A stretch of 64,000 nt of DNA from Desulfobacterales bacterium (GTDB taxonomy: Bacteria > Desulfobacterota > Desulfobacteria > Desulfobacterales > JAEINQ01): the NCBI GenBank assembly GCA_016342285.1, contig JAEINQ010000002.1, positions 126,001-190,000 on the forward strand. Direction: 5' to 3'. The notes beneath the pieces were generated by a model. The model was not told the DNA's origin. It saw only the letters and a list, made by a program, of their open reading frames with translations, and made no database searches. Below, piece by piece: positions 1-64,000 of the stretch. Both the position numbers and the translations under genes were made by a program. How positions within the stretch are numbered: the first letter of the stretch is position 1; the number at the start of each line of letters is the position of its first letter.

Positions 1-1313
1 TTTACCGTGCGGCCGAAGAGGTTGCCCAGCAGCGGAATGCTTCCCAGGATGGGGATCTGTTCCCGGCTCTCGGTTTTGGTGTCGCGGATCAGCCCGCCGA
101 TAAAGGCCGTTTCGCCGCTTCTGGCGATCATCCAGGTGGAGACCACGGTGGACTGAACCACGGGGATGCCGTTTTCCAGGGTGGCGGCGTTAATGGTCGG
201 TCTGACATTCAACAATATATTGTTCTCTGCGTCAATGAAAGGCGTGATATGCAGGATTGTGCCGGTATCGATGAATTCGATGGTCTCGGTCAGCACCCCC
301 ATGTTGGAGGTGGCGACCTTGTAGCCCTGTTTGCCGCCCACCTGGACCGATGCGTCCTTGCCGTGCACGGCGAGCAGTCTGGGGGAGGCCAGGGTATTGA
401 CCCGGGTTTTGGCCTGAAGGGCGTCGATGGCCGCCGAAAACTGACTCCTTGTGCCGGCGCCGGTGATCATGTTGCCGAAAACGCCGGCGGCATTGCCCGC
501 CAGGGGCACGGGCGAGATGCCGGCGGCCACCGTCGGCAGGATGCCCCGGGAAAAGCCGCCCGAACCGAGCCGAACGTCTCCCAGGATCTGTTCCCAATTG
601 ACGCCCAGAGACATGTCGTCGGTGAGGTTGACCTCTAGGATACGGGCTTCGATCATCACCTGCCGCGGCTTGACGTCCCAGCTGGCGATCAGGGTCTCGA
701 TCCGTTGGATGTTTTCAGGGGTATCCTCCACGATCAGGGTCCGGGACGGTTCATGAAACTCCAGCAACCGAACGTCCGGTATGGCTTCGAGCATCTCCTT
801 GACCTGGGTGCCATCGAGGTAGCGCAGCCGGAAGGTGCGCATTTGGAGCCAGTCGGCCTGGGGGTTCCGGTCTTGCTTGGGTTTAAAAATGTAATAGACC
901 TCATCACGATTGCGGTAACCGTATCCGGCGGCCAGGGTGATGGCATCGAGGGCGCGGTCCAGGGAGACCTGGTTCAGATGAACCGATACCCGGCCGGCCA
1001 CCCCCTCGGACATGACCACGTTGATCTCCTGGTTGATGGCCAGGGCCGACAGGAGTTCGCGGACCTCGACATTGAAGAAATTCATGGTGATGCGACGATC
1101 GTCCGAGGGGGGAATCACCACCCCGGCTTCCTTTGCCCCAGCGTCGGGGGCCGTGTGCCCGTTGCCGGCGGCCGCGTTCAGGACCGTTTCCGTCCGGTCG
1201 GCAGGCCCTGTCGGGTCGGCCGCGGCCAAAGCTGTCCGGGATGCGCCCGGGCCGGTGCCCAGAAGGATGGCCAGCATCGCGACAGTCGTCAGCCATGTTT
1301 TAATGCCCATCAT
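1..1313 (-). CDS. Secretin, PilQ/GspD/MshL-like (3' end outside the window)
   Basis: Outer-membrane secretin, the gated channel for the pilus or secreted substrate. Reading minus-strand from the ATG at 1313 the frame stays open to base 1, giving about 437 residues. A signal peptide covers residues 1-30. A STN-type domain lies near 75-140 (contains NFFNVEVRELLSAL) and a second N-domain near 155-215 (RTFRLRYLDGTQVKEML). The secretin core starts near 240 and includes the typical IPILGSIPLLGNLFG segment at the left edge. The start overlaps the end of the PilP-like gene by 14 bases, so it is translationally linked to pilM-N-O-P. It lacks the C-terminal beta-lip and any S-domain only because the window ends. 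Family assignment is secure; PilQ versus GspD cannot be decided from this fragment. Confidence 0.93.
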   Translation of the reverse strand, partial: MMGIKTWLTTVAMLAILLGTGPGASRTALAAADPTGPADRTETVLNAAAGNGHTAPDAGAKEAGVVIPPSDDRRITMNFFNVEVRELLSALAINQEINVVMSEGVAGRVSVHLNQVSLDRALDAITLAAGYGYRNRDEVYYIFKPKQDRNPQADWLQMRTFRLRYLDGTQVKEMLEAIPDVRLLEFHEPSRTLIVEDTPENIQRIETLIASWDVKPRQVMIEARILEVNLTDDMSLGVNWEQILGDVRLGSGGFSRGILPTVAAGISPVPLAGNAAGVFGNMITGAGTRSQFSAAIDALQAKTRVNTLASPRLLAVHGKDASVQVGGKQGYKVATSNMGVLTETIEFIDTGTILHITPFIDAENNILLNVRPTINAATLENGIPVVQSTVVSTWMIARSGETAFIGGLIRDTKTESREQIPILGSIPLLGNLFGRTV

Positions 1314-1818
1314 TTTCCAATGCTCCCAATATGATGCGTTGGCGCGAAGAGGTCAGCCAGACCTGTTTGCGACCGATTTTTTCCACGCGATACCCCTGAA
1401 TGTCGTCACCGATGCGGACAAAACGATCGTCGATGACCGCAATGGCCTGCCCGCCTGAGACAATGGTTCCCTTGAGGACAAATGGCGGCGGCAGGGGCGC
1501 TGCGGGCAAACGTCCGTTGACGGCCGCAGGATCAGCCGCCGCTGGCGCAACCGCAGGCCGGTCATTTGCCGGCGGCTCAAAGAGATCCCGCCGTGCCTCT
1601 TGCCAGGCAATGGCTGACGGTGTGGACAAGGTTTGCGGGGCGGTAAAAACATCCATCCCCACGTCAGGGATCTCCATGGCCGCCGCCTTGGTTTCCCCCA
1701 TGGCGGCCGAGACCCTTTTTTCATCACTGCCCAGGCGCCAGTAGGCCACCAGGACGAAGACCACGGCCAGGACCGCTACGAGGATGGGCTTTAATGATTC
1801 TTTGCCAAAGGGTGCCAT
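1300..1818 (-). CDS. PilP/GspC-like inner-membrane connector protein
   Basis: Protein of 172 residues with one N-terminal membrane helix (about 11-27), a proline- and alanine-rich linker, and a small C-terminal beta domain (about 105-172, with FVLKGTIVSGGQAIAVIDD). This is the architecture of PilP and the GspC HR domain, which link the inner-membrane platform to the secretin. The start shares one base with the stop of the preceding PilO-like gene (TGATG), and its own end overlaps the secretin start. The position directly before the secretin supports the role. Sequence similarity alone is weak, so PilP versus GspC is open. Confidence 0.72.
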   Translation of the reverse strand: MAPFGKESLKPILVAVLAVVFVLVAYWRLGSDEKRVSAAMGETKAAAMEIPDVGMDVFTAPQTLSTPSAIAWQEARRDLFEPPANDRPAVAPAAADPAAVNGRLPAAPLPPPFVLKGTIVSGGQAIAVIDDRFVRIGDDIQGYRVEKIGRKQVWLTSSRQRIILGALENDGH

Positions 1819-2381
1819 CAGATCAGTTTCCTCAACTTGTCCACAATTGCTTCGCTGCGTTTAAAGATGCTGGCCGTCAATTCCACCCGGCATTCCTGCT
1901 GAGCAGGCAGACGGACCAATTGCAGCTTTTCCATGACCACCATCCGGTTGGCGGTCTCCAGGTCGTGAATCAGGCGGTGAACGTCGGCGAAGCGGCCCCT
2001 GAAAATCATTCGAATGGGAATCCGGCTATACCGCATTTCATCAATCGCCGGCTCAGGGACCAGCCCGGAGAGGGTGACACCCCGCTGATCGACCATGGCC
2101 TGCAGCGTTTTTAAAAACGGCCCGATGCGATCCGACGCCGGAATGCGTCCATTGAGCAGGGCCATATGCCCCTGGGTTTCGAGCAGCATCTCCTTGAGTT
2201 TCTTCAGGTTGCGGTCGGCCATGTCCAGGTCCCTGGATCGCTTGGCCAGCCGCTGGTTTTCCTGCAGGGTCGATTGGTTCCGGTAACGAATCTGCAGAAC
2301 TCCCCAACCGGTGCTGACGGTCGTTGCTGTCAGTACCAGGGCCAGGCAGAGGCAATGGAGGGTTTTGGGTCCCAGGGTCAT
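1818..2381 (-). CDS. PilO/GspM-like assembly protein
   Basis: Protein of 187 residues with an N-terminal membrane helix (about 8-27), a coiled coil (about 30-75, rich in Leu, Lys, Glu and Arg) and a ferredoxin-like C-terminal domain (about 85-187). That is the PilO/GspM plan, a periplasmic dimerisation partner of PilN. The call rests on architecture and on its place between PilN-like and PilP-like genes. Gaps to both neighbours are 5 bases or less, so it sits in one transcription unit. Confidence 0.75.
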   Translation of the reverse strand: MTLGPKTLHCLCLALVLTATTVSTGWGVLQIRYRNQSTLQENQRLAKRSRDLDMADRNLKKLKEMLLETQGHMALLNGRIPASDRIGPFLKTLQAMVDQRGVTLSGLVPEPAIDEMRYSRIPIRMIFRGRFADVHRLIHDLETANRMVVMEKLQLVRLPAQQECRVELTASIFKRSEAIVDKLRKLI

Positions 2382-2385
2382 GGCT

Positions 2386-2967
2386 TCACTCTCCGGTCAG
2401 TCGACAGGCGATTTGAAATGCCACCGCAGCGCTGCCCGCTGACGTCGGTTCGGTCCCGGTGTGGCCATTGCGCGCAAACTTCAGCGATACGTCGGCAAAG
2501 GGCGATGCCATGCTCAACCGGTCCATGAACTCTCCCAGGGCCTCGCTGGTGCGGGCCATGCCGGTCAGGGTCAGTCCGGCCTCGCCTGCCAGGTTCTTGG
2601 GCTCATCGGCGTCGAGCCGGGTCAACCAGGCATCGGCCGGCAGCATTTCCGACAGTTGGCCCAGGACCCGGGCATAGGACCGGTGCCGGACGATGGCCTC
2701 GATGGCCTGGTGTTGCTCCTGAAGCTGGGTCAACGACTTTCGGGCCTGGTTGATGGCCTCGATCCGCAGGCCCAGGTCATGGTCCGCGGCCGGTATGGAT
2801 TGGACCGTGTGTCGGGGCCCCAGCACGGCCCGGCTGGTGTAAGCGTATCCGCCCCAGACCAGCACCTGGGTGGCCACCAGGCAAAGAAGCCAGCGCCTAC
2901 CGATACGATGCAGGTGGCTGCGCCGGGCCAGGTCGGGATCGAGCAGGTTGACCGGTCTCAAAGCCAT
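2386..2967 (-). CDS. PilN/GspL-C-like assembly protein
   Basis: Protein of 193 residues. A short cytoplasmic N-terminus carries the PilN-type start (NLLDPDLARR), which in known systems binds PilM. It is followed by a membrane helix (about 28-45), a coiled-coil stretch and a PilN-like C-terminal domain (about 95-193). The start overlaps the end of the PilM-like gene by 10 bases. In T2SS the PilM and PilN parts are fused as GspL; here they are separate, as in type IV pili. Confidence 0.78.
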   Translation of the reverse strand: MALRPVNLLDPDLARRSHLHRIGRRWLLCLVATQVLVWGGYAYTSRAVLGPRHTVQSIPAADHDLGLRIEAINQARKSLTQLQEQHQAIEAIVRHRSYARVLGQLSEMLPADAWLTRLDADEPKNLAGEAGLTLTGMARTSEALGEFMDRLSMASPFADVSLKFARNGHTGTEPTSAGSAAVAFQIACRLTGE

Positions 2968-4046
2968 GGCAACCTCCGCAGCGCCAGCCCCAGGGCCAGG
3001 GTGTACGGGGCACCGGCGGACAGATCGTCCAGGGCTTCACCGGGATCGATGCGGTCACTATGCAAGGGGTTGACCGATCGTGTGGGCAGCCCCAGGCGCT
3101 TTGCCAGATAGTCGTCCAGGCCGTGAATGTCGGCGCCGTAACCATACAGATGGATATTTTCAAAGGGGGTGACCGACCGTTCGGAGCGCGCATAGCCGAT
3201 CATTCGCTGAAATTCAAAGACCAGTTCTTCCACCAGCGGGGTCAGCACCTGGTAAACGGTTCGGTACAGCGGGGTTGTTTCGCCATGGTTGCCGTCATTG
3301 TCGGGCCGGTCTTTGTGCCGGTCATGGGCCAGGCCGTAGGTCTCCAGAAGAAACTGCGCCTGGCGAACATTGTCTTCCTGGTCGAAATGGGTTTGCAGCC
3401 GGTCAATCAGGCTGGCGTGACCCCATTGAATGCGGCGGTGGGCCAGGATCCGGTCCGCTCCAATCGCCGACAGCATGGTGTGGCGGCGTCCCACATGGCA
3501 CAGCAGGGTGTTGTCGCCGGCGGCTTCAGGGTGAAGAAAGCCATGCAGGCGCATCAGGGAGGAGAGCTGAAAATCGATGGCCGCCACGTCCAGACCGGCC
3601 CGGCGCAGGGCGTTCGTATACGGGATCGAATCGGGCCGGTGCATCCCGACCACGGTGGCTTCATAGCCGTTGGCGCCGTCGGGGGCCGGATTCAGGCAGG
3701 GGTAGTCGATAATCGCCTCGTGAGCCGGATAGGAAAGGTGTTTGCCGGCCTCGCGCACCAGGGCGGCCTCGACCGTTTCTTTTGTCTCGGCGGTAAAACG
3801 GACCGGCAGGCAGAAGACACGGCCGGCGGGCAGAAGGGCCACCGTTCGCCGGCCGGTGAAGACGCGCCTCTTGCGGATCCTTTTCAGGACCGTTGCCAGG
3901 TCGTCCGGATCGCCGTCGCCGGTCAGCGACTGTTGGAAAAAACCGCGAATTTTCAGCCCGCCCTTTCGGGGTCGCAACTGGACGGCGCGTACATCGTCAT
4001 CGCTGATATCGATGCCGATGGGGTATGGACTGCCTGGGAATATCAT
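2958..4046 (-). CDS. PilM-like actin-fold ATPase of the pilus/secretion platform
   Basis: Protein of 362 residues with the actin/FtsA-like fold of PilM. The N-terminal phosphate-1 region reads GIDISDDDVRAVQLRP (about 11-26), and a second subdomain motif near 310-330 contains NIHLYGYGADIHGLDDYLA. PilM polymers or rings bind the PilN N-terminus on the cytoplasmic face. No membrane segment is seen. It starts the M-N-O-P-Q block after a 194-base gap from the NHL gene, and that gap has no other gene. Length matches the family (about 350). Confidence 0.82.
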   Translation of the reverse strand: MIFPGSPYPIGIDISDDDVRAVQLRPRKGGLKIRGFFQQSLTGDGDPDDLATVLKRIRKRRVFTGRRTVALLPAGRVFCLPVRFTAETKETVEAALVREAGKHLSYPAHEAIIDYPCLNPAPDGANGYEATVVGMHRPDSIPYTNALRRAGLDVAAIDFQLSSLMRLHGFLHPEAAGDNTLLCHVGRRHTMLSAIGADRILAHRRIQWGHASLIDRLQTHFDQEDNVRQAQFLLETYGLAHDRHKDRPDNDGNHGETTPLYRTVYQVLTPLVEELVFEFQRMIGYARSERSVTPFENIHLYGYGADIHGLDDYLAKRLGLPTRSVNPLHSDRIDPGEALDDLSAGAPYTLALGLALRRLPWL

Positions 4047-4240
4047 GGATGGTGCTTTTTCCCCTGTCCGCCGTCAACGGATTGACGACAATGGGCCTTC
4101 GCAAAGGTTGAAAACATTTAACCATTTGAAATTTTGGCTTAAAACAGAAACTCTGCATTTAGGCGCTCCGGAAAAGAAACGCACCGTAGCCTTCTTCTGC
4201 AATGGGTGTGCCATATTTGAGGGAATCGATCGGCCCCGCT

Positions 4241-6604
4241 TCAGTACAGCTCCCGGACCGGATGCCACCGCAGGACCCGAACGCGGTCGTTTTCGGTGTC
4301 GGCGATGAAAATATGGGCCCCGCCGCGTACCGGCGCCATGGCAATTGACCAGGGTTTATTGATCTGGGCGGCAACGGCCGGCTGGTCGTCGTCGTTGAAT
4401 CCGGCGGTGCCGGTGCCGGCCAGGGTGGTGATGATGCCGGTGTGCACGCTGACCCCCCGGATCCGGTTGTTGTCCGTGTCGGCGATGAAAAGGTTGCCGG
4501 CCCCGTCCACGGCCACCCCCCGGGGTTGGTTCAGCTTGGCGTCGGTGGCCGGCCCGCCATCGCCGCTGTCGCCGGCTTGATCCGGCTGGCCGGCCACCGT
4601 GTCGATGATGCCGGTGGCCCCGTCGACCCTTCGAATGCATTGGTTGTCCGTGTCGGCGATGAAAAGGTTGCCGGCCCCGTCCACGGCCACCCCCCGGGGT
4701 CTGTCAATCCTGGCGTCAATGGCCGGCCCGCCATCACCGCTGTAGCCGTCGCTGCCGATGCCGGCCACGGTGTCGATGATGCCGGTGACCGCATCGACCC
4801 TGCGGATGCAGTGGTTCTCCGAGTCGGCGATATAAAGGTTGCCGGCCGCGTCCACGGCCACCCCCTGGGGCGCGTTAAGCCGGGCGCCGGTGGCCGGTCC
4901 GCCGTCACCGCCAAAGCCGCTTTGTTCGGGCTGGCCGGCTGCCACGGTGATGTTGCCGGCAATGTCCACCCGGGCGACGTACTGGTTGCCGGTGTCGGCG
5001 ATGTAGATGTTTCCGGCTGGTCCGACCGCCACGTCGGCGGGGGTATTGAGCATGGCATCGACGGCCAGGGGCTGGCCCGAGTAGCCGGCGCCACCGGTGC
5101 CGGCCACGATCGCCAGGCTGCCCGAGGCGTTGGCCCGGTAGACCATGTGGCTGTCCATGGCGGCGATATAAAGGTTGCCGGCGCTGTCCGCGGCCATGCC
5201 CTGGGGCCGGGTAACATCAAACCCCAGGGGCGCGTTGATGGTGTCGATGATGGCTGCCGCGTCCACGGTCCGGACGGCGTTGTTGCCGGTATCGGCGATA
5301 TAGATCTCCCCGGCCGCGGTCACGGCCACCCCCTCTGGCACATTGAGCCGGGCGCTGACAGCCGGCCCGCCGTCGCCGGTGTATCCCAACGTTGTGCTCT
5401 GGCCGGCCACGGTGTCGATCGTGCCGGTGGCCCCGTCGACCCGCCGGATGCAGTAATTTTTGGTGTCGGCGATAAACAGGTTCCCCCCGCCGTCGATCCA
5501 GACCCCTAGGGGCCCTTTGAGCAGGGCGCTGACAGCCGGCCCGCCGTCGCCGCTAGAGCCACTGACCCCGGTGCCGGCCACGGTGGTGATGGTGCCGGTG
5601 GCCGTGTCCACCCGGCGAATGCGGTTGTTGGCGCTGTCGGCGATAAAGAGGTTGCCGGCCGTGTCCACGAAGACGTCCGCGGGGTTTTTGAGTGCGGCGC
5701 TGGTTGCCGGTCCGCCGTCGCCGCCAAAGCCATTGACCCCGGTGCCGGCCACGGTGGTGATGGAGCCGGTGGCCGCGTCCACCCGGCGGACGCGGTTGTT
5801 CTGGAAATCGGCGATGAAGAGGCTGCCGGCGGCATCCACCCGGACGCTGCTCGGTTTGTTGAGCAGGGCGATGACGGCCGGCCCGTCGTCGCCGCCAAAA
5901 CCAGCGGCGCCGGTGCCGGCCACGGTGGTGATGGTGCCGGTGAGCCTATCGACCCGGCGAATGCGGTGATTGCCCGAATCGGCCACATAAATGTTGCCGG
6001 CCCCATCCACGGCCACCCCCCGGGGAGCGGCCAGCAGGGCATCGACGGCCGGTGCGCCATCTCCGCCAAAGCCGGAGGTGCCGTTGCCGGCCACGGTTTC
6101 AACGGACCGGGCCACCGGGTCGTAGCGGATGATTTTGTGGTTTGCGGTGTCCGCGAAAAAGAGGCTGCCATCCGGGCCCAGGTCGAGGTGGCCCGGTTTG
6201 GGGGCCGGGATGGAGGTGACAAAGGGACGGATGTAATAGTCAACGGCAGCGGTGACAGGTCGGCTGCCGTTTTCCGGCGTGACGGCCAGGGTCACGCACT
6301 GGGTGTAACCGGCAACGGCGGCGTTTTCGATTCGGCGGGTAAAGGTTTGTCCCTGGTAGACAATGGCCTCTGCCTCGGTGCGAAGAAAGGGATCTCGGGT
6401 CAACTCCCACAGGCTTTTTTCGATCAGGGCCTGGCGGCCGAAGGCCGACTGGGCGCTGCCTGCCTGGTCGGCGGTGATGCGGGTCTGCAGGGCGGTCTCC
6501 CGGTTTAAGGCCAGGGCCGCGATGGCCACCAGGCCCAGCACCAGCACCAGGCCCAGCAGCACCGAGCCTGTTTCATCCCTCCATTTTGTCTGGCGCCTTG
6601 CCAT
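4241..6604 (-). CDS. GspK/PilX-like pseudopilin N-terminus fused to twelve NHL repeats
   Basis: Protein of 787 residues. Residues 10-35 look like a class III prepilin signal and helix (GSVLLGLVLVLGLVAIAAL) without the Glu at +5. GspK-type pseudopilins also lack this Glu. A pilin-like head of about 100 residues follows. From about 150 to the end there are twelve NHL repeats with the consensus GVAVDGAGNLFIADTDN, each followed by a glycine-rich GFGGDGGPA-type loop. Twelve repeats fit two six-bladed beta-propellers. The ATG at 6604 is chosen because an earlier ATG lies inside a dispersed repeat. The gene sits in the gspK slot, after G-H-I-J. In T2SS GspK caps the pseudopilus tip, so an extracellular binding tip is inferred. 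Confidence 0.82.
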   Translation of the reverse strand: MARRQTKWRDETGSVLLGLVLVLGLVAIAALALNRETALQTRITADQAGSAQSAFGRQALIEKSLWELTRDPFLRTEAEAIVYQGQTFTRRIENAAVAGYTQCVTLAVTPENGSRPVTAAVDYYIRPFVTSIPAPKPGHLDLGPDGSLFFADTANHKIIRYDPVARSVETVAGNGTSGFGGDGAPAVDALLAAPRGVAVDGAGNIYVADSGNHRIRRVDRLTGTITTVAGTGAAGFGGDDGPAVIALLNKPSSVRVDAAGSLFIADFQNNRVRRVDAATGSITTVAGTGVNGFGGDGGPATSAALKNPADVFVDTAGNLFIADSANNRIRRVDTATGTITTVAGTGVSGSSGDGGPAVSALLKGPLGVWIDGGGNLFIADTKNYCIRRVDGATGTIDTVAGQSTTLGYTGDGGPAVSARLNVPEGVAVTAAGEIYIADTGNNAVRTVDAAAIIDTINAPLGFDVTRPQGMAADSAGNLYIAAMDSHMVYRANASGSLAIVAGTGGAGYSGQPLAVDAMLNTPADVAVGPAGNIYIADTGNQYVARVDIAGNITVAAGQPEQSGFGGDGGPATGARLNAPQGVAVDAAGNLYIADSENHCIRRVDAVTGIIDTVAGIGSDGYSGDGGPAIDARIDRPRGVAVDGAGNLFIADTDNQCIRRVDGATGIIDTVAGQPDQAGDSGDGGPATDAKLNQPRGVAVDGAGNLFIADTDNNRIRGVSVHTGIITTLAGTGTAGFNDDDQPAVAAQINKPWSIAMAPVRGGAHIFIADTENDRVRVLRWHPVRELY

Positions 6605-6658
6605 GGTCCGGTCTCTTTTTTTCCCTGTGTTGATGCACTCGTAAAAAGTCCCAAATTT

Positions 6659-6750
6659 CGTCATGCCTGCGAAGGCAGGCATCCAGAACTATATGAAATG
6701 ACTGGATTCCCGCCCCCTTCCCGCGAAGGGGCAGGCACCCGGGAATGACG
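6659..6750. repeat. Dispersed palindromic repeat (GTCATGCCTGCGAAGGCAGG type)
   Basis: Inverted-repeat element with outer ends CGTCAT/ATGACG and inner palindromes CCTGCGAAGGCAGG and CCCGCGAAGGGG-like. It is related to the element at 62921-62989. When translated this family gives spurious PAFAGMT peptides. It lies just upstream of the NHL pseudopilin gene and would add such a peptide if the upstream ATG were used. Confidence 0.85.
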
Positions 6751-6796
6751 TAAAAAGACGGTTTTTGTCGGCTGCGCCCCCATCCCAAAAAAGACT

Positions 6797-6922
6797 GAAG
6801 TCCGAAGACTGAAGTCCGAAGACTGAAGTCCGAAGACTGAAGTCCGAAGACTGAAGTCTGAAGTCTGAAGTCCGAAGACTGAAGTCTGAAGTCCGAAGAC
6901 TGAAGTCTGAAGTCTGAAGTCT
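6797..6922. repeat. Heptanucleotide tandem array, 18 units of GAAG+3
   Basis: Eighteen contiguous 7-base units, each GAAG followed by one of TCC, ACT or TCT, with no indels. Because 7 is not a multiple of 3, the array is open in several frames and gives false coding signals. It lies between gspJ and the NHL gene. Confidence 0.95.
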
Positions 6923-6972
6923 GAAGGAAGGCAATCCGCAATTTCGTCAATCCGACAATTCCCCAATCCCAA

Positions 6973-7357
6973 ATCCCCCATCCAGTATCCAGTATCCAGC
7001 ATCCAGCATCCAGTATCCAGCATCCAGCATCCAGCATCCAGTATCCCCCATCCAGCATCCAGTATCCAGCATCCAGTATCCAGTATCCCCCATCCAGCAT
7101 CCAGTATCCAGCATCCAGCATCCAGCATCCAGTATCCAGCATCCCCCATCCAGCATCCAGCATCCAGCATCCAGTATCCAGCATCCAGTATCCAGCATCC
7201 CCCATCCAGCATCCAGCATCCAGTATCCAGCATCCAGCATCCAGTATCCAGCATCCAGTATCCAGCATCCCCCATCCAGCATCCAGCATCCCGCATCCAG
7301 TATCCAGCATCCAGCATCCCCCATCCAGCATCCAGCATCCAGCATCCCGCATCCCGC
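6973..7357. repeat. Heptanucleotide tandem array, 55 units of ATCC+3
   Basis: Fifty-five contiguous 7-base units, each ATCC followed by AGC, AGT, CCC or CGC, exactly in register over 385 bases. The array ends one base before the complement of the gspJ stop codon (7359-7361). All three minus frames are open through it and yield WMLDAG-type peptides, which is a property of the repeat and not evidence of a protein. A short CAATTCC-rich leader (6930-6972) precedes it. Confidence 0.95.
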
Positions 7358-7358
7358 A

Positions 7359-8057
7359 TCACCACAGCCCCGGATCAAACCGCACGGCCCGCACCCGCGT
7401 GTGCAGGTCGATGGTCCGGTCGCCGTCGGCCACGGAGAGGCGAATATCCACCACATTCAGGCCCATTCGGGTACAGGCAAAGGCCGTCACATGGTCGATC
7501 ACCACCCGTGGCGGCTGGGTGTCGGTGGCAATGGCGGTGGCATAGTCCGGAAGGGTTTCGGTCAGTTTCCAGTTGGTCCCATCGGTTTTGTCCAGGGCGA
7601 AAAGGACCCTGGATTCGGGCAGTCCGGCGTCTTCATTGACCCGGCCGTCGCCATCCATATCGGCGTCCGGGCGTCCGTCGCCGGCGGCCACATAGGCCAG
7701 GGTGGCGTTGTTCCGGGTGTCGAGAAGGCGCTCGCTGACCTCCAGCCTTTCCACTGGCGCGTCGGATGCCGGATCAAAGAGATAGTCCGTATCGGCCACG
7801 AACCGGACCAGGCGCTCCATGGCAAACCGTGACCGGGCCACCAGAGCCTGCTCTTTGCGGGTGTGATCATAGGCGGCCAGGCCGGTGCCGAACGTCTGGT
7901 ACAAGCCGGAAAAGGCGATTCCCATGAGAACCAGGGCGATGAGCAGTTCAAAAAGGGTAAACCCGGCGGTGCCGGTCAGAGCCGCGGGGGGGCCGGGAGG
8001 CAGAAAGGCGCGGCATATCCGCTTCGGCCTCACAGGGCCCTGGCTGGCTTTAGTCAT
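7359..8057 (-). CDS. GspJ/PilW-like minor pseudopilin
   Basis: Prepilin of 232 residues. The prepilin peptidase site [18 protein letters not shown] has Glu at +5 and is followed by a hydrophobic helix and a large globular C-terminal domain, as in GspJ/PilW. The ATG at 8057 is chosen because it overlaps the preceding stop by 8 bases (ATGACTAA), which suggests translational coupling to the GspI-like gene. The leader before the cleavage site is about 30 residues. An acidic run with [13 protein letters not shown] (near 140) resembles a calcium-binding loop; calcium sites are known in several pseudopilins, but here this is inference. The stop abuts the 55-unit heptamer array. Confidence 0.88.
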
Positions 8058-8625
8058 CGGTCTTAAGGGTGCTGAACCCGGCGGTCTCCAGACGTACGGT
8101 GATCTCCAACAGCCCGCCCAGCCCGGTGCCGGCGTCGGTGATGTCCACAATGGGGGTGAACGTCTGGCCTTGAAACGCGACGGTTTCCTTGCCGGCTTCC
8201 TCGGCCGAGCCCAAGAGGGTGGCAAGGTCCACGGCATTGCCCTGGTTGGCGGAAAGGGTTTCAAAATCCAGGGACGTCACCCGGTTGAGGGTGCCCCGGG
8301 CCTGGTTGGCCATCACCAGCATTCGCCCCTGGGCATCGACAGCCCCCAATGACGGGGCAAAGGCGTCCATCATGGGAACCAGGGCCAGGGCCATGAGCAG
8401 GATCGCCACCAGCACTTCAGCCAGGAGAAAGCCCTGCTGCCCTCGGGCTGCCGAAGGGCAAAGCCGGGCAATATGGAGATAGCAACCGGGGGCGGAAGAC
8501 CGTGCTTGTTGTTGTGGGTGGTGGATCGGTGGGCGCCGGGGATGAGCGGTGCGGAGGCCGCGCCCGTCAGGGGGGGGTAAAATCCGGAAGCATGGATGGG
8601 GCGTTGGGTGTGAAACGACAACCAT
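8050..8625 (-). CDS. GspI/PilV-like minor pseudopilin with a long leader
   Basis: Protein of 191 residues. The prepilin motif RGQQG/FLLAEVLVAILLMAL has Glu at +5. The only usable start in frame is the ATG at 8625; no GTG or TTG lies between it and the motif. The predicted leader is therefore 65 residues, far longer than the usual 6-25. The region upstream (8626-8705) borders a dispersed repeat, so the original start may have been displaced. The C-terminal domain is short, as in GspI. Confidence 0.82.
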   Translation of the reverse strand: MVVVSHPTPHPCFRILPPPDGRGLRTAHPRRPPIHHPQQQARSSAPGCYLHIARLCPSAARGQQGFLLAEVLVAILLMALALVPMMDAFAPSLGAVDAQGRMLVMANQARGTLNRVTSLDFETLSANQGNAVDLATLLGSAEEAGKETVAFQGQTFTPIVDITDAGTGLGGLLEITVRLETAGFSTLKTDD

Positions 8626-8705
8626 CTCGCATATTCCTCGGCTCCGTAAGTGTCAATTCGTGTCGATCCACGCATTGCATGTTTCGTGGGTGGACAGCTA
8701 TTGAC

Positions 8706-8845
8706 GTTTCCAATCCAAAATGTGAATTTTTGTCCAAGGTCAAGTCAATCAAGCTATTGCGCGGAGGCTTAGCCGGCTACGCCGCACAAGCGATGGCGCT
8801 GATTGACGCAGAGATTGGGCAAAAAGGCCATTTATGGCTGGAAAC
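8706..8845 (-). repeat. ~140-bp element with terminal inverted repeats, copy 1
   Basis: Bounded by imperfect inverted repeats of about 29 bases (GTTTCCAATCC... and the complement of ...GGCTGGAAAC). It has a GC-rich internal palindrome (GGCTTAGCCGGCTACGCC region). It matches copies at 20255-20360 and 54080-54221. Read on the minus strand it begins at the TAG stop of the GspH-like gene. Confidence 0.88.
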
Positions 8846-9390
8846 TAGTTAACGTTAACCTTGCCGGTCATAGCATCCACGGTGATCGACCGCTGCAGAT
8901 CGCCCAGGGCAAGGGTCACGGTCGGGTCTGTTTCCGCCACATGGCCGTCCGGATAAAAGACGATGAACATGTCCGTCGGCGCATCGATGATGTCAACGCC
9001 TTGATATTCGGCCCGTTCATCAAAATCGACGGCATACCTGGCCCGGCTGATCGGGTGATAGACGATCCCCTGGGAGCTGACCGGGGGGGCATCGTCCAGG
9101 TGATTGACCGTTTCGTCCTTGAACCGGAGATCACCCACCTGGAAGCTGTTGTCGCTTTCCTTGATTCCGACATAAAAGGCCCGTCCATATTGGGAGGCCA
9201 GGCCGCGGGCGTATTCCAGGCTGTCGGCCATCTGCCGGGCCGCCGCACTGAGTCTGGCCTCGTTTAGGGCCGATGACATGGCCGGCACGGCAACCATGGC
9301 CAGGATGCCCACGATCAGCAGGGTGATCAGCAGGTCGGCCAGGCAAAAGCCGGCCGGTTGCCCCCTGCCTGGGATCCGCGGATACGACAT
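8845..9390 (-). CDS. GspH/FimT-like minor pseudopilin
   Basis: Protein of 181 residues from the ATG at 9390, which has an AGGAGG-like site upstream; a TTG at 9435 is less likely. The prepilin motif is GQPAG/FCLADLLITLLIVG, with Asp instead of Glu at +5, an unusual change at the residue that pairs with the N-terminus of the neighbouring subunit. The pattern SAAARQMADSLEYARGLA that follows the helix is typical of GspH/FimT. Its stop codon abuts the repeat at 8706-8845. The gene order G-H-I-J supports the call. Confidence 0.87.
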   Translation of the reverse strand: MSYPRIPGRGQPAGFCLADLLITLLIVGILAMVAVPAMSSALNEARLSAAARQMADSLEYARGLASQYGRAFYVGIKESDNSFQVGDLRFKDETVNHLDDAPPVSSQGIVYHPISRARYAVDFDERAEYQGVDIIDAPTDMFIVFYPDGHVAETDPTVTLALGDLQRSITVDAMTGKVNVN

Positions 9391-9450
9391 GCCATCCTCC
9401 CCGCCTCCTGAGCCGGCGGTTTCCGGCCCGGTCAACCGGTTACACCGGGG

Positions 9451-9987
9451 CTACAGGCTGGCATGCACCGTGCCGTCGGTGGTGCCGTTGTCGTTGGGCA
9501 GCAGGATCCCGGTCTTGACGTAGAACTTCCAGGACGTGGTTCCGTCGGCCGCCTTGGTGGTGATGTCGGCTGTCAGGATGTCGCAGAGCACATCGCTGTC
9601 AATGTCGAACGGGTTGGTGGGCAACGCCCCCCCCTTGATGTAGGGGCCGTATTTGTAGGTGTTGTCCTTGGTCGTCTGCACCGCGCCGTTGATGTCGGTG
9701 TACTGGGTGAGCTGCTCCACGAAAGCGGTGGCCGAGGCCAGCGCCGTGGGGTTGGCGGCCCCGGCATTGTCCTTGGCGCCCGGGTAGGTCTGGTTGTGCT
9801 GGGCGTAATAGAGTTCCGCGGCGTTTCGCAGGGCGCTCAGGTTGGTCTGGAGCGTCTTGAGCTTGGTGTCTTCGGTGGAGACGGCCACCTGGGGCACCAC
9901 GATCATGGCCAGGATGCCCAGCACGATCACGACGATGAGCATTTCCACCAATGTAAAACCCGATTGATCTTTCCATTTTTTGTGCAT
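9451..9987 (-). CDS. GspG-like major pseudopilin
   Basis: Protein of 178 residues from the ATG at 9987, preceded by GAGGAG. The short leader MHKKWKDQSG is followed by the cleavage site G/FTLVEMLIVVIVLGILA, with Glu at +5. The helix runs into LQTNLSALRNAAELYYAQHNQTYPG, the standard GspG arrangement. Being the first pilin and the one closest to the family consensus, it is inferred to be the main fibre subunit. It is longer than classical GspG (about 140), with extra residues near the C-terminus. Confidence 0.92.
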   Translation of the reverse strand: MHKKWKDQSGFTLVEMLIVVIVLGILAMIVVPQVAVSTEDTKLKTLQTNLSALRNAAELYYAQHNQTYPGAKDNAGAANPTALASATAFVEQLTQYTDINGAVQTTKDNTYKYGPYIKGGALPTNPFDIDSDVLCDILTADITTKAADGTTSWKFYVKTGILLPNDNGTTDGTVHASL

Positions 9988-10127
9988 TGTTATCTCCTCT
10001 GTCCGATATCGCGGACCATCCTTCGGTTTCCGATCCCTGGGCGCGGCAGTCGATGACATTTTCCATCGATATTGCTATCGGCCTTTTCACCCATGGCTTT
10101 AATTGTTTTTTAATTTGTGGATGGAAA

Positions 10128-11261
10128 CTAATGAATGGCAGCGGCAAGCTTGAACATGGGCAGAATCACCGAGGCCACGATGGTGCCCACCACTGCCCCG
10201 AGGCCGACCAGGGCCACCGGTTCGACCAGTTTGGACGCCTTGAGCAGGTCCTGCTCGGTCTCCGCTTCGTAAAAATCGGCCAGGCGCAGCATGACCCGGG
10301 CCAGGTTCCCGGTCTCTTCGCCGGTGGCAATCATCTGGCGCACCGAAGCGAGCACATAGGGAAACCGCATGAACGGCTGGACCAGTTTCCCGCCCTGAGA
10401 GATGTGGTCGATAATTTTATCAATAAATTCAATGTAGTAAATGTTGCTGTAAATGGTGCGGGTGACCTCCAGGGCCTTGAGCAGCGGCACCCGGCTCTCC
10501 ATCAAATGGCCCAGGGTGCGCAGCAACTGGGCCGTGTAGATCTTGTTGGTAAGCCGCTTTAACCCCGGTGCTTCCACCAGAAAACGATGCCACATCCGCC
10601 GGCCCGGTGCGCTTTGGAATGCCGTGCGTCCGGCCAACGCCAGGCTGGCGGCACCCAGCGCCCAGATCCACCCGTACTGGCGCAGGGAGGCACTCAGGGC
10701 CAGCATGATCTTGGTGGTCAGCGGCAGGATGCTCTCCCGGCCGGCAAAGACCAGAAGGAATTTGGGCAGGATGCCCACCAGCACGAAGATCACCACGCCC
10801 GTGGCCAGCAGGCACAAAAACGCCGGGTAGGTCAGGGTTGCCTTGACCTGGCTGATCAGGGCCTGGCGTTTTTCCAACATGCCCACCAGGCGGTCGAGGA
10901 TGGTCTGCAGAAAACCGCCGGTTTCGCCAGCCTGAACCATACTGACGTATAAGGCGTTGAAATACCGGGGATGGCGGCGCAGGGCATCGGAGAGTGAGCG
11001 GCCCTCTTCGATGTCGGTCAGGACGGATTGGAGCACGGCCCGAAATGCCGGGTTTGAGGTCTGCCGCACCAGGGCTTCGATGGCCTGGGCCAGAGGGGTG
11101 CCGACCTCCAGCATCAGCGCCAGTTGGGAGGAAAAAAAGATTTTCTCCCGGGCATCGATCCCCTTACGGAAAACCGGCTGCCCAAGCCAGGCCAAGGGTT
11201 TTTTCTTTTCGGCCGCGGGTCGGATCGCCGCCGGTTTGGGTGTTTCCATACGGATGGCCAT
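10128..11261 (-). CDS. GspF/PilC-like inner-membrane platform protein
   Basis: Protein of 377 residues with two T2SF domains (about 40-165 and 240-365). Each carries the family pattern, the first including GTPLAQAIEAL and VQAGETGGFL, the second ESRVPLLKALEV and IATGEETGNL. Membrane segments lie near 145-175, 200-215 and 350-372. It anchors the ATPase and feeds pseudopilins into the fibre. The ATG at 11261 follows a 230-base gap after the ATPase gene; that gap contains short imperfect repeats of TTTAGGCA and no gene. Confidence 0.93.
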   Translation of the reverse strand: MAIRMETPKPAAIRPAAEKKKPLAWLGQPVFRKGIDAREKIFFSSQLALMLEVGTPLAQAIEALVRQTSNPAFRAVLQSVLTDIEEGRSLSDALRRHPRYFNALYVSMVQAGETGGFLQTILDRLVGMLEKRQALISQVKATLTYPAFLCLLATGVVIFVLVGILPKFLLVFAGRESILPLTTKIMLALSASLRQYGWIWALGAASLALAGRTAFQSAPGRRMWHRFLVEAPGLKRLTNKIYTAQLLRTLGHLMESRVPLLKALEVTRTIYSNIYYIEFIDKIIDHISQGGKLVQPFMRFPYVLASVRQMIATGEETGNLARVMLRLADFYEAETEQDLLKASKLVEPVALVGLGAVVGTIVASVILPMFKLAAAIH

Positions 11262-11491
11262 GGTGGTTACCGAACTCCCTATGATGACGCTGAAATTTGA
11301 TGCACTCGCTTCGCTCCGGCTCTTTTTAAGCTAAGATATGGCAGAATTCCTTAATTCTTGTCCGCTGGTTTTTAGCGGATTAGGCACTTTAGGCATTTTA
11401 GGCACTTCGAACTTCAAGCATCTAAAGACAGCCCCTTCCAAATATATATTCGCAGCTAAAACCCAACACCGAACCACCCCCCCTCCCCGGC

Positions 11492-13201
11492 CTACCCATC
11501 CATCGAGATCCGCCGGATTTCTTCGATGGTGGTCAGCCCCGCCAGGACTTTTTCGCGGCCATCCCGGGCCAGGGGACGAAAGCCGCTTTTGCCCAGGTAT
11601 TGCCTCAGGGCATCGCTGGACGGGGACTCCAGGATCAGGGCCTGGAGGTCGTCGTCCATGGCCAGTATTTCATGCAGACTGGCCCGTCCGCGGTATCCCG
11701 AATCATAACACCCGCCGCAACCCTTGCCGTGAACCAGCCGGCGCTTGTCGTTCTCATCCAGGCCGAGTTCAAGCAGGACGCTCTTGGAGGGATAGTATCC
11801 GGTTTTGCATTCCGGGCAGATGCAGCGGACCAGGCGTTGGGCCATGGCGGCCAGCAGCGCCGAGGCGATCATGTACGGTTCCACCCGCATGTCCAGCATG
11901 CGCGCGATGGCGCTGGGGCTGTCGTTGGTATGCATGGTGGACAGCACCAGGTGGCCGGTCAACGATGCCTGGATGGCGATTTCAGCGGTTTCCCGGTCGC
12001 GAATTTCGCCCACCAGCAATATGTCCGGGTCCTGGCGCAGCGCATGTTTGAGGAATTTGGCAAAACTCAGACCGATGCCTTCATTCACCTGATTCTGGTT
12101 CACCCCGTTGAGCTGGTATTCCACCGGGTCCTCGATGGTGACGATGTTCTTTTCAGGGGAGTTGAGCATGGTGATGGCGGCATACAAGGTGGTGGTCTTG
12201 CCGCTGCCGGTGGGGCCGCAGACCTGAATCAAACCGTGGGGCTGGCGCAGCAGGGATTTGAACCGCTTCAGGGTGCCCGCCTCGAATCCGAGTCGGTTGA
12301 TATCCAGAATGACCTTGCGCTGGTCCAGGATCCGGATCACCACCTTTTCGCCGTGGATGCCCGGCATGGACGAAAACCGCAGGTCCACCGCATGGCCGTC
12401 GGCGTTGACCTGGATTCGACCGTCCTGGGGCATGCGCCGTTCGGCGATATCCAGATTGGCCATGACCTTCAGGCGCGACACCACGGCCGGGTGCATGTCG
12501 ATTTTGGGGGCCATCATTTCATAGAGAATCCCGTCGATGCGGATGCGGACCTGAAAGCGGTCTTTCATGGGTTCCAGGTGAATGTCGCTGGCGCCGTCGC
12601 GGACGGCTTTGAGCAAAATACTGTGGGTCAGGTTGATGACCGGGCTCCCCTCGGCCAGGGAGGCGAGTTCGCTGACCGCCCGATCATCGCGGGTTTTGAC
12701 GATTTCCAGGTTTGCCTCATCCAGGGTGGTCATGACTTCTTCGATATCCACATCCCGGGTGTAGGCGGTTTCGATGGCCGCGAGAATGTCTTCGTCCCGG
12801 CAGACCACCGGCTGCACGTCTTTTCCGGTGATCTTGGTGATTTCATCGAACACGAACAGGGCGTCCGGATCGGCGGTGGCCAGGGTCAGTATGCCATTGA
12901 CGCAGAACATGGGGACCACTTTATAGCGCAGGGCCAGTTCCTTGGGCAGGACATGCACGACGGACGGATCCACCAGGCCCTTGCGCAGCCAGACATGGGG
13001 GATGCCCATCTGCTCGGCCAGGGCCGGGATCAGTTCCTCTTCGGTAAGGAGCTGCTCCTGAATCAGGATCTGCCCCAGCGGCTTGCCCACCTGCTTTTGA
13101 AGTCGCAGCATTCGGGTCATGTCATCGGGGGTAACCCGCCCCTGGGCAACCAGCAGCTCTCCCAGCCTTCGGCGTTTGGTCGGAAAGAAAGGATTTTTCA
13201 T
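11492..13201 (-). CDS. GspE/PilB-like assembly ATPase
   Basis: Cytoplasmic hexameric ATPase that drives fibre assembly, 569 residues. An N-terminal MshEN/GspE-N domain covers about 10-150. Walker A is GPTGSGKTTT (329-338), the Walker B region is DILLVGEI (392-399), and conserved His motifs are in LSTMHTNDS (about 420-428). A Zn-binding tetracysteine is formed by CICPEC (460-465) and a CGGC pair near 490-500. The tetracysteine marks the assembly ATPases GspE/PilB rather than the retraction ATPase PilT; no PilT-like gene is in the window. The start overlaps the STAS gene by 4 bases. Confidence 0.95.
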   Translation of the reverse strand: MKNPFFPTKRRRLGELLVAQGRVTPDDMTRMLRLQKQVGKPLGQILIQEQLLTEEELIPALAEQMGIPHVWLRKGLVDPSVVHVLPKELALRYKVVPMFCVNGILTLATADPDALFVFDEITKITGKDVQPVVCRDEDILAAIETAYTRDVDIEEVMTTLDEANLEIVKTRDDRAVSELASLAEGSPVINLTHSILLKAVRDGASDIHLEPMKDRFQVRIRIDGILYEMMAPKIDMHPAVVSRLKVMANLDIAERRMPQDGRIQVNADGHAVDLRFSSMPGIHGEKVVIRILDQRKVILDINRLGFEAGTLKRFKSLLRQPHGLIQVCGPTGSGKTTTLYAAITMLNSPEKNIVTIEDPVEYQLNGVNQNQVNEGIGLSFAKFLKHALRQDPDILLVGEIRDRETAEIAIQASLTGHLVLSTMHTNDSPSAIARMLDMRVEPYMIASALLAAMAQRLVRCICPECKTGYYPSKSVLLELGLDENDKRRLVHGKGCGGCYDSGYRGRASLHEILAMDDDLQALILESPSSDALRQYLGKSGFRPLARDGREKVLAGLTTIEEIRRISMDG

Positions 13202-13563
13202 AAACTGTCTTTCACCGCTCCGTGCAGGTCATCATAGACCTGAAGCACGTTGATCAGCCGCGTGGCCATCAGAATGTCCCGGCACAGGTCGTTGAGGCCG
13301 ACCAGTTTTAGATGTCTCCCTTTGGATTTGACGTCGTTGTCCAATTCAATCAGCCATTCCAGACCTTTGCTGTCCATGAACGGGACCGCCTTGAGGTCCA
13401 GAATCAGATGGGAGCTGTTTTTTTCCAAAAGGCTTTTAAAAACCGATTCAAAATGGCCGCAATTGGCTTGGATCAGTGGCATCCGCGGGCTGACCACCTC
13501 ATGGTTGCCGATTCGGGCCCGATGAATGGGTTCGAAATCTGTTTCTGACGACTGGGGTGACAT
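13198..13563 (-). CDS. STAS-domain protein, anti-sigma-factor-antagonist-like
   Basis: About 121 residues from the ATG at 13563, which has AAAGGA nine bases upstream; an ATG at 13590 has none. A STAS domain covers most of the protein, with the conserved segment LILDLKAVPFMDSKGL, where the Ser of DSKG matches the phosphorylated Ser of SpoIIAA-type proteins. The expected kinase and phosphatase partners are not in the window. It lies between the histidine kinase and the GspE-like ATPase and overlaps the latter, so a role in controlling the pilus machine is likely but inferred. Confidence 0.8.
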   Translation of the reverse strand: MSPQSSETDFEPIHRARIGNHEVVSPRMPLIQANCGHFESVFKSLLEKNSSHLILDLKAVPFMDSKGLEWLIELDNDVKSKGRHLKLVGLNDLCRDILMATRLINVLQVYDDLHGAVKDSL

Positions 13564-13641
13564 GGGTTGAGTCCTTTTGTTTGGCCGCATGGATCATGGA
13601 CCAAGGGGTTCCCATACCGGGCCTTGTTGACCCGATGGGTT

Positions 13642-15471
13642 TCAGGTTCTTTCGAGGCGATAGGTTTCCTTGGGCAAAACAATGCTGAAATGGGACCCTT
13701 TGCCTATCTGGCTTTGAACTTTGATGTCACCGTCATGCAGTCGCACGATTTCGGCGGCGATGGCCAACCCCAGTCCGCTGCCCGCCTGGTTGGTGATATT
13801 GGCGTCCTGGGACCGGTAGAATTTATCAAAAACCCGTGACAAGTCCTCTTCTGAGATGCCGTAGCCGGTGTCGGTGACATCGATGTACACCCGCTCCCCC
13901 TGCTCGCCGATGCCGAAGGTGACGCTGCCACCCTGGGGCGTGTATTTGACGGCATTGCCGATGATGTTGATGACCGCGGCCTTTATCATCTCTTTGTCGG
14001 CGTTGAGATAGGGGAAGTTGTCCGGCGGCTGCCGGATGATACGGATGTTCTTTTCGGCAGCCTGGCCTTCAACGGCTTGCAGGCAGCCGTCAAAAAGCCA
14101 GTCACTGCGCATCATGTCTTTGGCAACGGTCAGGCTGCCCATTTCCATTTTTGAAATATTGAGCAGGTTCCTGACCAGGTCGGTCAGCCGGTCGGTCTGT
14201 TCGTTGATGGTGTTGCAGAACTCCTTTTGCATCTCGGTGTCCGAGACCTCGCCGTCCATGAGCATTTCGCTGTAGGATTTGATATTGGTCAGCGGTGTCA
14301 GGAGTTCATGGGCTACGTGGGCGACAAATTCCTGTTTGGCATTTTCGGCCAGCCTCTGCCCGGTGATGTTTTTAAAGGTGACCATCCGTCCGGTGGGCGT
14401 TCCGTCATCGTCCACCAGGTAAAGCGCGCTGACTTGAAAAAGCTCGTCCGGTGCCAGGTCATCGAGAGACATTTCGCCCTGGCGTACGGTTCGTGATGAA
14501 TCCAGGCCTTCGGTGCGGGTCAAAAACTTGACCAGAGGCGGTTGGGTGAAGGTTTGGTCCATGGGGCGGTCGATGACATCGGTCCGGTCCGTTTTGAGCA
14601 GGTAGAGCATGAAGCGGTTGATCATGCAGATGTTGTCTTGAACGTCGGTGACGATGATGCCGAAATTGATGGCATCGAAGATCCGTTCGACCTGTTGCTT
14701 TTCATAGGTCGATACATCGAGTCGGGCGGCCAGGAAGAGCTTGTCATTTTCAAGTTGGGACAGCCGCCCCTTGATCTGGCCCAGGGCTTTGTGCATGTCG
14801 GTCAGCATGGGCTCAACCCGTCTTGGGGTGCCCGCCGAAAGGTCTTTTGTACTCGGTTCCAGGCATGTGTTCACAAAGGTCTTTTGCAGATGTTTCAACG
14901 GATTGAGGGACAGGGCCACCCCAAAATAGCTCAGGGATGCCGCGGCCATCATGAACAGGGCGATAAGACCCAACTGACTCAGCCGGGTCAGCGAAAAAAT
15001 TCGGACCTCAGCCCCCTTCAGGCCGAGTCGAACGGTGCCGACCCGGGTGCCGCCGTCCATGATCGGCCTTGAAAACTCCCAGACCCGCGACGTCGACGCC
15101 TCCAGATCAATGGCCTGCATGGTCATTCCCATGGTGTAGACCGACCGGGTGCTGACTTCCTGGGGGATTTGCGCGGCCAGGTTGCCCGGGATCATGGAGA
15201 CCAGGGGCTTGTTGTCCTGGTCGTGGACGAGAAAGTAGACCAGGTTGTCGTAAGGTGCATACTGGGCGAGGGTGCGCAGGAAAAAATCGCGCTTTTTGGA
15301 CTGGTAGTCCTCCATGGGATAGAGCGCCAGCAGCGAAATCAGGTAATTGCCCTGGCTGACCAGATTTTGGTGCCCATGCCTTTTTTCCTGTCGGATCTGG
15401 TGAAAGGTCAATGTCATGCTGACCAGGAGGAAAAGCATTGCCAGCGTTATGGCTATTCTGGATGATCGCAT
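13642..15471 (-). CDS. Membrane sensor histidine kinase with PAS domain
   Basis: Protein of 609 residues. Membrane helices at about 7-24 and 162-187 enclose a periplasmic sensor domain of about 135 residues. A HAMP-like linker and coiled coil (about 190-255) and a PAS domain (about 258-370) follow. HisKA has the phospho-acceptor in FVAHVAHELLTPLTNIKSY (His388). The HATPase domain shows the N box (NIIGNAVKYTPQGG), DTGYGIS and GSGLGLAIA. No response regulator is adjacent. It lies upstream of the STAS and pilus genes in the same direction and probably senses a surface or envelope signal for them; that is inference. Confidence 0.92.
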   Translation of the reverse strand: MRSSRIAITLAMLFLLVSMTLTFHQIRQEKRHGHQNLVSQGNYLISLLALYPMEDYQSKKRDFFLRTLAQYAPYDNLVYFLVHDQDNKPLVSMIPGNLAAQIPQEVSTRSVYTMGMTMQAIDLEASTSRVWEFSRPIMDGGTRVGTVRLGLKGAEVRIFSLTRLSQLGLIALFMMAAASLSYFGVALSLNPLKHLQKTFVNTCLEPSTKDLSAGTPRRVEPMLTDMHKALGQIKGRLSQLENDKLFLAARLDVSTYEKQQVERIFDAINFGIIVTDVQDNICMINRFMLYLLKTDRTDVIDRPMDQTFTQPPLVKFLTRTEGLDSSRTVRQGEMSLDDLAPDELFQVSALYLVDDDGTPTGRMVTFKNITGQRLAENAKQEFVAHVAHELLTPLTNIKSYSEMLMDGEVSDTEMQKEFCNTINEQTDRLTDLVRNLLNISKMEMGSLTVAKDMMRSDWLFDGCLQAVEGQAAEKNIRIIRQPPDNFPYLNADKEMIKAAVINIIGNAVKYTPQGGSVTFGIGEQGERVYIDVTDTGYGISEEDLSRVFDKFYRSQDANITNQAGSGLGLAIAAEIVRLHDGDIKVQSQIGKGSHFSIVLPKETYRLERT

Positions 15472-15562
15472 GATATCAACCTTTGCGCCTGACCCTGATG
15501 GGCGCCGTTTTTATGTTTGCCGACGGGTTTCCGGTCGGCGGACGGGCGATTCGGATAACGGT

Positions 15563-16108
15563 TCACGGCCGGCCCGCCTCTTTTGTCCCGGCAGGTACCG
15601 AAGGTGCTCCAAACGCAGACGGTCCCTGTCCGGTCGGGCTCGTCAGTTGCCGGACCCATGTGAGAAAATCGGCGTCACCCAGCCGGTTCGGGTCTGCCGT
15701 CAATTTTTCCATCCACGCCCGCAATTGCAAAATATTCTGATTCCGACGCGCCAGCCCCTCGATGCCTTGCTGAAGGCGGGCCATCTCCTTGTCTGCCCGG
15801 GTCATCGGCATTGCATCGCCCACGACAACACGGGACGCAGTCGGCGTCCCGCAAATCGGTGACTCCGGCGCCGGGCGATGGTTGGGCGGTACCATCGATG
15901 CAATGTTGCTCATCTGCATCACGCCGGCCTCGTCGTGCCACACCCAGGTCGTTTCGGCATATCCCGGGCCTGTGCCGGCCAGCACTCCGACAACCACTGC
16001 CGTCCAGAGGGCGAGGGTCCGCGGGCGCAATACGGGAAAAATCAAAAATTTTATGCCGTCGAACAATTTTTCACCTTGCGTCGGCTTGGATCGTAAGCCG
16101 TCAGCCAT
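15563..16108 (-). CDS. Small exported protein with DUF4124-like segment
   Basis: Protein of 181 residues. A membrane helix or signal sequence lies near 33-50, ending in an AET site. A DUF4124-like strand motif follows (TWVWHDEAGVMQMSNIA), as in small envelope proteins of many proteobacteria. The rest is helical with a charged stretch (about 105-150). No catalytic residues are recognised. It is the first minus-strand gene before the histidine kinase and may start that transcription unit. The start is uncertain, as no clear ribosome site precedes the ATG. Confidence 0.6.
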   Translation of the reverse strand: MADGLRSKPTQGEKLFDGIKFLIFPVLRPRTLALWTAVVVGVLAGTGPGYAETTWVWHDEAGVMQMSNIASMVPPNHRPAPESPICGTPTASRVVVGDAMPMTRADKEMARLQQGIEGLARRNQNILQLRAWMEKLTADPNRLGDADFLTWVRQLTSPTGQGPSAFGAPSVPAGTKEAGRP

Positions 16109-16375
16109 CCGGGCAAAAAAATCGCTGAGCAGGAATGACCGTCTTTATCGCCAATCCCTCGGTGATGTTATCGGCCTTGATATGGGAAACTTTAACCGAA
16201 CGCATGATGCGGTCAGCGGTTGGCGCGCTGAACCCGGGATGAGCGTCCGGGTTAAAAACCCTTATTGTAAAAAACGACCGAAAATTGTATCGCCCCATGA
16301 ATCGAAACGGGATCATTCGATCCTTGCGGCCGGAATCGCCAGTGGAATTATATCGTTGTGGAGTGATTGAATATA

Positions 16376-19276
16376 ATGAGAAAAAACCGGATTGAATATG
16401 ATAGCCGAGCCCCAGGGAAGGGCCAAGAACTCGACGCCATCATTGTCCGTGGCGCCCGGGAACACAACCTTCAAAACGTATCCGTGACCCTTCCCAAAAA
16501 GCGCCTCATCGTCTTTACCGGCGTATCGGGTTCGGGCAAGTCGAGCCTGGCCTTTGACACCATTTTTGCCGAAGGCCAGCGGCGCTATGTGGAGTCGCTA
16601 TCCGCCTATGCCCGCCAGTTCATCGGCCAGATGGAAAAGCCCCGTTACGATACCATCCGGGGGCTTTCTCCCACCATCAGCATCGAGCAGAAATCGGCCG
16701 GCAAGAACCCGCGTTCCACCGTGGGGACCATCACCGAGATCTACGATTATTTGCGGGTCCTGTTTGCCCGGGTCGGGGAGCAGACCTGTATCCATTGCAA
16801 AAAACCCGTGGGCCGGGGCGACGCCCAGTCCATGGTGGATCAGATTCTTACCACATGGGACGGGGAGAAGATCACCATCCTCGCCCCCCTGGTGGAAAAC
16901 CGCAAAGGCGAGCACCGTGATTTGATCGACGGGCTCCGGCGCGACGGGTTTGCCCGCCTCCGCATTGACGGTGTGGTCCAAGATATCGAAGATGTCCAGG
17001 GGCTGGCACGGCACAAGAAACACACGATCGAGGCGGTGGCAGACCGCCTGGTGGTAAGGCCCGGTGCCCCCTTTCGCCGGCGGCTCACCGATTCGGTGGA
17101 GGCGGCCCTGGGCCGGGGCGGCGGCCGGATCGTGGTTCAGGCATCAGGGCGCGAAGACCTGGCCATGAGTGAGGCCCGGTCCTGCTGCGGCACGGCTTAT
17201 CCCGAACTCGCCCCGGCCCTTTTTTCCTTTAACTCCCCCCAGGGGATGTGCCCGGCCTGTAACGGCATCGGGAGCCTCCTCATCATGGACGAAGACAAGC
17301 TGGTGCCGGACCGCAACCTGACCCTGCGGCAAGGGGCCGTGGTCCCCTGGCGTGGCCATTTTGCCAAAAACGGCGATGCCAACGGCTCCTGGGGATCGCG
17401 CAAGCTGGCGGCCATGGAGGCCCAGTGGGGCATCGATTTTGACACCCCCTGGCGGAGGCTTTCCGCGGCCCACCGGAAGACCCTGCTCCACGGCTCCGAC
17501 GGCCGGGAGATCAAGGTCGACTGGCATTCGGAAAAGATTCAGGGCGCTTTTACCACGGCCCACGAGGGGCTGGTGCCGGCCATGATGCGCCGCTACCTGC
17601 AGACCACCAGCGAGAGCCAGAAAAAATGGTACGCCGGCTTCATGTCGGAAAAGCCCTGTCCGGCCTGCCGAGGGCGTCGCCTGCGCGCGGAGGTACTCGG
17701 CGTCGAAGTGGCGGGCCGGTCCATTGAGGCGGTCTGCGCCCTGACCGTGGGCGAGGCCCGGGACTTTTTCAACACCCTGACCCTGTCGGGCAGTCGCGGG
17801 CTCATCGCCGCCGAACTGGTCAAGGAGATCTCGGGCCGGCTGGGGTTTCTCGTCAACGTGGGGCTCGATTACCTGACCCTGGACCGGCGGGGGCCGTCTC
17901 TTTCCGGGGGCGAGGCCCAGCGGATCCGCCTGGCCTCCCAGGTGGGGGCCGAACTCACCGGCGTGCTCTACGTTTTAGACGAGCCGAGCATCGGGCTTCA
18001 CCAGCGAGACAACATCCGGCTTCTAAACACCCTGCGCCACCTGCGCGATATCGGCAACACCCTCATCGTGGTGGAGCACGACGCCGAGACCATCGCTTCG
18101 GCCGACTGGCTCGTGGACCTGGGACCCGGCGCCGGTCATCTGGGCGGGCAGGTAGTGGCCGAGGGGACCCCCGATGCGGTACAAGCCAATCTAAACTCGC
18201 TCACCGGTCGTTATCTCAGCGGCAAGGAACGGATCGATATCCCTGTAAAACGGAAGCGGCCCCAGGATGCCGGCGACCGGTGGATCGTCATCAAAAAGGC
18301 CCAAGAAAACAACCTGGCCGGTATCACGGTTAAGCTTCCCGTGGGGCTCTTGACCGCCGTGACCGGGGTCTCCGGGGCGGGGAAATCGACCCTGATCAAC
18401 CAGATCCTTTATCCGGCCCTGGCCCGTCACCTTCATGGATCGTCTCTGGCCGTGGGCGCCCACGGCGGCATGGCCGGTCTTTCCCACATGGACAAGGTGG
18501 TCAACATCGACCAGAAAGCCATCGGCCGCACCCCGCGCAGCAACCCGGCCACCTATACCAAAGTCTTTGATCTGGTCCGCGACTTTTTCGCCCAGCTTCC
18601 CGACGCACGGGAACGGGCGTACAAAAAGGGGCGGTTTTCCTTTAACGTCAAAGGGGGGCGGTGTGAGGCCTGTCGGGGCGACGGCCATATCCGGGTGGAG
18701 ATGCATTTTCTCGCCGACGTCTTTGTGCCGTGTGAGACCTGCGGCGGGCGGCGCTTTAACGACGCCACCCTGGAGGTGCGCTACAAGGGGCATTCCATCG
18801 CCGACGTGCTGGATCTGTCGGTCCTTCAGGCCCGGGACCTGTTTGAACATCATCCGCGGATCCGGACCATTTTAGACACCCTCATGGATGTGGGCCTTTC
18901 CTATATAAAGTTGGGCCAGTCGGCCATCACCCTTTCCGGTGGTGAGGCCCAGCGCATCAAGTTGGCCCGGGAACTGGCCAAGCGCGATACGGGACGGACC
19001 CTGTACATCCTGGACGAACCCACCACGGGCCTTCATTTCCATGACGTGAAAATGCTGCTCACCGTGCTCCGGCGCCTGGTTGCTGCCGGCAACACCGTGG
19101 TGATCATCGAGCACAACCTGGAAGTGATCAAGACCGCCGACTGGATCGTCGACCTGGGGCCGGAAGGGGGCGCTGCCGGCGGCCGCATCGTGGCCACGGG
19201 TCCGCCCGAGGACGTGGCCCGCGTTTCGGCTTCCCACACGGGCCGCTTTCTCAAAGACCTTCTCAACGCCGGCTGA
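16376..19276 (+). CDS. uvrA: Excinuclease ABC subunit A
   Basis: DNA-damage recognition ATPase of nucleotide excision repair, 966 residues. The first Walker A is GVSGSGKSSLAF (near 50) and the second GVSGAGKSTLINQ (near 660). Both ABC signature motifs, LSGGEAQRI, are present with the Walker B regions VLDEPSIGLH and ILDEPTTGLH. The C-terminal zinc module CEACRGDGHIRVEM...CETCGG is intact. In the first zinc module the pair before ALFSFNSPQGMCPAC is written as adjacent Cys-Cys, so one expected ligand seems missing. The ATG at 16376 is preferred over a TTG nine bases upstream. It is divergent from the pilus locus across a 267-base gap with no recognised gene. Confidence 0.97.
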   Translation: MRKNRIEYDSRAPGKGQELDAIIVRGAREHNLQNVSVTLPKKRLIVFTGVSGSGKSSLAFDTIFAEGQRRYVESLSAYARQFIGQMEKPRYDTIRGLSPTISIEQKSAGKNPRSTVGTITEIYDYLRVLFARVGEQTCIHCKKPVGRGDAQSMVDQILTTWDGEKITILAPLVENRKGEHRDLIDGLRRDGFARLRIDGVVQDIEDVQGLARHKKHTIEAVADRLVVRPGAPFRRRLTDSVEAALGRGGGRIVVQASGREDLAMSEARSCCGTAYPELAPALFSFNSPQGMCPACNGIGSLLIMDEDKLVPDRNLTLRQGAVVPWRGHFAKNGDANGSWGSRKLAAMEAQWGIDFDTPWRRLSAAHRKTLLHGSDGREIKVDWHSEKIQGAFTTAHEGLVPAMMRRYLQTTSESQKKWYAGFMSEKPCPACRGRRLRAEVLGVEVAGRSIEAVCALTVGEARDFFNTLTLSGSRGLIAAELVKEISGRLGFLVNVGLDYLTLDRRGPSLSGGEAQRIRLASQVGAELTGVLYVLDEPSIGLHQRDNIRLLNTLRHLRDIGNTLIVVEHDAETIASADWLVDLGPGAGHLGGQVVAEGTPDAVQANLNSLTGRYLSGKERIDIPVKRKRPQDAGDRWIVIKKAQENNLAGITVKLPVGLLTAVTGVSGAGKSTLINQILYPALARHLHGSSLAVGAHGGMAGLSHMDKVVNIDQKAIGRTPRSNPATYTKVFDLVRDFFAQLPDARERAYKKGRFSFNVKGGRCEACRGDGHIRVEMHFLADVFVPCETCGGRRFNDATLEVRYKGHSIADVLDLSVLQARDLFEHHPRIRTILDTLMDVGLSYIKLGQSAITLSGGEAQRIKLARELAKRDTGRTLYILDEPTTGLHFHDVKMLLTVLRRLVAAGNTVVIIEHNLEVIKTADWIVDLGPEGGAAGGRIVATGPPEDVARVSASHTGRFLKDLLNAG

Positions 19277-19441
19277 TAGAGTCCTCCTTACCACGGAATA
19301 TACAGGTCCTGAAAAAACAGTCTTGGTCAGGGTTCACCGGATTTCCTGCCTGCCCGTGAAAGTCGGCTAAGCAAAGCATATCGCCTATAAAAAACCCCAA
19401 AGACGGTTGACATGACCAACTTGGCGACCTACAATGAGACC

Positions 19442-19696
19442 ATGATACACTTAAATGTAAATGAAATAAAAACCCATCTATCAAGCTGTCTTGCAAAAGT
19501 TAGCAAGGGAGAAACGGTTATCGTTTGCAAACGCAATGTGCCCATTGCTGAAATTAAGCCCATTGCGGCAATACCAAATAAGAAACGTCCAATTGGGCTA
19601 TCTGGCAAAGAATATCCCGACTTTCAAATTAGCGACGCGTTCTTTGAGTCACTCCCTGATGATATTGTTGATGTTTTCAATGGCGAACCCTTGTGA
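19442..19696 (+). CDS. Phd/YefM-type antitoxin
   Basis: About 84 residues. The N-terminal half has the Phd/YefM DNA-binding pattern (LNVNEIKTHLSSCLAKVSKGE) followed by VIVCKRNVPIAEIKPI. The C-terminal tail is the presumed toxin-binding part. Its stop overlaps the GTG start of the PIN toxin (GTGA). An upstream ATG at 19412 is possible. In such modules the antitoxin represses its own promoter. Local GC is clearly lower than in uvrA, consistent with acquisition. Confidence 0.85.
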   Translation: MIHLNVNEIKTHLSSCLAKVSKGETVIVCKRNVPIAEIKPIAAIPNKKRPIGLSGKEYPDFQISDAFFESLPDDIVDVFNGEPL

Positions 19697-20079
19697 AACT
19701 TCTACTCGACACCTGCACTTTTCTCTGGTTGACCAAGGGACGTGAAGATCTGTCTGTTGATGCCATTGAGGCTTTTTCTGATCCGAAAAATGAAGTTTAT
19801 TTAAGTGCTGTTTCTGCCTGGGAAATCAATGTAAAATATCGCATAGGCAGACTGCCGCTTCCTCTTCCACCGGATCAATTTATCCCTAAGGAGCGGAAAA
19901 GACACTTGATTGCCCGTTTGGATTTATCGGAACAAGACACGTTGCATCTGTGTAAACTGCCGACACCCCATAAAGATCCGTTTGACCGCATGCTTGTGTG
20001 TCAGGCCATTGAGCACTCGCTGACAATTTTGACGCCTGACCCGCTGATTACCCAGTACCCTGTCCGTTCTCTCTGGTAG
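19693..20079 (+). CDS. PIN-domain toxin (VapC-like ribonuclease)
   Basis: Protein of 128 residues, the usual PIN toxin length. The conserved acidic residues are present: Asp in LLLDTCTFLW (near 6), Glu in SAVSAWEINVKYRIG (near 44), and Asp in PHKDPFDRMLVCQA (near 94-97). The PxxDPFDRxL pattern is typical of the Sll0205-like PIN group. A GTG start overlaps the antitoxin stop. The module looks intact. Confidence 0.9.
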   Translation: MKLLLDTCTFLWLTKGREDLSVDAIEAFSDPKNEVYLSAVSAWEINVKYRIGRLPLPLPPDQFIPKERKRHLIARLDLSEQDTLHLCKLPTPHKDPFDRMLVCQAIEHSLTILTPDPLITQYPVRSLW

Positions 20080-20460
20080 TCTTAAAGAAGTTCTCAACGC
20101 AGACCACTGTGCACCGTCGAATTCGACCGATAGCGCCTGCATGTTACCTCTTATGTCCTGAGTGGTTCAAATTTCAAAAGGGCATTTAACCGATTACTAT
20201 TGCGTGTTGCTTCCTTGGCGGTGTTGGCATAGGGGCGTTGCCCGAAGCGAACTATTTTCCATCTATAAATGGCCTTTTTGCCCAATCTCGGCGTCAGTCA
20301 GCGCAATGGCGTATTTCCGTATCTTGGGCAAGCCCGCCCTGGCGGGAATGAATTGGAAACAGTTATGGGTGCCCTTTTACTCCAGGAACGATTCGCGGAC
20401 GGACGCGAACCAGCCAAAGGCTCACTTCAGGTTTTAACAGGAGGAAACGAATTTACCGCC
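20080..20460 (+). other. Intergenic stretch carrying a repeat copy
   Basis: No gene is seen. It contains the TIR element copy 2 (20255-20360) and an AGGAGG-like site at about 20440 that precedes the frameshifted gene. Confidence 0.6.
20255..20360 (+). repeat. ~140-bp TIR element, shortened copy 2
   Basis: The left end (TTTCCATCTATAAATGGCC) and the next ~50 bases match copy 3 at 54080. The interior then diverges, but the right end (GAATTGGAAAC-like) is conserved, so the terminal inverted repeats persist around a replaced core of 106 bases total. Confidence 0.75.
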
Positions 20461-20852
20461 ATGACGACCCTGCCATCCCTATACGCCCCTTTTCTGGGGT
20501 TTGTCACTCTGGTCTGCGGTGCCTACCGGTTTGCCGGGAACGTATTCCGGCGCTGGAATACTTATGCGTTGGAGGGATTGGCCGTTGCCTGGCTGGGGAC
20601 CATGGGCCTGATGCTGCTGGTGGTCGACCGCATGCGGATCCGTGCCGAGGCCAGCGAAACCCACGCCCTCCGCCTTGAGGGCTTTCTTCCCATCTGCTCT
20701 CACTGTAAGAAAATTCGAGACGATCACGATCACTGGCACCAAATGGAAGCATTTATCGGAATCGTTCCGATACGGAATTCAGCCACAGCATCTGCCCCGA
20801 ATGCATGAAAATGCATTATCCGGATTTTAATATTTCCGACGACAGCGAGTAG
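20461..20852 (+). pseudogene. Two-helix membrane protein with C-terminal Zn-ribbon, frameshifted
   Basis: From the ATG at 20461 the product has two membrane helices (about 8-25 and 38-55), then the segment EGFLPICSHCKKIRDDHDHW, a cysteine module often found at the C-terminus of sensor proteins. After EAFI at 20757 the frame is wrong and ends early. In the next frame the expected rest is present (NRSDTEFSHSICPECMKMHY, ending at the TAG at 20850-20852). One missing C in an ATCCGG-like context would restore a single frame. A sequencing error cannot be excluded. Confidence 0.75.
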
Positions 20853-20957
20853 AAAAATCTAGCCGCATAGCGCTTTGATAACCAGGCATCCAGGTTTGTC
20901 CGATCCAAATCCGTTTTGACGCTCCGAAAACCGGTGGAAGGCGGCGAGACGCCATTT

Positions 20958-21147
20958 GCGGCCGGTCAAAAGGCAGCCGGGCCGCCGAAGTTCGGCGGCC
21001 CGGTGCAGGAGGAGAAGAGAGGAGGAAAAGATGAAGGGGTTTGACCACGGCTCGCCGGTCGCAGATTCCGGCCGGCTGAGTTCCGTTTGATGGTAAGAAC
21101 CATAGCAGACGGAGATTACCGGAAAATGACGGCAAGATTACCAATCG
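20958..21147. repeat. ~190-bp hairpin repeat, copy 1
   Basis: Matches 25508-25691. It contains a long GC-rich stem (CCGGGCCGCCGA...TTCGGCGGCCCGG), a purine-rich stretch of AGGAGG-like sequence before ATGAAGGGG, and the conserved end GATTACCGGAAAATGACGGC. It ends 13 bases from the stop of the lipoprotein gene on the minus strand. The small frames after the ATG are not conserved between copies, so it is probably noncoding. Confidence 0.85.
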
Positions 21148-21159
21148 CTCAACTTAGGT

Positions 21160-21663
21160 TCAGCTTTGTCCCCATTCCGTTCGGGTGATCAGCCACCGAT
21201 CATTTTCGCGAATCATTGAAACATAGAGCAGCACCCGGCTGATCCCTTTAATAAACAACACGGTTGCCTCTGCCGTGTGATTATTGATCGAAATCCGCGG
21301 GTTATTAAGCTCGCCTGATTTGTAATAATCGCCGTTTATACACTCATGAATCATTGGAATAAAGGCCGGATTCCCGGTTCGTATCTCAGTCCAGAAACCC
21401 GGAAGCTCTTTTATTAGTGAAGCTTTCGATACCATTCGTCCACATTCAAAAGTAAATTCTCCTTTATCATGTAATAAGGAGAGATATCTTTCGATATCAA
21501 AATGATTCTTTGCATCCTGATATTGATTTAGCAACGAAATGATTTCTCTTTCATCCTGGCTTTTAGGCTCGTATTTCCCTATTGACGTGTCGCAACAAGA
21601 AGAAAGAACCATGGCGAGTATTATTGAAAAAAAAGACAATTTAATGTGGCCATTCGTTTTCAT
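21160..21663 (-). CDS. Putative lipoprotein with NTF2/SnoaL-like domain
   Basis: About 167 residues from the ATG at 21663. It starts with a lipoprotein signal (FFSIILAMVLSSC, lipobox near 20-25). A domain with the SnoaL/NTF2 pattern follows: an N-terminal helix (EIISLLNQYQDAKNHFDIER), a strand-rich middle, and the ending SMIRENDRWLITRTEWGQS, as in DUF4440-like proteins. No function is assigned. Base composition is AT-richer than the flanking repeat. Confidence 0.62.
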   Translation of the reverse strand: MKTNGHIKLSFFSIILAMVLSSCCDTSIGKYEPKSQDEREIISLLNQYQDAKNHFDIERYLSLLHDKGEFTFECGRMVSKASLIKELPGFWTEIRTGNPAFIPMIHECINGDYYKSGELNNPRISINNHTAEATVLFIKGISRVLLYVSMIRENDRWLITRTEWGQS

Positions 21664-21904
21664 CGATACATTCTCGTCAGAATGAATAAACTGTTTGGTC
21701 GAAGAGAACGACAGAATCTCTGATATTTTCAACTTCGTGCTCTTCGTGGTCGTTCAGCTCATGGGGGTGATCGCGGCTTTTTTGCGAACATATCAAATTT
21801 AAGGGCCGTGAATACACCGAATTTCTTACAACGGGCAAGATGTTTGATCAAGGAAAATATCGACTCATTTCGATCTCCTTCATTATTTTCTGAACTGGGC
21901 GTCT

Positions 21905-22450
21905 TTAATACGGGAGAACTTGTTGCGCAAGTTTCAGGATCCCGTATTTTTCCGATTTCCAGATTCCGCAAAACAGATAGGGCCTGTTGGTTTTTAAACC
22001 TTGTGGATAGGGCAACAACAGTTTGATAAGCGATAGAATCATCCATTGGAAAAAGCGGATGACGGGGTCTAAAATGCCTAAATAAAGCAGGGCGATGATA
22101 ATAAAGAAATCCATACCGATCCAGACGGAAAAGGATATTCTGAACGCTTGGGGGGCAAAGCCCATCAGAATTTTCGATCCGTCGAGAGGCGGCAGGGGGA
22201 TCAGATTAAAAGCGGCCAGGATGATGTTGATCTGGGCAAAACAATAGAGAAGCTCCGACGTCATACCTGACGGTGAAAGGGAGAGCAGTTGGGTCAAAAA
22301 AAGAGCAGCGAACGCCAACAGTGTATTCGTGATGATCCCGGCGGATGAGACCAGTATCATCCCCTTGCGCCGGTCACGCAGCAGGTGGAAATTCACCGGC
22401 ACCGGTTTTGCCCAGCCAAAGCCGAAAATAAAGAGCATGATGGTGCCCAT
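21905..22450 (-). pseudogene. Partial duplicate of M50 site-2 protease, HExxH lost
   Basis: 181 codons nearly identical to the C-terminal three quarters of the protease at 27737-28360. It starts at MGTIMLFIFGFGWAKPVPVN and keeps the PLPPLDGSKIL motif. The part with HELAHG is absent; the homology breaks at GCCCATGGGGTC, where the TPR gene ends. The normal stop is lost, adding about 40 unrelated residues. Zinc cannot be bound without the missing His residues, so it is inactive as a protease. Confidence 0.85.
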
Positions 22451-22455
22451 GGGGT

Positions 22456-23454
22456 CTAATTATTTGATTCGTCCTGGCGTGGTTTTTTAGGATTTCCCAT
22501 TCTTTCTTCAAGATAGTGTTGAATATAGGACCGGTTTTTCATGGGAAAGTCCTTGTAATATTCGATTATTTGAAGATCGAGACCCCCCGTATCCCCATCC
22601 TCCAATGACTCGACAATTGTTTTGTTCACCATAGCCGGTTCATATGTCGGATCGAGTTCCAGAGCTTTATCAAGGGCCGCCAACGCAGGCATCTTCCGGC
22701 CCAGATAGGCGTGACACAGACCGATATTGCCATACAACGCCGGGAGGCTGCTGCAAATACGTTCGGATGCTCGAAAGGCGTGAATCGCTTTTTCGTATTC
22801 TCCCTTTACCATCAGCTTTACGCCGACGGCAAATTGTTCCTGTGCCTTGATATGGGTATCCAGGTCCGTATGATACGATTTTTGGATTTCCCTTTCCAGT
22901 GAATCCAGCATCTCTTTTGCCTGATGATATATAAAATCCTCTGGATCACTCAGATCCATCGCTTTCCGAAAATATTTCACCATATTCGGGATGTCGAATT
23001 TTTTCTTGTACGCGATTCCGAGGTTATAATGTGCTTCAGTCAAATATGGAAAACTTTTCAACGCTTCTTTAAAATGGGTGATGGCCTTCTCCTCTTGGCC
23101 ATTAAATGCACACAAAGCGCCCATCCCGTAATGCACCATGTGATAATCCGGATGCGTGATGTTGAGATCGGATAATATTTGTTCGGCCTTTTTCAGCTTT
23201 TTACTTTCAATCAACGATAGCGCTTTGCCTACAGCTTCCTCCGCTTCCTCGTTCAGCTCAATGGCAAAAGATTTCCCGCCGGATTTATAAAATTTCTCCG
23301 TATCGTATTTTTCCGCCGCTTGATAATACGAGCAGCCACCGCAGGACACATTGCGAATGTTAGCACAGCATTTCGGACACACAAGGGCCATCTCATATTG
23401 TATACAGCCGCGTTTTCCCAGGGCTTTGTGACAGACAATACATTTTCTCTTCAT
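22456..23454 (-). CDS. Zn-ribbon and TPR-repeat protein
   Basis: About 332 residues from the ATG at 23454 with GGGAGG ten bases upstream. The N-terminus is a cysteine cluster (CIVCHKALGKRGC...CPKCCANIRNVSCGGC, about 4-45). TPR-like helix pairs follow at about 75-190 and 205-290, such as TEAHYNLGIAYKKKFDIPNM and PALYGNIGLCHAYLGRKMPA. A SEC-C or chaperone-like scaffold role is possible but not shown. Its stop lies 5 bases from the truncated protease copy. Confidence 0.75.
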   Translation of the reverse strand: MKRKCIVCHKALGKRGCIQYEMALVCPKCCANIRNVSCGGCSYYQAAEKYDTEKFYKSGGKSFAIELNEEAEEAVGKALSLIESKKLKKAEQILSDLNITHPDYHMVHYGMGALCAFNGQEEKAITHFKEALKSFPYLTEAHYNLGIAYKKKFDIPNMVKYFRKAMDLSDPEDFIYHQAKEMLDSLEREIQKSYHTDLDTHIKAQEQFAVGVKLMVKGEYEKAIHAFRASERICSSLPALYGNIGLCHAYLGRKMPALAALDKALELDPTYEPAMVNKTIVESLEDGDTGGLDLQIIEYYKDFPMKNRSYIQHYLEERMGNPKKPRQDESNN

Positions 23455-24130
23455 GATGATCCAGCCTCCCTGAATCGAATGTGGGTATTTCGTTGCACTA
23501 TTATTGCGATTTTGATTCGCATGCAAGAGTTTATCCGACCCACTTTGGGAGTTCTATATTTTCGATGCGATCCCTGTGTTTTAGGATCGCCCATAAAGGC
23601 GTAACAGCGTTCGCCTGAGTATCAAATTAAACTGAAAGGAAAAGAAGCTGAATGGAGAGAGAAAATTTCGACCCTGCCACAGGGCTGGGACGACTTGAGG
23701 ACCTTGCCCTCGTCGCGATCCGTTCCGGTTGCACCATACCGGGCAGGATTTTCGCATTCGGGCCGCATAGACAAATTGATTTCAGAAAAGCTCAACAACG
23801 ACATCCAGGCCGGACTGCTGCTACCATTGACCCGGTGGGATGAGTTGTTGCCCGGGATCATCGTGCAACCCGTATACGAGTGGCTGATCATGGAAAACCC
23901 GGAATATCAGACCTGATGGCACCCCCGGCATGGTGCGACCCCAATCCCGTCAATCCGCGGGATCCTTTACAAAAGAAAAAAAACGCGCAATAATGCGCAA
24001 TAATATAATTGTTTGAATTGCGCAATATTGCGCAATAGAGAAAATACGAAGGTCTACTGCTTATGCCGGAAAGTATAAGACGGTCTCCAACCGGGTCGTC
24101 TCCATCAATCACGATACCGGCGAAGAACGT
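23455..24130 (+). other. Intergenic region with gene remnants before the Fic gene
   Basis: Short frames at about 23652-23916 (one starting MERENFDPATG, one ending EWLIMENPEYQT) look like coding remnants in different frames. They could be the lost N-terminal part of the Fic gene, but this is a guess. The palindrome cluster at 23985-24036 also lies here. Confidence 0.4.
23985..24036. promoter_or_regulatory. Palindrome cluster, operator-like, upstream of the Fic gene
   Basis: Two direct repeats GCGCAATAAT (23985-23994, 23995-24004) are followed by a perfect 20-base palindrome ATTGCGCAATATTGCGCAAT (24017-24036). GCGCAAT occurs four times in 52 bases. This layout suits a dimeric or tetrameric repressor; the winged-helix tail of the Fic protein is one candidate binder. 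Confidence 0.55.
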
Positions 24131-24760
24131 GTGGTTTTGGATCCCGCTCCGCCGGGAATTCTGACCGACACGGCCATGGCGGATCTTGTCAATTGGTATA
24201 ACCAAACGATCCGGGAATATCCCTGGCCCATTTTGACGGCTTCGGAATTCGTATTCCGGTTTCTGGCCATCCATCCCTTTCAGGATGGAAACGGCCGCCT
24301 CGGACGGGCCTTGTTTATCCTGGCCCTTCTCCAGTCGGACGATCCCTATTGCCGGACCATCGTCCCCTATATCGCTTTGGACCGGCACATCGAGCAGAAC
24401 CGGTCGATTTATTATGCGACTTTGCATCGATGTGCAGACGGAAAATTTTCAGCCAATCCAAAAAAGTATGACCTGGAACCCCTGGCCTGGTTCATGGTCA
24501 AGACATTCAAAGACGCCTTGACAGATATTCCGCTCTACCGAAAACGATACGACGATCTCCAGGCCCTTTCCGAGTCGGCCAGATCCGTGCTGGACTGTTT
24601 CCGCTCCCTGCCGGAAAAGCGACTGACCGTGGCCGAAATTGCCCGTGAATTGCCGATTCCGAGAAGGACAATTCAATACGCTCTCAAGGTTCTGACCGAA
24701 AAGGCGTTTGTCCAGCGGTTGGGTATGGGCGCTGGAACGAGATACCAGCTTGTTTTTTAA
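24131..24760 (+). CDS. Fic-family protein, 5'-truncated, with winged-helix tail
   Basis: 209 residues from a GTG. The Fic active-site motif HPFQDGNGRLGR is complete (near 53-64), so AMP-transfer or related chemistry is possible. The C-terminal part (about 150-209) is a winged helix (LTVAEIARELPIPRRTIQYA). Family members are usually 330-370 residues. Here the N-terminal ~150, including the region that holds the inhibitory helix, are missing. The frame stays open upstream to a TGA near 24015 without an ATG. Expression and activity are therefore doubtful; a remnant is likely. Confidence 0.78.
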   Translation: MVLDPAPPGILTDTAMADLVNWYNQTIREYPWPILTASEFVFRFLAIHPFQDGNGRLGRALFILALLQSDDPYCRTIVPYIALDRHIEQNRSIYYATLHRCADGKFSANPKKYDLEPLAWFMVKTFKDALTDIPLYRKRYDDLQALSESARSVLDCFRSLPEKRLTVAEIARELPIPRRTIQYALKVLTEKAFVQRLGMGAGTRYQLVF

Positions 24761-24853
24761 GGTTCCCGCCGCCTGGTGGCTACCGCCAACAATCTATTTT
24801 CACCGGCTCTATCCTTTCCTTTTGGCGAAGCCGCGTCTGTGATGGCCTGTCCA

Positions 24854-24873
24854 GTCGTAGCCTTTAGGCGAAG
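24854..24873. repeat. 20-bp exact repeat GTCGTAGCCTTTAGGCGAAG
   Basis: An identical 20-mer occurs at 61132-61151. It contains the palindrome GCCTTTAGGC. It lies in the 262-base gap between the Fic and cupin genes, which holds no gene. Confidence 0.8.
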
Positions 24874-25022
24874 TCGGAACGGCGTCTTCCTGCCGTGGCG
24901 TAGAGCGTAGACTGGCCTGCGGTTCAAAAACAGTTTTTCCGCTGATTCCCTGCAGCGCGGATTTGTTAAGACCAGTCCTTGTGCCGTTGCGTCGTTGGGT
25001 GGAAAAGAATAACCCCAACGCC

Positions 25023-25373
25023 CTATTCATTGAGAAATGAGGGGCGATCTTCCCCCTGAGTGACAAGGACGATGGTGTCCTGGGTTGCCGTTTCCAAATG
25101 GGTGTCTCCCGTTTCAACAAAGTAACACCCCCCGGCCCCAATCCGAACTTTCCCCGCTTCGTCCGATTCAACCTCCATTTCACCTTCGACCACCATTACC
25201 TGGACCCACTTGGGATGGTTGTGCCTGGGAATACGCATCCCTTTCGGCATTCGAAAAAAGGCAGACCGGGTATCGTAATCGCCCTCCCAGATTGTGCATT
25301 TGTCCATGACGGTCCCCCCGCGTACCGAAGCCTTTTCCCAGGAAAGCGTCTCTTTCGGGAAAAATCGAGTCAT
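25023..25373 (-). CDS. Single-domain cupin protein
   Basis: About 116 residues from the ATG at 25373, with AAAGGG upstream. Cupin motif 1 appears around IPRHNHPKWVQVMVVEGEME (two His and Glu as metal ligands). Motif 2 is around GAGGCYFVETGDTHLETAT. It is a small beta-barrel of the anti-sigma ChrR or quercetinase-like type; substrate unknown. No operon partner is visible. Confidence 0.82.
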   Translation of the reverse strand: MTRFFPKETLSWEKASVRGGTVMDKCTIWEGDYDTRSAFFRMPKGMRIPRHNHPKWVQVMVVEGEMEVESDEAGKVRIGAGGCYFVETGDTHLETATQDTIVLVTQGEDRPSFLNE

Positions 25374-25507
25374 ACGGATCCCTTTCAAGTTCGGATGTGA
25401 ACGACAGGGTGTATATTACAATGCGCAAACTTATTGTGCAAATTTGACAACGCCCGCACAAAGTGGTTCCGAGACCCGCCTCTCAATCGGGCCGATTTGT
25501 TTGAAGA

Positions 25508-25691
25508 GGCGGCCGGCCCAAATGAAGCCGGGCCGCCGACGTTCGGCGGCCCGGTGCGGGAGGAGGAAGGAGTGGAGGAAAAAAGATGAAGGGGCTCGCC
25601 GGTCGAGGCTTTCATCCGGACGAGTTCCGCTCAACGATACAGACAATAGCAGACAAAGATTACCGGAAAATGACGGCAAGATTACCAATCG
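25508..25691. repeat. ~190-bp hairpin repeat, copy 2
   Basis: Matches copy 1 at 20958-21147, including the stem CCGGGCCGCCGAC/GTTCGGCGGCCCGG and the end ACCGGAAAATGACGGCAAGA. It ends 1-2 bases from the stop of the PNPOx-like gene, in the same orientation to its gene as copy 1. Confidence 0.85.
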
Positions 25692-25692
25692 G

Positions 25693-26145
25693 TCATTTTT
25701 TCGCCTTGCCCGAAATACAACCCACGGTGATCTTAAAAACCCTTGTTTTGTCTTTGAGTTTTTCGATGTATGCCGATCCTTCGGGAATAAAGTCAGCCGA
25801 ATATTTTCGCACCAGACCTTCAAGGGCCGTTTGTTTTTCTTCCCCAAAGGACTCCTCGGCATGCCCCCGGACAATACAGCTTTCGTATTTTGTGCCGAAC
25901 TGATCCGGGAAAACCTCGGTTTTCCCGACCACGCAAAACGACACGTTGGGGTTAGCGGTAATATGGTCGATTTTACTTCCTTCAAGGGCACAATGAAAAT
26001 AGATGCAACCGTCCATCAGGCAATAATTTAAAGGCACGCCATAGGGCTCGTTATTTTTCGATGATGTGCTTAATACGCCATATTCCCCTTTTTCAAGAAG
26101 AGAAATGGCTTCGGTTTCCTTCATGAGTCGATCTTTCCTATGCAT
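25693..26145 (-). CDS. Pyridoxamine 5'-phosphate oxidase-fold flavoprotein
   Basis: About 150 residues from the ATG at 26145 with GGGAGA upstream. It shows the split-barrel FMN-binding pattern of the PNPOx-like family (NimA-like branch): an N-terminal helix with EAISLLEKGEYGVLSTSSKN, then PYGVPLNYCLMDGCIYFHCA and a strand with NPNVSFCVVGKTEV. Such proteins bind FMN or heme and reduce small substrates; the substrate here is unknown. The gene end abuts the hairpin repeat. Confidence 0.85.
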   Translation of the reverse strand: MHRKDRLMKETEAISLLEKGEYGVLSTSSKNNEPYGVPLNYCLMDGCIYFHCALEGSKIDHITANPNVSFCVVGKTEVFPDQFGTKYESCIVRGHAEESFGEEKQTALEGLVRKYSADFIPEGSAYIEKLKDKTRVFKITVGCISGKAKK

Positions 26146-26251
26146 TATTTTCTCCCTCTGCCCAACAAATAAGTACTTTTGTAGTGCAACGCTAAACCTC
26201 GTTCTTGACTGACTCTCAACCACGGCGTCTGATTTGGATATGGCTCCAAGA

Positions 26252-27154
26252 TCAACCTATTGTCAAAACATTTCTTCCAGTTTTTTTGCTCTTATACAAA
26301 AGAATGTCGGCTCTTTTTATGATACTTTCAATCGAGTCGTCTTCTTTAACAAGTGTAGCCCCAATTGAAATAGAGACAGATAGCTTCTCATTTTGATGAA
26401 TCACATATGAATTTTCTATCAATGAGCGAACCCTGTTCCCCATGGCCTCAAGATCCGTTTCATTTATATTACGTATAATGCCAATGAACTCTTCACCTCC
26501 CCATCGGCCATAAACATCGAATGGCCTGGCGTTGGCGGCAAAAGAATCCGCAACATACTTTAAGACCTTATCACCAGTGTCATGGCCATAAGTGTCATTA
26601 AATTTTTTGAAGTGATCGATATCTATGAATAAAATGCCAAATGAGATATTAAAACGCTTTTTCTCTTCGAATCTGCTTTGGATTTCTCTCTCTATAAAAT
26701 TTCTGTTTGCCAATTGAGTAAGATCGTCAAGAAGAGTCATTTTTTCAAGTTCTTTAACCCTCAATTCATTGGCGGCCTGATGGCTAATATCCGTAAATAA
26801 CTCAATCCCGCCGATTGTATCACCGTTTTCGTCGGCCAATGTACTGACACGAATAGACACGGGTATTCTGTGACCGTTCTTATGATGCATATAAACTTCT
26901 GCTTCGCGAGGCTTTCCATCAGCAATGGTTTCAGCAAGAGGGCACATCCCCATGCAAAGACTATTGCCTTCACTATCGATATGGGTGAGTATATTATCAG
27001 AACAAGATTTGCCCACTACTTCGTTTGCTGCAAATCCAGAGATCTGTTCAGCAGCTTTATTCCAATACGTTATGGTCCTGTCACGGTCTACGAAATATAA
27101 GCCGTCATGAAGGTTTTCAATGACCCTTTTATAAGAAATTTTTTCTAAGTCCAT
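26252..27154 (-). CDS. PAS-GGDEF diguanylate cyclase
   Basis: 300 residues making cyclic-di-GMP from GTP. A PAS domain covers about 8-130 and includes a cysteine-rich insertion (SCSDNILTHIDSEGNSLCMG and a CPLAET segment), suggesting redox or metal sensing. The GGDEF domain covers about 140-300 with the active site GRWGGEEF. An RPFD inhibitory site lies five residues before the signature, so product inhibition is expected. It has no membrane segment. Cyclic-di-GMP often controls pilus systems such as the one at 1-16108, but no link is shown here. Confidence 0.93.
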   Translation of the reverse strand: MDLEKISYKRVIENLHDGLYFVDRDRTITYWNKAAEQISGFAANEVVGKSCSDNILTHIDSEGNSLCMGMCPLAETIADGKPREAEVYMHHKNGHRIPVSIRVSTLADENGDTIGGIELFTDISHQAANELRVKELEKMTLLDDLTQLANRNFIEREIQSRFEEKKRFNISFGILFIDIDHFKKFNDTYGHDTGDKVLKYVADSFAANARPFDVYGRWGGEEFIGIIRNINETDLEAMGNRVRSLIENSYVIHQNEKLSVSISIGATLVKEDDSIESIIKRADILLYKSKKTGRNVLTIG

Positions 27155-27736
27155 GGGGTCGACTCACACCTTTTTGGGTTGTTGTTTATCATAGGGATTG
27201 TCAGCGGCAACCGGCCCGACGAGACATTGTCAACGGCCAGCAGAGGGGCAGGTGTTCAAGCGGAACAGAATTTTGACAATCCCTATAAGGGTTGAATACG
27301 CGGTTATTTTACAGCGGGCAGGGTGTTTGATCAAGGCTAATATTATATATGCCTTTTAATGTTGATTGCTTATACTCTGTTTCAAAATTTGAAACGTTCA
27401 GTCCTGGTGCGCGATTTCATAAATGCGATCCCGTATGATATCCAGCTCACCATAGAGCCAATAGAGGAATAAGATTTTTTGATTGCCGGGAGACGACGGT
27501 AATCAATAAGCGCTCAGCCACTTCGTGGCACAGACCTGTTCCTGCCGTCAGTGAGTTTTTTTATCCAATCGCCGTCTCCCGATTGGATAAAATTCAAGCC
27601 CTCTCAGTGCTCTCTGTGTCTCAAGGGAGCGAAGCGAACGGGTGGTGAAAAGATTGTGTAACAGGAAATAGGCTACCGATTCCCCATTTCGCAATTCGAA
27701 CCAATTCGCCAATTCGAATGAGGTAAACCTTTGGGG
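27155..27736. other. 582-base gene-free stretch with a paired-hairpin repeat
   Basis: No gene is seen. 27295-27350 resembles 21805-21860 beside the truncated protease, showing that the duplication extends past the gene. The paired-hairpin element occupies 27449-27660. AT-rich CAATTCG repeats follow at 27690-27720. Confidence 0.6.
27449..27660. repeat. Paired-hairpin repeat, copy at 27 kb
   Basis: Hairpin 1 has stem 27479-27488/27497-27506 and loop GGAGACGA. Hairpin 2 has an 11-bp perfect stem 27561-27571/27580-27590 and loop CCGTCTCC. The loops are complementary in 7 of 8 positions. A small GCCACTTCGTGGC hairpin lies between them. Outer arms (TCACCATAGAGCC... and ...CGGGTGGTGAAA) are imperfect inverted repeats. 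Confidence 0.85.
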
Positions 27737-28360
27737 CTATGGCAACAACACCTTGATAAGCGACAGAATCATCCATTGGAAAAATCGGATCACAGGGTCT
27801 AAAACACCCAAATAGAGCAGCGCGATAATAATAAAGAATCCATACCGATCCAGACGGAAAAGGATATTCTGGACGCTTGGGGGGGCAAAGCCCATCAGAA
27901 TTTTCGATCCGTCAAGAGGCGGCAAGGGGATCAGATTAAACGCGGCCAGGATGATGTTGATCTGGGCAAAAAAATAGAGAAGCTCCGACGTCATACTTGA
28001 CGGCGAAAGGGAGAGCAACCGGCTCAAGAAAAGAGCAACAAAGGCCAATATGGTGTTTGTGATGATCCCGGCGGATGAGACCAGTATCATCCCCTTGCGC
28101 CGGTCACGCAGCAGGTGGAAATTCACCGGCACCGGCTTTGCCCAACCGAAGCCGAAGATAAAGAGCATGAGGGTGCCCATGGGGTCGAGGTGTTTGAGCG
28201 GATTGAGGCTCAGGCGCCCCAGCGATTTGGCCGTCGGATCCCCCATGCGATAGGCGACCCAGCCGTGGGCCAGCTCATGAAAAATAATGGAATACAACAG
28301 CGGTATGGCGATGAGGATGAACCCCACCGGATCTTTCAGCAGCAGATTGAGCAGGCCCAT
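27737..28360 (-). CDS. M50-family site-2-type membrane zinc protease
   Basis: About 207 residues from the ATG at 28360, which follows GGGGA; ATGs at 28381 and 28465 are possible. Membrane segments are seen, with the zinc motif HELAHGWVAYR in the first part and the third-ligand motif NLIPLPPLDGSKIL near 150. This is the compact Rip/YwhC-like class that cuts peptides inside the membrane; substrates are unknown. A partial copy lies at 21905-22450. Confidence 0.88.
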   Translation of the reverse strand: MGLLNLLLKDPVGFILIAIPLLYSIIFHELAHGWVAYRMGDPTAKSLGRLSLNPLKHLDPMGTLMLFIFGFGWAKPVPVNFHLLRDRRKGMILVSSAGIITNTILAFVALFLSRLLSLSPSSMTSELLYFFAQINIILAAFNLIPLPPLDGSKILMGFAPPSVQNILFRLDRYGFFIIIALLYLGVLDPVIRFFQWMILSLIKVLLP

Positions 28361-28562
28361 GAATTGAGTCCCCGATAACATAGCGAAAAAGTGGTTGAAG
28401 AACAAACGATCCTTTTGTGACCCAAAGCCGACGCCAATCCTCTTGTTGGCCTGAACCCATCGCACGGCGTCTGTTCGTAATTGTTAATGCACAATGCAGG
28501 AATTATAGCGTTTTGTACAGAGCGCAGGGCCTTTGAGCATCTCCTGCCTTTTTACTGTTGGA

Positions 28563-28588
28563 GTTGTTGACAACACGGGCGGGTGTTG
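28563..28588. promoter_or_regulatory. Inverted repeats before tumE, operator-like
   Basis: GTTGTTGACAAC (28563-28574) is a palindrome and overlaps CAACAC-N6-GTGTTG (28571-28588). They lie 14-40 bases before the TumE start, where toxin-antitoxin pairs are often autoregulated. Confidence 0.45.
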
Positions 28589-28602
28589 TTATTGTCTCCA
28601 AC

Positions 28603-28899
28603 ATGAAGGCCATTAAACTCATTGACACACGTATCGTCTATTCTGAATCGATATTTGCGGAGTTGGTGTTGTGGCGGCTTCCAAAGCCACTGAGTGGGTT
28701 CTTACACGAGTTCAAGTACGGGCTTGCATATGTTGTACGCGGCGAATGCGTATTGCGGTATGACAATGAGACTGGCAAGGGCGATCATCGGCATTTTGAT
28801 GGAAGGGAAAGTGTCCACGTGTTCACGACACCGGAACAGTTGATCGCCGATTTCCAGAATGAAATCGAGAGGTGGAACCATGAAAACCGTAACTCTTGA
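28603..28899 (+). CDS. TumE-type toxin (DUF6516)
   Basis: 98 residues from the ATG at 28603. It has the compact pattern of the TumE family: VELVIWRLP-like segment (AELVLWRLPKPLSGF), FKYGLAYVVRGECVLRYDNE and the conserved GKGDHRHFDGRE. It lies directly before the TumA-type gene and overlaps it by 20 bases. In the characterised TumE/TumA pairs this component is the toxin. The module looks intact. Confidence 0.82.
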   Translation: MKAIKLIDTRIVYSESIFAELVLWRLPKPLSGFLHEFKYGLAYVVRGECVLRYDNETGKGDHRHFDGRESVHVFTTPEQLIADFQNEIERWNHENRNS

Positions 28900-29227
28900 T
28901 GTCCGAGATCCTGCCGATTCGATGGCAGATTTTACAAAGGCATGGAAAACAGGCAAATCCCAAAAGTCCGCACGTATCTCCTTTGCGTCTCCGGAATTGC
29001 TTTGGAGGGTATTAACCGAAAAACGCTGGGCGCTGCTTAAGGTCCTCTGCGGAGCCGGTCCTGTATCAATTCGCGAAGCAGCGCGACGTGTTGGACGTGA
29101 TGTAAAGGCCGTTCACGGCGACGTGACGGCACTTCTAAACGCCGGAATACTCATTCGCACCGACGATGGTCGCATCATTTTTCCATTTGAGACTGTTAAA
29201 GTCGAGTTTTTATTACATGCGGCGTAG
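28880..29227 (+). CDS. TumA-type antitoxin, winged-helix DNA-binding protein
   Basis: 115 residues from the ATG at 28880, preceded by GAGAGGTGG. The C-terminal half is a winged helix of the HVO_A0114 type (SIREAARRVGRDVKAVHGDV, then ALLNAGILIRTDDGRIIFPF). The N-terminal part likely contacts the toxin. It overlaps the end of tumE. Self-repression through the inverted repeat upstream is likely. Confidence 0.82.
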   Translation: MKTVTLDVRDPADSMADFTKAWKTGKSQKSARISFASPELLWRVLTEKRWALLKVLCGAGPVSIREAARRVGRDVKAVHGDVTALLNAGILIRTDDGRIIFPFETVKVEFLLHAA

Positions 29228-29440
29228 CCGAGCCGTAACCAAAATGCGTATCACCGCAAAGGCGCAAAGATCGCAAAGTTTTTTGGGCACGGATCAGGCG
29301 TCGCCTTCGGCTATGCCCGACAGGTGACGCGGATTACACGGATTATTTGTCCGGCCGATCCCCTGTCAAAGACCGATGACCGATGACAGCGGACAGATGA
29401 CGGATGACGGATGACGGAAGAAAAAAATCATTAGACCCTC

Positions 29441-29518
29441 CGGCCGAACAAATGGTGCCATGCGACTTCGCTTTTCAAGCTACGCCGCACAGGTGCCCTT
29501 TGGGCAGGTGTTCGGCCG
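29441..29518. repeat. 78-bp palindromic element, copy 1
   Basis: Ends CGGCCGAAC and GTTCGGCCG are inverted. Internal stems include TGCCC-TTT-GGGCA, GCTT-TTC-AAGC and GCG-ACTT-CGC. A copy lies at 63888-63964, and a partial relative at about 31548-31580. Confidence 0.88.
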
Positions 29519-29590
29519 TACCATACTCGGTGCCATGCCTAAAACCCAGAATCCCGTGTTCCTACCGTCAGTGAATGTGTTTTATTCGAT

Positions 29591-29675
29591 CCCCAATCCC
29601 CCAATTCCCCAATCCCTAAATTCGCCAATCCGGCAATTCGTCAATTCGTCAATCCGTCAATCCGTCAATTTAATA
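29591..29675. repeat. Degenerate octamer tandem patch (CAATYCGT)
   Basis: Successive CAATCCCC, CAATTCCC, CAATCCGG, CAATTCGT and CAATCCGT units. Similar short runs lie at 6930-6972 and 27690-27720. Confidence 0.7.
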
Positions 29676-30128
29676 TTCTCCAATTCGCTATCCGAAGATA
29701 GCTCTCTGGCCCGTAACATAGCTCCCATCGCCTTTCCGAGCAAATCGTTTGACATTTATGGATGTGCTTGGTAAAGCCTGATCAAATCTTTTAGGCAAAA
29801 TAGAATCCGGAGGACACCATGCACGGTGACCGACCCAAACCCCGCTATCTACCCAGATGGTGGGGTTTTTTGTTTTTAATGCATGTGCTGAATCGCGATC
29901 CATCAGGTGTTCGGAACCCTCTTGAAGGGCTTTGAGATAGGCTTTTATGAGGACCCGCATATCATGCTTAATATTTATGCTTGTGGATATAAAAAACTGT
30001 AATTGTATGAAGAATCGAAGTTAGAACAGTGATGTAACCCGCGAATATATGGAAAGCAAATTTTATTGAGACGTACTACGCGGGTCCGCCTACTCAATGT
30101 TAGCGATTCGCAAAACGAGGAGAATAAC

Positions 30129-30497
30129 ATGAAACAGTACAAAGTGTTCAAACACCCATCAGGAATAAATGAAGCTGTTAAGCAAGGCTGGTCCTGGCCT
30201 GCTTTCTTTTTCAATTTTATCTGGGCGATGGTAAAAAAAATGTGGGGGCTTGGTGTGGGTATTTTAGTCGGCTTTTTAGTATTTGGAATTATATTAGGAT
30301 TAGCCGGAGTTGGTAAGGGCAGTGATGCAATAATAAATGTCGTGGCAATTATCGTTAACATCATTTTTGGATTGAATGGCAATAAATGGCGTGAAAACAA
30401 TCTGATATCTCGTGGGTTTGAGCATGCTGATACCGTTACCGCCTCGAATTCAGAAGGTGCTGTAGCGCTTTTTCTGAAATCCGAGAATGCACGCTAA
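30129..30497 (+). CDS. DUF2628-family small membrane protein
   Basis: 122 residues from the ATG at 30129 with GAGGAG upstream. The N-terminus MKQYKVFKHPSGINEAVKQG followed by WSWPAFFFNFIWAMVKKMWG is the DUF2628 pattern. Two membrane helices cover about 42-62 and 70-88. The function of the family is unknown. It is AT-rich relative to the main chromosome. Confidence 0.85.
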   Translation: MKQYKVFKHPSGINEAVKQGWSWPAFFFNFIWAMVKKMWGLGVGILVGFLVFGIILGLAGVGKGSDAIINVVAIIVNIIFGLNGNKWRENNLISRGFEHADTVTASNSEGAVALFLKSENAR

Positions 30498-30638
30498 CGA
30501 AGACGGTTGCACCTGATCGCAGGGGCCGTACCATTTTGAAATATTATAAGTATGCGTGTGATCTTGGCATATACTAAGTTTTGTGAAAACCCCTGCGCCA
30601 TGTGAACCGCACCGTTAGCTGTTAGAAAGTGAAAGACA

Positions 30639-31022
30639 ATGGAAAACAATAGCAAGTTAGCCGTTCTTATAGACGCGGAAAATGCTCAGCCAAGCATTGT
30701 CGATGGGCTGATGGCAGAGATTGCGAACTACGGGACAGCCAGCGTTAAAAGAAGCTATGGCGATTGGACAGGCCCGGGCCTCAAAGGGTGGAAAGATGTT
30801 TTGTTGCAGCATTCGATTCAGCCTATCCAGCAGTTCGTATACACAAAAGGGAAAAATGCGACTGATATTGCGAAGCAATCACCGGATTTTGACCCGCGTA
30901 ACTACGGGTATGGAAAACTCGGCGAGTTGGTCACGGCAACGAAGCTTTTTGACACAGAGGAAAGGCAAATAGGTGCTGCCCACTCAAAGGCTATTTATGT
31001 CCGTGACAAGCGGAAAAAGTGA
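30639..31022 (+). pseudogene. NYN-domain (LabA/DUF88) protein with large internal deletion
   Basis: 127 codons. Residues 1-75 match the N-terminal half of an NYN ribonuclease (LAVLIDAENAQPSIVDGLMA, then YTKGKNATD). Residues 78-127 match the OST-HTH/LOTUS C-terminal part (SPDFDPRNYGYGKLGELV). The central part with the second acidic cluster (the DSDF region) and the linker, about 100 residues, is absent, and the two ends are joined in frame. Loss of those acids should abolish nuclease activity. The open frame may still be expressed. Confidence 0.8.
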
Positions 31023-31173
31023 AAAATTATCTGGGGGTCAATTAGGGTCAAGTTAAAGGAAGGGAAAAGGGGTCAAGACATGACCCTTTGTTTTACGATT
31101 TTAATATTATAGAAGTTCTTTTCATTCTTGGTATTGCTTTAGGTGAGGAGGACGGCAGGTAGCAACTAAAACA

Positions 31174-31395
31174 ATGACTAATTCTATAGAAAAACAATGC
31201 CCAAAATGTGGCCAACAGTTAAGATTCCCTAAAAACATCGGCGGGGTGCTAATGGCTTGTCCTTCATGTGGGAACAAGTTTTACTCAGATTTCAAGCTGG
31301 GTGGTACTAAAAGAAGTGAGCATAGAGGAATATTAACAATTATTTTCGAGATGCCCTATGAAACCATGATGCGTATATGGCGATATTTCAAGTAA
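31174..31395 (+). CDS. Small double-CxxC zinc-ribbon protein
   Basis: 73 residues. A zinc ribbon is formed by CPKCGQQLRFPKNIGG and CPSCGNKF (about 9-37), with a basic C-terminal tail that may be amphipathic (LTIIFEMPYETMMRIWRYFK). The role is unknown. No partner gene is adjacent. Confidence 0.65.
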   Translation: MTNSIEKQCPKCGQQLRFPKNIGGVLMACPSCGNKFYSDFKLGGTKRSEHRGILTIIFEMPYETMMRIWRYFK

Positions 31396-31627
31396 TAAAC
31401 GTAATCAGTAGGCAAAACAACTGCAGTGGGGCTTGGAGCCGGGCCACGGTAAGTAATAGAGATTTCAGAGATAGTAGTATAAAAACGTCTCTGAGACGGC
31501 CTTAATCGACCAGTTTTCCCCCTCAAACTGCCTTGTTAAGAGAATCCGGCTTCGCTTTCCAAGCTACGCCGGACAGGTCGACCCAGAATGGCGTGCGCAA
31601 AGCTGAATATGGTGCGTACCGATTCTG

Positions 31628-32824
31628 TCAGGCGCGAAAAACAGCCGGCAACCCCTTGCGATAGCAGCGCACCGGGATTTCGTTGAACATGGCGGCCGAG
31701 CACATGTTGCAGGAGATGCAGTCGGCTTCTGTTTTCTTTCCTTCCCGAAATTTTTTCACCAGCAGTGGTTCCCGAATGAAGGGACGGGACATGGAGATCA
31801 TGTCCGCATGCCCCGCGGAAACGATTTCCTCCATTTTGGAGAGGCTTCGCATGCCGCCCACCAGAATCAGGGTGGCGGTGCCCGTCGCCGGCCTGATGGT
31901 TTTGGCGGCTTCTAGGTTGTAGGCTTCGGCAAAGCGGCTCTTCGATTTTTCGAAATGCATTTTGATTCGGGCGATCGGGCGCATCCAGGCCGGGAGGGTC
32001 TGCACCAGTTCCGGGATGGGGATTTCACCGCGAACGGATTGAAATCCATAATAGGTGCCCCCGCTGACTTCGACGGCCGCAACCCCCATATCCACCAACC
32101 AGGCCGCATACCGGGCGGCCAGGTCCGGTGTCACCCCGGTGCGGGGGGTGTAATCATTACCATTCATCTTGACCAGCACGGGCATCGTGTCCGGGAGAAC
32201 GGAACGAACCCCGGTGACGATTTCCCGAAGAAAACGGAACCGGCCTTCCGCCGATCCGCCGTATTCGTCCCTCCGGCGATTGTAAAAAGGGGACAGAAAT
32301 TCGCAGATCAGGTAGCCGTGGGCACCGTGGAGCTGAACGGCATCGGCGCCGGCTTCGGCGGCGCGCCGGGCGGCATCAATAAAGGCCTGAACGGTTTCAC
32401 GAATTATTTCGCGGGTCATTTGCCGCGGCTTGTTCATGGTCACCGGGTCCCGGCCGTGGCCCGACGGCGCCAACGGCTGGGTGCCGAGCACCTTCTTCGG
32501 GCTCTGGCGTCCGCCGTGGGCCAACTGAACGGCGACTTTCCCGCCGTGCGCATGGACGGCGTCGGTGAGCCGGCAAAGCCCCGGGATCATCTCGTCGCAA
32601 TAAATGCCGCTCTGGCGGGGATGCGCCCGGCCGGACGGGTGGACAAACATGTGCCCCGGAATGATCAGGCCCACCTCGCCCTTGGCCAGTGTTTCGTATC
32701 GACGGACGATCTCTTCGGTGACCCGGCCATCGGTTTCAGCCAATACCTCATGAGTGGCCGAGTGAACGAAGCGGTTGCGAACCGGCATGTCTCCGACCTG
32801 GACGGTATCAAACATGATGGACAT
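31628..32824 (-). CDS. NADH:flavin oxidoreductase, old yellow enzyme family
   Basis: 398 residues from the ATG at 32824, preceded by GGGAGG. A TIM-barrel FMN domain covers the protein: VRNRFVHSATHE at the start, KVAVQLAHGGRQ with the FMN-contacting Gln and His, ADAVQLHGAHGYLICEFLSP with the His-x-Ala-His type substrate motif, and the phosphate-binding strand LILVGGMRS. A C-terminal CISCNMCSAAM cluster is seen, but the long 2,4-dienoyl-CoA reductase extension is missing. It reduces activated C=C bonds with NAD(P)H; the substrate is unknown. Confidence 0.9.
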   Translation of the reverse strand: MSIMFDTVQVGDMPVRNRFVHSATHEVLAETDGRVTEEIVRRYETLAKGEVGLIIPGHMFVHPSGRAHPRQSGIYCDEMIPGLCRLTDAVHAHGGKVAVQLAHGGRQSPKKVLGTQPLAPSGHGRDPVTMNKPRQMTREIIRETVQAFIDAARRAAEAGADAVQLHGAHGYLICEFLSPFYNRRRDEYGGSAEGRFRFLREIVTGVRSVLPDTMPVLVKMNGNDYTPRTGVTPDLAARYAAWLVDMGVAAVEVSGGTYYGFQSVRGEIPIPELVQTLPAWMRPIARIKMHFEKSKSRFAEAYNLEAAKTIRPATGTATLILVGGMRSLSKMEEIVSAGHADMISMSRPFIREPLLVKKFREGKKTEADCISCNMCSAAMFNEIPVRCYRKGLPAVFRA

Positions 32825-33534
32825 GGTTGCCTCCCTGAGTTGATGGATGTGCTGCCGATGGTCGAATCTTATCACAAGGAGAGGCTGATACATAAGATTT
32901 TCGTAAGCGTTCACAGGGCATCACGCCGAGGCGTGACTTTGTTCCCGGGCATTTGAAGTACGATTTAGTACGCCCGCATGCCCGGCGCCTTTCATCTGCG
33001 GCACCCTGTAAACGCCTACCGTGAAAGGCTTGGAACTTCTTGAGCGTTTCAGCCCAGTTCTTCTGGGGTCAGACCACGCTGGATGAATAGTTATAAGGGC
33101 TTCAGGCGAAAAACAAGGGCTATTTTCGCTCTTAAATGGGTGCTATTGGGGGCAAAAAGAGCGGCGGGCGGACAACGTGATAAAACCCCCGACCGGTGCC
33201 GAGGCACTCCTGTACGTGCTCCGCCATGGTCTCAAGGCCGATGCGGAAAGCCGCTAAAGAATTTTCTCTGATAAGTTCACTCCGGACGATCGTCGACACG
33301 ACCCGATCTAAAAATGGGCTGAACAAGGATGTGCGGAAAAACCGCTGCGAACCTGTTCGTCCAGCCGTTATACCGGTGATTATTCGTATCCCTTTAACAG
33401 CGCGCCAGAATCTGGTATTCAGTGTTTGAAATGAATGGTGCTGTTAGGCGTTACCGGCTTTACTCGACAATCATTGAATTTGAATAATCGGATACGACAA
33501 TTTCAGTATATTCTGGAAAGCAATGAAGTGAACC
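32825..33534. other. 710-base stretch without a recognisable gene
   Basis: Short frames occur on both strands, but none has a family signature or good start context. Small inverted repeats are present near 32920-32990. Nothing else can be said. Confidence 0.5.
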
Positions 33535-34611
33535 ATGGGAAAACTTATCTCAAATCGTGAAGCATTAGGCTGGGATGGATGGTTTGATGAACAAGCTGGG
33601 CTTTGCTGCGATCTGACGAGCACAGCGGCACGCGTGGCGGCTGTGGATCGTGGGCAGCTACTGCTCCTTAACGAGATGGGTGCCTTCCGTGCCAAGCTTT
33701 CTGGAAAGTATATGTTTAGCTCAAACGTATCGGAGGAATATCCATGCGTCGGCGACTGGGTGTGCGTAGACAAGACACCCGATGATGAATTTGGGCTGAT
33801 ACATGGCGTCTTGGGGCGAAAAACCAGTCTGCGCCGAAAGACAGCAGGAGAATCTGTTGAGTATCAGATGATTGCGGCAAATATGGATTTCGTGATCATC
33901 GTTCAGTCGTGCAATTACGACTTCAATCTTAAGCGTTTGGAACGATATTTGGTCATGGTGACGGAGGGAGGGGCATCCCCAAATGTTCTCCTAACCAAAA
34001 CCGATTTGGTCACCGCTGAAGAGCTGGATTCACAGCTTGCTCAGATTAAGGACGCTGGTATCACTGCACCGGTATTAACGCTGAGTAATGTCACGAGAGA
34101 GGGTCATGACGAGCTGATACGTATTGTGTCGCCGGGCAAGACTTATTGTTTCGTTGGTTCATCAGGGGTTGGAAAGAGCACAATTATAAACGGACTTGTG
34201 GGCCGTGATGTGCTTGAAACCAAGGTTGTTAGCGGCACGGGCGAAGGTAGACACACAACGGTTCGCAGGGAACTTATCGTTCTTGAGAACGGTGCCATGG
34301 TCATAGACAACCCGGGGATGCGGGAATTTGGAATCCTTAATGCCGAGAGTGGAATAGAGACCAGCTTCTCAGATATCTTTAGGCTCGCTTCTCAGTGCCG
34401 TTTCAGAGACTGCACACATACAAATGAGCCAGGCTGTAGTGTTATCAAGGCACTTGACGCCAATGAAATTGATCCTGAACACTATGACAATTTTGTCAAG
34501 TTGAGCAAGGAGTCTGAGTTCAATCAGAGGTCCTATGCTGAAAAAAGAAAAAAAGATAGAAGCTTTGGCCGATTTATAAAGACTGCAAAGAAAGATCTCT
34601 ACCGTGAGTAA
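33535..34611 (+). CDS. rsgA: Ribosome small-subunit maturation GTPase RsgA
   Basis: 358 residues. It has an N-terminal OB domain (about 25-95). The circularly permuted GTPase shows LLTKTDLV (G4, near 155), then GSSGVGKSTIINGL (G1, near 210) and DNPGMREFG (G3, near 260). A C-terminal zinc module reads CRFRDCTHTNEPGCSV. This is the RsgA/YjeQ layout, which checks 30S assembly. It is flanked by gene-poor DNA and is AT-richer than the pilus locus. Confidence 0.95.
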   Translation: MGKLISNREALGWDGWFDEQAGLCCDLTSTAARVAAVDRGQLLLLNEMGAFRAKLSGKYMFSSNVSEEYPCVGDWVCVDKTPDDEFGLIHGVLGRKTSLRRKTAGESVEYQMIAANMDFVIIVQSCNYDFNLKRLERYLVMVTEGGASPNVLLTKTDLVTAEELDSQLAQIKDAGITAPVLTLSNVTREGHDELIRIVSPGKTYCFVGSSGVGKSTIINGLVGRDVLETKVVSGTGEGRHTTVRRELIVLENGAMVIDNPGMREFGILNAESGIETSFSDIFRLASQCRFRDCTHTNEPGCSVIKALDANEIDPEHYDNFVKLSKESEFNQRSYAEKRKKDRSFGRFIKTAKKDLYRE

Positions 34612-34750
34612 AGTTATGAATCTCATAACGAAGGCGCTGCACTCGGCCGGCATTTCCGTCTCGCTCCATTGCCGCCGGTGAGATAAGCTTTTTTTGTGCT
34701 GACTCCGCATACAATCTTAAACGTTCTGTGTAATAAGAAAAGGAAAAAGC

Positions 34751-35596
34751 ATGTTTGAAAAGTTGGAGAGGATTAACGAACGTCCAAAACCGTTTCAATT
34801 TTATACCGCAAGTGATCTGTGGACCGATGAGCATACGTCAAAGCAGATGCTTTCTTACCACCTTAATGAGGCCATTGACCTTTCCTCACGGAATGCAGAA
34901 TTCATCAATCGGTCGGTGGAATGGATCGTATCTAAATTCGAAATCGGTAAGGACAGCACAATAGCTGATTTTGGCTGTGGTCCAGGATTATACGCAACAC
35001 GTTTGGCGAAACTGGGAGTAAATGTGACGGGAATTGATTTTTCCAAAAGGTCAATCAAATATGCAAAGGAAGTTGCAATCCGTGAGGAGTTAAACATCAG
35101 TTATGTGAACCAGAATTATTTGGAATTTGAAACAGAAGAACGATTTGACCTTGTGATGATGATTATGTGTGATTTTTGCGCTCTCAGCCCAATACAAAGA
35201 AACGGGGTTTTGAACAAATTCCATAAAATGCTAAAACCGAGAGGTTCGGTTCTTCTTGACGTATATTCCTTGTCGGCTTTTGATCAAAGAGAAGAGGGCG
35301 CAGCATATGAAATGAACCAGCTCAACGGTTTTTGGTCACCAAACAAGTATTATGGTTTTCTTAATACATTCAAATACAATGAAGAGAAAGTAGTTCTAGA
35401 CAAATACACAATTGTTGAGTCTGATCGAACGAGACAGGTGTATAACTGGCTACAACATTTTGCACTTGAGGACCTGGAAAAGGAATTTGTTGAGGCTGGT
35501 TTTCTCATTAAAGAACGCCATGCCGATGTCGCAGGGACTCCATATGATCGAGAATCAAATGAGTTTGCAATCATTGCCACAAAAGCAAATGCATAG
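34751..35596 (+). CDS. Class I SAM-dependent methyltransferase
   Basis: 281 residues. The SAM motif I reads IADFGCGPGLYATRLAKLGV (near 72-91), followed by VTGIDFSKRSIKYAKEV, and motif II is ERFDLVMMIMCDFC. The N-terminal extension (about 50 residues) is not part of the core. The substrate cannot be told. An AAGAAAAGGAAAA tract precedes the ATG. No neighbour suggests a pathway. Confidence 0.88.
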   Translation: MFEKLERINERPKPFQFYTASDLWTDEHTSKQMLSYHLNEAIDLSSRNAEFINRSVEWIVSKFEIGKDSTIADFGCGPGLYATRLAKLGVNVTGIDFSKRSIKYAKEVAIREELNISYVNQNYLEFETEERFDLVMMIMCDFCALSPIQRNGVLNKFHKMLKPRGSVLLDVYSLSAFDQREEGAAYEMNQLNGFWSPNKYYGFLNTFKYNEEKVVLDKYTIVESDRTRQVYNWLQHFALEDLEKEFVEAGFLIKERHADVAGTPYDRESNEFAIIATKANA

Positions 35597-35934
35597 GCCT
35601 GGACAGAACCACCCGTTGCAGTGGGCAGCCCGGGCCAAGCACGGTGACGATTTCGGTTCAAAAAAGAGCCACATAGAGCCCGGGATACCAACAATGGCGC
35701 CGAAGACCCCTAAATACAGCACGTTGCCACCCATCCCCATCCCTATTCCCAAAACCTCAATTGCCCCCAATCTTGCACACCCAACTGTTTTCCAGTATAG
35801 GTGGATCCTCCGTTCGGGCTTTGATCAGGCGCTGCTTTTACCTAAGTTGAGCTCAGTTTAGGTTTTAGGATCTCGGACAGCCCGAAATACCGATCTTCCC
35901 GCGACAAATGGCTTGAATCCTGGAGGTGCCTGGA
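35597..35934. other. 338-base gene-free stretch
   Basis: No gene is seen. 35720-35770 is rich in CCCCAT/CCCAAT steps, like the degenerate patches elsewhere. A GGAGG site at about 35922 belongs to the next gene. Confidence 0.5.
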
Positions 35935-36795
35935 ATGAACCGTTGCTTGAGGTGGGGTTTTACCCTTGTTTTTGTTTTATCGATTGGTGGCTTTGACGTC
36001 AGCCTGGCCAGCGGTGTCGGCGATGACGAGGCCGTGGCGGAAAAACGACTGGGACGCCGTCCGGGGACCGTGGGTAGGGAATTGTTCACCAACTCGCTTG
36101 GGATGACATTTGTTTACATCGCGCCGGGCACCTTTACCATGGGCAGTCCTTTACACGAGCCGTACCGCGACAGCGACGAAAAACAGCATCGGGTGACCCT
36201 GTCCCGGGGGTATTATCTTCAGGTCACCGAGGTGACCCAGGGGCAGTGGAAGGCGGTGATGGACGCAAATCCGTCTCATTTCAGGAAATGCGGGGATGAC
36301 TGCCCGGTGGAACATGTATCCTGGGAAGCGATTCAGGATTTTATCGGGAAATTGAATCAGAGAGAAGGCGGGAATAATTACCGCCTTCCCACCGAAGCCG
36401 AATGGGAATATGCGGCCAGGGCGGGCGGTGAAACCGCCTTTGCCAATGGCGGAATAACAGAGAAAAAATGCGGCCACGATCCCAACCTTGCCGCCATGGG
36501 ATGGTATTGTGGAAATGCCGCCAAGGCCACCCATCCGACGGGTCTGAAAAAGCCCAATGCCTGGGGCCTCTATGACATGCACGGCAATGTTTATGAATGG
36601 TGCCACGACTGGTACGGTGATTACCCGACCGGTTCTGTTATCGACCCTACGGGACCTTCGGACGGATCGAGCCGGGTCCGTCGGGGTGGTAGCTGGCTCA
36701 ATAACGCCAGCAACAGCCGTTCAGCCAACCGGGATCGCTTCCTCCCGGTCCGCAGGTACCGCAACCTGGGCTTTCGCCTCCTGAGGACCCCTTAG
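35935..36795 (+). CDS. Exported formylglycine-generating-enzyme-like (SUMF1) protein
   Basis: 286 residues from the ATG at 35935, with GGAGG eight bases upstream; a GTG at 35926 is less likely. A signal peptide lies at about 1-27. The FGE-sulfatase domain covers about 55-284: MTFVYIAPGTFTMGSP, VEHVSWEAIQDFIGKLN, YRLPTEAEWEYAARAG, GLYDMHGNVYEWCHDWYGDY and GGSWLNNASNSRSANR. Many relatives are not true FGEs. A CSPSR-type sulfatase is at 57024-58451, but it lies 20 kb away, and cytosolic or anSME maturation is the usual route in anaerobes. Confidence 0.9.
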   Translation: MNRCLRWGFTLVFVLSIGGFDVSLASGVGDDEAVAEKRLGRRPGTVGRELFTNSLGMTFVYIAPGTFTMGSPLHEPYRDSDEKQHRVTLSRGYYLQVTEVTQGQWKAVMDANPSHFRKCGDDCPVEHVSWEAIQDFIGKLNQREGGNNYRLPTEAEWEYAARAGGETAFANGGITEKKCGHDPNLAAMGWYCGNAAKATHPTGLKKPNAWGLYDMHGNVYEWCHDWYGDYPTGSVIDPTGPSDGSSRVRRGGSWLNNASNSRSANRDRFLPVRRYRNLGFRLLRTP

Positions 36796-37226
36796 TGGTC
36801 CTATTCTATAAGCACGTTCGCCGATTTTCATGCTCCCACGAGACTCGAAGAGCGCAGAGGGGTTAGATGTTTTCACAGATTGGGAGACGACGATCTGTGA
36901 ATAGACAACTCCGTCAAGGCTTTCTTGTCTCTGGCCGCCGTCTTCGGGCCGGGGATAAACAGGGAAAACGCTGTGGTTTGATATATTCAGAATTTGGATG
37001 GTAAAACGCAGCCGAACCAGGGCTTTCAGTTGGACTCGCTTTGCTCTCCACCGAAGCCTGGCGGTCGACGAGCGGACATTTTTGTCGATCTCACCGCCCC
37101 TTGGCTCAACCGCCAGGAACGCAAAGAAATCCTAAATTCCCAAATTCACATTTCAACGTAGAATTTTCGTATCAAAAGGACAGTACAATAAGCCTGTAAA
37201 CGAAAATTGTAACTGAAGGTATTCAT
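36796..37226. other. 431-base gene-free stretch with a hairpin repeat
   Basis: It holds the diverged paired-hairpin copy at 36871-36953. The rest shows no gene or clear promoter. Confidence 0.5.
36871..36953. repeat. Paired-hairpin repeat, diverged copy at 36.9 kb
   Basis: Hairpin 1 (36872-36901) has an 11-bp stem TTCACAGATTG/CGATCTGTGAA and loop GGAGACGA. A weaker hairpin 2 (36931-36952, GGCC stem) exposes CCGTCTTC. The loops pair in 7 of 8 positions counting one G-U. Confidence 0.6.
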
Positions 37227-37796
37227 ATGGGTGAGGTCCCTACTCTGCAAGATCGGCTGGATGCTGTCCAGGCCAGCGGCATGATTGCCTGTATGCCAAC
37301 CCACAAATCCCTTATCCTATACTACGATGAAAAAGAGCTCGGCCGTATCCCCCTCGACGATGTGACCGATGTCTCGCTTATAGTCGATTCTTCGGTCAAA
37401 AGAAACTACACGATTTTCCGGTGTCTGCTTCTCGGACCGCTGGTTTTGCTCTTTCCGAAAAAAACCATTCAGGAGACCTACCGTCTCTGTATTCAATGGA
37501 TTGACATGGGAGGCGAATACCAATTTACCTATGTTCCTATCCTAACACGGATCATGGCTGATCATATTCTAAACGCCGTTAAACGGTCGCTTAATCCGGC
37601 AGTCCGGCCGGAGCTGGTTCAAAAGATACAGGCCAAGGAGCGCGCCGCCGTCTCTGGAAAAATGAAGCAACACCTATATCCGGTTAAGAACTCGCCGTTT
37701 ATCACTTGCGAGAACTGCACGATGGAATTTAGAAAATCCGACCTGCCCTCTGGCGGCAAGTGCCCCGTGTGCCGCCACTCTCTCAATAGGAAATAG
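37227..37796 (+). CDS. Uncharacterised protein with C-terminal zinc ribbon
   Basis: 189 residues. The first 125 form a probable PH-like or membrane-associated domain (IPLDDVTDVSLIVDSS, then CLLLGPLVLLFPKKT as one hydrophobic segment near 70-84). The tail has a zinc ribbon CENCTMEFRKSDLP...CPVCRHSL (about 160-185). The family is not recognised. It stands alone. Confidence 0.6.
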   Translation: MGEVPTLQDRLDAVQASGMIACMPTHKSLILYYDEKELGRIPLDDVTDVSLIVDSSVKRNYTIFRCLLLGPLVLLFPKKTIQETYRLCIQWIDMGGEYQFTYVPILTRIMADHILNAVKRSLNPAVRPELVQKIQAKERAAVSGKMKQHLYPVKNSPFITCENCTMEFRKSDLPSGGKCPVCRHSLNRK

Positions 37797-38163
37797 AGGA
37801 CAAGGGCAGTTTATTAACCGCAGACCAGTCTACACTCTACGAGCTTCGTCGCGACAGGCACACGCCGATACCCGCGGACTTTTTGGCCCGGCCGACCTGT
37901 CCTGGCCAAAAAGGTTGCCCTGTGGGGCGAGCTCTATATAATGGGAACAAGACAACATCGTTGAGGCGCTATCCTGGATAGCGAAGACAAAACCAACGAA
38001 TATTCTCACCGAGAGGCAGATAATGGGAACTTCAATCACCTGCTGGAGTTTGCAAAATCATAGTGAGCATCGAGACACTTCACCGGACGCCGATAGACGA
38101 CGCCAGGGAGTTTTTACGTTTGTCCCATAAAATTAAGAGGTCCCCTATAGCGGGGAGAACAGC
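37797..38163. other. 367-base gene-free stretch
   Basis: No gene is seen. An imperfect inverted repeat around 37880-37920 (CTTTTTGGCCCGG... and ...GGCCAAAAAGG) could fold. A GGGGAGAA site at about 38153 serves the next gene. Confidence 0.5.
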
Positions 38164-39174
38164 ATGCGATCTATGAAGCGAATACGCTTTGACGAGATCT
38201 GGCAGGAGCTTACCCGAATCCTGCTGGCGTTGGGCTTTGAAGACTCTAAGGCGAAAAGATGTGCTCACATCTTCACGGAGAACACCTGTGACGGCGTCGC
38301 CTCACACGGACTGAATCGATTCCCGCGTTTTGTCGCAGAAGTCAAGTCGGGCCTCGTCAACACCCAGGTCGAGCCCGAGCTTGTGAGGTCTCTTGGCGCC
38401 ATAGAGCAGTGGGATGGAATGAGAGGGGTCGGCCTTCTCAACGCCGAGAAGGCGATGATGCGTGCCATCGAGCTGTCACGTGGGCATGGCATCGGTTGTG
38501 TCGGACTGAGCAACACAAATCACTGGATGCGGGGGGGGACTTACGGCTTGCAGGCTGCCGCGGCGGGATGCATCGGAATTTGCTGGACCAACACCATTGC
38601 GCTCATGCCGCCATGGGGATCGTCCGGGCGGAAGATCGGGAATAATCCCATGGTTGTCTGCATCCCCCGTGGCGATGACCCCGTCCTTCTGGATATGGCC
38701 ATGAGCCAATTTTCAAACGGCAAGCTCGAAGTCCTTCGGCGGCGCGGGGAACAGCTTCCCCTGGCAGGCGGTTATGATGAGAACGGTGAACTCACCACCG
38801 ACCCCAATGCCATCCTGGAATCCTCCAGGGCCCTTCCGATCGGTTACTGGAAAGGTTCCGGATTGGTTCTCGTTCTTGATTTGATGGCCTCCCTCATCGC
38901 CGCTGGTGATTCAACCCGGGAGATCAGTCAGCGCGAGGAGGAAACCGGCGTCTCACAGGTATTTGTGGCCATTGACCTTGTATCGCGGATGGAGACCGCC
39001 AATGTCGACGGAAAGGTGAATGCCATCATTGCCGATTTTCTATCCGCCCCACCGCTCAAGGGAGCCCCGAAGGTGCGCTATCCCGGCCAGGGCATGTTCG
39101 CCACCCGCAGGGAAAATCTGAAAACAGGCATTCCGGTCGAGCCTGAGCTTTGGGAGGCGATTCAGCGGTTGTAG
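38164..39174 (+). CDS. Ldh/YiaK-family NAD(P)-dependent 2-hydroxyacid dehydrogenase
   Basis: 336 residues of the malate/L-lactate dehydrogenase (Ldh_2) family, unrelated to classical LDH. Motifs include CDGVASHGLNRFPRFV with the catalytic His near 48, GCVGLSNTNHWMRGGTYGLQ, NTIALMPPWGSSGRKIGNNP and LPIGYWKGSGLVLVLDLMAS. The sequence is closest in pattern to 3-dehydro-L-gulonate 2-dehydrogenase (YiaK), but the neighbours do not give a sugar pathway. It stands alone before a strong terminator block. Confidence 0.88.
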   Translation: MRSMKRIRFDEIWQELTRILLALGFEDSKAKRCAHIFTENTCDGVASHGLNRFPRFVAEVKSGLVNTQVEPELVRSLGAIEQWDGMRGVGLLNAEKAMMRAIELSRGHGIGCVGLSNTNHWMRGGTYGLQAAAAGCIGICWTNTIALMPPWGSSGRKIGNNPMVVCIPRGDDPVLLDMAMSQFSNGKLEVLRRRGEQLPLAGGYDENGELTTDPNAILESSRALPIGYWKGSGLVLVLDLMASLIAAGDSTREISQREEETGVSQVFVAIDLVSRMETANVDGKVNAIIADFLSAPPLKGAPKVRYPGQGMFATRRENLKTGIPVEPELWEAIQRL

Positions 39175-39241
39175 TGGGCCAGCGAGCTTATGCCACCTAA
39201 CGGAGCGTTACAAATTTCGAAAGAGCATATAATCAATTAGA

Positions 39242-39326
39242 AACCCCGGCGTAGGTCGGCCGGGGTTCCGAAACGCCATCGCCGCTATATATGGCGGCAA
39301 TCCGGCTCTATAAGCCGGCTTTCTTT
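39242..39326. terminator. Three consecutive hairpins between convergent genes
   Basis: Stem 1 is AACCCCGGC/GCCGGGGTT (39242-39250/39259-39267). Stem 2 is GCCGCT/GGCGGC (about 39281-39298). Stem 3 is CCGGCT/AGCCGG (39302-39307/39313-39318), followed by CTTTCTTT. This can terminate both the dehydrogenase gene and the convergent rhodanese gene. Confidence 0.7.
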
Positions 39327-39753
39327 ACTCGACGGGATACCCCGCCTTTTCCCACGCCAGCCAACCACCATCGACATTTTTGATGTTTTTATATCCCATT
39401 TTGCAAAGTGTGCAGGTGGCCAGGCACCCGCGGCCACCTGTCTTGCAGTACATCAAAATCGGTGTTGCTTTGTCGTTAATTTGTTTGTCGATTTTGAATT
39501 CCAGCAAGCCTCGTGGAATATTGATCGACCCGGGGACATGGCCCATTTTATATTCCTTGCTCGTACGGCAATCCAGGAAGACAGACCCCTCTTTGTCAAA
39601 AATTTCTTTGGCCTCCGAGACGGATACTTCACAGATCTGCTTTTTGGCTTCACTGACAATCTCTTTGGCTGTCATATCCGCGGCCAGAGCCACAGGAATT
39701 GTCAGCAAAAGTGCCATAAAGACGGTTGTAAGCACATGCAAAATACGTTTCAT
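39325..39753 (-). CDS. Exported single-domain rhodanese
   Basis: 142 residues from the ATG at 39753, which has GAGGAGGT upstream. A signal peptide ends near ALAAD (about 25). The rhodanese domain has the active-site loop YCKTGGRGCLATCTLC (near 105-120) with the sulfur-carrying Cys first, followed by extra cysteines. CRTSKEYKMGHVPGSINIP is the typical upstream strand and helix. It is probably a periplasmic persulfide handler. It is the last gene behind the multiheme cytochrome in the same direction. Confidence 0.9.
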   Translation of the reverse strand: MKRILHVLTTVFMALLLTIPVALAADMTAKEIVSEAKKQICEVSVSEAKEIFDKEGSVFLDCRTSKEYKMGHVPGSINIPRGLLEFKIDKQINDKATPILMYCKTGGRGCLATCTLCKMGYKNIKNVDGGWLAWEKAGYPVE

Positions 39754-39875
39754 TGACCTACCTCCTCTATCGTTTGGCGTTAACAGCACATCCCACTCCA
39801 TGCGGCAAGTCCGAAGCCTTCACCCGCAAGCACAGATCGCCGCATCTCCACCTCTTGTTCCCAATGGCCACCCGT

Positions 39876-41225
39876 TTAATCTTCCCGTCGTTTTGTTGGT
39901 ATCCGGTCCGATGGCACAATAACGGTTTTGTTGGCATTCAAATACCTGGCTTCCACATCTTTAGCATTTAGAAACAGCCCTGATTTTCCATGGCAGTTAT
40001 TGCAGCTCCTATTCTGCGGTGTCTGCCGCCTGAGGTTGTGTGGTGTTGCCAGTTTCCAGGTCGGAAGCCGGTCAAAATTGGTAAGCCCGTCCTTGACGTA
40101 AAAGTTAAAGGAGTTCGGGTCCACGGGTACATGGCGGACCGGCACATACATTTCCGGCCTTCTGTCAGATCGCAATGGATTAAGTCCGATCTTGAAGTTC
40201 ATCGGAGACCCTTTGGTTTTGAAATATTTGAATCCGCTCTTATCCTTGCCGAAATGGCAGGCATAGCAATTTTTGTAGGGCTGGGAATGACACACCTGAC
40301 AGCTCACCCGGTCTTTATGAATCCAGTGGTTTTTTGCATTTTCCGATTTCATTTCATAGATCTTCTCATGGCAGTCTGAGCATTTGGGTCCGTTTTCCAC
40401 TTCGTAGCGATTTACATATGTCTTTCCGTCTCCGTGCATTTCGCCCGCCTTGTGGCATTTGCTGCATTTAAAATACTTCTCTTTATGAGCGTCAGGCTTG
40501 AGCCCCTTGTTTTTGCCGAAATACTCTTTTTCAATACGGCTACCGTGACACGCCGTACACACTTGCTGTGTGGGGGGCCTTTTCATAAACCGATGTCCCT
40601 CCAGAAGTCCGCCCTCAACCGACTCGGGCCGGCTGATATGGCACTGGCCGCAGCTGCTGTGACAAGATGTGCAGTGAGCCTCCCTGCCGGTATTCACCTT
40701 TGCAAAAACCTCTTTTTCTGTACCGGCACGGGTGTCGATCATTTTTTTAAAGGGTGCCAGACTGACGTGCAGGCTCGTCGAGTAATGCTCGGCGATCTCT
40801 TCGTGACACATACCGCACGTGTCCGAGGGGTCCGGATAGGACGGGTCCTTGACCACACCGGCATGTGCTTTCTTCCAGTCCGCTTCGCCAGGGTCGCCGC
40901 CGTGGCACTCTTCGCAACCGAGTTGACCGTGATTTTCATCTTCGGCGATTTCACTGTCGACAAATATTTTTTCATGCGGAGCCAACGGCTCCACCGCACC
41001 GCCTCAGCCCTCCCCTACGGTTTCGATGGAGGCACCGGGTTTGTCTTTGTTGTCAACGGCAATTTTTCGGGTGATTTCGATCAGCTTACGTGCATTGGTA
41101 TGACAGGTAAAACAGTGGTTTTCTTTTTCGGCGCAAAAGGCCGGTGTGCTGATTTGGAGCAGTAAGATACCAATTCCAGCAGCAAGAATCAAAAGGGTGA
41201 AACATTGAAAGCGTTTTCTTTCCAT
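39876..41225 (-). CDS. Exported 11-heme cytochrome c with in-frame UGA (candidate selenoprotein)
   Basis: 450 codons read as one frame. A signal peptide covers residues 1-31 (ending FCAEK). Eleven CxxCH heme sites follow: CFTCH before, and CEECH, CGMCH, CTSCH, CGQCH, CTACH, CSKCH, CSDCH, CQVCH, CYACH and CNNCH after, codon 74. Codon 74 is TGA (41004-41006), in frame, in the context VGEG-TGA-GGAVEPLAPHEK. No other stop occurs. Reading from the GTG at 40994 would lack both signal peptide and first heme, so two separate genes are unlikely. A hairpin right after the TGA has SECIS geometry. Either Sec is inserted, or a nonsense mutation has broken the gene. It is cotranscribed with a PstS-like protein and a rhodanese. 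Confidence 0.75.
40976..41006 (-). promoter_or_regulatory. Candidate bacterial SECIS element
   Basis: After the UGA, 17 bases lead to a 3-base loop GTT closed by an 8-bp stem GTGGAGCC/GGCTCCGC with one G-U pair. UGA-to-loop distance, stem length and a G at the first loop position fit the known rules for bacterial SECIS. Such hairpins can arise by chance in GC-rich DNA. Confidence 0.5.
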
Positions 41226-41247
41226 TGTTTGCTCCTTACGGATGACA

Positions 41248-42048
41248 TCATTGGATCGGTACCATGCCCCTTCTCTTCATGATTGTTTTGCCGACCTCGG
41301 AAAGGGCAAAATCTACAAAGACCTTGACAGAACCGGTCGGATTTCCACGGGTGACGAAGGAAAATATTTGAGACAGGGGATAGTCCTTGTGTGTCGGCGG
41401 GATGCCGTCAACATTAATCATCTTGATTCCTTCACGACCGACAACAGCGCCCCTGGCGATAAATGAAATCGTTCCCGGTATTTGCTTGACCAGTTCGATA
41501 ATCTGGGTCGATTGGTAGGTTGTATAGTCATATTCGATCGTCTTCATCCGCATGACTTGACGGTGAAAGTTGTTATAGGCACCGGTATTCTTTCCCGGCA
41601 CGGTGAGCACAACGGGTTGATCGTGTCCTCCAAGCTGATTCCAGTTGGTAACATCTCGCCTGAATATTTCCCGAAGCTGCTTTTTGGTTACATTTTCGGT
41701 TACAGACGCTACGTTCACGATGACGGCCAACGCGTCTCTGCAGAAAGGGGTTTCGACATATCCGCTTTCCTTATGACTGAAGTGAAGATTGCGTGTGGTG
41801 CTGGCAATATCGCAGACCCCGTTCATCAGTCGATTGACGCAGGTTGGGGACGGGGCGATAAACAGATCGACACGAATACCGGTCGCCCGGGTGAAGGCTT
41901 CCAGACGTTCGGTTTCAAATGCCTCCGAGACTTGCGCCGAGCAGCTGTATCTTAGGGTTTCGTCGGCATGAATCGTCGGAGACACCGCCCCCAATTGAAC
42001 CAATATTAAAAAAACGACCCATATGATGACCCTGTGCGCGTTCTTCAT
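41248..42048 (-). CDS. PstS-like periplasmic substrate-binding protein
   Basis: 266 residues. A signal peptide ends near 28 (THADE). A PBP-like domain follows: LRYSCSAQVSEAFETERLEAFTR-type start, SPTCVNRLMNGVCDIASTTR, CRDALAVIVNVAS, and VTNWNQLGGHDQPVVLTVPGKNTGA with the anion-binding loop. No permease or ATPase gene is nearby, so it may be a sensor or a partner of the cytochrome rather than a phosphate importer. The pocket looks suited to an oxyanion, but which one cannot be told. It is the first gene of the operon after the sigma-54 promoter. Confidence 0.82.
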   Translation of the reverse strand: MKNAHRVIIWVVFLILVQLGAVSPTIHADETLRYSCSAQVSEAFETERLEAFTRATGIRVDLFIAPSPTCVNRLMNGVCDIASTTRNLHFSHKESGYVETPFCRDALAVIVNVASVTENVTKKQLREIFRRDVTNWNQLGGHDQPVVLTVPGKNTGAYNNFHRQVMRMKTIEYDYTTYQSTQIIELVKQIPGTISFIARGAVVGREGIKMINVDGIPPTHKDYPLSQIFSFVTRGNPTGSVKVFVDFALSEVGKTIMKRRGMVPIQ

Positions 42049-42630
42049 GTCGGTTCCTCCCTCAGACCGCTGTGTGGATAATCAACCTCGGTATACTTCC
42101 GGTTTCGCAGGGGAGACACCACTGTTTAAAAAATCACGCTATGCCCTCAACCTCTTCGGGACAATTCGGTATCTCACTACACCCGTGAACAGGAACTGAC
42201 TGGCGACTGCTATTAAATTCTGAATAAAAATAATTAGGTACGTTTTAAACGCGTTATGAAATGGAAGCTCAAAAAAAACTTGGGCGAAAGAAATTTATTG
42301 ATGCCTTTTGGTTAAAAACAGCAACAATTGTGCCGTTGCCAGGCTTTTTAAGAGGTCACTTTTTATCTATTTGAAATTAATTATTATTTTCAACGATCAG
42401 CTTGCCTTTCCGTTTAAGATGGGGTAAACAAAAAAAACAATATGCATCTTTTTTAGAATACTGAAGAACAAAATACATCTTAAGTCACATCGGAATTCTA
42501 GCCGGTACCGGTGTCAACCGTTGGCAGACAAACAGGCAAAACAGTTGGCGCCGGGCAATTGTTTCACGTTATCGGGGAAGCGCAGAAAAAGACAAAGCCG
42601 CGTTATCCCGGGACAGGAGTCTGTGATTGC
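42049..42630. other. 582-base divergent intergenic region
   Basis: It contains the sigma-54 promoter at 42320-42334. AT-rich DNA around 42220-42480 could be an upstream activator-binding and bending region. No gene is seen. Confidence 0.6.
42320..42334 (-). promoter_or_regulatory. Sigma-54 promoter (-24/-12) for the cytochrome operon
   Basis: The minus strand reads GGCAC-AATTG-TTGCT, matching the -24 (GGCAC) and -12 (TTGCW) elements at the required 5-base spacing. It lies about 270 bases before the PstS-like start, and a sigma-54 activator gene diverges from the same region. Confidence 0.7.
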
Positions 42631-43965
42631 ATGAAACCATCTGCAGAATCTCTCGTGGAAAGATACCAAACTATTCTGGACAGTATCACGGAGGGTGTCT
42701 ACTCGGTGAATCTGGACTGGCGGATTATCTACTTTAATCGTGCGGCGGAAAAGATTACCGGCATTCCCCGTAAAGACGCCATCGGGCAATCCTGTTCCAA
42801 GGTATTCCGCAGCAATGTGTGTAAAAACCAATGTGTGGTCAGGGAGACCTTGGGATCCAACCGGCCAGTCGTCAACAAGCCGGTCTATATTATACGGGCG
42901 GATCAAAAACGTATCCCCATCAGCGTGACCACCACCCTTTTGAAGGATTCCGGGAAAAAGGTTGTGGGCGGTGTTGTCACCTTCAGGGATCTGACGGATG
43001 TAAGCAAACTGAGAAAAGAATTACTAAGGCAGCATTCTTACGAGGATATCATCAGTAAAAATGCAAAAATGCACCGCATTTTTTCCATTCTGCCGCAGGT
43101 TGCCCATAGTCACAGCACCGTGTTGTTGAGAGGGGATAGCGGTACGGGAAAGGAAATTTTGGCCCGTGCCATTCACAACAACAGTCCCCAAAAAAAGGGC
43201 CCCTTTATTGCCGTCAACTGCGGGGCGCTTCCCGATAGCCTCTGCGAGTCGGAGCTTTTCGGTTACAAAGCAGGGGCTTTTACGGATGCCAAGAAAGACA
43301 AACCCGGCCGTTTTGCCCAGGCCCAGAACGGCACGCTCTTTCTCGATGAAATGGGGGATGTATCACCGGCCATGCAGATGAGACTTTTGCGGGTTCTGGA
43401 ACAAAGGCAATACGAACCCCTTGGTGCCACCAAGCCTGTCGCCACCAATGCCAGGATTGTCACGGCGACCCATCGGAACATTGAGAAAAGGGTCAAAGAA
43501 GGTAAGTTTCGAGAGGATCTGTTCTACCGAATTAATGTCGTCGAGATTACCCTGCCGCCACTTGCTGAACGAAAAGAAGATATCCCCCTGCTGGTAAACT
43601 ATTTTATCGACCGCTTCAACCGCCTGACGGGGAGGCATATCATCGGGGTTTCTCAGAAGACGATGGCATCCCTGCTGCTATACGATTGGCCGGGGAACGT
43701 CCGTGAACTTGAAAATGCCATTGAACGCGCCTTTGTTCTTTGTGAAAACGATATCATTCGCATGAGGTGCCTGCCGGATCGGGTGTTGCCTCCCTCGGCC
43801 ATCGCCACGATCTCACCTGGACTGACCCTTCAGGAAATAGAAAAACGTGCCATCCAGCAGGCCCTTGAACGCAATAATTGGAGAAAAGTTACAACCGCCA
43901 TGGAACTCGGCATCTATAAAAATACGCTCCGCCGAAAAATGATCCGCCTGGGTATCAAACCATAG
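42631..43965 (+). CDS. PAS-domain sigma-54-dependent transcriptional activator
   Basis: About 444 residues from the ATG at 42631; a GTG at 42511 would add 40 residues without a domain. A PAS domain (about 12-125) holds a cysteine group (SCSKVFRSNVCKNQCVVRE) that may sense redox state. The AAA+ domain has Walker A GDSGTGKE, the sigma-54 contact loop GAFTDA (in place of GAFTGA), and Walker B LFLDEMGD. A Fis-type HTH ends the protein (WRKVTTAMELGIYKNTLRRK). It is divergent from the cytochrome operon and very likely activates its sigma-54 promoter. Confidence 0.93.
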   Translation: MKPSAESLVERYQTILDSITEGVYSVNLDWRIIYFNRAAEKITGIPRKDAIGQSCSKVFRSNVCKNQCVVRETLGSNRPVVNKPVYIIRADQKRIPISVTTTLLKDSGKKVVGGVVTFRDLTDVSKLRKELLRQHSYEDIISKNAKMHRIFSILPQVAHSHSTVLLRGDSGTGKEILARAIHNNSPQKKGPFIAVNCGALPDSLCESELFGYKAGAFTDAKKDKPGRFAQAQNGTLFLDEMGDVSPAMQMRLLRVLEQRQYEPLGATKPVATNARIVTATHRNIEKRVKEGKFREDLFYRINVVEITLPPLAERKEDIPLLVNYFIDRFNRLTGRHIIGVSQKTMASLLLYDWPGNVRELENAIERAFVLCENDIIRMRCLPDRVLPPSAIATISPGLTLQEIEKRAIQQALERNNWRKVTTAMELGIYKNTLRRKMIRLGIKP

Positions 43966-44080
43966 ACTTGATGCCCATGTCGTCGTCTGCGGACCTTTCC
44001 TCCGCATATGTATCCAGCGCTATGCGCTGTCCGTTGTTCCGAGCGGCAAACAATCGGGGACAAAGAAAGGACATCGTATC

Positions 44081-44632
44081 ATGTCGAAGAGGAAAACCGG
44101 TAATCCAACCTGGTCAGATGTGAAATCAGTGGTGACGGGCCTCAATCAAAAAGAGTTGCTCAAACTGGTCGCGGATCTCTATCGGTTCTCGAAAGAAAAT
44201 AAGGCCTTTATCCATGCTCGGTTTGCGGTTGGTGATGACCCAATGGCGCCATATAAGAAGACGATTGAGGCATCCATGTATCCCGACATGTACGAGGACA
44301 AACCGGTTCAAATCTCCAAAGCAAAAAAGGCAATTACTAGTTATTCAAAGGCCATTGGTGATTCTCTTGGCGAGATCGACCTCATGGTCTTTTTTGTGGA
44401 ATGCGGCAACAATTTTACGGTGAATTGCGGCGACATGGATGAAGGGTTCTATGATGCCCTCATTCGGATGTATCGGCGATCCATTCAAAAGATCCTCAGC
44501 CTTCCGAAAGACGAACAAAGCGTCTACAAGGATCGGTTGGAAAAAATTATGACCTCAGCTTCTGATATCGGATGGGGTTACCACGATATGCTTTCTGATG
44601 AATACTACAGTGCCTTTCCGGAGGACGAGTGA
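44081..44632 (+). CDS. DUF6155-like uncharacterised protein
   Basis: 183 residues, soluble and helical. The N-terminal pattern SVVTGLNQKELLKLVADLYR followed by SKENKAFIHARFA fits DUF6155. The rest has a helix pair with DLMVFFVECGNNFTVNCGD. Function unknown. It lies alone between the sigma-54 regulator and the E1 genes. Confidence 0.6.
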   Translation: MSKRKTGNPTWSDVKSVVTGLNQKELLKLVADLYRFSKENKAFIHARFAVGDDPMAPYKKTIEASMYPDMYEDKPVQISKAKKAITSYSKAIGDSLGEIDLMVFFVECGNNFTVNCGDMDEGFYDALIRMYRRSIQKILSLPKDEQSVYKDRLEKIMTSASDIGWGYHDMLSDEYYSAFPEDE

Positions 44633-44857
44633 TATTCAAACCGAAACCGGTTTAGCTCTTCGCTGAAAGCCGATTGCTCATAGCAAAACCCAGTTTCCAT
44701 AGACTATCAGCTTTGAGCTTCCTTGGTGATCGGCTGAACAAATAAACCTTGGATATCCCGTTCATCCTGTCAAAAACGTTGCGATCTTTTCGGCTCTGTG
44801 ATCAAATAATTTTTGATTGCGGCACGGCCGCGCTAAGTGCTTCATGGGGAAAAAACA

Positions 44858-45841
44858 TTACTTTCCCATGGCCTCTTGAACCGCCCGGACCACCTCTTCG
44901 GGGCCGGGCTTGAAAATCTTTTCATGGGTGGGTGCTGCGGGCACCGGAATCTGGGGCGCGCCGACCCGCTTGACCGGGCCTTTCAGGGCGTCGAATGCCT
45001 CTTCGGCCACCATGGCGGCCAGTTCCGCACCGAAGCCGCAGAAGCGGTTGGCTTCGTGTACCACGACCAGCCGGCCGGTCTTACGAACCGAGTCGAGGAT
45101 ACAGGCCTTGTCCAGGGGGACCAGGGACCGCAGATCAATTACCTCGCAGGAGATTCCCTGCTCGCCCAAGGGTTCAAGCGCCTTCAAGGCGGTGTACAGG
45201 GCCGCGCCATAGGCCACGATGGTGCAATCGGTCCCCTTTGATACCATGCGGGCTTTGCCCAGGGGGGTGCGAACGTCGCCATCCGGCACGTCACCGGTCA
45301 TCCGGCCGAGCATCAGGTCTTCGACCACCATGACCGGGTCGGGGTCAAAGATGGCGCTCAGCAGCAACCCCTTGGCATCTTCCGGCGTGGCCGGCCAGAC
45401 GATTTTCAGGCCCGGGCTGTGCGCTATCCAGGATTCCAGGTTGTGGGAGTGCTGGCTGCCGGCACCAAAGCCGACGCCGGCCCTGACCCGAACGGTCAGG
45501 GGAAAGCTGGATTTGCCGCCACTCATGTAGCGCAGCTTTCCGGCATGGTTGACCAGCATGTCGCTGGCCAGGGTGATGAACGGAAAAAACATAATTTCCA
45601 CGACCGGCCGCAGGCCCATGCAGGAGGCGCCCACAGCCAGCCCGGCGATGGCCGCTTCGCTGACCGGCGTGTCTTTTACCCGCCTTGGACCAAATTTTTC
45701 CAACAGACCATGGGTGGCCCGGTTGGGATCCTGGTGGATGGAAACCCCCACCCCTTCGCCGGCGATAAAGACATTCTCATCGATTTCCAATGCAATGGTG
45801 AGGGCATCGTTTACGGCTTGCCCGAATGTTTTTTGACTCAT
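44858..45841 (-). CDS. 2-oxo acid/acetoin dehydrogenase E1 subunit beta
   Basis: 327 residues from the ATG at 45841, preceded by AAGGAG. Transketolase central and C-terminal domains are clear: FIAGEGVGV with the TPP-contacting Glu, LRYMSGGKSSFPLTVR, GVGFGAGSQHSHNLESWIAH, and EVIDLRSLVPLDKACILDSV. It pairs with the alpha subunit gene upstream (13-base gap). Together they decarboxylate a 2-oxo acid or cleave acetoin with TPP. No E2 or E3 gene is in the window, so the full complex is encoded elsewhere. Confidence 0.92.
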   Translation of the reverse strand: MSQKTFGQAVNDALTIALEIDENVFIAGEGVGVSIHQDPNRATHGLLEKFGPRRVKDTPVSEAAIAGLAVGASCMGLRPVVEIMFFPFITLASDMLVNHAGKLRYMSGGKSSFPLTVRVRAGVGFGAGSQHSHNLESWIAHSPGLKIVWPATPEDAKGLLLSAIFDPDPVMVVEDLMLGRMTGDVPDGDVRTPLGKARMVSKGTDCTIVAYGAALYTALKALEPLGEQGISCEVIDLRSLVPLDKACILDSVRKTGRLVVVHEANRFCGFGAELAAMVAEEAFDALKGPVKRVGAPQIPVPAAPTHEKIFKPGPEEVVRAVQEAMGK

Positions 45842-45854
45842 GGCACGACTCCTT

Positions 45855-46841
45855 TCAGGCGCTGGGCGGTTGGACGAACACATCGGTCAGGGCGGTCCCG
45901 GGTCCGGGATAGGGGCTGGCGTCACCAAAGGCCACGGCTGCCGCCACACGCGCCTCGGCATCCTGGTCGATGGCCCGGATCTGTGCTTCGCTGAGCACGC
46001 CATCGTCAAGGAGGCGCTGGCGATAGCGCCGGACCGGACACCTGGCCGCCCAGCTTTCCAACTCCTTGGGGTCGACATAATGCTGGGGGTCCTGTTCACC
46101 ATGGCCACGCATGCGGTAGGTCAGGGCTTCCATAAAGGCTGGTCCCTTGCCCGAACGGCAGTAATCGACCAGTTCGGCGCCGAGGGTGTAAACGGCCTCC
46201 ACGTCGTTTCCGTCCACGCTCCGGCCGGGCATATCGTATCCGCTGGCACGCTGGAAAATATGCCGGGTCGCGCAATGCTCTTCAGGCCGCTGTGCGCCGG
46301 CCCAGCAGTTGTTTTCGCAGACGAACAAAAGCGGCAGCTTCCAGACGCCGGCCAGGTTCATGGCTTCGTGAACGCTTCCCTCGGCCGCTGCGCCATCACC
46401 GAAAAAAACCACGGTGATGCCTGGGCCACCCGTGTACTGTTGGGCAAAGGCCGCACCCGCGGCCAGGGGCGGTCCGGCACCGACGACCGTGGAGGTCATC
46501 AGCACGTTGACTTCCGGTACGGCCAGATGCAAGGTGCCGGCCTTGCCGCCGTTGACGCCGCTTTCTTTGGCCATGATCTCTGCCATTAAGGCGTTGGGGT
46601 CCGCGCCCCTGGCCAGCAGATGGCCGTGGCTACGGTGATTGCTGACGATGACGTCCTCGGGATCCAGGGCCGCAACCATGCCCGCGGCAATGGCCTCCTG
46701 GCCATTGGCCAGAATCTGCATGCCCGGCATCCGGCCGGGCTCCTTGCAGAGGGCCACGATCGTTTCCTCGAAGGTGCGTGCCAGGACCATACTGGTATAG
46801 AGACGTATTCGAAGGTCTGGGATGAGTTGGCTTTCGGTCAT
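45855..46841 (-). CDS. 2-oxo acid/acetoin dehydrogenase E1 subunit alpha
   Basis: 328 residues from the ATG at 46841 with AAGGAGG upstream. The TPP-binding motif runs from GDGAAAEGSVHEAMNLA to CENNCWAGAQRP. The loop region TYRMRGHGEQDPQHY follows the usual pattern, though the phosphorylation-site serines of mitochondrial E1 are not conserved. It lies directly before the beta subunit. The acetoin (AcoA) or branched-chain type cannot be decided from the sequence. Confidence 0.92.
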   Translation of the reverse strand: MTESQLIPDLRIRLYTSMVLARTFEETIVALCKEPGRMPGMQILANGQEAIAAGMVAALDPEDVIVSNHRSHGHLLARGADPNALMAEIMAKESGVNGGKAGTLHLAVPEVNVLMTSTVVGAGPPLAAGAAFAQQYTGGPGITVVFFGDGAAAEGSVHEAMNLAGVWKLPLLFVCENNCWAGAQRPEEHCATRHIFQRASGYDMPGRSVDGNDVEAVYTLGAELVDYCRSGKGPAFMEALTYRMRGHGEQDPQHYVDPKELESWAARCPVRRYRQRLLDDGVLSEAQIRAIDQDAEARVAAAVAFGDASPYPGPGTALTDVFVQPPSA

Positions 46842-46983
46842 AGAACCTCCTTATTGCTCTTCATTCATAAGTGGTTTTTCGTGATATACGGCAATCTCCG
46901 TATTACCAGGACCTGAGAGCGATTTTCGGTGTATGGGGTTCAAGGGAAGTGTGGCGCGAATAAGATTATCCTGTGTATCCCTG

Positions 46984-47544
46984 TCAAATTGCATTCTCAG
47001 CCTGCTTCTTGATAATCCGCAGCATCTCCATGCGGATCAACCCGGAAAACGGCCGGATCAACATCCAGTAGGGGAAAAACTTACGCCGGGCCTCGGCCCC
47101 CATGCACCGAATCCGCGTTTCGGTTGAAAGCCGCGTCACCCCCGGTGCGATTTCCGCAAAGGTCAGATTCCACCCGGCTTTGGCATAGCCGGGTATTTCA
47201 AAAGCGAGAAATTCTGCCGGCGTCAGGTCGAGCAGTTCGCCGGAGATCTTCCAGAACCTGCCGGCCAGCCCCAACAGAAACTCTTTGGGATACTCCTCAT
47301 CGAGTTTGATGAACCCGGCGGCGGCAAAGTCGTCAAAGGTCAGGGCGACCCCTTGGCCCTCGGGCGGTTTTTTCCCGGTCAGGCGTGCCGGCAAAAACCG
47401 CAGGGACATGAGGAGTTTTACGAATACCGATTCGTTCAGGTCTGCCCCCATGGCGGCATTCCATACCGCCTGAGGCGGGGCGGCAATGCGGATCTCATGG
47501 GTTTCGCTGAAGTGGTAGTTGGATAAAAACGCGTCGAGTTTCAT
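46984..47544 (-). CDS. SRPBCC-like uncharacterised protein
   Basis: 186 residues from the ATG at 47544. The pattern EIRIAAPPQAVWNAAMGADL near the start and the beta-rich core ending in VTRLSTETRIRC resemble the helix-grip START/SRPBCC fold. A hydrophobic or amphipathic helix (YWMLIRPFSGLIRMEMLRII) ends the chain. The ligand is unknown. It lies behind the VapBC-type pair, 22 bases from the toxin stop. Confidence 0.6.
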   Translation of the reverse strand: MKLDAFLSNYHFSETHEIRIAAPPQAVWNAAMGADLNESVFVKLLMSLRFLPARLTGKKPPEGQGVALTFDDFAAAGFIKLDEEYPKEFLLGLAGRFWKISGELLDLTPAEFLAFEIPGYAKAGWNLTFAEIAPGVTRLSTETRIRCMGAEARRKFFPYWMLIRPFSGLIRMEMLRIIKKQAENAI

Positions 47545-47566
47545 GCGGTAAGAACTTTCCGGAAGA

Positions 47567-47989
47567 TTAAGGCCCAAAAGCCTTGATGCCCAACAGACCG
47601 GCCGTTTTTTCCAGACGGGTGTCTGCCGTGAAAAGCGGCAGGCCGGCTGCCGCGGCCACGGCCAGATGAAGTGCGTCCAGGGTTCTGAGGGGGGTGTTGA
47701 ATTGAGAAATCCAGTTTTTTGCCATCATAAAGTGTTTTGCCTCCACCGGTATCTTCCTGAATACATTTTGTGTCAGGTGGGATTGAAATAGCGCGGTGAT
47801 CTTATTTCCGTCCTGTCGCGATAAATTTTTTTCCCTTATCTTTCTCGACAAGGCGGAGACCATTTCCACTTCGGTCAAATGGCTGACCACCGGCCGCTCC
47901 GCTTTGGCCAGGAACGCTTCTACCTTTTCACTCATGGGCTCGGGGCAGTAATAGGCCACAAGCGTACTGGTATCGATATAGGCGATCAA
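47567..47989 (-). CDS. PIN-domain toxin (VapC-like ribonuclease)
   Basis: 140 residues. Catalytic acids are at Asp6 (AYIDTSTLVAYY), Glu near 42 (SHLTEVEMVSAL), Asp near 104 (LRTLDALHLAVA) and Asp near 122 (FTADTRLEK). It probably starts at a TTG that overlaps the antitoxin stop (TTGA). The module is complete. Confidence 0.9.
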   Translation of the reverse strand: MIAYIDTSTLVAYYCPEPMSEKVEAFLAKAERPVVSHLTEVEMVSALSRKIREKNLSRQDGNKITALFQSHLTQNVFRKIPVEAKHFMMAKNWISQFNTPLRTLDALHLAVAAAAGLPLFTADTRLEKTAGLLGIKAFGP

Positions 47990-48219
47990 TATCGTTCCTC
48001 GTCTCTTTGATCCACCACGGTTTGACTGACGGGCTGCCCGGACACCTTGATTCCGGCACGAAAGTTTTTCAGCGAAGGCAGATTGCCGTGGCTTTCCGTG
48101 GGAATGAGGCGCGCAATTTTTTTCCCCCGACGCGTGATGACCACCTCTTCACCGCGTTCCACGCGATTAAGCAGGTCGCTAAATCGGCTCCGGGCCTCTT
48201 TTACGTTGATTTCCAGCAT
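47986..48219 (-). CDS. Phd/YefM-type antitoxin
   Basis: 77 residues with the Phd/YefM start MLEINVKEARSRFSDLLNRV and VERGEEVVITRRGKKIARLI. The C-terminal 35 residues are the toxin-binding tail. The gene overlaps the PIN toxin. An inverted repeat 20 bases upstream of the start is a likely self-regulation site. Confidence 0.9.
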   Translation of the reverse strand: MLEINVKEARSRFSDLLNRVERGEEVVITRRGKKIARLIPTESHGNLPSLKNFRAGIKVSGQPVSQTVVDQRDEERY

Positions 48220-48238
48220 GACTCACCCCGGCGTTAAG

Positions 48239-48257
48239 TGTACACCAGCAGTGTGCA
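48239..48257. promoter_or_regulatory. Inverted repeat before the VapBC-type pair
   Basis: TGTACAC-CAGCA-GTGTGCA has 6 of 7 arm bases paired and lies 20 bases upstream of the antitoxin start. It suits an autoregulated antitoxin operator. Confidence 0.4.
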
Positions 48258-48353
48258 TCTAACATGATGGCTTGTCAATAATAATGAGAAATAAACGGGA
48301 TGTCCTCTATCCGTCACCGTTTCTTTTGATGACCGCCCGGGCCGGAATTTTTA

Positions 48354-48380
48354 TTGACATGGCCCCCCTATATATATTAG
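48354..48380 (+). promoter_or_regulatory. Possible sigma-70 promoter before the tetR-type gene
   Basis: A perfect TTGACA (48354-48359) is followed after 15 bases by TATTAG within a TATATATATTAG run. The spacing is short. AAAAGGA stands directly before the ATG at 48424. Confidence 0.35.
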
Positions 48381-48423
48381 CAAGTGGTTAAACAATTTTT
48401 AAGAGTCTATTATAAAAGGATAT

Positions 48424-49068
48424 ATGATGGGACGAAAAGATAAGTCCGACATCAGGAAGCCTGAGATACTCGATCATCTGCAACGGGTGATGGCCACAGA
48501 GGGGATTGAGGGCACGACCCTGGCCAAAGTGGCCAAAAGCATGGGGGTCAATTCCGGCCTGCTGATTCATTATTTTAAATCAAAAGAAGAAATGATCATC
48601 GCCATGGTTGACCGGCTGGTGGACATATACGGGAATCTCTACCTTCAAAAGCTCGCTAAATACGAAGCGCCCGAGGCCCGGCTGGAATTTATCATGGACA
48701 CGATTTTCAAGGTCGATCCGATGCTGAGGGAAAACGACAGCGTGTTTTACGCCTGCTACGTCATGAGTTTCAGGAACAACCGCATTCGATCCCGCTTTAA
48801 ACATATGTTTGATCGTTTCAGGGCGCAGCTTTCCAAGGAAATTGAATCATTCATCAACGCCGGTATCGTCAAGGTGACCGACCCGGTGAAAACAGCCGAT
48901 ATCATGATCACGGTGATCGAGGGGATCAATTTCTACCGAACCATGCTGGTGGATGACGACAAGATCGAAGAAACAGCGGCATATTTTGAAAATTCCATAA
49001 GGGATCTTTTAAACAACGGCGAAACGGATACCCCCAACATTAAAAATACGAAAGAAAGTAGAACCTGA
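48424..49068 (+). CDS. TetR-family transcriptional regulator
   Basis: 214 residues. The N-terminal HTH reads IEGTTLAKVAKSMGVNSGLL followed by IHYFKSKEEMI, typical of TetR/BetI regulators. The C-terminal helical ligand domain covers about 75-200. It lies 29 bases before the symporter gene and reads in the same direction, so it most likely regulates the catabolic cluster 49098-55953 in response to its substrate. Confidence 0.92.
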   Translation: MMGRKDKSDIRKPEILDHLQRVMATEGIEGTTLAKVAKSMGVNSGLLIHYFKSKEEMIIAMVDRLVDIYGNLYLQKLAKYEAPEARLEFIMDTIFKVDPMLRENDSVFYACYVMSFRNNRIRSRFKHMFDRFRAQLSKEIESFINAGIVKVTDPVKTADIMITVIEGINFYRTMLVDDDKIEETAAYFENSIRDLLNNGETDTPNIKNTKESRT

Positions 49069-49097
49069 GTTGATCTCAATTTAGGGAGAAATCACCG

Positions 49098-50546
49098 ATG
49101 ACTTTCAACCCCGATGTTGCCGTGATTCTGGTTTATCTCCTGGTTTTGCTCGGTGTCGGTTATTGGTCCAGCAGGCGGATCAACGATTCAAAGGACTATA
49201 TCATTGCAGGCGGACGCATCAGTTTTCCGGTGCTTTTGGGAACGTTGATCGGGACCTCCATCGGCGCGGCCTCCACCATGGGCAAGGCCGGCAAGGCGTA
49301 TGAAATCGGTATCGGTCTTTTCTTTGCAACCATGGCTTATGCGGTAGGGCTGATTCTGTTCGGGTTCATGTCGCCCGTTCTCCGCCGGATAAAGGTCTGG
49401 AATATTCCCGATGCCCTGTTTTTGCGATACGGCAACGGCGTCCGGATGACATTTGCCGTGATTCTTGTTTTTTCGGTGACGGCATTGTTCGGCACCCAAC
49501 TGATCGCGGTGGGCCTGGCCATCACGTCGATCATGGGCTCATATGGCATCACCTACACCGAAGCCATCGTCTTTGCCGGTGTGATCATGGTTTTGTATAC
49601 CATGATGGGCGGTCTTCTTGCCGTCGCCTATACAGATGTGATCCAGATGGTCATCATGATTGCGGCCATCGGTATCCTGTTGCCGGTATTTGTCGTTTAC
49701 GACGTTGGGGGGATGGCAGCGGCCTCTTATCTCAAGCCGCCGCCGGGGAATTTTTGGGGCGGCCTTACCCCGGCGTATATCGTATCCATGGTGTTGATCG
49801 ATCTGCCGTTTTGCCTGATCGATCCGTCACTGTGGCAGCGGGCAGCGGCGGCGGACAGTGCCGGGTCCATCAAGAAGGGGATGTTCGTCACTGGCGGGGT
49901 ATATATATTCTGGAGCTTGAATGTCGTCTTTTTAGGCATTGCCGCCAGCCATATTCTTCCCGGCCTGCCGAATATGCCCACCGGCGGAGACAACGCCATC
50001 CCCGGGCTGATTCTTCATTACATGCCTGTGGGGTTAAGAGGGCTCTGCCTGGCGGCCATGATGGCGGTGATGATGTCCACCGCCGACACGGTCCTTCTCA
50101 TCGCCGGTTCAACCTTCAGTCGGGATATCGTCCGGCCTTTCCGGCCGAACATATCGGATCAATCCGAGCTTTTTATCGCCCGCATGTTCATTCTGGTCAT
50201 CGGTGTTTTCGGTCTTGTGTTCGCCCTGATGATGACCGGTCTTTTCGACTTGATGCTGCTGGCATTTGCCATCTTTGTATCGGGTGGATTTGTTCCCGTC
50301 ATGGCCGCACTTTTCTGGACGAAAGCGACCAAACAAGGCGCCATTGTATCTTCTGCCGGGGCGTTTATCACGGTAGTCAGCCTTTACGGCATGAAAGAAG
50401 CCCATATTCTGCCCATATGGATCGAGCCGATCATTGCCGCCATGGTCATCAGCTTGATCCTGATGGTGATGGTGAGCCTTGCCACCTACAGGCCTGAAAC
50501 GGCCACAATTCGTTTGATGGATAGGAACCTTGAACCGGAATTGTGA
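49098..50546 (+). CDS. Sodium:solute symporter (SSS family)
   Basis: 482 residues with 12-13 membrane helices. The SSS pattern is visible: YWSSRRINDSKDYIIAGGRI near the start, GTSIGAASTMGKAGKAYEIG, TYTEAIVFAGVIMVLYTMMG and GLRGLCLAAMMAVMMSTADT. The SSS sodium-site residues (S/T in MMSTADT) are kept. The solute is unknown, but it is probably the substrate of the downstream enzymes. GGGAGA precedes the ATG; the PLP enzyme follows with a 4-base overlap if a GTG start is used. Confidence 0.93.
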   Translation: MTFNPDVAVILVYLLVLLGVGYWSSRRINDSKDYIIAGGRISFPVLLGTLIGTSIGAASTMGKAGKAYEIGIGLFFATMAYAVGLILFGFMSPVLRRIKVWNIPDALFLRYGNGVRMTFAVILVFSVTALFGTQLIAVGLAITSIMGSYGITYTEAIVFAGVIMVLYTMMGGLLAVAYTDVIQMVIMIAAIGILLPVFVVYDVGGMAAASYLKPPPGNFWGGLTPAYIVSMVLIDLPFCLIDPSLWQRAAAADSAGSIKKGMFVTGGVYIFWSLNVVFLGIAASHILPGLPNMPTGGDNAIPGLILHYMPVGLRGLCLAAMMAVMMSTADTVLLIAGSTFSRDIVRPFRPNISDQSELFIARMFILVIGVFGLVFALMMTGLFDLMLLAFAIFVSGGFVPVMAALFWTKATKQGAIVSSAGAFITVVSLYGMKEAHILPIWIEPIIAAMVISLILMVMVSLATYRPETATIRLMDRNLEPEL

Positions 50547-50557
50547 AGGCAGGGGTG

Positions 50558-51625
50558 ATGAAAACAAAAGGGCCCACGCTTTTTGAATATTTCCCCGACC
50601 TGCGGGAGACCATTCCGTGGGTTGATCTGGAAACCACCGAGGCGCCCGTCCACCGACTCGCCCACCTGGGGCACGACAATCTTTGGATCAAACGAAATGA
50701 TCGCATATCTTCCGTCTATGGCGGCAACAAAGTACAGCGGCTTGAGTTTGTCCTCGGTGACGCCCTTAAAAGGGGAAAGAAAAAGGTCGTGACCTTGGGT
50801 GGCATCGGCAGCAACCACTGCCTGGCAACGGCCATTTTCTGCCGCCGGCTCGGTCTTTCCTGCGCGCTTTCCCTTTTCGCCCAGCCCCTGACCCGACTGG
50901 TACAAGACAATTTACTTCTCCTTTATCGAAACAATGCGGAACTGACCTTTTTTAAAAATATCCCCATGGCGGCAGTCGATTATTATCTGATCAAAAAATG
51001 GACCTGTCCGGGGGGGTATTTCATTCCTTCCGGGGGCTCTTCGCTGCTCGGTATACTGGGGGCGGTCAGCGCCGCCCTTGAACTGAACGATCAGATCCAC
51101 CGGGGCCTGATGCCGACGCCCCGGTTCATTTTCTATCCGACGGCCTCCAACGGCGGTTTGGCCGGATTGAGCCTGGGGCTTCTTCTTGCCGGCCTGGAGA
51201 CCACCGTGATCGGTGTCCGTACCGGAGCTTCCCATCTCTTCGGCATGGCGCTGAACACGCCGGGCACCGTTGAAAAAGCCATGAAAAGAACCCACGCGTT
51301 TTTGAAAAGCCGTTCCAGGCAAATCCCAGATATCCGTATCCCCACACCGGTTGTGCTCGATGACTACTGCGGAGACGGATACGGTTTCCCGACACCGGCC
51401 GGCAGCCGCGCCATGAAGCTCTTTTGGGGAAAAGAAGCGATTCAGCTGGAACCGGTGTATACGGCCAAGGCCTGCGCGGCCTTACTCGATTTTGTCCGTG
51501 CCCGGCCGGCATCGGCGGAGACTGTATTGTACTGGCATACATTTAACTCTGTGGACCTGTCCGGGGAGGCGGCATCAATGGATTTCCTTGACCTGCCGAC
51601 GGTTTTTCACCCATTTTTTTCGTAA
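50558..51625 (+). CDS. D-cysteine desulfhydrase/ACC deaminase-like PLP enzyme
   Basis: 355 residues from the ATG at 50558; a GTG at 50543 overlaps the symporter stop. Fold type II PLP enzyme: the Lys lies in VYGGNKVQRLEFVLGDAL, followed by VVTLGGIGSNHCLATAIFCR, and the phosphate loop is FYPTASNGGLAGLSLGL. Family members remove the amino group from small amino acids such as D-cysteine or aminocyclopropane carboxylate. The exact substrate is not fixed. Chain length is slightly above the usual 330. Confidence 0.87.
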   Translation: MKTKGPTLFEYFPDLRETIPWVDLETTEAPVHRLAHLGHDNLWIKRNDRISSVYGGNKVQRLEFVLGDALKRGKKKVVTLGGIGSNHCLATAIFCRRLGLSCALSLFAQPLTRLVQDNLLLLYRNNAELTFFKNIPMAAVDYYLIKKWTCPGGYFIPSGGSSLLGILGAVSAALELNDQIHRGLMPTPRFIFYPTASNGGLAGLSLGLLLAGLETTVIGVRTGASHLFGMALNTPGTVEKAMKRTHAFLKSRSRQIPDIRIPTPVVLDDYCGDGYGFPTPAGSRAMKLFWGKEAIQLEPVYTAKACAALLDFVRARPASAETVLYWHTFNSVDLSGEAASMDFLDLPTVFHPFFS

Positions 51626-51710
51626 ATCGCTAAGTGCACATCGTCAGAAAGCGGTTAATGAAATCATACGGCACTGTAATGATGAGCAACCCTTCAAAAA
51701 GGAAAATGAT

Positions 51711-52907
51711 ATGGCCCGGTCACAAAACGCGCCCAAAGGAGACGATCTTCGCATTGTTCGCATTGAACTGACATCCCTCATGGTCCCGTTTGCCGAAGGT
51801 GCGCGGGACGTCATGGAAAAAAGTGACAGCAGCCTGGGCATGTCCATTCCGTCCGAAGAACCGTGGGACGGAGGAGAATTCGTCATTTGCCGACTGACGA
51901 CCCGCGACGGTAGCTGCGGGCTCGGTGAGGCGTTTGTCTGGCTTCCGGAGACAGGGGTGTCGCCGGCCCAGATTGTCGATGCCGTCAAACACGCCCTGAG
52001 CCGTTATGTGATCGGTGAAAGCCCCTTTAATGTGGAAAAGATCCGTCATCGAATGGAGGTCAATGTCAATCGAAGCGATGTCGCCAAAGGCCTGATCGAC
52101 ATGGCCTGTTACGATCTCATGGGGCGTATCACCGGACGACCGGCCCATGACTTCATGGGCGGATGCTGTATGGATGAAATTCCGTTGTGCGCGCTGATAC
52201 CCCTTGTGGACATGGAGACCATGATCATGCTTTGCCGCCTTTTCCATGATCAGGGTATCCGTACGTTCCGTTTGAAGCTCGGCAAAAACATCCGCAACGA
52301 TATGGACATCGTCGGCCGGGTCAGGGAAGAACTCGGCGAGGATGTGCGCCTCCGCGTGGATTACAACCAGGCCTATAACCCGGACGAGGCGGTCCGTGCC
52401 ATCCGCGCCATTGAACCGTTCGGTATCGATTTTGCCGAACAACCGGTGGCTGCTTCCAATTATCCGGGGATGGTCCATGTGCAACAACACGTTGCCATCC
52501 CGGTCATGGCCCACGAGGGTTGTTTTTCTCTCCAGGATATCGTCACCCTTGTGAAACTGGGGGGAATCCATGCCATCGGCCTCAACGGCGAAAGGCCGGG
52601 AGGGGTCACCAATTGTCTTCGTGCGGTCACCTATGCCGAAATGGAAGGGATGGGCGCCGTCCTTCACAATCAACCCCTGGGGATTTCGTCGGCCATGCAG
52701 ATCCATGTGGCTGCCGCCCGATACCACTCTCTGGGGCATGATATGGAACTTTTCGGACATCTCATGATGTCCGATGACCTGATTGTCGATCCCATCAACT
52801 ACGACAATGGCACGGCCACGGTTCCCACCGGGCCGGGCTGGGGGGTGGAACTCGATGAGGCTGCCCTGGACACCTACGCCACGGGGCCGACCGTTGTCAT
52901 TGAATAG
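51711..52907 (+). CDS. Enolase-superfamily (MR/MLE-type) protein with atypical active site
   Basis: 398 residues from the ATG at 51711 with AAGGA upstream. The N-terminal capping domain covers about 1-130 and the barrel 140-370. Metal ligands match the superfamily: Asp in LRVDYNQAYN, Glu in IDFAEQPVAAS and Glu in MAHEGCFSLQD. The base positions differ: the strand-2 KxK is FRLKLGKN, and the strand-6 Lys is replaced in IGLNGERPGGVTN. A His-containing strand LHNQPLGISSAMQIH is close to the family. Racemase or lyase activity is possible but the reaction is not predictable. It lies in the same cluster as the permease and PLP enzyme. Confidence 0.87.
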   Translation: MARSQNAPKGDDLRIVRIELTSLMVPFAEGARDVMEKSDSSLGMSIPSEEPWDGGEFVICRLTTRDGSCGLGEAFVWLPETGVSPAQIVDAVKHALSRYVIGESPFNVEKIRHRMEVNVNRSDVAKGLIDMACYDLMGRITGRPAHDFMGGCCMDEIPLCALIPLVDMETMIMLCRLFHDQGIRTFRLKLGKNIRNDMDIVGRVREELGEDVRLRVDYNQAYNPDEAVRAIRAIEPFGIDFAEQPVAASNYPGMVHVQQHVAIPVMAHEGCFSLQDIVTLVKLGGIHAIGLNGERPGGVTNCLRAVTYAEMEGMGAVLHNQPLGISSAMQIHVAAARYHSLGHDMELFGHLMMSDDLIVDPINYDNGTATVPTGPGWGVELDEAALDTYATGPTVVIE

Positions 52908-52920
52908 GGAGCATTGATTC

Positions 52921-54075
52921 ATGGAAACCAAACAGCTCAGCCTCTTTGAAGCCTCTTCGATCGTTGCAGGTCTCGGGATCGGGGGCGGCATCATGGCCGT
53001 TCCGTATCTTGCAGCCAGAAACGGCGTGATTCCGATCCTTACAATCCTGTTTTTGGCCTACGGGCTGAGCCTGTTGCTTCATCTCATGATCACGGAGATG
53101 GTCATGCGGGATGAAGACGGCAAACAGCTTGTGGAGATATTTAAAAAATTTCTCTTTGGAGGAAAGGCCGGCCAGCTCCTCACATGGCTTTTTTTCATCC
53201 TGGTGCTGGTCAATTTCTATGCGCTTCTTTCCGCCTTCATCGTCGGTATCGGAGATCTTGTTGTCAACCTGACGGGACTCCCCCTGTGGTCTGCTGAGCT
53301 GATCGGGTATGCCTGTGCGGCCGGGCCGATATTTTTTGGTCTCAAGGTGCTCGGCGTCAGTGAAAAACTCGCTATCTTGGGAATCGCCGCCATCGTACTC
53401 ATCCTGACCGTCGCCTCTTTGGGCAAACCGCTCAATACGGTTTCATGGGTGTCGTGGTCCGTTCGCCCCGCTCTGGCCATGTATGGCATGGTGATGTTTT
53501 CCTTCGCCTGTTTTTTTTCAATTCCCCAGGCGGCAAAGGGGCTTGCACACAACCGAAAACTGATCCCCTGGTCCGTCGTCATGGGTCTGGGCATTAACCT
53601 GGTGCTGATCCTGGTCATTACGCTGATGGCCATTCTCGTGTCCGAAGAAGTCACCGAACTGGCCATCATCGGTTGGGGAAACGCCGTGGGAACTTGGGCA
53701 ACGATTTTGGGGTCCGGCTTTGTGCTGCTGGCCGTACTCACCAGCTACTGGAGTACGTCCTATGCGCTGGCCGTCATCTTGGAAGAACGCCTGGGTTGGC
53801 AATACCGCACGTCCTGGCTGGCCGCGACCCTCCCGACGCTGATGATCGCCTTGTCCGGATTCACCAATTTTCTTGGATTCATGAGAATTGCCGGCGGAAT
53901 GCTGGCGATCCTCATATCCATCATGGTGATCCCGGCGTTTCGAGGAAGCAAAAAGCACGGTGCCATTTTGCAGCCCGAGTTTTCCTTGACCCGATGGGGG
54001 AGCAGCCCTGCTCAGGTGCTCGTGATTGTCGCCTACCTGGCCGTGGCCATTGGAACGACGCTTGCTATCGATTAA
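52921..54075 (+). CDS. Aromatic amino-acid-type permease (AAAP/HAAAP-like)
   Basis: 384 residues with 11 membrane helices. The start ASSIVAGLGIGGGIMAVPYL matches the substrate-binding helix 1 of TyrP/Mtr-type transporters. MVMFSFACFFSIPQAAKGLA is the conserved middle helix. It probably imports an amino acid or derivative processed by the neighbouring enzymes. It follows the enolase-family gene by 13 bases. The TIR element copy 3 begins 4 bases after its stop. Confidence 0.85.
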   Translation: METKQLSLFEASSIVAGLGIGGGIMAVPYLAARNGVIPILTILFLAYGLSLLLHLMITEMVMRDEDGKQLVEIFKKFLFGGKAGQLLTWLFFILVLVNFYALLSAFIVGIGDLVVNLTGLPLWSAELIGYACAAGPIFFGLKVLGVSEKLAILGIAAIVLILTVASLGKPLNTVSWVSWSVRPALAMYGMVMFSFACFFSIPQAAKGLAHNRKLIPWSVVMGLGINLVLILVITLMAILVSEEVTELAIIGWGNAVGTWATILGSGFVLLAVLTSYWSTSYALAVILEERLGWQYRTSWLAATLPTLMIALSGFTNFLGFMRIAGGMLAILISIMVIPAFRGSKKHGAILQPEFSLTRWGSSPAQVLVIVAYLAVAIGTTLAID

Positions 54076-54079
54076 CCTC

Positions 54080-54221
54080 GTTTCCATACATAAATGGCCT
54101 TTTTGCCCAATCTCGGCGTCAATCGGCGCCATTGCTTGTGCGGCGTAGCTCGCTACGCCTCCGCGCAATGGCACCGGTTTCCTTGACCTTGGACAAAAAT
54201 TCACATTTATAAATTGGAAAC
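54080..54221 (+). repeat. ~140-bp TIR element, copy 3
   Basis: Begins GTTTCCATACATAAATGGCC and ends TTTATAAATTGGAAAC, with a central palindrome (GCGGCGTAGCTCGCTACGCC). It follows the permease stop by 4 bases and has the same orientation relative to the upstream gene as copy 1 at 8706-8845. Confidence 0.9.
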
Positions 54222-54333
54222 ACCTATGGGCGGCCATCCACTGCAAACCGATTCGTGGAATGGCAATAGCCAATAGCTTGGTTGTCGGGATTGTAATCGT
54301 TCTTTTCCGTTACTCGTCAAAGGGGGTAGGACC

Positions 54334-55953
54334 ATGGGTCATCGGGAGACGCTATACCATGGGGGAAGGATTCACACGGCCGACACCAAGCGGCCGGAAG
54401 CCAATGCCGTCGCCGTAAGGGATGGCATCATTGTCGCCGTGGGATCCGAACAACAATGCCGTTCTTCGTTGAGCCAGGATTTTGATTCGGTGGACCTGAC
54501 CGGCGCGGTCCTGCTCCCGGGTTTTATCGACACCCACCTTCATCCGCCGGCCATGATTATCTATGAACTCGGTGCGGATTTGACCGGCGTTGCATCCATG
54601 GAAGATCTTCGGCGCCGCATCCGGGAGATGGCTGAAAAAGACCCGTCATCCAACTGGGTCATGGGGCTTCAGTTCGAAGATCAGAGCCTCGTGCCCCCCC
54701 GATTGCCGGACCGGCATGATCTTGACAAGGCCTGTGCGAACCGGCCCGTCGTTTTGATGAAAAGAGACGGGCATACGGTGATGGCCAACAGCGAAGCCAT
54801 CCGAGCTGCCGGGGTATCCGGCGCCACGCCGGATCCGTCCGGGGGAAGGATCGACCGCGAGCCGGACGGGTCTCCTTCGGGCGTATTTCGTGAAACGGCG
54901 GCCCAAATCCTCATCGATGCCATGCCCTTTCCCGACATCCAGACCATTGTCGACGCGGCGGCATCGGTGTTTGCCCGGCTGGCGGCAAACGGCATCACCT
55001 CCGTGGGCATGATTCTTCAAACCGATGAAGAAGGAATCTCTGGAAGTAAAGGTGTCTTCGATGTGCCCCTCATGGAACTGGTGAGCGACGCCATTCCCAT
55101 CAGTCTATACACAATTCTGGCCGGAGCTGATATCAACAAGATCAAGGCCGCGCAGCATTCGGTGCTCCATCGTTCGGAACCTGGACGCGGGCGCCGCGTG
55201 AACGGCTATAAACTCTGGGCGGACGGGACTTTTGCCTCTTCTACGGCCTATCTGCGGTTGCCCTTTTCGGATGGCCCGGACAAGACCGGTTTTCTCATCC
55301 ACAAACCGGAAGAGATGTATCGCCGCATGGTCGACGCCCACAATGCCGGCCTGCAGATCGCCATCCATTCCATCGGCGATGCCGGCACACAGGTATGCAT
55401 CGAACTCTATGACCGTCTGCTCCGTGAATTTCCCAGGCCAAATCATCGACACCGTCTGGAACATGCCTCATTGCTTGACGATCGGCTCATCGCCGACATC
55501 GTGCGTCTTGATCTGGTGGTCTCCACCCAGCCGATTTTCATCCATTCCGAAAAAGGCTGGCTTCACCAGCGACTCGGCCCGGATCGCGCCAAATGGGTCT
55601 ACCCCTTTCGATCCATGCTCGATGCCGGGGTCAGGCTGGCCGGTGCTTCCGATGCCCCCGTGGAAAGCCTGAATGTGCTCCACGCCATCCAGTGTTGCGT
55701 GACACGGGAAGGGTTTGAACCCCAGCAGGCCATTACCGCCGACGAAGCCATTGGCATGTTTACCATCAATGCTGCCTACGCCCAGTTCGAAGAAAACGTA
55801 ACCGGGAGTATCACCCCGGGGAAGCGGGCGGACCTGGTTATTTTGGACAACCATCCGGCCTCCGTGCCCCCGGAATCGATTAAGGATATACAGGTCCAAC
55901 AAACCATTTGCGCCGGACGGGTCATTTACGATGCATTTAGCACAAAATCATAA
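54334..55953 (+). CDS. YtcJ-like metal-dependent amidohydrolase
   Basis: 539 residues of the amidohydrolase_3 group. Metal ligands: HLHP (LLPGFIDTHLHPPAMI, near 68-72), carboxylated-Lys region RVNGYKLWADGTFAS (near 295), His in LQIAIHSIGDAG (near 350), His in HRLEHASLLDD (near 375) and Asp in RLAGASDAPVE (near 440). It hydrolyses a C-N bond of an unknown small substrate. It is the last gene of the cluster, with the TIR element between it and the permease. AAAGGGGGTAGG precedes the ATG. Confidence 0.9.
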   Translation: MGHRETLYHGGRIHTADTKRPEANAVAVRDGIIVAVGSEQQCRSSLSQDFDSVDLTGAVLLPGFIDTHLHPPAMIIYELGADLTGVASMEDLRRRIREMAEKDPSSNWVMGLQFEDQSLVPPRLPDRHDLDKACANRPVVLMKRDGHTVMANSEAIRAAGVSGATPDPSGGRIDREPDGSPSGVFRETAAQILIDAMPFPDIQTIVDAAASVFARLAANGITSVGMILQTDEEGISGSKGVFDVPLMELVSDAIPISLYTILAGADINKIKAAQHSVLHRSEPGRGRRVNGYKLWADGTFASSTAYLRLPFSDGPDKTGFLIHKPEEMYRRMVDAHNAGLQIAIHSIGDAGTQVCIELYDRLLREFPRPNHRHRLEHASLLDDRLIADIVRLDLVVSTQPIFIHSEKGWLHQRLGPDRAKWVYPFRSMLDAGVRLAGASDAPVESLNVLHAIQCCVTREGFEPQQAITADEAIGMFTINAAYAQFEENVTGSITPGKRADLVILDNHPASVPPESIKDIQVQQTICAGRVIYDAFSTKS

Positions 55954-56085
55954 CAAATCGACACAGCATAATGCTTCCATCGTCCGGCCGTTTGGACTAT
56001 ACTGAATTCGTATTTTGGACCTTTTGCGGTTTTTGTTCCACTGTCGGCCGTATACCGGCAGCCCATCTGCTACCGGAGAAAAAAG

Positions 56086-56652
56086 ATGGAAACACAGCCC
56101 TTTCACAGACGGTTTACTGCCCCTGTTGCCGCGGTGTTTCTCACCATGGCTGTTTCCATGGCCGTCTACCATTTTTCCAGGCAACTCGACAGCGCAGCCT
56201 TTCACCGGATGCTGGCCACCGTATCCGGGACCACCTGGTTTGCGTCCGTGGCCTTCGGATCGTTTTTTGTCTACGCCGTGGCCTGCATGCGCGGCGCGAC
56301 CATGGCCGAAAGACTACTGGCCATCTCCGTCACCCCCCTGGCATGGGCCACCAAGGAGGTTTTCCGGCTGACCGAATCCCACACCCTTCTTGAGTGCCTT
56401 TACTGGTATCTCAATCCGCTCAACATCTGGCTGGTCTCCTTTATGGTGCTCGAAGCCGGCCTGGCCGATATTTTCTGCCGCTTTTTGATGAAAAAAAGGG
56501 GTGTGGCCGTCCGGGTGGCCAATCCCTTATCATTGCTGACGGTCTTTGCCAGTCTCTTTTTTGCCATCTCCTGCTACGCCTGGGGCAAGGGGGAAAACAT
56601 CTATGTGATCTTTCTGGCCGGATACCGGGCATTGTTCGGTTCCGGTCTCTGA
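56086..56652 (+). CDS. Uncharacterised integral membrane protein
   Basis: 188 residues with about four membrane helices (13-33, 52-70, 105-128 and 150-170). Charged loops contain HTLLECLYWYLNPLN and MKKRGVAVRVANP. No family is recognised. Codon use is like the surrounding genes. The paired-hairpin repeat lies 40 bases downstream. Confidence 0.6.
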   Translation: METQPFHRRFTAPVAAVFLTMAVSMAVYHFSRQLDSAAFHRMLATVSGTTWFASVAFGSFFVYAVACMRGATMAERLLAISVTPLAWATKEVFRLTESHTLLECLYWYLNPLNIWLVSFMVLEAGLADIFCRFLMKKRGVAVRVANPLSLLTVFASLFFAISCYAWGKGENIYVIFLAGYRALFGSGL

Positions 56653-57023
56653 GTAAACATTGGCATAAATGCCATACCGTTTTTTATTCGAATCACCACA
56701 CACAGAGGTCACAGAGGAATTTTTTTAATTATTGATTGCCGGGAGACGGCGGCAACCAATAAGCGCTCAGCCACTTCGTGGCACAGACCGGTTCCTGACG
56801 TTAGTGAATGGTTTTTATCCAATCGCCGTTTCCCGATTGGATAAAATATAAGACCCTCTCAGCGTTCTCCGCGTCTCAAGAGAGCGACCTGTCGGGCGAA
56901 GCCGAAGGCGAAGACTGAAGCGAGCGGGTGGTGAAAAATAATCCCGTGCCTGGAAATACGTTGCAGTATTTGAGAATCGAAGCCCAAGGCATGCGTCGCC
57001 AAGGGTTACAAGGAGGGTTATCC
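56653..57023. other. 371-base gap occupied by a paired-hairpin repeat
   Basis: No gene is seen. The repeat covers 56692-56938; the rest is the leader of the sulfatase gene with AAGGAGGG at about 57009. Confidence 0.6.
56692..56938. repeat. Paired-hairpin repeat, copy at 56.7 kb
   Basis: Hairpin 1 (56731-56760) has stem ATTGATTGCCG/CGGCAACCAAT with one A-C mismatch and loop GGAGACGG. Hairpin 2 (56813-56846) has a 13-bp stem and loop CCGTTTCC. All 8 loop positions pair, one as G-U. The middle GCCACTTCGTGGC hairpin and outer TCACCAC/GTGGTGA ends are present. Confidence 0.88.
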
Positions 57024-58451
57024 ATGTCCCGATCAACAAAACCCCGAACGGGCGCCGAAGCCCTGACCCGGCGGGACCTGCTCAAATGGATGGGGGCTGC
57101 TTCGGCCATGGGCCTGGCAGGCATGGCCCTGCCCGGCCCGGTTCGCACCGCCCTGGCCGGTGCGGGAAAACGGCCCAATTTCGTCTTCATCCTCGGTGAC
57201 AACCACAATGCCCGGACCATGGGGTGTGTCGGTCATCCATTTATCCGGACCCCGGGGATGGATCGCCTGGCCAGGGAAGGGGTGATTTTTGAAAACACCT
57301 TCAACACCACCTCCCTTTGCAGCCCGTCGCGGGCCAGTATCCTGACCGGCGCCTATGCCCACCGGCACGGGGTGAAAAACAACCACACCCCCTGGACCGG
57401 GCAGATGAAAACCTTTTTCGAATATCTTTCCGGCAGCGGGTATGCCACGGCCTTTCTCGGCAAATGGCACATGCCGGGAAAGGGTCTGCCTTCCATGCCT
57501 TTTCTCGACCTGTTCGTCTCCTACACCTATCGTGAGGGCCAGGGCGCCTATTTCAATTGCCCCATGATCGTCAACGGTAAGGAGACCCCGCCGCGGCGGG
57601 AGTACATCACCGAAGAGGTGACCGACTGGGCCATTGATTTCATTCGGGAACGGCGCACCGGAAATGATGGAAGCGAAAACCCTTTCTGCGTCTATCTCTC
57701 CCATCGCCCGGGCCACCCGCCGTATCAATCGCCCAGGGACATACGGGGGATCTACGACCATGTTGACCTGAAGATGCCCCGTGAGGTGGACCCCTGGTGG
57801 TTCGGAAAAACCAACGGGAACGTCTTCCAGGGGATCATGATGGGCTCATATGAAGACCAGTACCGCAAATACTGCGAAACGCTGACTGCCATGGACCGGG
57901 ACATTGTCCGGCTCCTGGATGAAATCGACGCCCAGGGCCTGGCCGACAACACCGTGGTCATCTACCTGGGAGACAACGGCATGCAATGGGGAACCCACGG
58001 CTGCCATGGCATCCGCGAGCCCTACGAGGAATCGGCCCAACTCCCGTTTATCGTCCGGGCACCCGGCCTGATCCCGGACCCCGGCACCCGCCGCCGGCAG
58101 ATGGCCCTGAACATCGACATCGCCCCGACCCTGCTCGACCTGGCCGGTCTTCCCGTCCCGGAGGACATGGACGGAAAAAGCCTGGTGCCTATACTGGAAA
58201 ACAGCCGGATCGAGGGCCGCAAGTCCGTCCTTCTGGAATTCTGGAAATACTATCCGGAAAACACCCCGTCCTACGTCGGTGTGCGCACCCGAACCCACAA
58301 ATACATCGAATTTGAAAAGGGGCGAGACCCCTGGATTTTCGACCTGGTCAACGACCCCAAAGAAAACCGTAACCTCTTCGGCACCCCCGAAGGCGACCGA
58401 CTCCTGCCCCAACTGCGAAAAGAACTGGACCGACTTCTGGCCCAAGACTGA
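57024..58451 (+). CDS. Tat-exported sulfatase (arylsulfatase family)
   Basis: 475 residues from the ATG at 57024, which has AAGGAGGG upstream. A Tat signal TRRDLLKWMGAASAMGLAG lies near 15-33. The sulfatase domain starts RPNFVFILGDNHNARTMGC, with the formylglycine site TSLCSPSRASILTG (the Cys near 97 is the residue oxidised to formylglycine). Metal site residues are GDNGMQWGTHGCHG near 320. A C-terminal subdomain ends the chain. Substrate unknown. No anSME gene is in the window; a FGE-like gene lies at 35935. Confidence 0.93.
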   Translation: MSRSTKPRTGAEALTRRDLLKWMGAASAMGLAGMALPGPVRTALAGAGKRPNFVFILGDNHNARTMGCVGHPFIRTPGMDRLAREGVIFENTFNTTSLCSPSRASILTGAYAHRHGVKNNHTPWTGQMKTFFEYLSGSGYATAFLGKWHMPGKGLPSMPFLDLFVSYTYREGQGAYFNCPMIVNGKETPPRREYITEEVTDWAIDFIRERRTGNDGSENPFCVYLSHRPGHPPYQSPRDIRGIYDHVDLKMPREVDPWWFGKTNGNVFQGIMMGSYEDQYRKYCETLTAMDRDIVRLLDEIDAQGLADNTVVIYLGDNGMQWGTHGCHGIREPYEESAQLPFIVRAPGLIPDPGTRRRQMALNIDIAPTLLDLAGLPVPEDMDGKSLVPILENSRIEGRKSVLLEFWKYYPENTPSYVGVRTRTHKYIEFEKGRDPWIFDLVNDPKENRNLFGTPEGDRLLPQLRKELDRLLAQD

Positions 58452-58634
58452 TGAAACCGGTTAGATTGACCGCGGACTCACACGCACAATCGCAGGCGGT
58501 CACAATTTATCCGCGGCCGACCTGGCCGCCGATGACCTTGCATCGCTACGCTAAAGGGAAAGCCTTGTTTATCGATTCCTTAGTTTGATATGCTGGCTGG
58601 GTAAAGGACCACACAACGGACAAAGGAGGGGGCT

Positions 58635-59339
58635 ATGCAAAAAGATTGGAAGGTCTCCAGACGTGCCTTTCTGGCCGCAGCCGGCGGCACAATAGTAAGC
58701 CTAGGGTTGCCCGGAGTTTTCATTAAGCTCTCCGAGGCGGAGCAACGCGCCCTGGCTGTTGACATCAGACCGGACGGCAGGCCTCGTCTGCCTCCCGGGC
58801 AGCTGGCCGTCGAAAAAATTCGGAATATGGGGGGTACGCCGGGAACCGCTACTGCCGCGGACTGGAGCCTGAACATCCACGGTGAGGTGGAAAAACCAGC
58901 CTCGCTATCCTACCCGGATCTGCTCGCCTTGGATCAGGTGCATATCACCTGCGATGTTCACTGTGTTACCGGCTGGACCCTTCTGGATTCCCAATGGAGC
59001 GGCGTTCGTCTGGCAACCATCCTGGATATCGTCAAACCTCGCACGAGTGGGGCTTTTATCATTTTTCAAGCCGCCGGAGGATACACGACCAGCGTGCCCA
59101 TCAGCGAGGCCCAAAAAGAGAACGTGATCCTTGCCCACAGCTTTTTTGGTGAAAGGCTGCCCCAGGAGAACGGCGCCCCCGTTCGTGCCCTAATCCCGGA
59201 TCGCTATTTCTACAAAAGCGCCAAGTGGCTGGAGGGTGTCAAGGTTTCCTCCCAAGATGAGCCTGGATTCTGGGAAAAGCAAGGCTTCAGCAACTCCGCC
59301 GATCCATGGAAAGAAGAACGCTACCAGTCGAATCAATGA
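58635..59339 (+). CDS. Tat-exported molybdopterin oxidoreductase (YedY/MsrP-like)
   Basis: 234 residues. A twin-arginine signal SRRAFLAAAGGTIVSLGLPG covers about 8-30. A sulfite-oxidase-type Moco domain follows with the Mo-ligand Cys in ITCDVHCVTGW (near 113), then DSQWSGVRLATILDIV and GAPVRALIPDRYFYKSAKWL. This is the short class without heme or dimerisation domain. AAAGGAGGGGGC precedes the ATG. MsrP acts in repair of periplasmic methionine sulfoxide with MsrQ; no MsrQ gene is adjacent, so the role is open. Confidence 0.9.
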   Translation: MQKDWKVSRRAFLAAAGGTIVSLGLPGVFIKLSEAEQRALAVDIRPDGRPRLPPGQLAVEKIRNMGGTPGTATAADWSLNIHGEVEKPASLSYPDLLALDQVHITCDVHCVTGWTLLDSQWSGVRLATILDIVKPRTSGAFIIFQAAGGYTTSVPISEAQKENVILAHSFFGERLPQENGAPVRALIPDRYFYKSAKWLEGVKVSSQDEPGFWEKQGFSNSADPWKEERYQSNQ

Positions 59340-59514
59340 GGCCAAAGGTTTCGCGTCCCAATGGCGCAATCCGGTTCTGTCCTCCCCCTCTCTGCTTGGA
59401 TGAGCTGCAGTGATAAATGCGATCAAGGGGTTGAAGTTTTATCGGAATGCGGGACAAGCTAACTGGACGAATTCTCCCTAAGGCCCGGAGCAATATGCAA
59501 AACGAGAATTTCGC

Positions 59515-60159
59515 ATGTCCAAGACTCTGAATCGAATCGAGAAAACATACTCGGCCGTGGCCGAGGTTTATGCCGAGGCGTTTTTCGACGAGCACCGGAA
59601 AAAACCCATGGACCGGGAGATGCTGGAGCGGTTCGTCCGGGAGATGGGCGACCGGCAGCCGGTCTGGGATTTCGGGTGCGGGCCGGGGCAGACGGCCAAG
59701 TTCCTAAAAGATGCGGGCCAGGAAATTTCAGGGCTCGACCTGTCGGAGGAATTGCTGGACCAGGCCAGAAGGCTTTATCCGGATATCCCCTTTCAAAAGG
59801 GGAACCTTCTTGATCTTGATTTTGAAAACGCTTCCATCGCCGGTGTGGTGGCCTTCTATGCCATTGTCCACTTTACCCGGGATCAGGTGGAAAAAGCGTT
59901 TCAAGAAGTGTTCCGGGTCTTAAAGCCCAACGGAATCCTCCTTTTCACTTTCCATGTGGGCGGGGAGACCCTGCACATCGATACCTTTCTCGGTCGGGAG
60001 GTCGATATCGATTTCATGCTTTTCCCCGCGGCGTTCATTTCACAGAGCCTGAAAACGGCCGGATTTACCCTTGTCGAGATCGTCGAGCGAGAGCCCTATC
60101 CCGACGTGGAATACCCCAGCCGCCGGGCCTACGTGTTCGCCCGAAAACCTTCTCCGTAA
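59515..60159 (+). CDS. Class I SAM-dependent methyltransferase
   Basis: 214 residues. Motif I is VWDFGCGPGQTAKFLKDAG (near 50-68) followed by ISGLDLSEELLDQARRLYP, with a YAIVHFTRDQVEKAF helix and the FRVLKPNGILLFTFHVGG strand. A small UbiE/Methyltransf_11 type enzyme. The substrate is unknown. It is between the molybdoenzyme and the acetyl-CoA synthetase genes without overlap. Confidence 0.9.
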   Translation: MSKTLNRIEKTYSAVAEVYAEAFFDEHRKKPMDREMLERFVREMGDRQPVWDFGCGPGQTAKFLKDAGQEISGLDLSEELLDQARRLYPDIPFQKGNLLDLDFENASIAGVVAFYAIVHFTRDQVEKAFQEVFRVLKPNGILLFTFHVGGETLHIDTFLGREVDIDFMLFPAAFISQSLKTAGFTLVEIVEREPYPDVEYPSRRAYVFARKPSP

Positions 60160-60413
60160 AAAATAGCTTCAGACAGGATTTACAGGATATTCTTTGCCCG
60201 CCAGACCGATTGGACGCTTCTTCTTTGGAAGCGATGCAATCGGTTTGATTTCAGCAATGGGTACATTCCGATTTATGGTTGCAATTTTCCGTCATTTGCA
60301 CCCATAATCCCGCGACCTTTTGCCCCCTGAGACCCGGAAATATTCCGCGGCCTGCCCGGGGGGAGCGGCAAGGGAGCACTTCGAACCCCCCAGAGGAAGG
60401 AAAGGCGAGATCC

Positions 60414-61115
60414 ATGGAATGGATTCAAAAGGCGCTGCAGAGCGGGCGAAAGACCCTGACCGAATTCGAGTCCAAACAGGTGCTGGCCGCCTACGGCATT
60501 CCGGTAACCCGGGAGGTTTTGGCCCGGGACCGGAATGCTTTTTCAACAGCCCTGGAAGCGATCGGTTTTCCCCTGGTCATCAAGGGGTGCGGGGCCGGTC
60601 TGACCCACAAAACCGAAAGCGGATTGGTGCAGGTCGACGTGAGGTCGGAAAAAGAGGCCTTGGCCGTATTTGACCGATTCATGGCGGCCATGACCGGTGA
60701 AGACAATGCGGTGTTGGTCCAGGAGATGGTTGCAGGACGTCGGGAACTGGCCGTGGGGCTGGTTCGGGATCCTCAGTTTGGTCCCTGCGTCATGTTCGGG
60801 CTGGGCGGGATCTTTGCCGAGATTCTCCAGGACACGGCCTTTCGCGTGGCACCCCTGGAGACAAAGGATGCCCTGGCCATGATGGGTGAAATCCGGGGGC
60901 ATAAAATATTAGACACCGTGCGCGGCATGGAAGCGGCCGACCGGGACCGGCTGGCGGAGATTCTGGTTGCCATGGGCCGAATCGGTATTGAAAATCCGGA
61001 GATTCGCGAGATCGACATCAACCCCATCATCATAGACGGCGGCGGCCGTCCCGTGGCCGTGGATTCGCTGATCGTTTTTGAAGAGCAAGGGGTAAACCAA
61101 ACACAAAGAGCTTAG
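60414..61115 (+). CDS. ADP-forming acetyl-CoA synthetase, beta (ATP-grasp) subunit
   Basis: 233 residues from the ATG at 60414, with GAGGAAGGAAAGG upstream. ATP-grasp motifs: TEFESKQVLAAYGIPVTREV, then FPLVIKGCGAGLTHKTESG, the ELAVGLVRDPQFGPCVMFGL strand, and IREIDINPIIIDGGG. This is the acd beta (subdomains 3 and 4) layout, about 230 residues. With the alpha subunit at 61427 it converts acyl-CoA, ADP and phosphate to acid, CoA and ATP. The two genes are separated by 311 bases holding a repeat. Confidence 0.93.
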   Translation: MEWIQKALQSGRKTLTEFESKQVLAAYGIPVTREVLARDRNAFSTALEAIGFPLVIKGCGAGLTHKTESGLVQVDVRSEKEALAVFDRFMAAMTGEDNAVLVQEMVAGRRELAVGLVRDPQFGPCVMFGLGGIFAEILQDTAFRVAPLETKDALAMMGEIRGHKILDTVRGMEAADRDRLAEILVAMGRIGIENPEIREIDINPIIIDGGGRPVAVDSLIVFEEQGVNQTQRA

Positions 61116-61131
61116 CGCGGCATCCTGCGGG

Positions 61132-61151
61132 GTCGTAGCCTTTAGGCGAAG
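61132..61151. repeat. 20-bp exact repeat, second copy
   Basis: Identical to 24854-24873 (GTCGTAGCCTTTAGGCGAAG). Confidence 0.8.
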
Positions 61152-61175
61152 CCTCAAGCCGCAACAAAACAATTA

Positions 61176-61345
61176 TTTCACCACGAGCCACAGAGGGCAC
61201 GGAGCTTTTTCGGTTCATTCCCAGCCGGGAGACGGCGGCCGTGAATGAGAATGGCCTGACAGTGTTTGCTTTTCACAGATCGTCGTCTCCCGATCTTTGA
61301 AAAATTAGAAACCCTCTGTGCGCTCAGTGTCTCCGTGGTTAGCCA
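61176..61345. repeat. Paired-hairpin repeat, copy at 61.2 kb
   Basis: Hairpin 1 (61215-61248) has GCCG/CGGC and TCATTC/GAATGA helices and loop GGAGACGG. Hairpin 2 (61271-61302) has an 11-bp stem with one mismatch and loop TCGTCTCC. The loops pair in all 8 positions, one as G-U. Outer arms are CCACAGAGGGCACGGAG and CCCTCTGTGCGCTCAGTG. It lies between the alpha and beta synthetase genes. Confidence 0.85.
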
Positions 61346-61426
61346 TAACTGTTCAGAATTTCGTTAATGAAAAACAAGCGAAAAAGAAATTCTTCTTCCT
61401 GATGAAGTGAATGCAAGGAGATTGCC

Positions 61427-62812
61427 GTGGACCGTGAACCTCTTTTTTTCGATCTGGACGCCCTCTTTTCCCCCCGTTCCGTGGCCATCATCGGCCTGCC
61501 CCAGGGGATGAAGACCGGTAAACTTTTTCTCATTGCGTTGCAGGACATGGGGTTTCCCGGTCCCATCTATCCGGTCAACCCCAAGGCCGAGGTCATCGAT
61601 GGCCTCAAATGCTACCCCAGTGTGTCTGCCATTGCCGATCCTGTGGACCTGGCCATTGTTCTGGTGGGCCGGCAGTTCGCGCCGGAAGTGGTGCGCCAGT
61701 GTGCGACGCGGGGGGTCAAAGGCGTGGTCCTGTTTACTTCCGGGTACAGGGAGACCGGGACCGATGAGGGCCGGCGCATTGAGGCCGAGATGGTCGAAAC
61801 AGCTCGGGCTGCGGGGATGCGCCTTTTCGGTCCCAACTGCATGGGGCTCTACGCGCCGCGCACGGGACTCTCTTTCTTTCCGGGGCTCTCCCGCACACCG
61901 GGTCACCTGGGTCTTATCTCCCACAGCGGTTCCCTGGCCAACATCATCGGGCGGCTGGCCGAAGACAAGGGGCTGGCCTTTAGCAAGGTGGTGAGCCTGG
62001 GCAACGAGGCCGATCTTCACAGCGCCGATTTTCTGGCCTATCTGGCCGAAGATGAGGAAACCCGCGTCATCGGGGGTTATCTTGAGGGCATAAAGGACGG
62101 TCCCTATTTTCTGCGCACCCTGAAACGGGCGGCCTCGAAAAAACCGGTGGTGCTGTGGAAGGTGGGGCTGACCCCCGAAGGGGGCCGGGCCGCGGCCTCC
62201 CACACCGGTGCCCTGGCCGGGTCCGAAGCCATCTGGCGCGGGGTGGTCAACCAGTGCAACGCCGTGTCCGTGGCCGGATGGGACCAGTGGCTGGAAACCA
62301 TGATGGCTTTCTACCTGCTGCCGCCGACAGTGGGGAAACGGGTGGCCATCATTTCCGGCCCGGGAGGACTGGCTGTTTCCGCGGCCGAAGCCGTGGGCCG
62401 CTGCGGCCTGAAACTGGCCGATTTGGCTGCTTCGACCCAAACCGAACTGGCCCGACACGTACCGCCCACCGGCACCAGTCTGGCCAACCCCATCGACGTC
62501 AGTCTCAACGCCCACATGGATTTAACCATCTTTACCCGGGCCGCCGAACTGGCCACCGCCGACCCCGGCGTCGACGCGGTGGTGGTTATCGGTTCCGGGC
62601 TGGATGAGGAGGCCAACAAACAATACGCCGCCTCCATGATCGAGGTGCGGGGACAAACCGGCAAGCCCTTTCTCATGGTGGCCATCCCCGGCATGCCGCC
62701 GGAAACTGGTCGGGCCTTTTGCCGGGCCGGGCTCCCCTTTTTCGACACCGCTGAAAAAGCCATGGCCGCCTATGCCCGGGTGGTGGGCTACTATGCCCGG
62801 CGGTGCGGGTAG
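61427..62812 (+). CDS. ADP-forming acetyl-CoA synthetase, alpha subunit
   Basis: 461 residues from a GTG at 61427, with AAGGAG six bases upstream. CoA-binding domain: FSPRSVAIIGLPQGMKTG, PIYPVNPKAEVIDGLKCYPS and DLAIVLVGRQFAPEVV. The phospho-His motif reads LGLISHSGSLANIIG (His near 165), with GLAFSKVVSLGNEADLHSAD following. The C-terminal ligase domain contains SHTGALAGSEAIW. Works with the beta subunit at 60414 in acetate or acyl-CoA energy conservation. Confidence 0.93.
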   Translation: MDREPLFFDLDALFSPRSVAIIGLPQGMKTGKLFLIALQDMGFPGPIYPVNPKAEVIDGLKCYPSVSAIADPVDLAIVLVGRQFAPEVVRQCATRGVKGVVLFTSGYRETGTDEGRRIEAEMVETARAAGMRLFGPNCMGLYAPRTGLSFFPGLSRTPGHLGLISHSGSLANIIGRLAEDKGLAFSKVVSLGNEADLHSADFLAYLAEDEETRVIGGYLEGIKDGPYFLRTLKRAASKKPVVLWKVGLTPEGGRAAASHTGALAGSEAIWRGVVNQCNAVSVAGWDQWLETMMAFYLLPPTVGKRVAIISGPGGLAVSAAEAVGRCGLKLADLAASTQTELARHVPPTGTSLANPIDVSLNAHMDLTIFTRAAELATADPGVDAVVVIGSGLDEEANKQYAASMIEVRGQTGKPFLMVAIPGMPPETGRAFCRAGLPFFDTAEKAMAAYARVVGYYARRCG

Positions 62813-62920
62813 ACGGCCTGCACGGGCTCGATACAAGTATTGAAACCACAAAGACACAAAGGCCACAAAGGAAAGCGATGATTTCATGGTTTCGAAAAGA
62901 TGCTTAATTTGTCTCCCGGC

Positions 62921-62989
62921 GTCATTCCCGCGAAGGCGGGAATCCATTTGTTTCAGGTAGTCCTGGATACCTGCCTTCGCAGGCATGAC
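62921..62989. repeat. Dispersed palindromic repeat (GTCATTCCCGCGAAGGCGGG type)
   Basis: Ends GTCATTCCCGCGAAGGCGGG and CCTGCCTTCGCAGGCATGAC form inverted arms, matching the family at 6659-6750. Confidence 0.88.
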
Positions 62990-63030
62990 AAAAATCTTGA
63001 CTTCTTCACGAGTTTGTCAAATTGGGGAGG

Positions 63031-63146
63031 ATGAGTATGCCGATTGACTTTTGGGAAGAATTGAATCGCAAACAAACGATGACGTTCGTGAAAAATTAAA
63101 AAACACGTTGGCGTTTATGGAGTACGCAAATACAAATACAGGATAG
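63031..63146 (+). pseudogene. Possible frameshifted small gene
   Basis: After GGGGAGG an ATG opens MSMPIDFWEELNRKQ, which ends soon. In another frame it would continue DDVREKLKNTLAFMEY to a TAG at 63144. It reads like one broken small protein of about 38 residues. No family is recognised and it may be chance. Confidence 0.25.
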
Positions 63147-63175
63147 GATTCTATTCTTTGAAATGGTGAGCAATA

Positions 63176-63766
63176 ATGGAGAAAATCGATAAGGGGAAGG
63201 GAAAGGAACACCGCCACAGGGGAAAATTCACCGAGGGGCTCCTGGATGTCGAGCGGATCCTGGGTGGGCTCGCACTGCGGCCGGGCCAGACCGTTGTGGA
63301 TGCCGGCTGCGGCAATGGATACATGTCCAAGATCTTTTCAAGGCAAGTCACCCCATCGGGGAAAGTATACGCCCTGGACCCGGACAGGCATTTTATCGGC
63401 GTTCTTGAAGCAGAGACCCGGGGGACCAATATCGTGACGATTGTGGGCGATATTACCAGACCGACCCCCATTGAACCGTCGTCGGTGGACCTTATCTACA
63501 TATCAACAGTGATTCATTGCTTTTCCAAACTTCAGATGCAGGGCTTTATCCAGGAGGTTCGGCGCCTTATCAAGCCCGATGGGTTGCTGGCCATCGTGGA
63601 AATCGAGAAGACGGAGACCCCTTTCGGGCCGCCCCTGAATCGCCGTTTTTCTTCCGAGGAACTGAGGACGATCGTGCCCATGACCCCCGTGGAGACGATC
63701 CCGGTGGCAGAATATTTTTTTATGCATACGTTTGCCCATGCGACACCGCCTAAAGTGGCGCCTTGA
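63176..63766 (+). CDS. Class I SAM-dependent methyltransferase, UbiE-like
   Basis: 196 residues. Motif I is TVVDAGCGNGYMSKIFSRQV (near 39-58), then SGKVYALDPDRHFIGVLEAE; the motif III region is IKPDGLLAIVEIEKTETPFG. It belongs to the Methyltransf_31/UbiE type with an unusually basic N-terminus (KIDKGKGKEHRHRGKF). Substrate unknown. The gene stands alone at the right end. Confidence 0.88.
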   Translation: MEKIDKGKGKEHRHRGKFTEGLLDVERILGGLALRPGQTVVDAGCGNGYMSKIFSRQVTPSGKVYALDPDRHFIGVLEAETRGTNIVTIVGDITRPTPIEPSSVDLIYISTVIHCFSKLQMQGFIQEVRRLIKPDGLLAIVEIEKTETPFGPPLNRRFSSEELRTIVPMTPVETIPVAEYFFMHTFAHATPPKVAP

Positions 63767-64000
63767 CCTTGACGGTTCCGCAAACATTACCGGCACAACG
63801 TGCACAATGTTTTTGACATGATGAACAGGATATCCAGGATTTATTGGTTCGGCTGATCACCTAAAGAAAAATCGCTTTCAGGCGTTCCGGCCGAACCAAT
63901 GGTGCCATGCGACTTCGCTTTTCAAGCTACGCCGCACAGGTGCCCTTCGGGTAGGTGTTCGGCCAGTGCAGGACCCGAATCCGCAAACAGGATTCTTCGT
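63767..64000. other. Right-edge intergenic DNA
   Basis: Only the palindromic element at 63888-63964 is recognised. Confidence 0.5.
63888..63964. repeat. Palindromic ~78-bp element, copy 2
   Basis: Matches 29441-29518 almost base for base, including CGGCCGAAC/GTTCGGCC ends. The inner stem changes from TGCCC/GGGCA to TGCCC/GGGTA, keeping pairing through a G-U. Confidence 0.88.

Follow-up and report, generated by a model that had tools for sequence, protein, structure and literature searches.

Selenocysteine (Sec) in a multiheme cytochrome is already known in kind. The closest described system is MccSep/ExtKL (NF040886, cyt_C_like_Sec; PDB 9wt8, 9wt9, 9wta-9wtc), which is likewise a multiheme c-type cytochrome with one Sec and has members in the same phylum as the locus described here, but it carries five CxxCH motifs (loci L168 and L171-L177) and its Sec lies near the C-terminus in an IPDGU motif. 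MccSep has been solved, including a U325A mutant (9wt9), i.e. the structure of a Sec multiheme cytochrome already exists; the ExtKL/NF040886 copy at 1483-2823 of L168, the copy for which this comparison was made, matches the PDB 'MccSep' with an E-value of 4.8e-153. A 2026 review (PMC13188914) tabulates 119 selenoprotein families, three of them multiheme or CXXCH families (ExtKL, the GSU2204 family and octaheme tetrathionate reductase), and the 11-heme architecture is absent from that table. Octaheme tetrathionate reductase (TIGR04315) is also a multiheme protein of sulfur compound chemistry, and Sec has been reported in it through GenBank annotation (PMC13188914). A rhodanese also appears beside other respiratory proteins: going by the model names, the operon of the multiheme cytochrome ExtM (NF040943) includes the rhodanese-like ExtH, and a study of sulfur disproportionators (PMC12142623) describes rhodanese-linked polysulfide reductase (Psr) operons, in which an exported rhodanese is likewise paired with a respiratory sulfur enzyme, although that enzyme is a different one and not a Sec cytochrome.

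The locus described here lies in a 64,000-nucleotide stretch of a Desulfobacterales genome assembly (hereafter the window) and encodes an 11-heme c-type cytochrome whose frame is predicted to be read through a UGA codon. No NCBIfam model (June 2026) scored over its cut-off for this cytochrome. MccSep/ExtKL matches the 11-heme profile weakly (E 2.5e-4, 171-297) and no NF040886 match at E<=1e-30 was found in the window's genome, which leaves the locus outside that family. At E<=0.1 the NCBIfam scan of the cytochrome returned no TIGR04315 match, while chain 1sp3, which we take to be octaheme tetrathionate reductase, matches the middle part of the profile weakly (E 8.8e-6). ExtM aligns with the 11-heme cytochrome in three short stretches only, scoring 37.5 bits where the cut-off is 800.

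The gene occupies 39876..41225 on the minus strand, in a frame that runs from an ATG at 41225 to a TAA at 39878-39876. Read-through translation gives 449 residues with 11 CxxCH motifs, and the sole internal stop is the TGA of codon 74 (41006-41004), confirming the sequence-only reading that the signal peptide with the first heme and the ten other hemes share one frame split only by this codon. The signal peptide (residues 1-32, 41130..41225, minus strand), predicted by eye from a basic start, a hydrophobic stretch and AFCA, precedes the UGA and is the sole export signal seen in the frame; helix 3-24 of the AlphaFold model falls within it. One heme motif, CFTCH (41100..41114, minus strand), is upstream of the UGA and ten CxxCH motifs are downstream. 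The predicted Sec codon itself (41004..41006, minus strand), identified from the translation and from relatives' loci, sits in the motif GEG-U-GG. In the family alignment Sec74 lies within a glycine loop and is itself kept like the heme ligands, nine His residues outside CxxCH are invariant against 11 hemes, and no conserved non-heme Cys partner for Sec74 is present, which makes it unlike a CxxU or UxxC thiol switch. The heme-free AlphaFold model of the cytochrome found no convincing match among solved structures.

Relatives are encoded by 332 stretches in named genomes, and the best 80 of these were kept and inspected. The codon-74 UGA is present at the site in all 80 inspected loci and TAA or TAG in none (0/80); 79 loci were scored by pattern and one, L155, by eye owing to a frameshift after the UGA. 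In L155 (681-930) the UGA and motif are intact and are followed by a frameshift in a T run, perhaps a sequencing error in a metagenome-assembled genome (MAG). Named carriers include Desulfosarcina alkanivorans (L086), D. widdelii PP31 (L087), Desulfobacula, Dethiosulfatarculus sandiegensis and two Spirochaetes MAGs. The Spirochaetes copies (L122, L124), each with an adjoining rhodanese, may reflect either transfer or binning error. At the order level a match was found in 24/194 genomes, giving 29 match rows, 26 of them with one TGA; reading of the TGA positions placed the UGA at the site in 26/26 matches that reach codon 74, and the three remaining rows stop short of it (one stop-free, two with TAA, both from one broken draft contig). 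A phylum-level search of 395 genomes gave 54 strong rows (E <=2.7e-40), and 50 of these contain one TGA, its position having been checked only for loci whose DNA was fetched; of the four without TGA, L067 spans the site with Tyr and three begin after it. A further 26 weak rows (E 3.7e-22 or worse) are stop-free, match only the middle of the cytochrome and are probably other cytochromes. The glycine motif that bears the UGA follows heme 1 and in most relatives reads G-x-G-U-(G/A)-G, and the UGA is kept in relatives down to 32-36% identity. Rows of the family alignment A4 were picked for UGA in the motif (two more, L079 and L080, were included manually), which makes the invariance of U there a matter of construction, but the order-level, phylum-level and 80-locus counts are independent of that choice.

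TGA ends only 124/373 of the long neighbouring open reading frames (ORFs) with a complete stop, and its presence at every inspected site is therefore not ordinary stop usage. Residues 34-73 have a pN/pS of 0.13-0.23 against eight relatives, with synonymous sites near saturation, and on this measure selection before the UGA is purifying, as it is after the UGA. A single genome could not tell whether an ordinary cytochrome gene had here acquired a nonsense mutation or been misassembled, particularly as the assembly is 8.51% contaminated, but recurrence of the same TGA throughout the named loci and the order-level matches that reach the site rules out the nonsense mutation that the initial reading had held open and, with purifying selection upstream, leaves this whole class of explanation with practically no probability.

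Just downstream of the UGA is a SECIS-type hairpin (40976..40994, minus strand), identified by folding, synonymous recoding, covariation and the published bSECIS limits. It starts 9 nt past the UGA, pairs 40994-40987 with 40983-40976 and presents a GUU loop at 40986-40984, and the 8-bp stem, GTT loop and 17 bases from UGA to loop that were initially described are confirmed on the sequence. Published bSECIS limits are an apical loop of 3-9 nt, an upper stem of 4-16 bp, a G in loop positions 1-2 and a distance of 16-37 nt from the UGA (PMC13188914); the hairpin lies within all of these with its G-first loop, 8 bp and 17 nt, so the SECIS-like spacing and early loop G of the initial reading hold. 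Of 104 family hairpins, 75 have the loop G 17 nt from the UGA, 11 have it at 18 or 20 and one, by pattern, at 8, while 17 are unmatched by the loop pattern and come from other subfamilies. The window's own hairpin is not exceptional alone when compared with synonymous recodings (z -0.81). The 104 hairpins together have a mean z of -1.15, with 8/104 above zero, versus -0.05 for an upstream control stretch (n=103), under a null whose codon usage was pooled from the same region and which is probably conservative. L115, for which a wrong TGA had been caught (its true site is GEGUCG), was left out of the hairpin sets.

Covariation was assessed in an alignment (A2) of 68 distinct hairpins drawn from 105 unique UGA contexts, the others being repeats or having a different loop or spacing. 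Paired cells make up 90.8% in the 68 sequences, versus 78.3% when shuffled and <=48.0% in slid structures. Double-change cells (56 versus 23.9 shuffled) and the covariation score (0.338 versus 0.167) were each reached by 0/500 shuffles, whereas the number of pairs with a double change (4 versus 2.9; 79/500 as high) and of pair types (10 versus 8.3; 54/500 as high) are within the shuffles, since the protein also constrains the 8-bp stem and leaves few of its pairs free to vary. Two middle pairs swap C-G/A-U and G-C/U-A in 23/68 and 30/68 sequences, and the protein text consequently mirrors itself while the stem is kept: GAG-CCG-TTG-GCT (EPLA) becomes GCT-CCG-TTG-GAG (APLE), i.e. EPLAP and APLEP. 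The Desulfosarcina stem codons are ACG-CCG-TTG-GCG (TPLA), and the outermost stem pair is unpaired in 22/68 relatives. Support for a SECIS function of the predicted hairpin is thus to be found in the family, and not in the window's hairpin alone.

The window's genome contains the complete set of sel genes that the initial reading proposed to look for: selA (613 bits, cut-off 268), selB (356 bits, cut-off 242), selC as tRNA-Sec (75.4, cut-off 47) and selD, which is over the cut-off in two copies (L162, L163), each with its own in-frame TGA. Given the contamination of the assembly, one of the two selD copies may be foreign. SelB is over the cut-off in 64/69 genomes with a cytochrome match, a count that covers cytochrome-match genomes only and includes one without the UGA (G519) and two with a partial gene (G007, G194). 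The exceptions are all drafts: G007 has a split match below the cut-off, the only match in G226 is below the cut-off and resembles an elongation factor, and G158, G450 and G469 have no SelB match at E<=1e-40. Decoding of the UGA as another amino acid, under a Trp or Gly code, might be read from the Trp found at the site in three database homologues, which are known from protein only and could equally reflect a genuine TGG codon or a gene predicted under a different code, but TGA terminates neighbouring ORFs and the genome has tRNA-Sec with selA, selB and selD, making such a code extremely improbable.

Gene callers divide the locus in two, into a short exported monoheme peptide ending at the UGA and a 10-heme protein that begins at a GTG just after it. 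The best 120 of 1511 database homologues mostly start directly past the UGA, most of those listed being ~340-378 aa long, having lost the signal peptide and first heme, and some of these truncated gene models bear the name sulfurtransferase. Attachment of c-type heme requires a signal peptide. Without read-through, the ten-heme part would be cut off from the one that exports the protein to the site of heme attachment, and two genes would explain neither a codon that is always TGA, never TAA or TAG, nor a hairpin that covaries, nor the ten database homologues that are one continuous protein. Two separate genes are therefore very improbable, if marginally less so than the two explanations above. 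With a UGA kept at one place, a hairpin that covaries, a full set of sel genes and an upstream coding stretch under purifying selection, the 11-heme cytochromes with a codon-74 UGA are almost certainly a selenoprotein family, and the selenocysteine between heme 1 and heme 2 put forward in the sequence-only reading is strongly supported by what the genomes encode.

Forms with another residue at the site are few. When residues 26-135 served as query, P0089 and P0096 alone spanned the site among the 120 listed of 150 homologues, and a distant-subfamily query found eight further spanning proteins among the 120 listed of 548; the ten come from 253 database homologues that were fetched. They have W (three), A (two), R (two), S, Y and C (one each) at the Sec site, P0096 being the sole Cys form (1/10), so that the customary selenoprotein criterion of Cys homologues has little purchase here. 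Together with L067 they indicate that Sec is not strictly needed for the fold. The homologue survey that had been suggested thus returned nearly all UGA, with the six residues just listed in the few unbroken spanning proteins, and the refuting case of homologues with only Ser or Ala did not arise. In a quick tree with long branches, P0089 and P0096 are nested within the Sec clade, as expected of loss, and the other eight fall in a distant subfamily, one group of which is Sec-free in 7/8 rows. The L067 relative (1423 onward, minus strand of the locus) is rhodanese-fused and reads GKGYMV at the site, with no UGA, in a genome that has SelB.

The best clue to the function of the cytochrome is its rhodanese partner, which the initial reading had not mentioned. 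The next gene downstream in the window (39325..39756, minus strand) encodes a single-domain rhodanese (PF00581, 81 bits) with a signal-like N-terminus, and it is kept in relatives: the next-downstream ORF is a Pfam rhodanese in 83/103 cases, these being distinct proteins, the window's included and identical ones counted once, with seven loci yielding no downstream ORF. Some of the 20/103 that are not rhodaneses are spurious ORFs or lie after a fused rhodanese, and the pick in L129 belongs to another multiheme gene. The rhodanese is fused to the C-terminus of the cytochrome in L025 and, judged by eye, is also fused in L026, L027, L034, L067 and L068. Its size varies with subfamily, at ~145 aa, ~193 aa or ~300 aa with two domains (L075), and a crude active-site Cys pattern matched 71/82 rhodaneses, missing some that do have Cys there. 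As the link persists to 32-36% identity, the two proteins would form one working unit, and their functional pairing is very likely on this gene-context evidence.

Other neighbours are less constant. A PstS-like periplasmic binding protein gene (41248..42048, minus strand), 22 nt upstream of the cytochrome, leads the probable operon. Of the 80 named loci, only L093 has a PstS-like relative beside the cytochrome (phmmer E<=1e-5), and L099 has a weak match ~5 kb away. In L132, L133 and L136 (about 7640-8320) a cytochrome b561 family gene is directly downstream in place of the rhodanese, and the best model for that of L132 is thiosulfate reductase cytochrome b, below the cut-off at 158.6 of 204 bits. 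Formate dehydrogenase-like genes occur in 11/80 loci at varying distance and strand, one representative having been identified. A divergent PAS-sigma54-activator regulator (42511..43965, plus strand, start codon uncertain), recognised from sequence and domain searches, has similar proteins in 28/80 named loci (phmmer), mostly divergent upstream; its PAS domain contains a Cys-rich stretch, SCSKVFRSNVCKNQC, that is perhaps a redox or metal sensor. The divergent promoter region contains a candidate sigma-54 type -24/-12 promoter, CGGCACAATTGTTGCT (42320..42335, minus strand), with 1 mismatch. The pattern as such is no commoner in the window than expected (9 matches at <=2 mismatches versus 18.55). 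In 21 intergenic regions the mean is 1.57 mismatches versus 3.57 in single-base shuffles, with per-region P <=0.03 in 12/21 and 0.05-0.11 in seven, and the matches in L086 and L123 (0.59) are at the level of chance.

The protein is probably an exported cytochrome with 11 heme motifs that uses UGA as Sec and donates electrons to sulfane sulfur brought by its rhodanese partner, a reading held with less assurance than the pairing itself. What happens at the selenium is a matter of lower confidence. Sulfane-sulfur chemistry at Sec74 has slightly less than even support, and a reductive direction for it is offered tentatively. Sec74 might instead be a structural or redox-tuning ligand, to heme iron or another metal, in a relay for metal, selenite or tellurite reduction; a metal or redox ligand had also been suggested in the initial reading. 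The lack of a conserved non-heme Cys partner, the shortfall of invariant His against 11 hemes, which leaves some ligands open, the weak similarity to ExtM of a selenite/tellurite operon and the partial similarity of the L075 rhodanese to ExtH (52.7 of 200 bits) would all suit such a relay; against it, the Ext models are far below their cut-offs and a rhodanese partner in several arrangements indicates sulfur, which renders the relay unlikely, though not negligible. It is about equally unlikely that the cytochrome-rhodanese unit runs oxidatively, with sulfide converted to sulfane sulfur at Sec, the rhodanese removing the sulfur and the hemes carrying electrons away. The chemistry is symmetric and gene neighbours do not set direction, although the formate dehydrogenase-like genes and the cytochrome b561 family genes of three loci suit electron supply and argue weakly for reduction.

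Given a partner that carries a persulfide, Sec74 is most simply read as a selenol that takes up sulfane sulfur beside reducing hemes, and the likeliest role would be that of a periplasmic sulfane-sulfur reductase with Sec as the sulfur-accepting residue. SelB would decode UGA74 aided by the hairpin just downstream, and the cytochrome and rhodanese, neighbouring or fused, would act as a single functional unit. The cysteine persulfide of the rhodanese may then pass its sulfur to Sec74, where the hemes may reduce the Se-S species with release of sulfide. Electrons might be supplied by the quinone pool or by formate, the weakest step of the model. In its fullest form, as a nearly obligate, unlisted Sec family in which the Sec74 selenol beside the heme chain reduces rhodanese sulfane sulfur to sulfide, Cys is no substitute and the sequence is partly dictated by the SECIS, the proposal is doubtful, though it is less so than either the relay or oxidative operation.

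What seems to be new is the 11-heme Sec family, its rhodanese link and the near lack of Cys forms. Selenoprotein discovery rests largely on Sec/Cys pairs, and the rarity of Cys replacement here would explain why searches of that kind missed the family. The deep-Sep study states that its filtering may discard selenoproteins that have no Cys homologues, and it screened D. widdelii PP31 as a test genome; in its main text the word cytochrome is absent. The family appears to have been overlooked, though D. widdelii PP31 carries the gene.

If the selenoprotein reading is true, a widespread selenoprotein would be added, given 332 stretches encoding relatives, the best 80 of them inspected, and gene models that begin too late to include the signal peptide and heme 1, some of them called sulfurtransferases, would be corrected. 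In sulfate reducers and syntrophs, the sulfur cycling of the periplasm would also become tied to selenium. Were the nearly obligate Sec reading true as well, the cytochrome would be a selenium-dependent enzyme of sulfur respiration.
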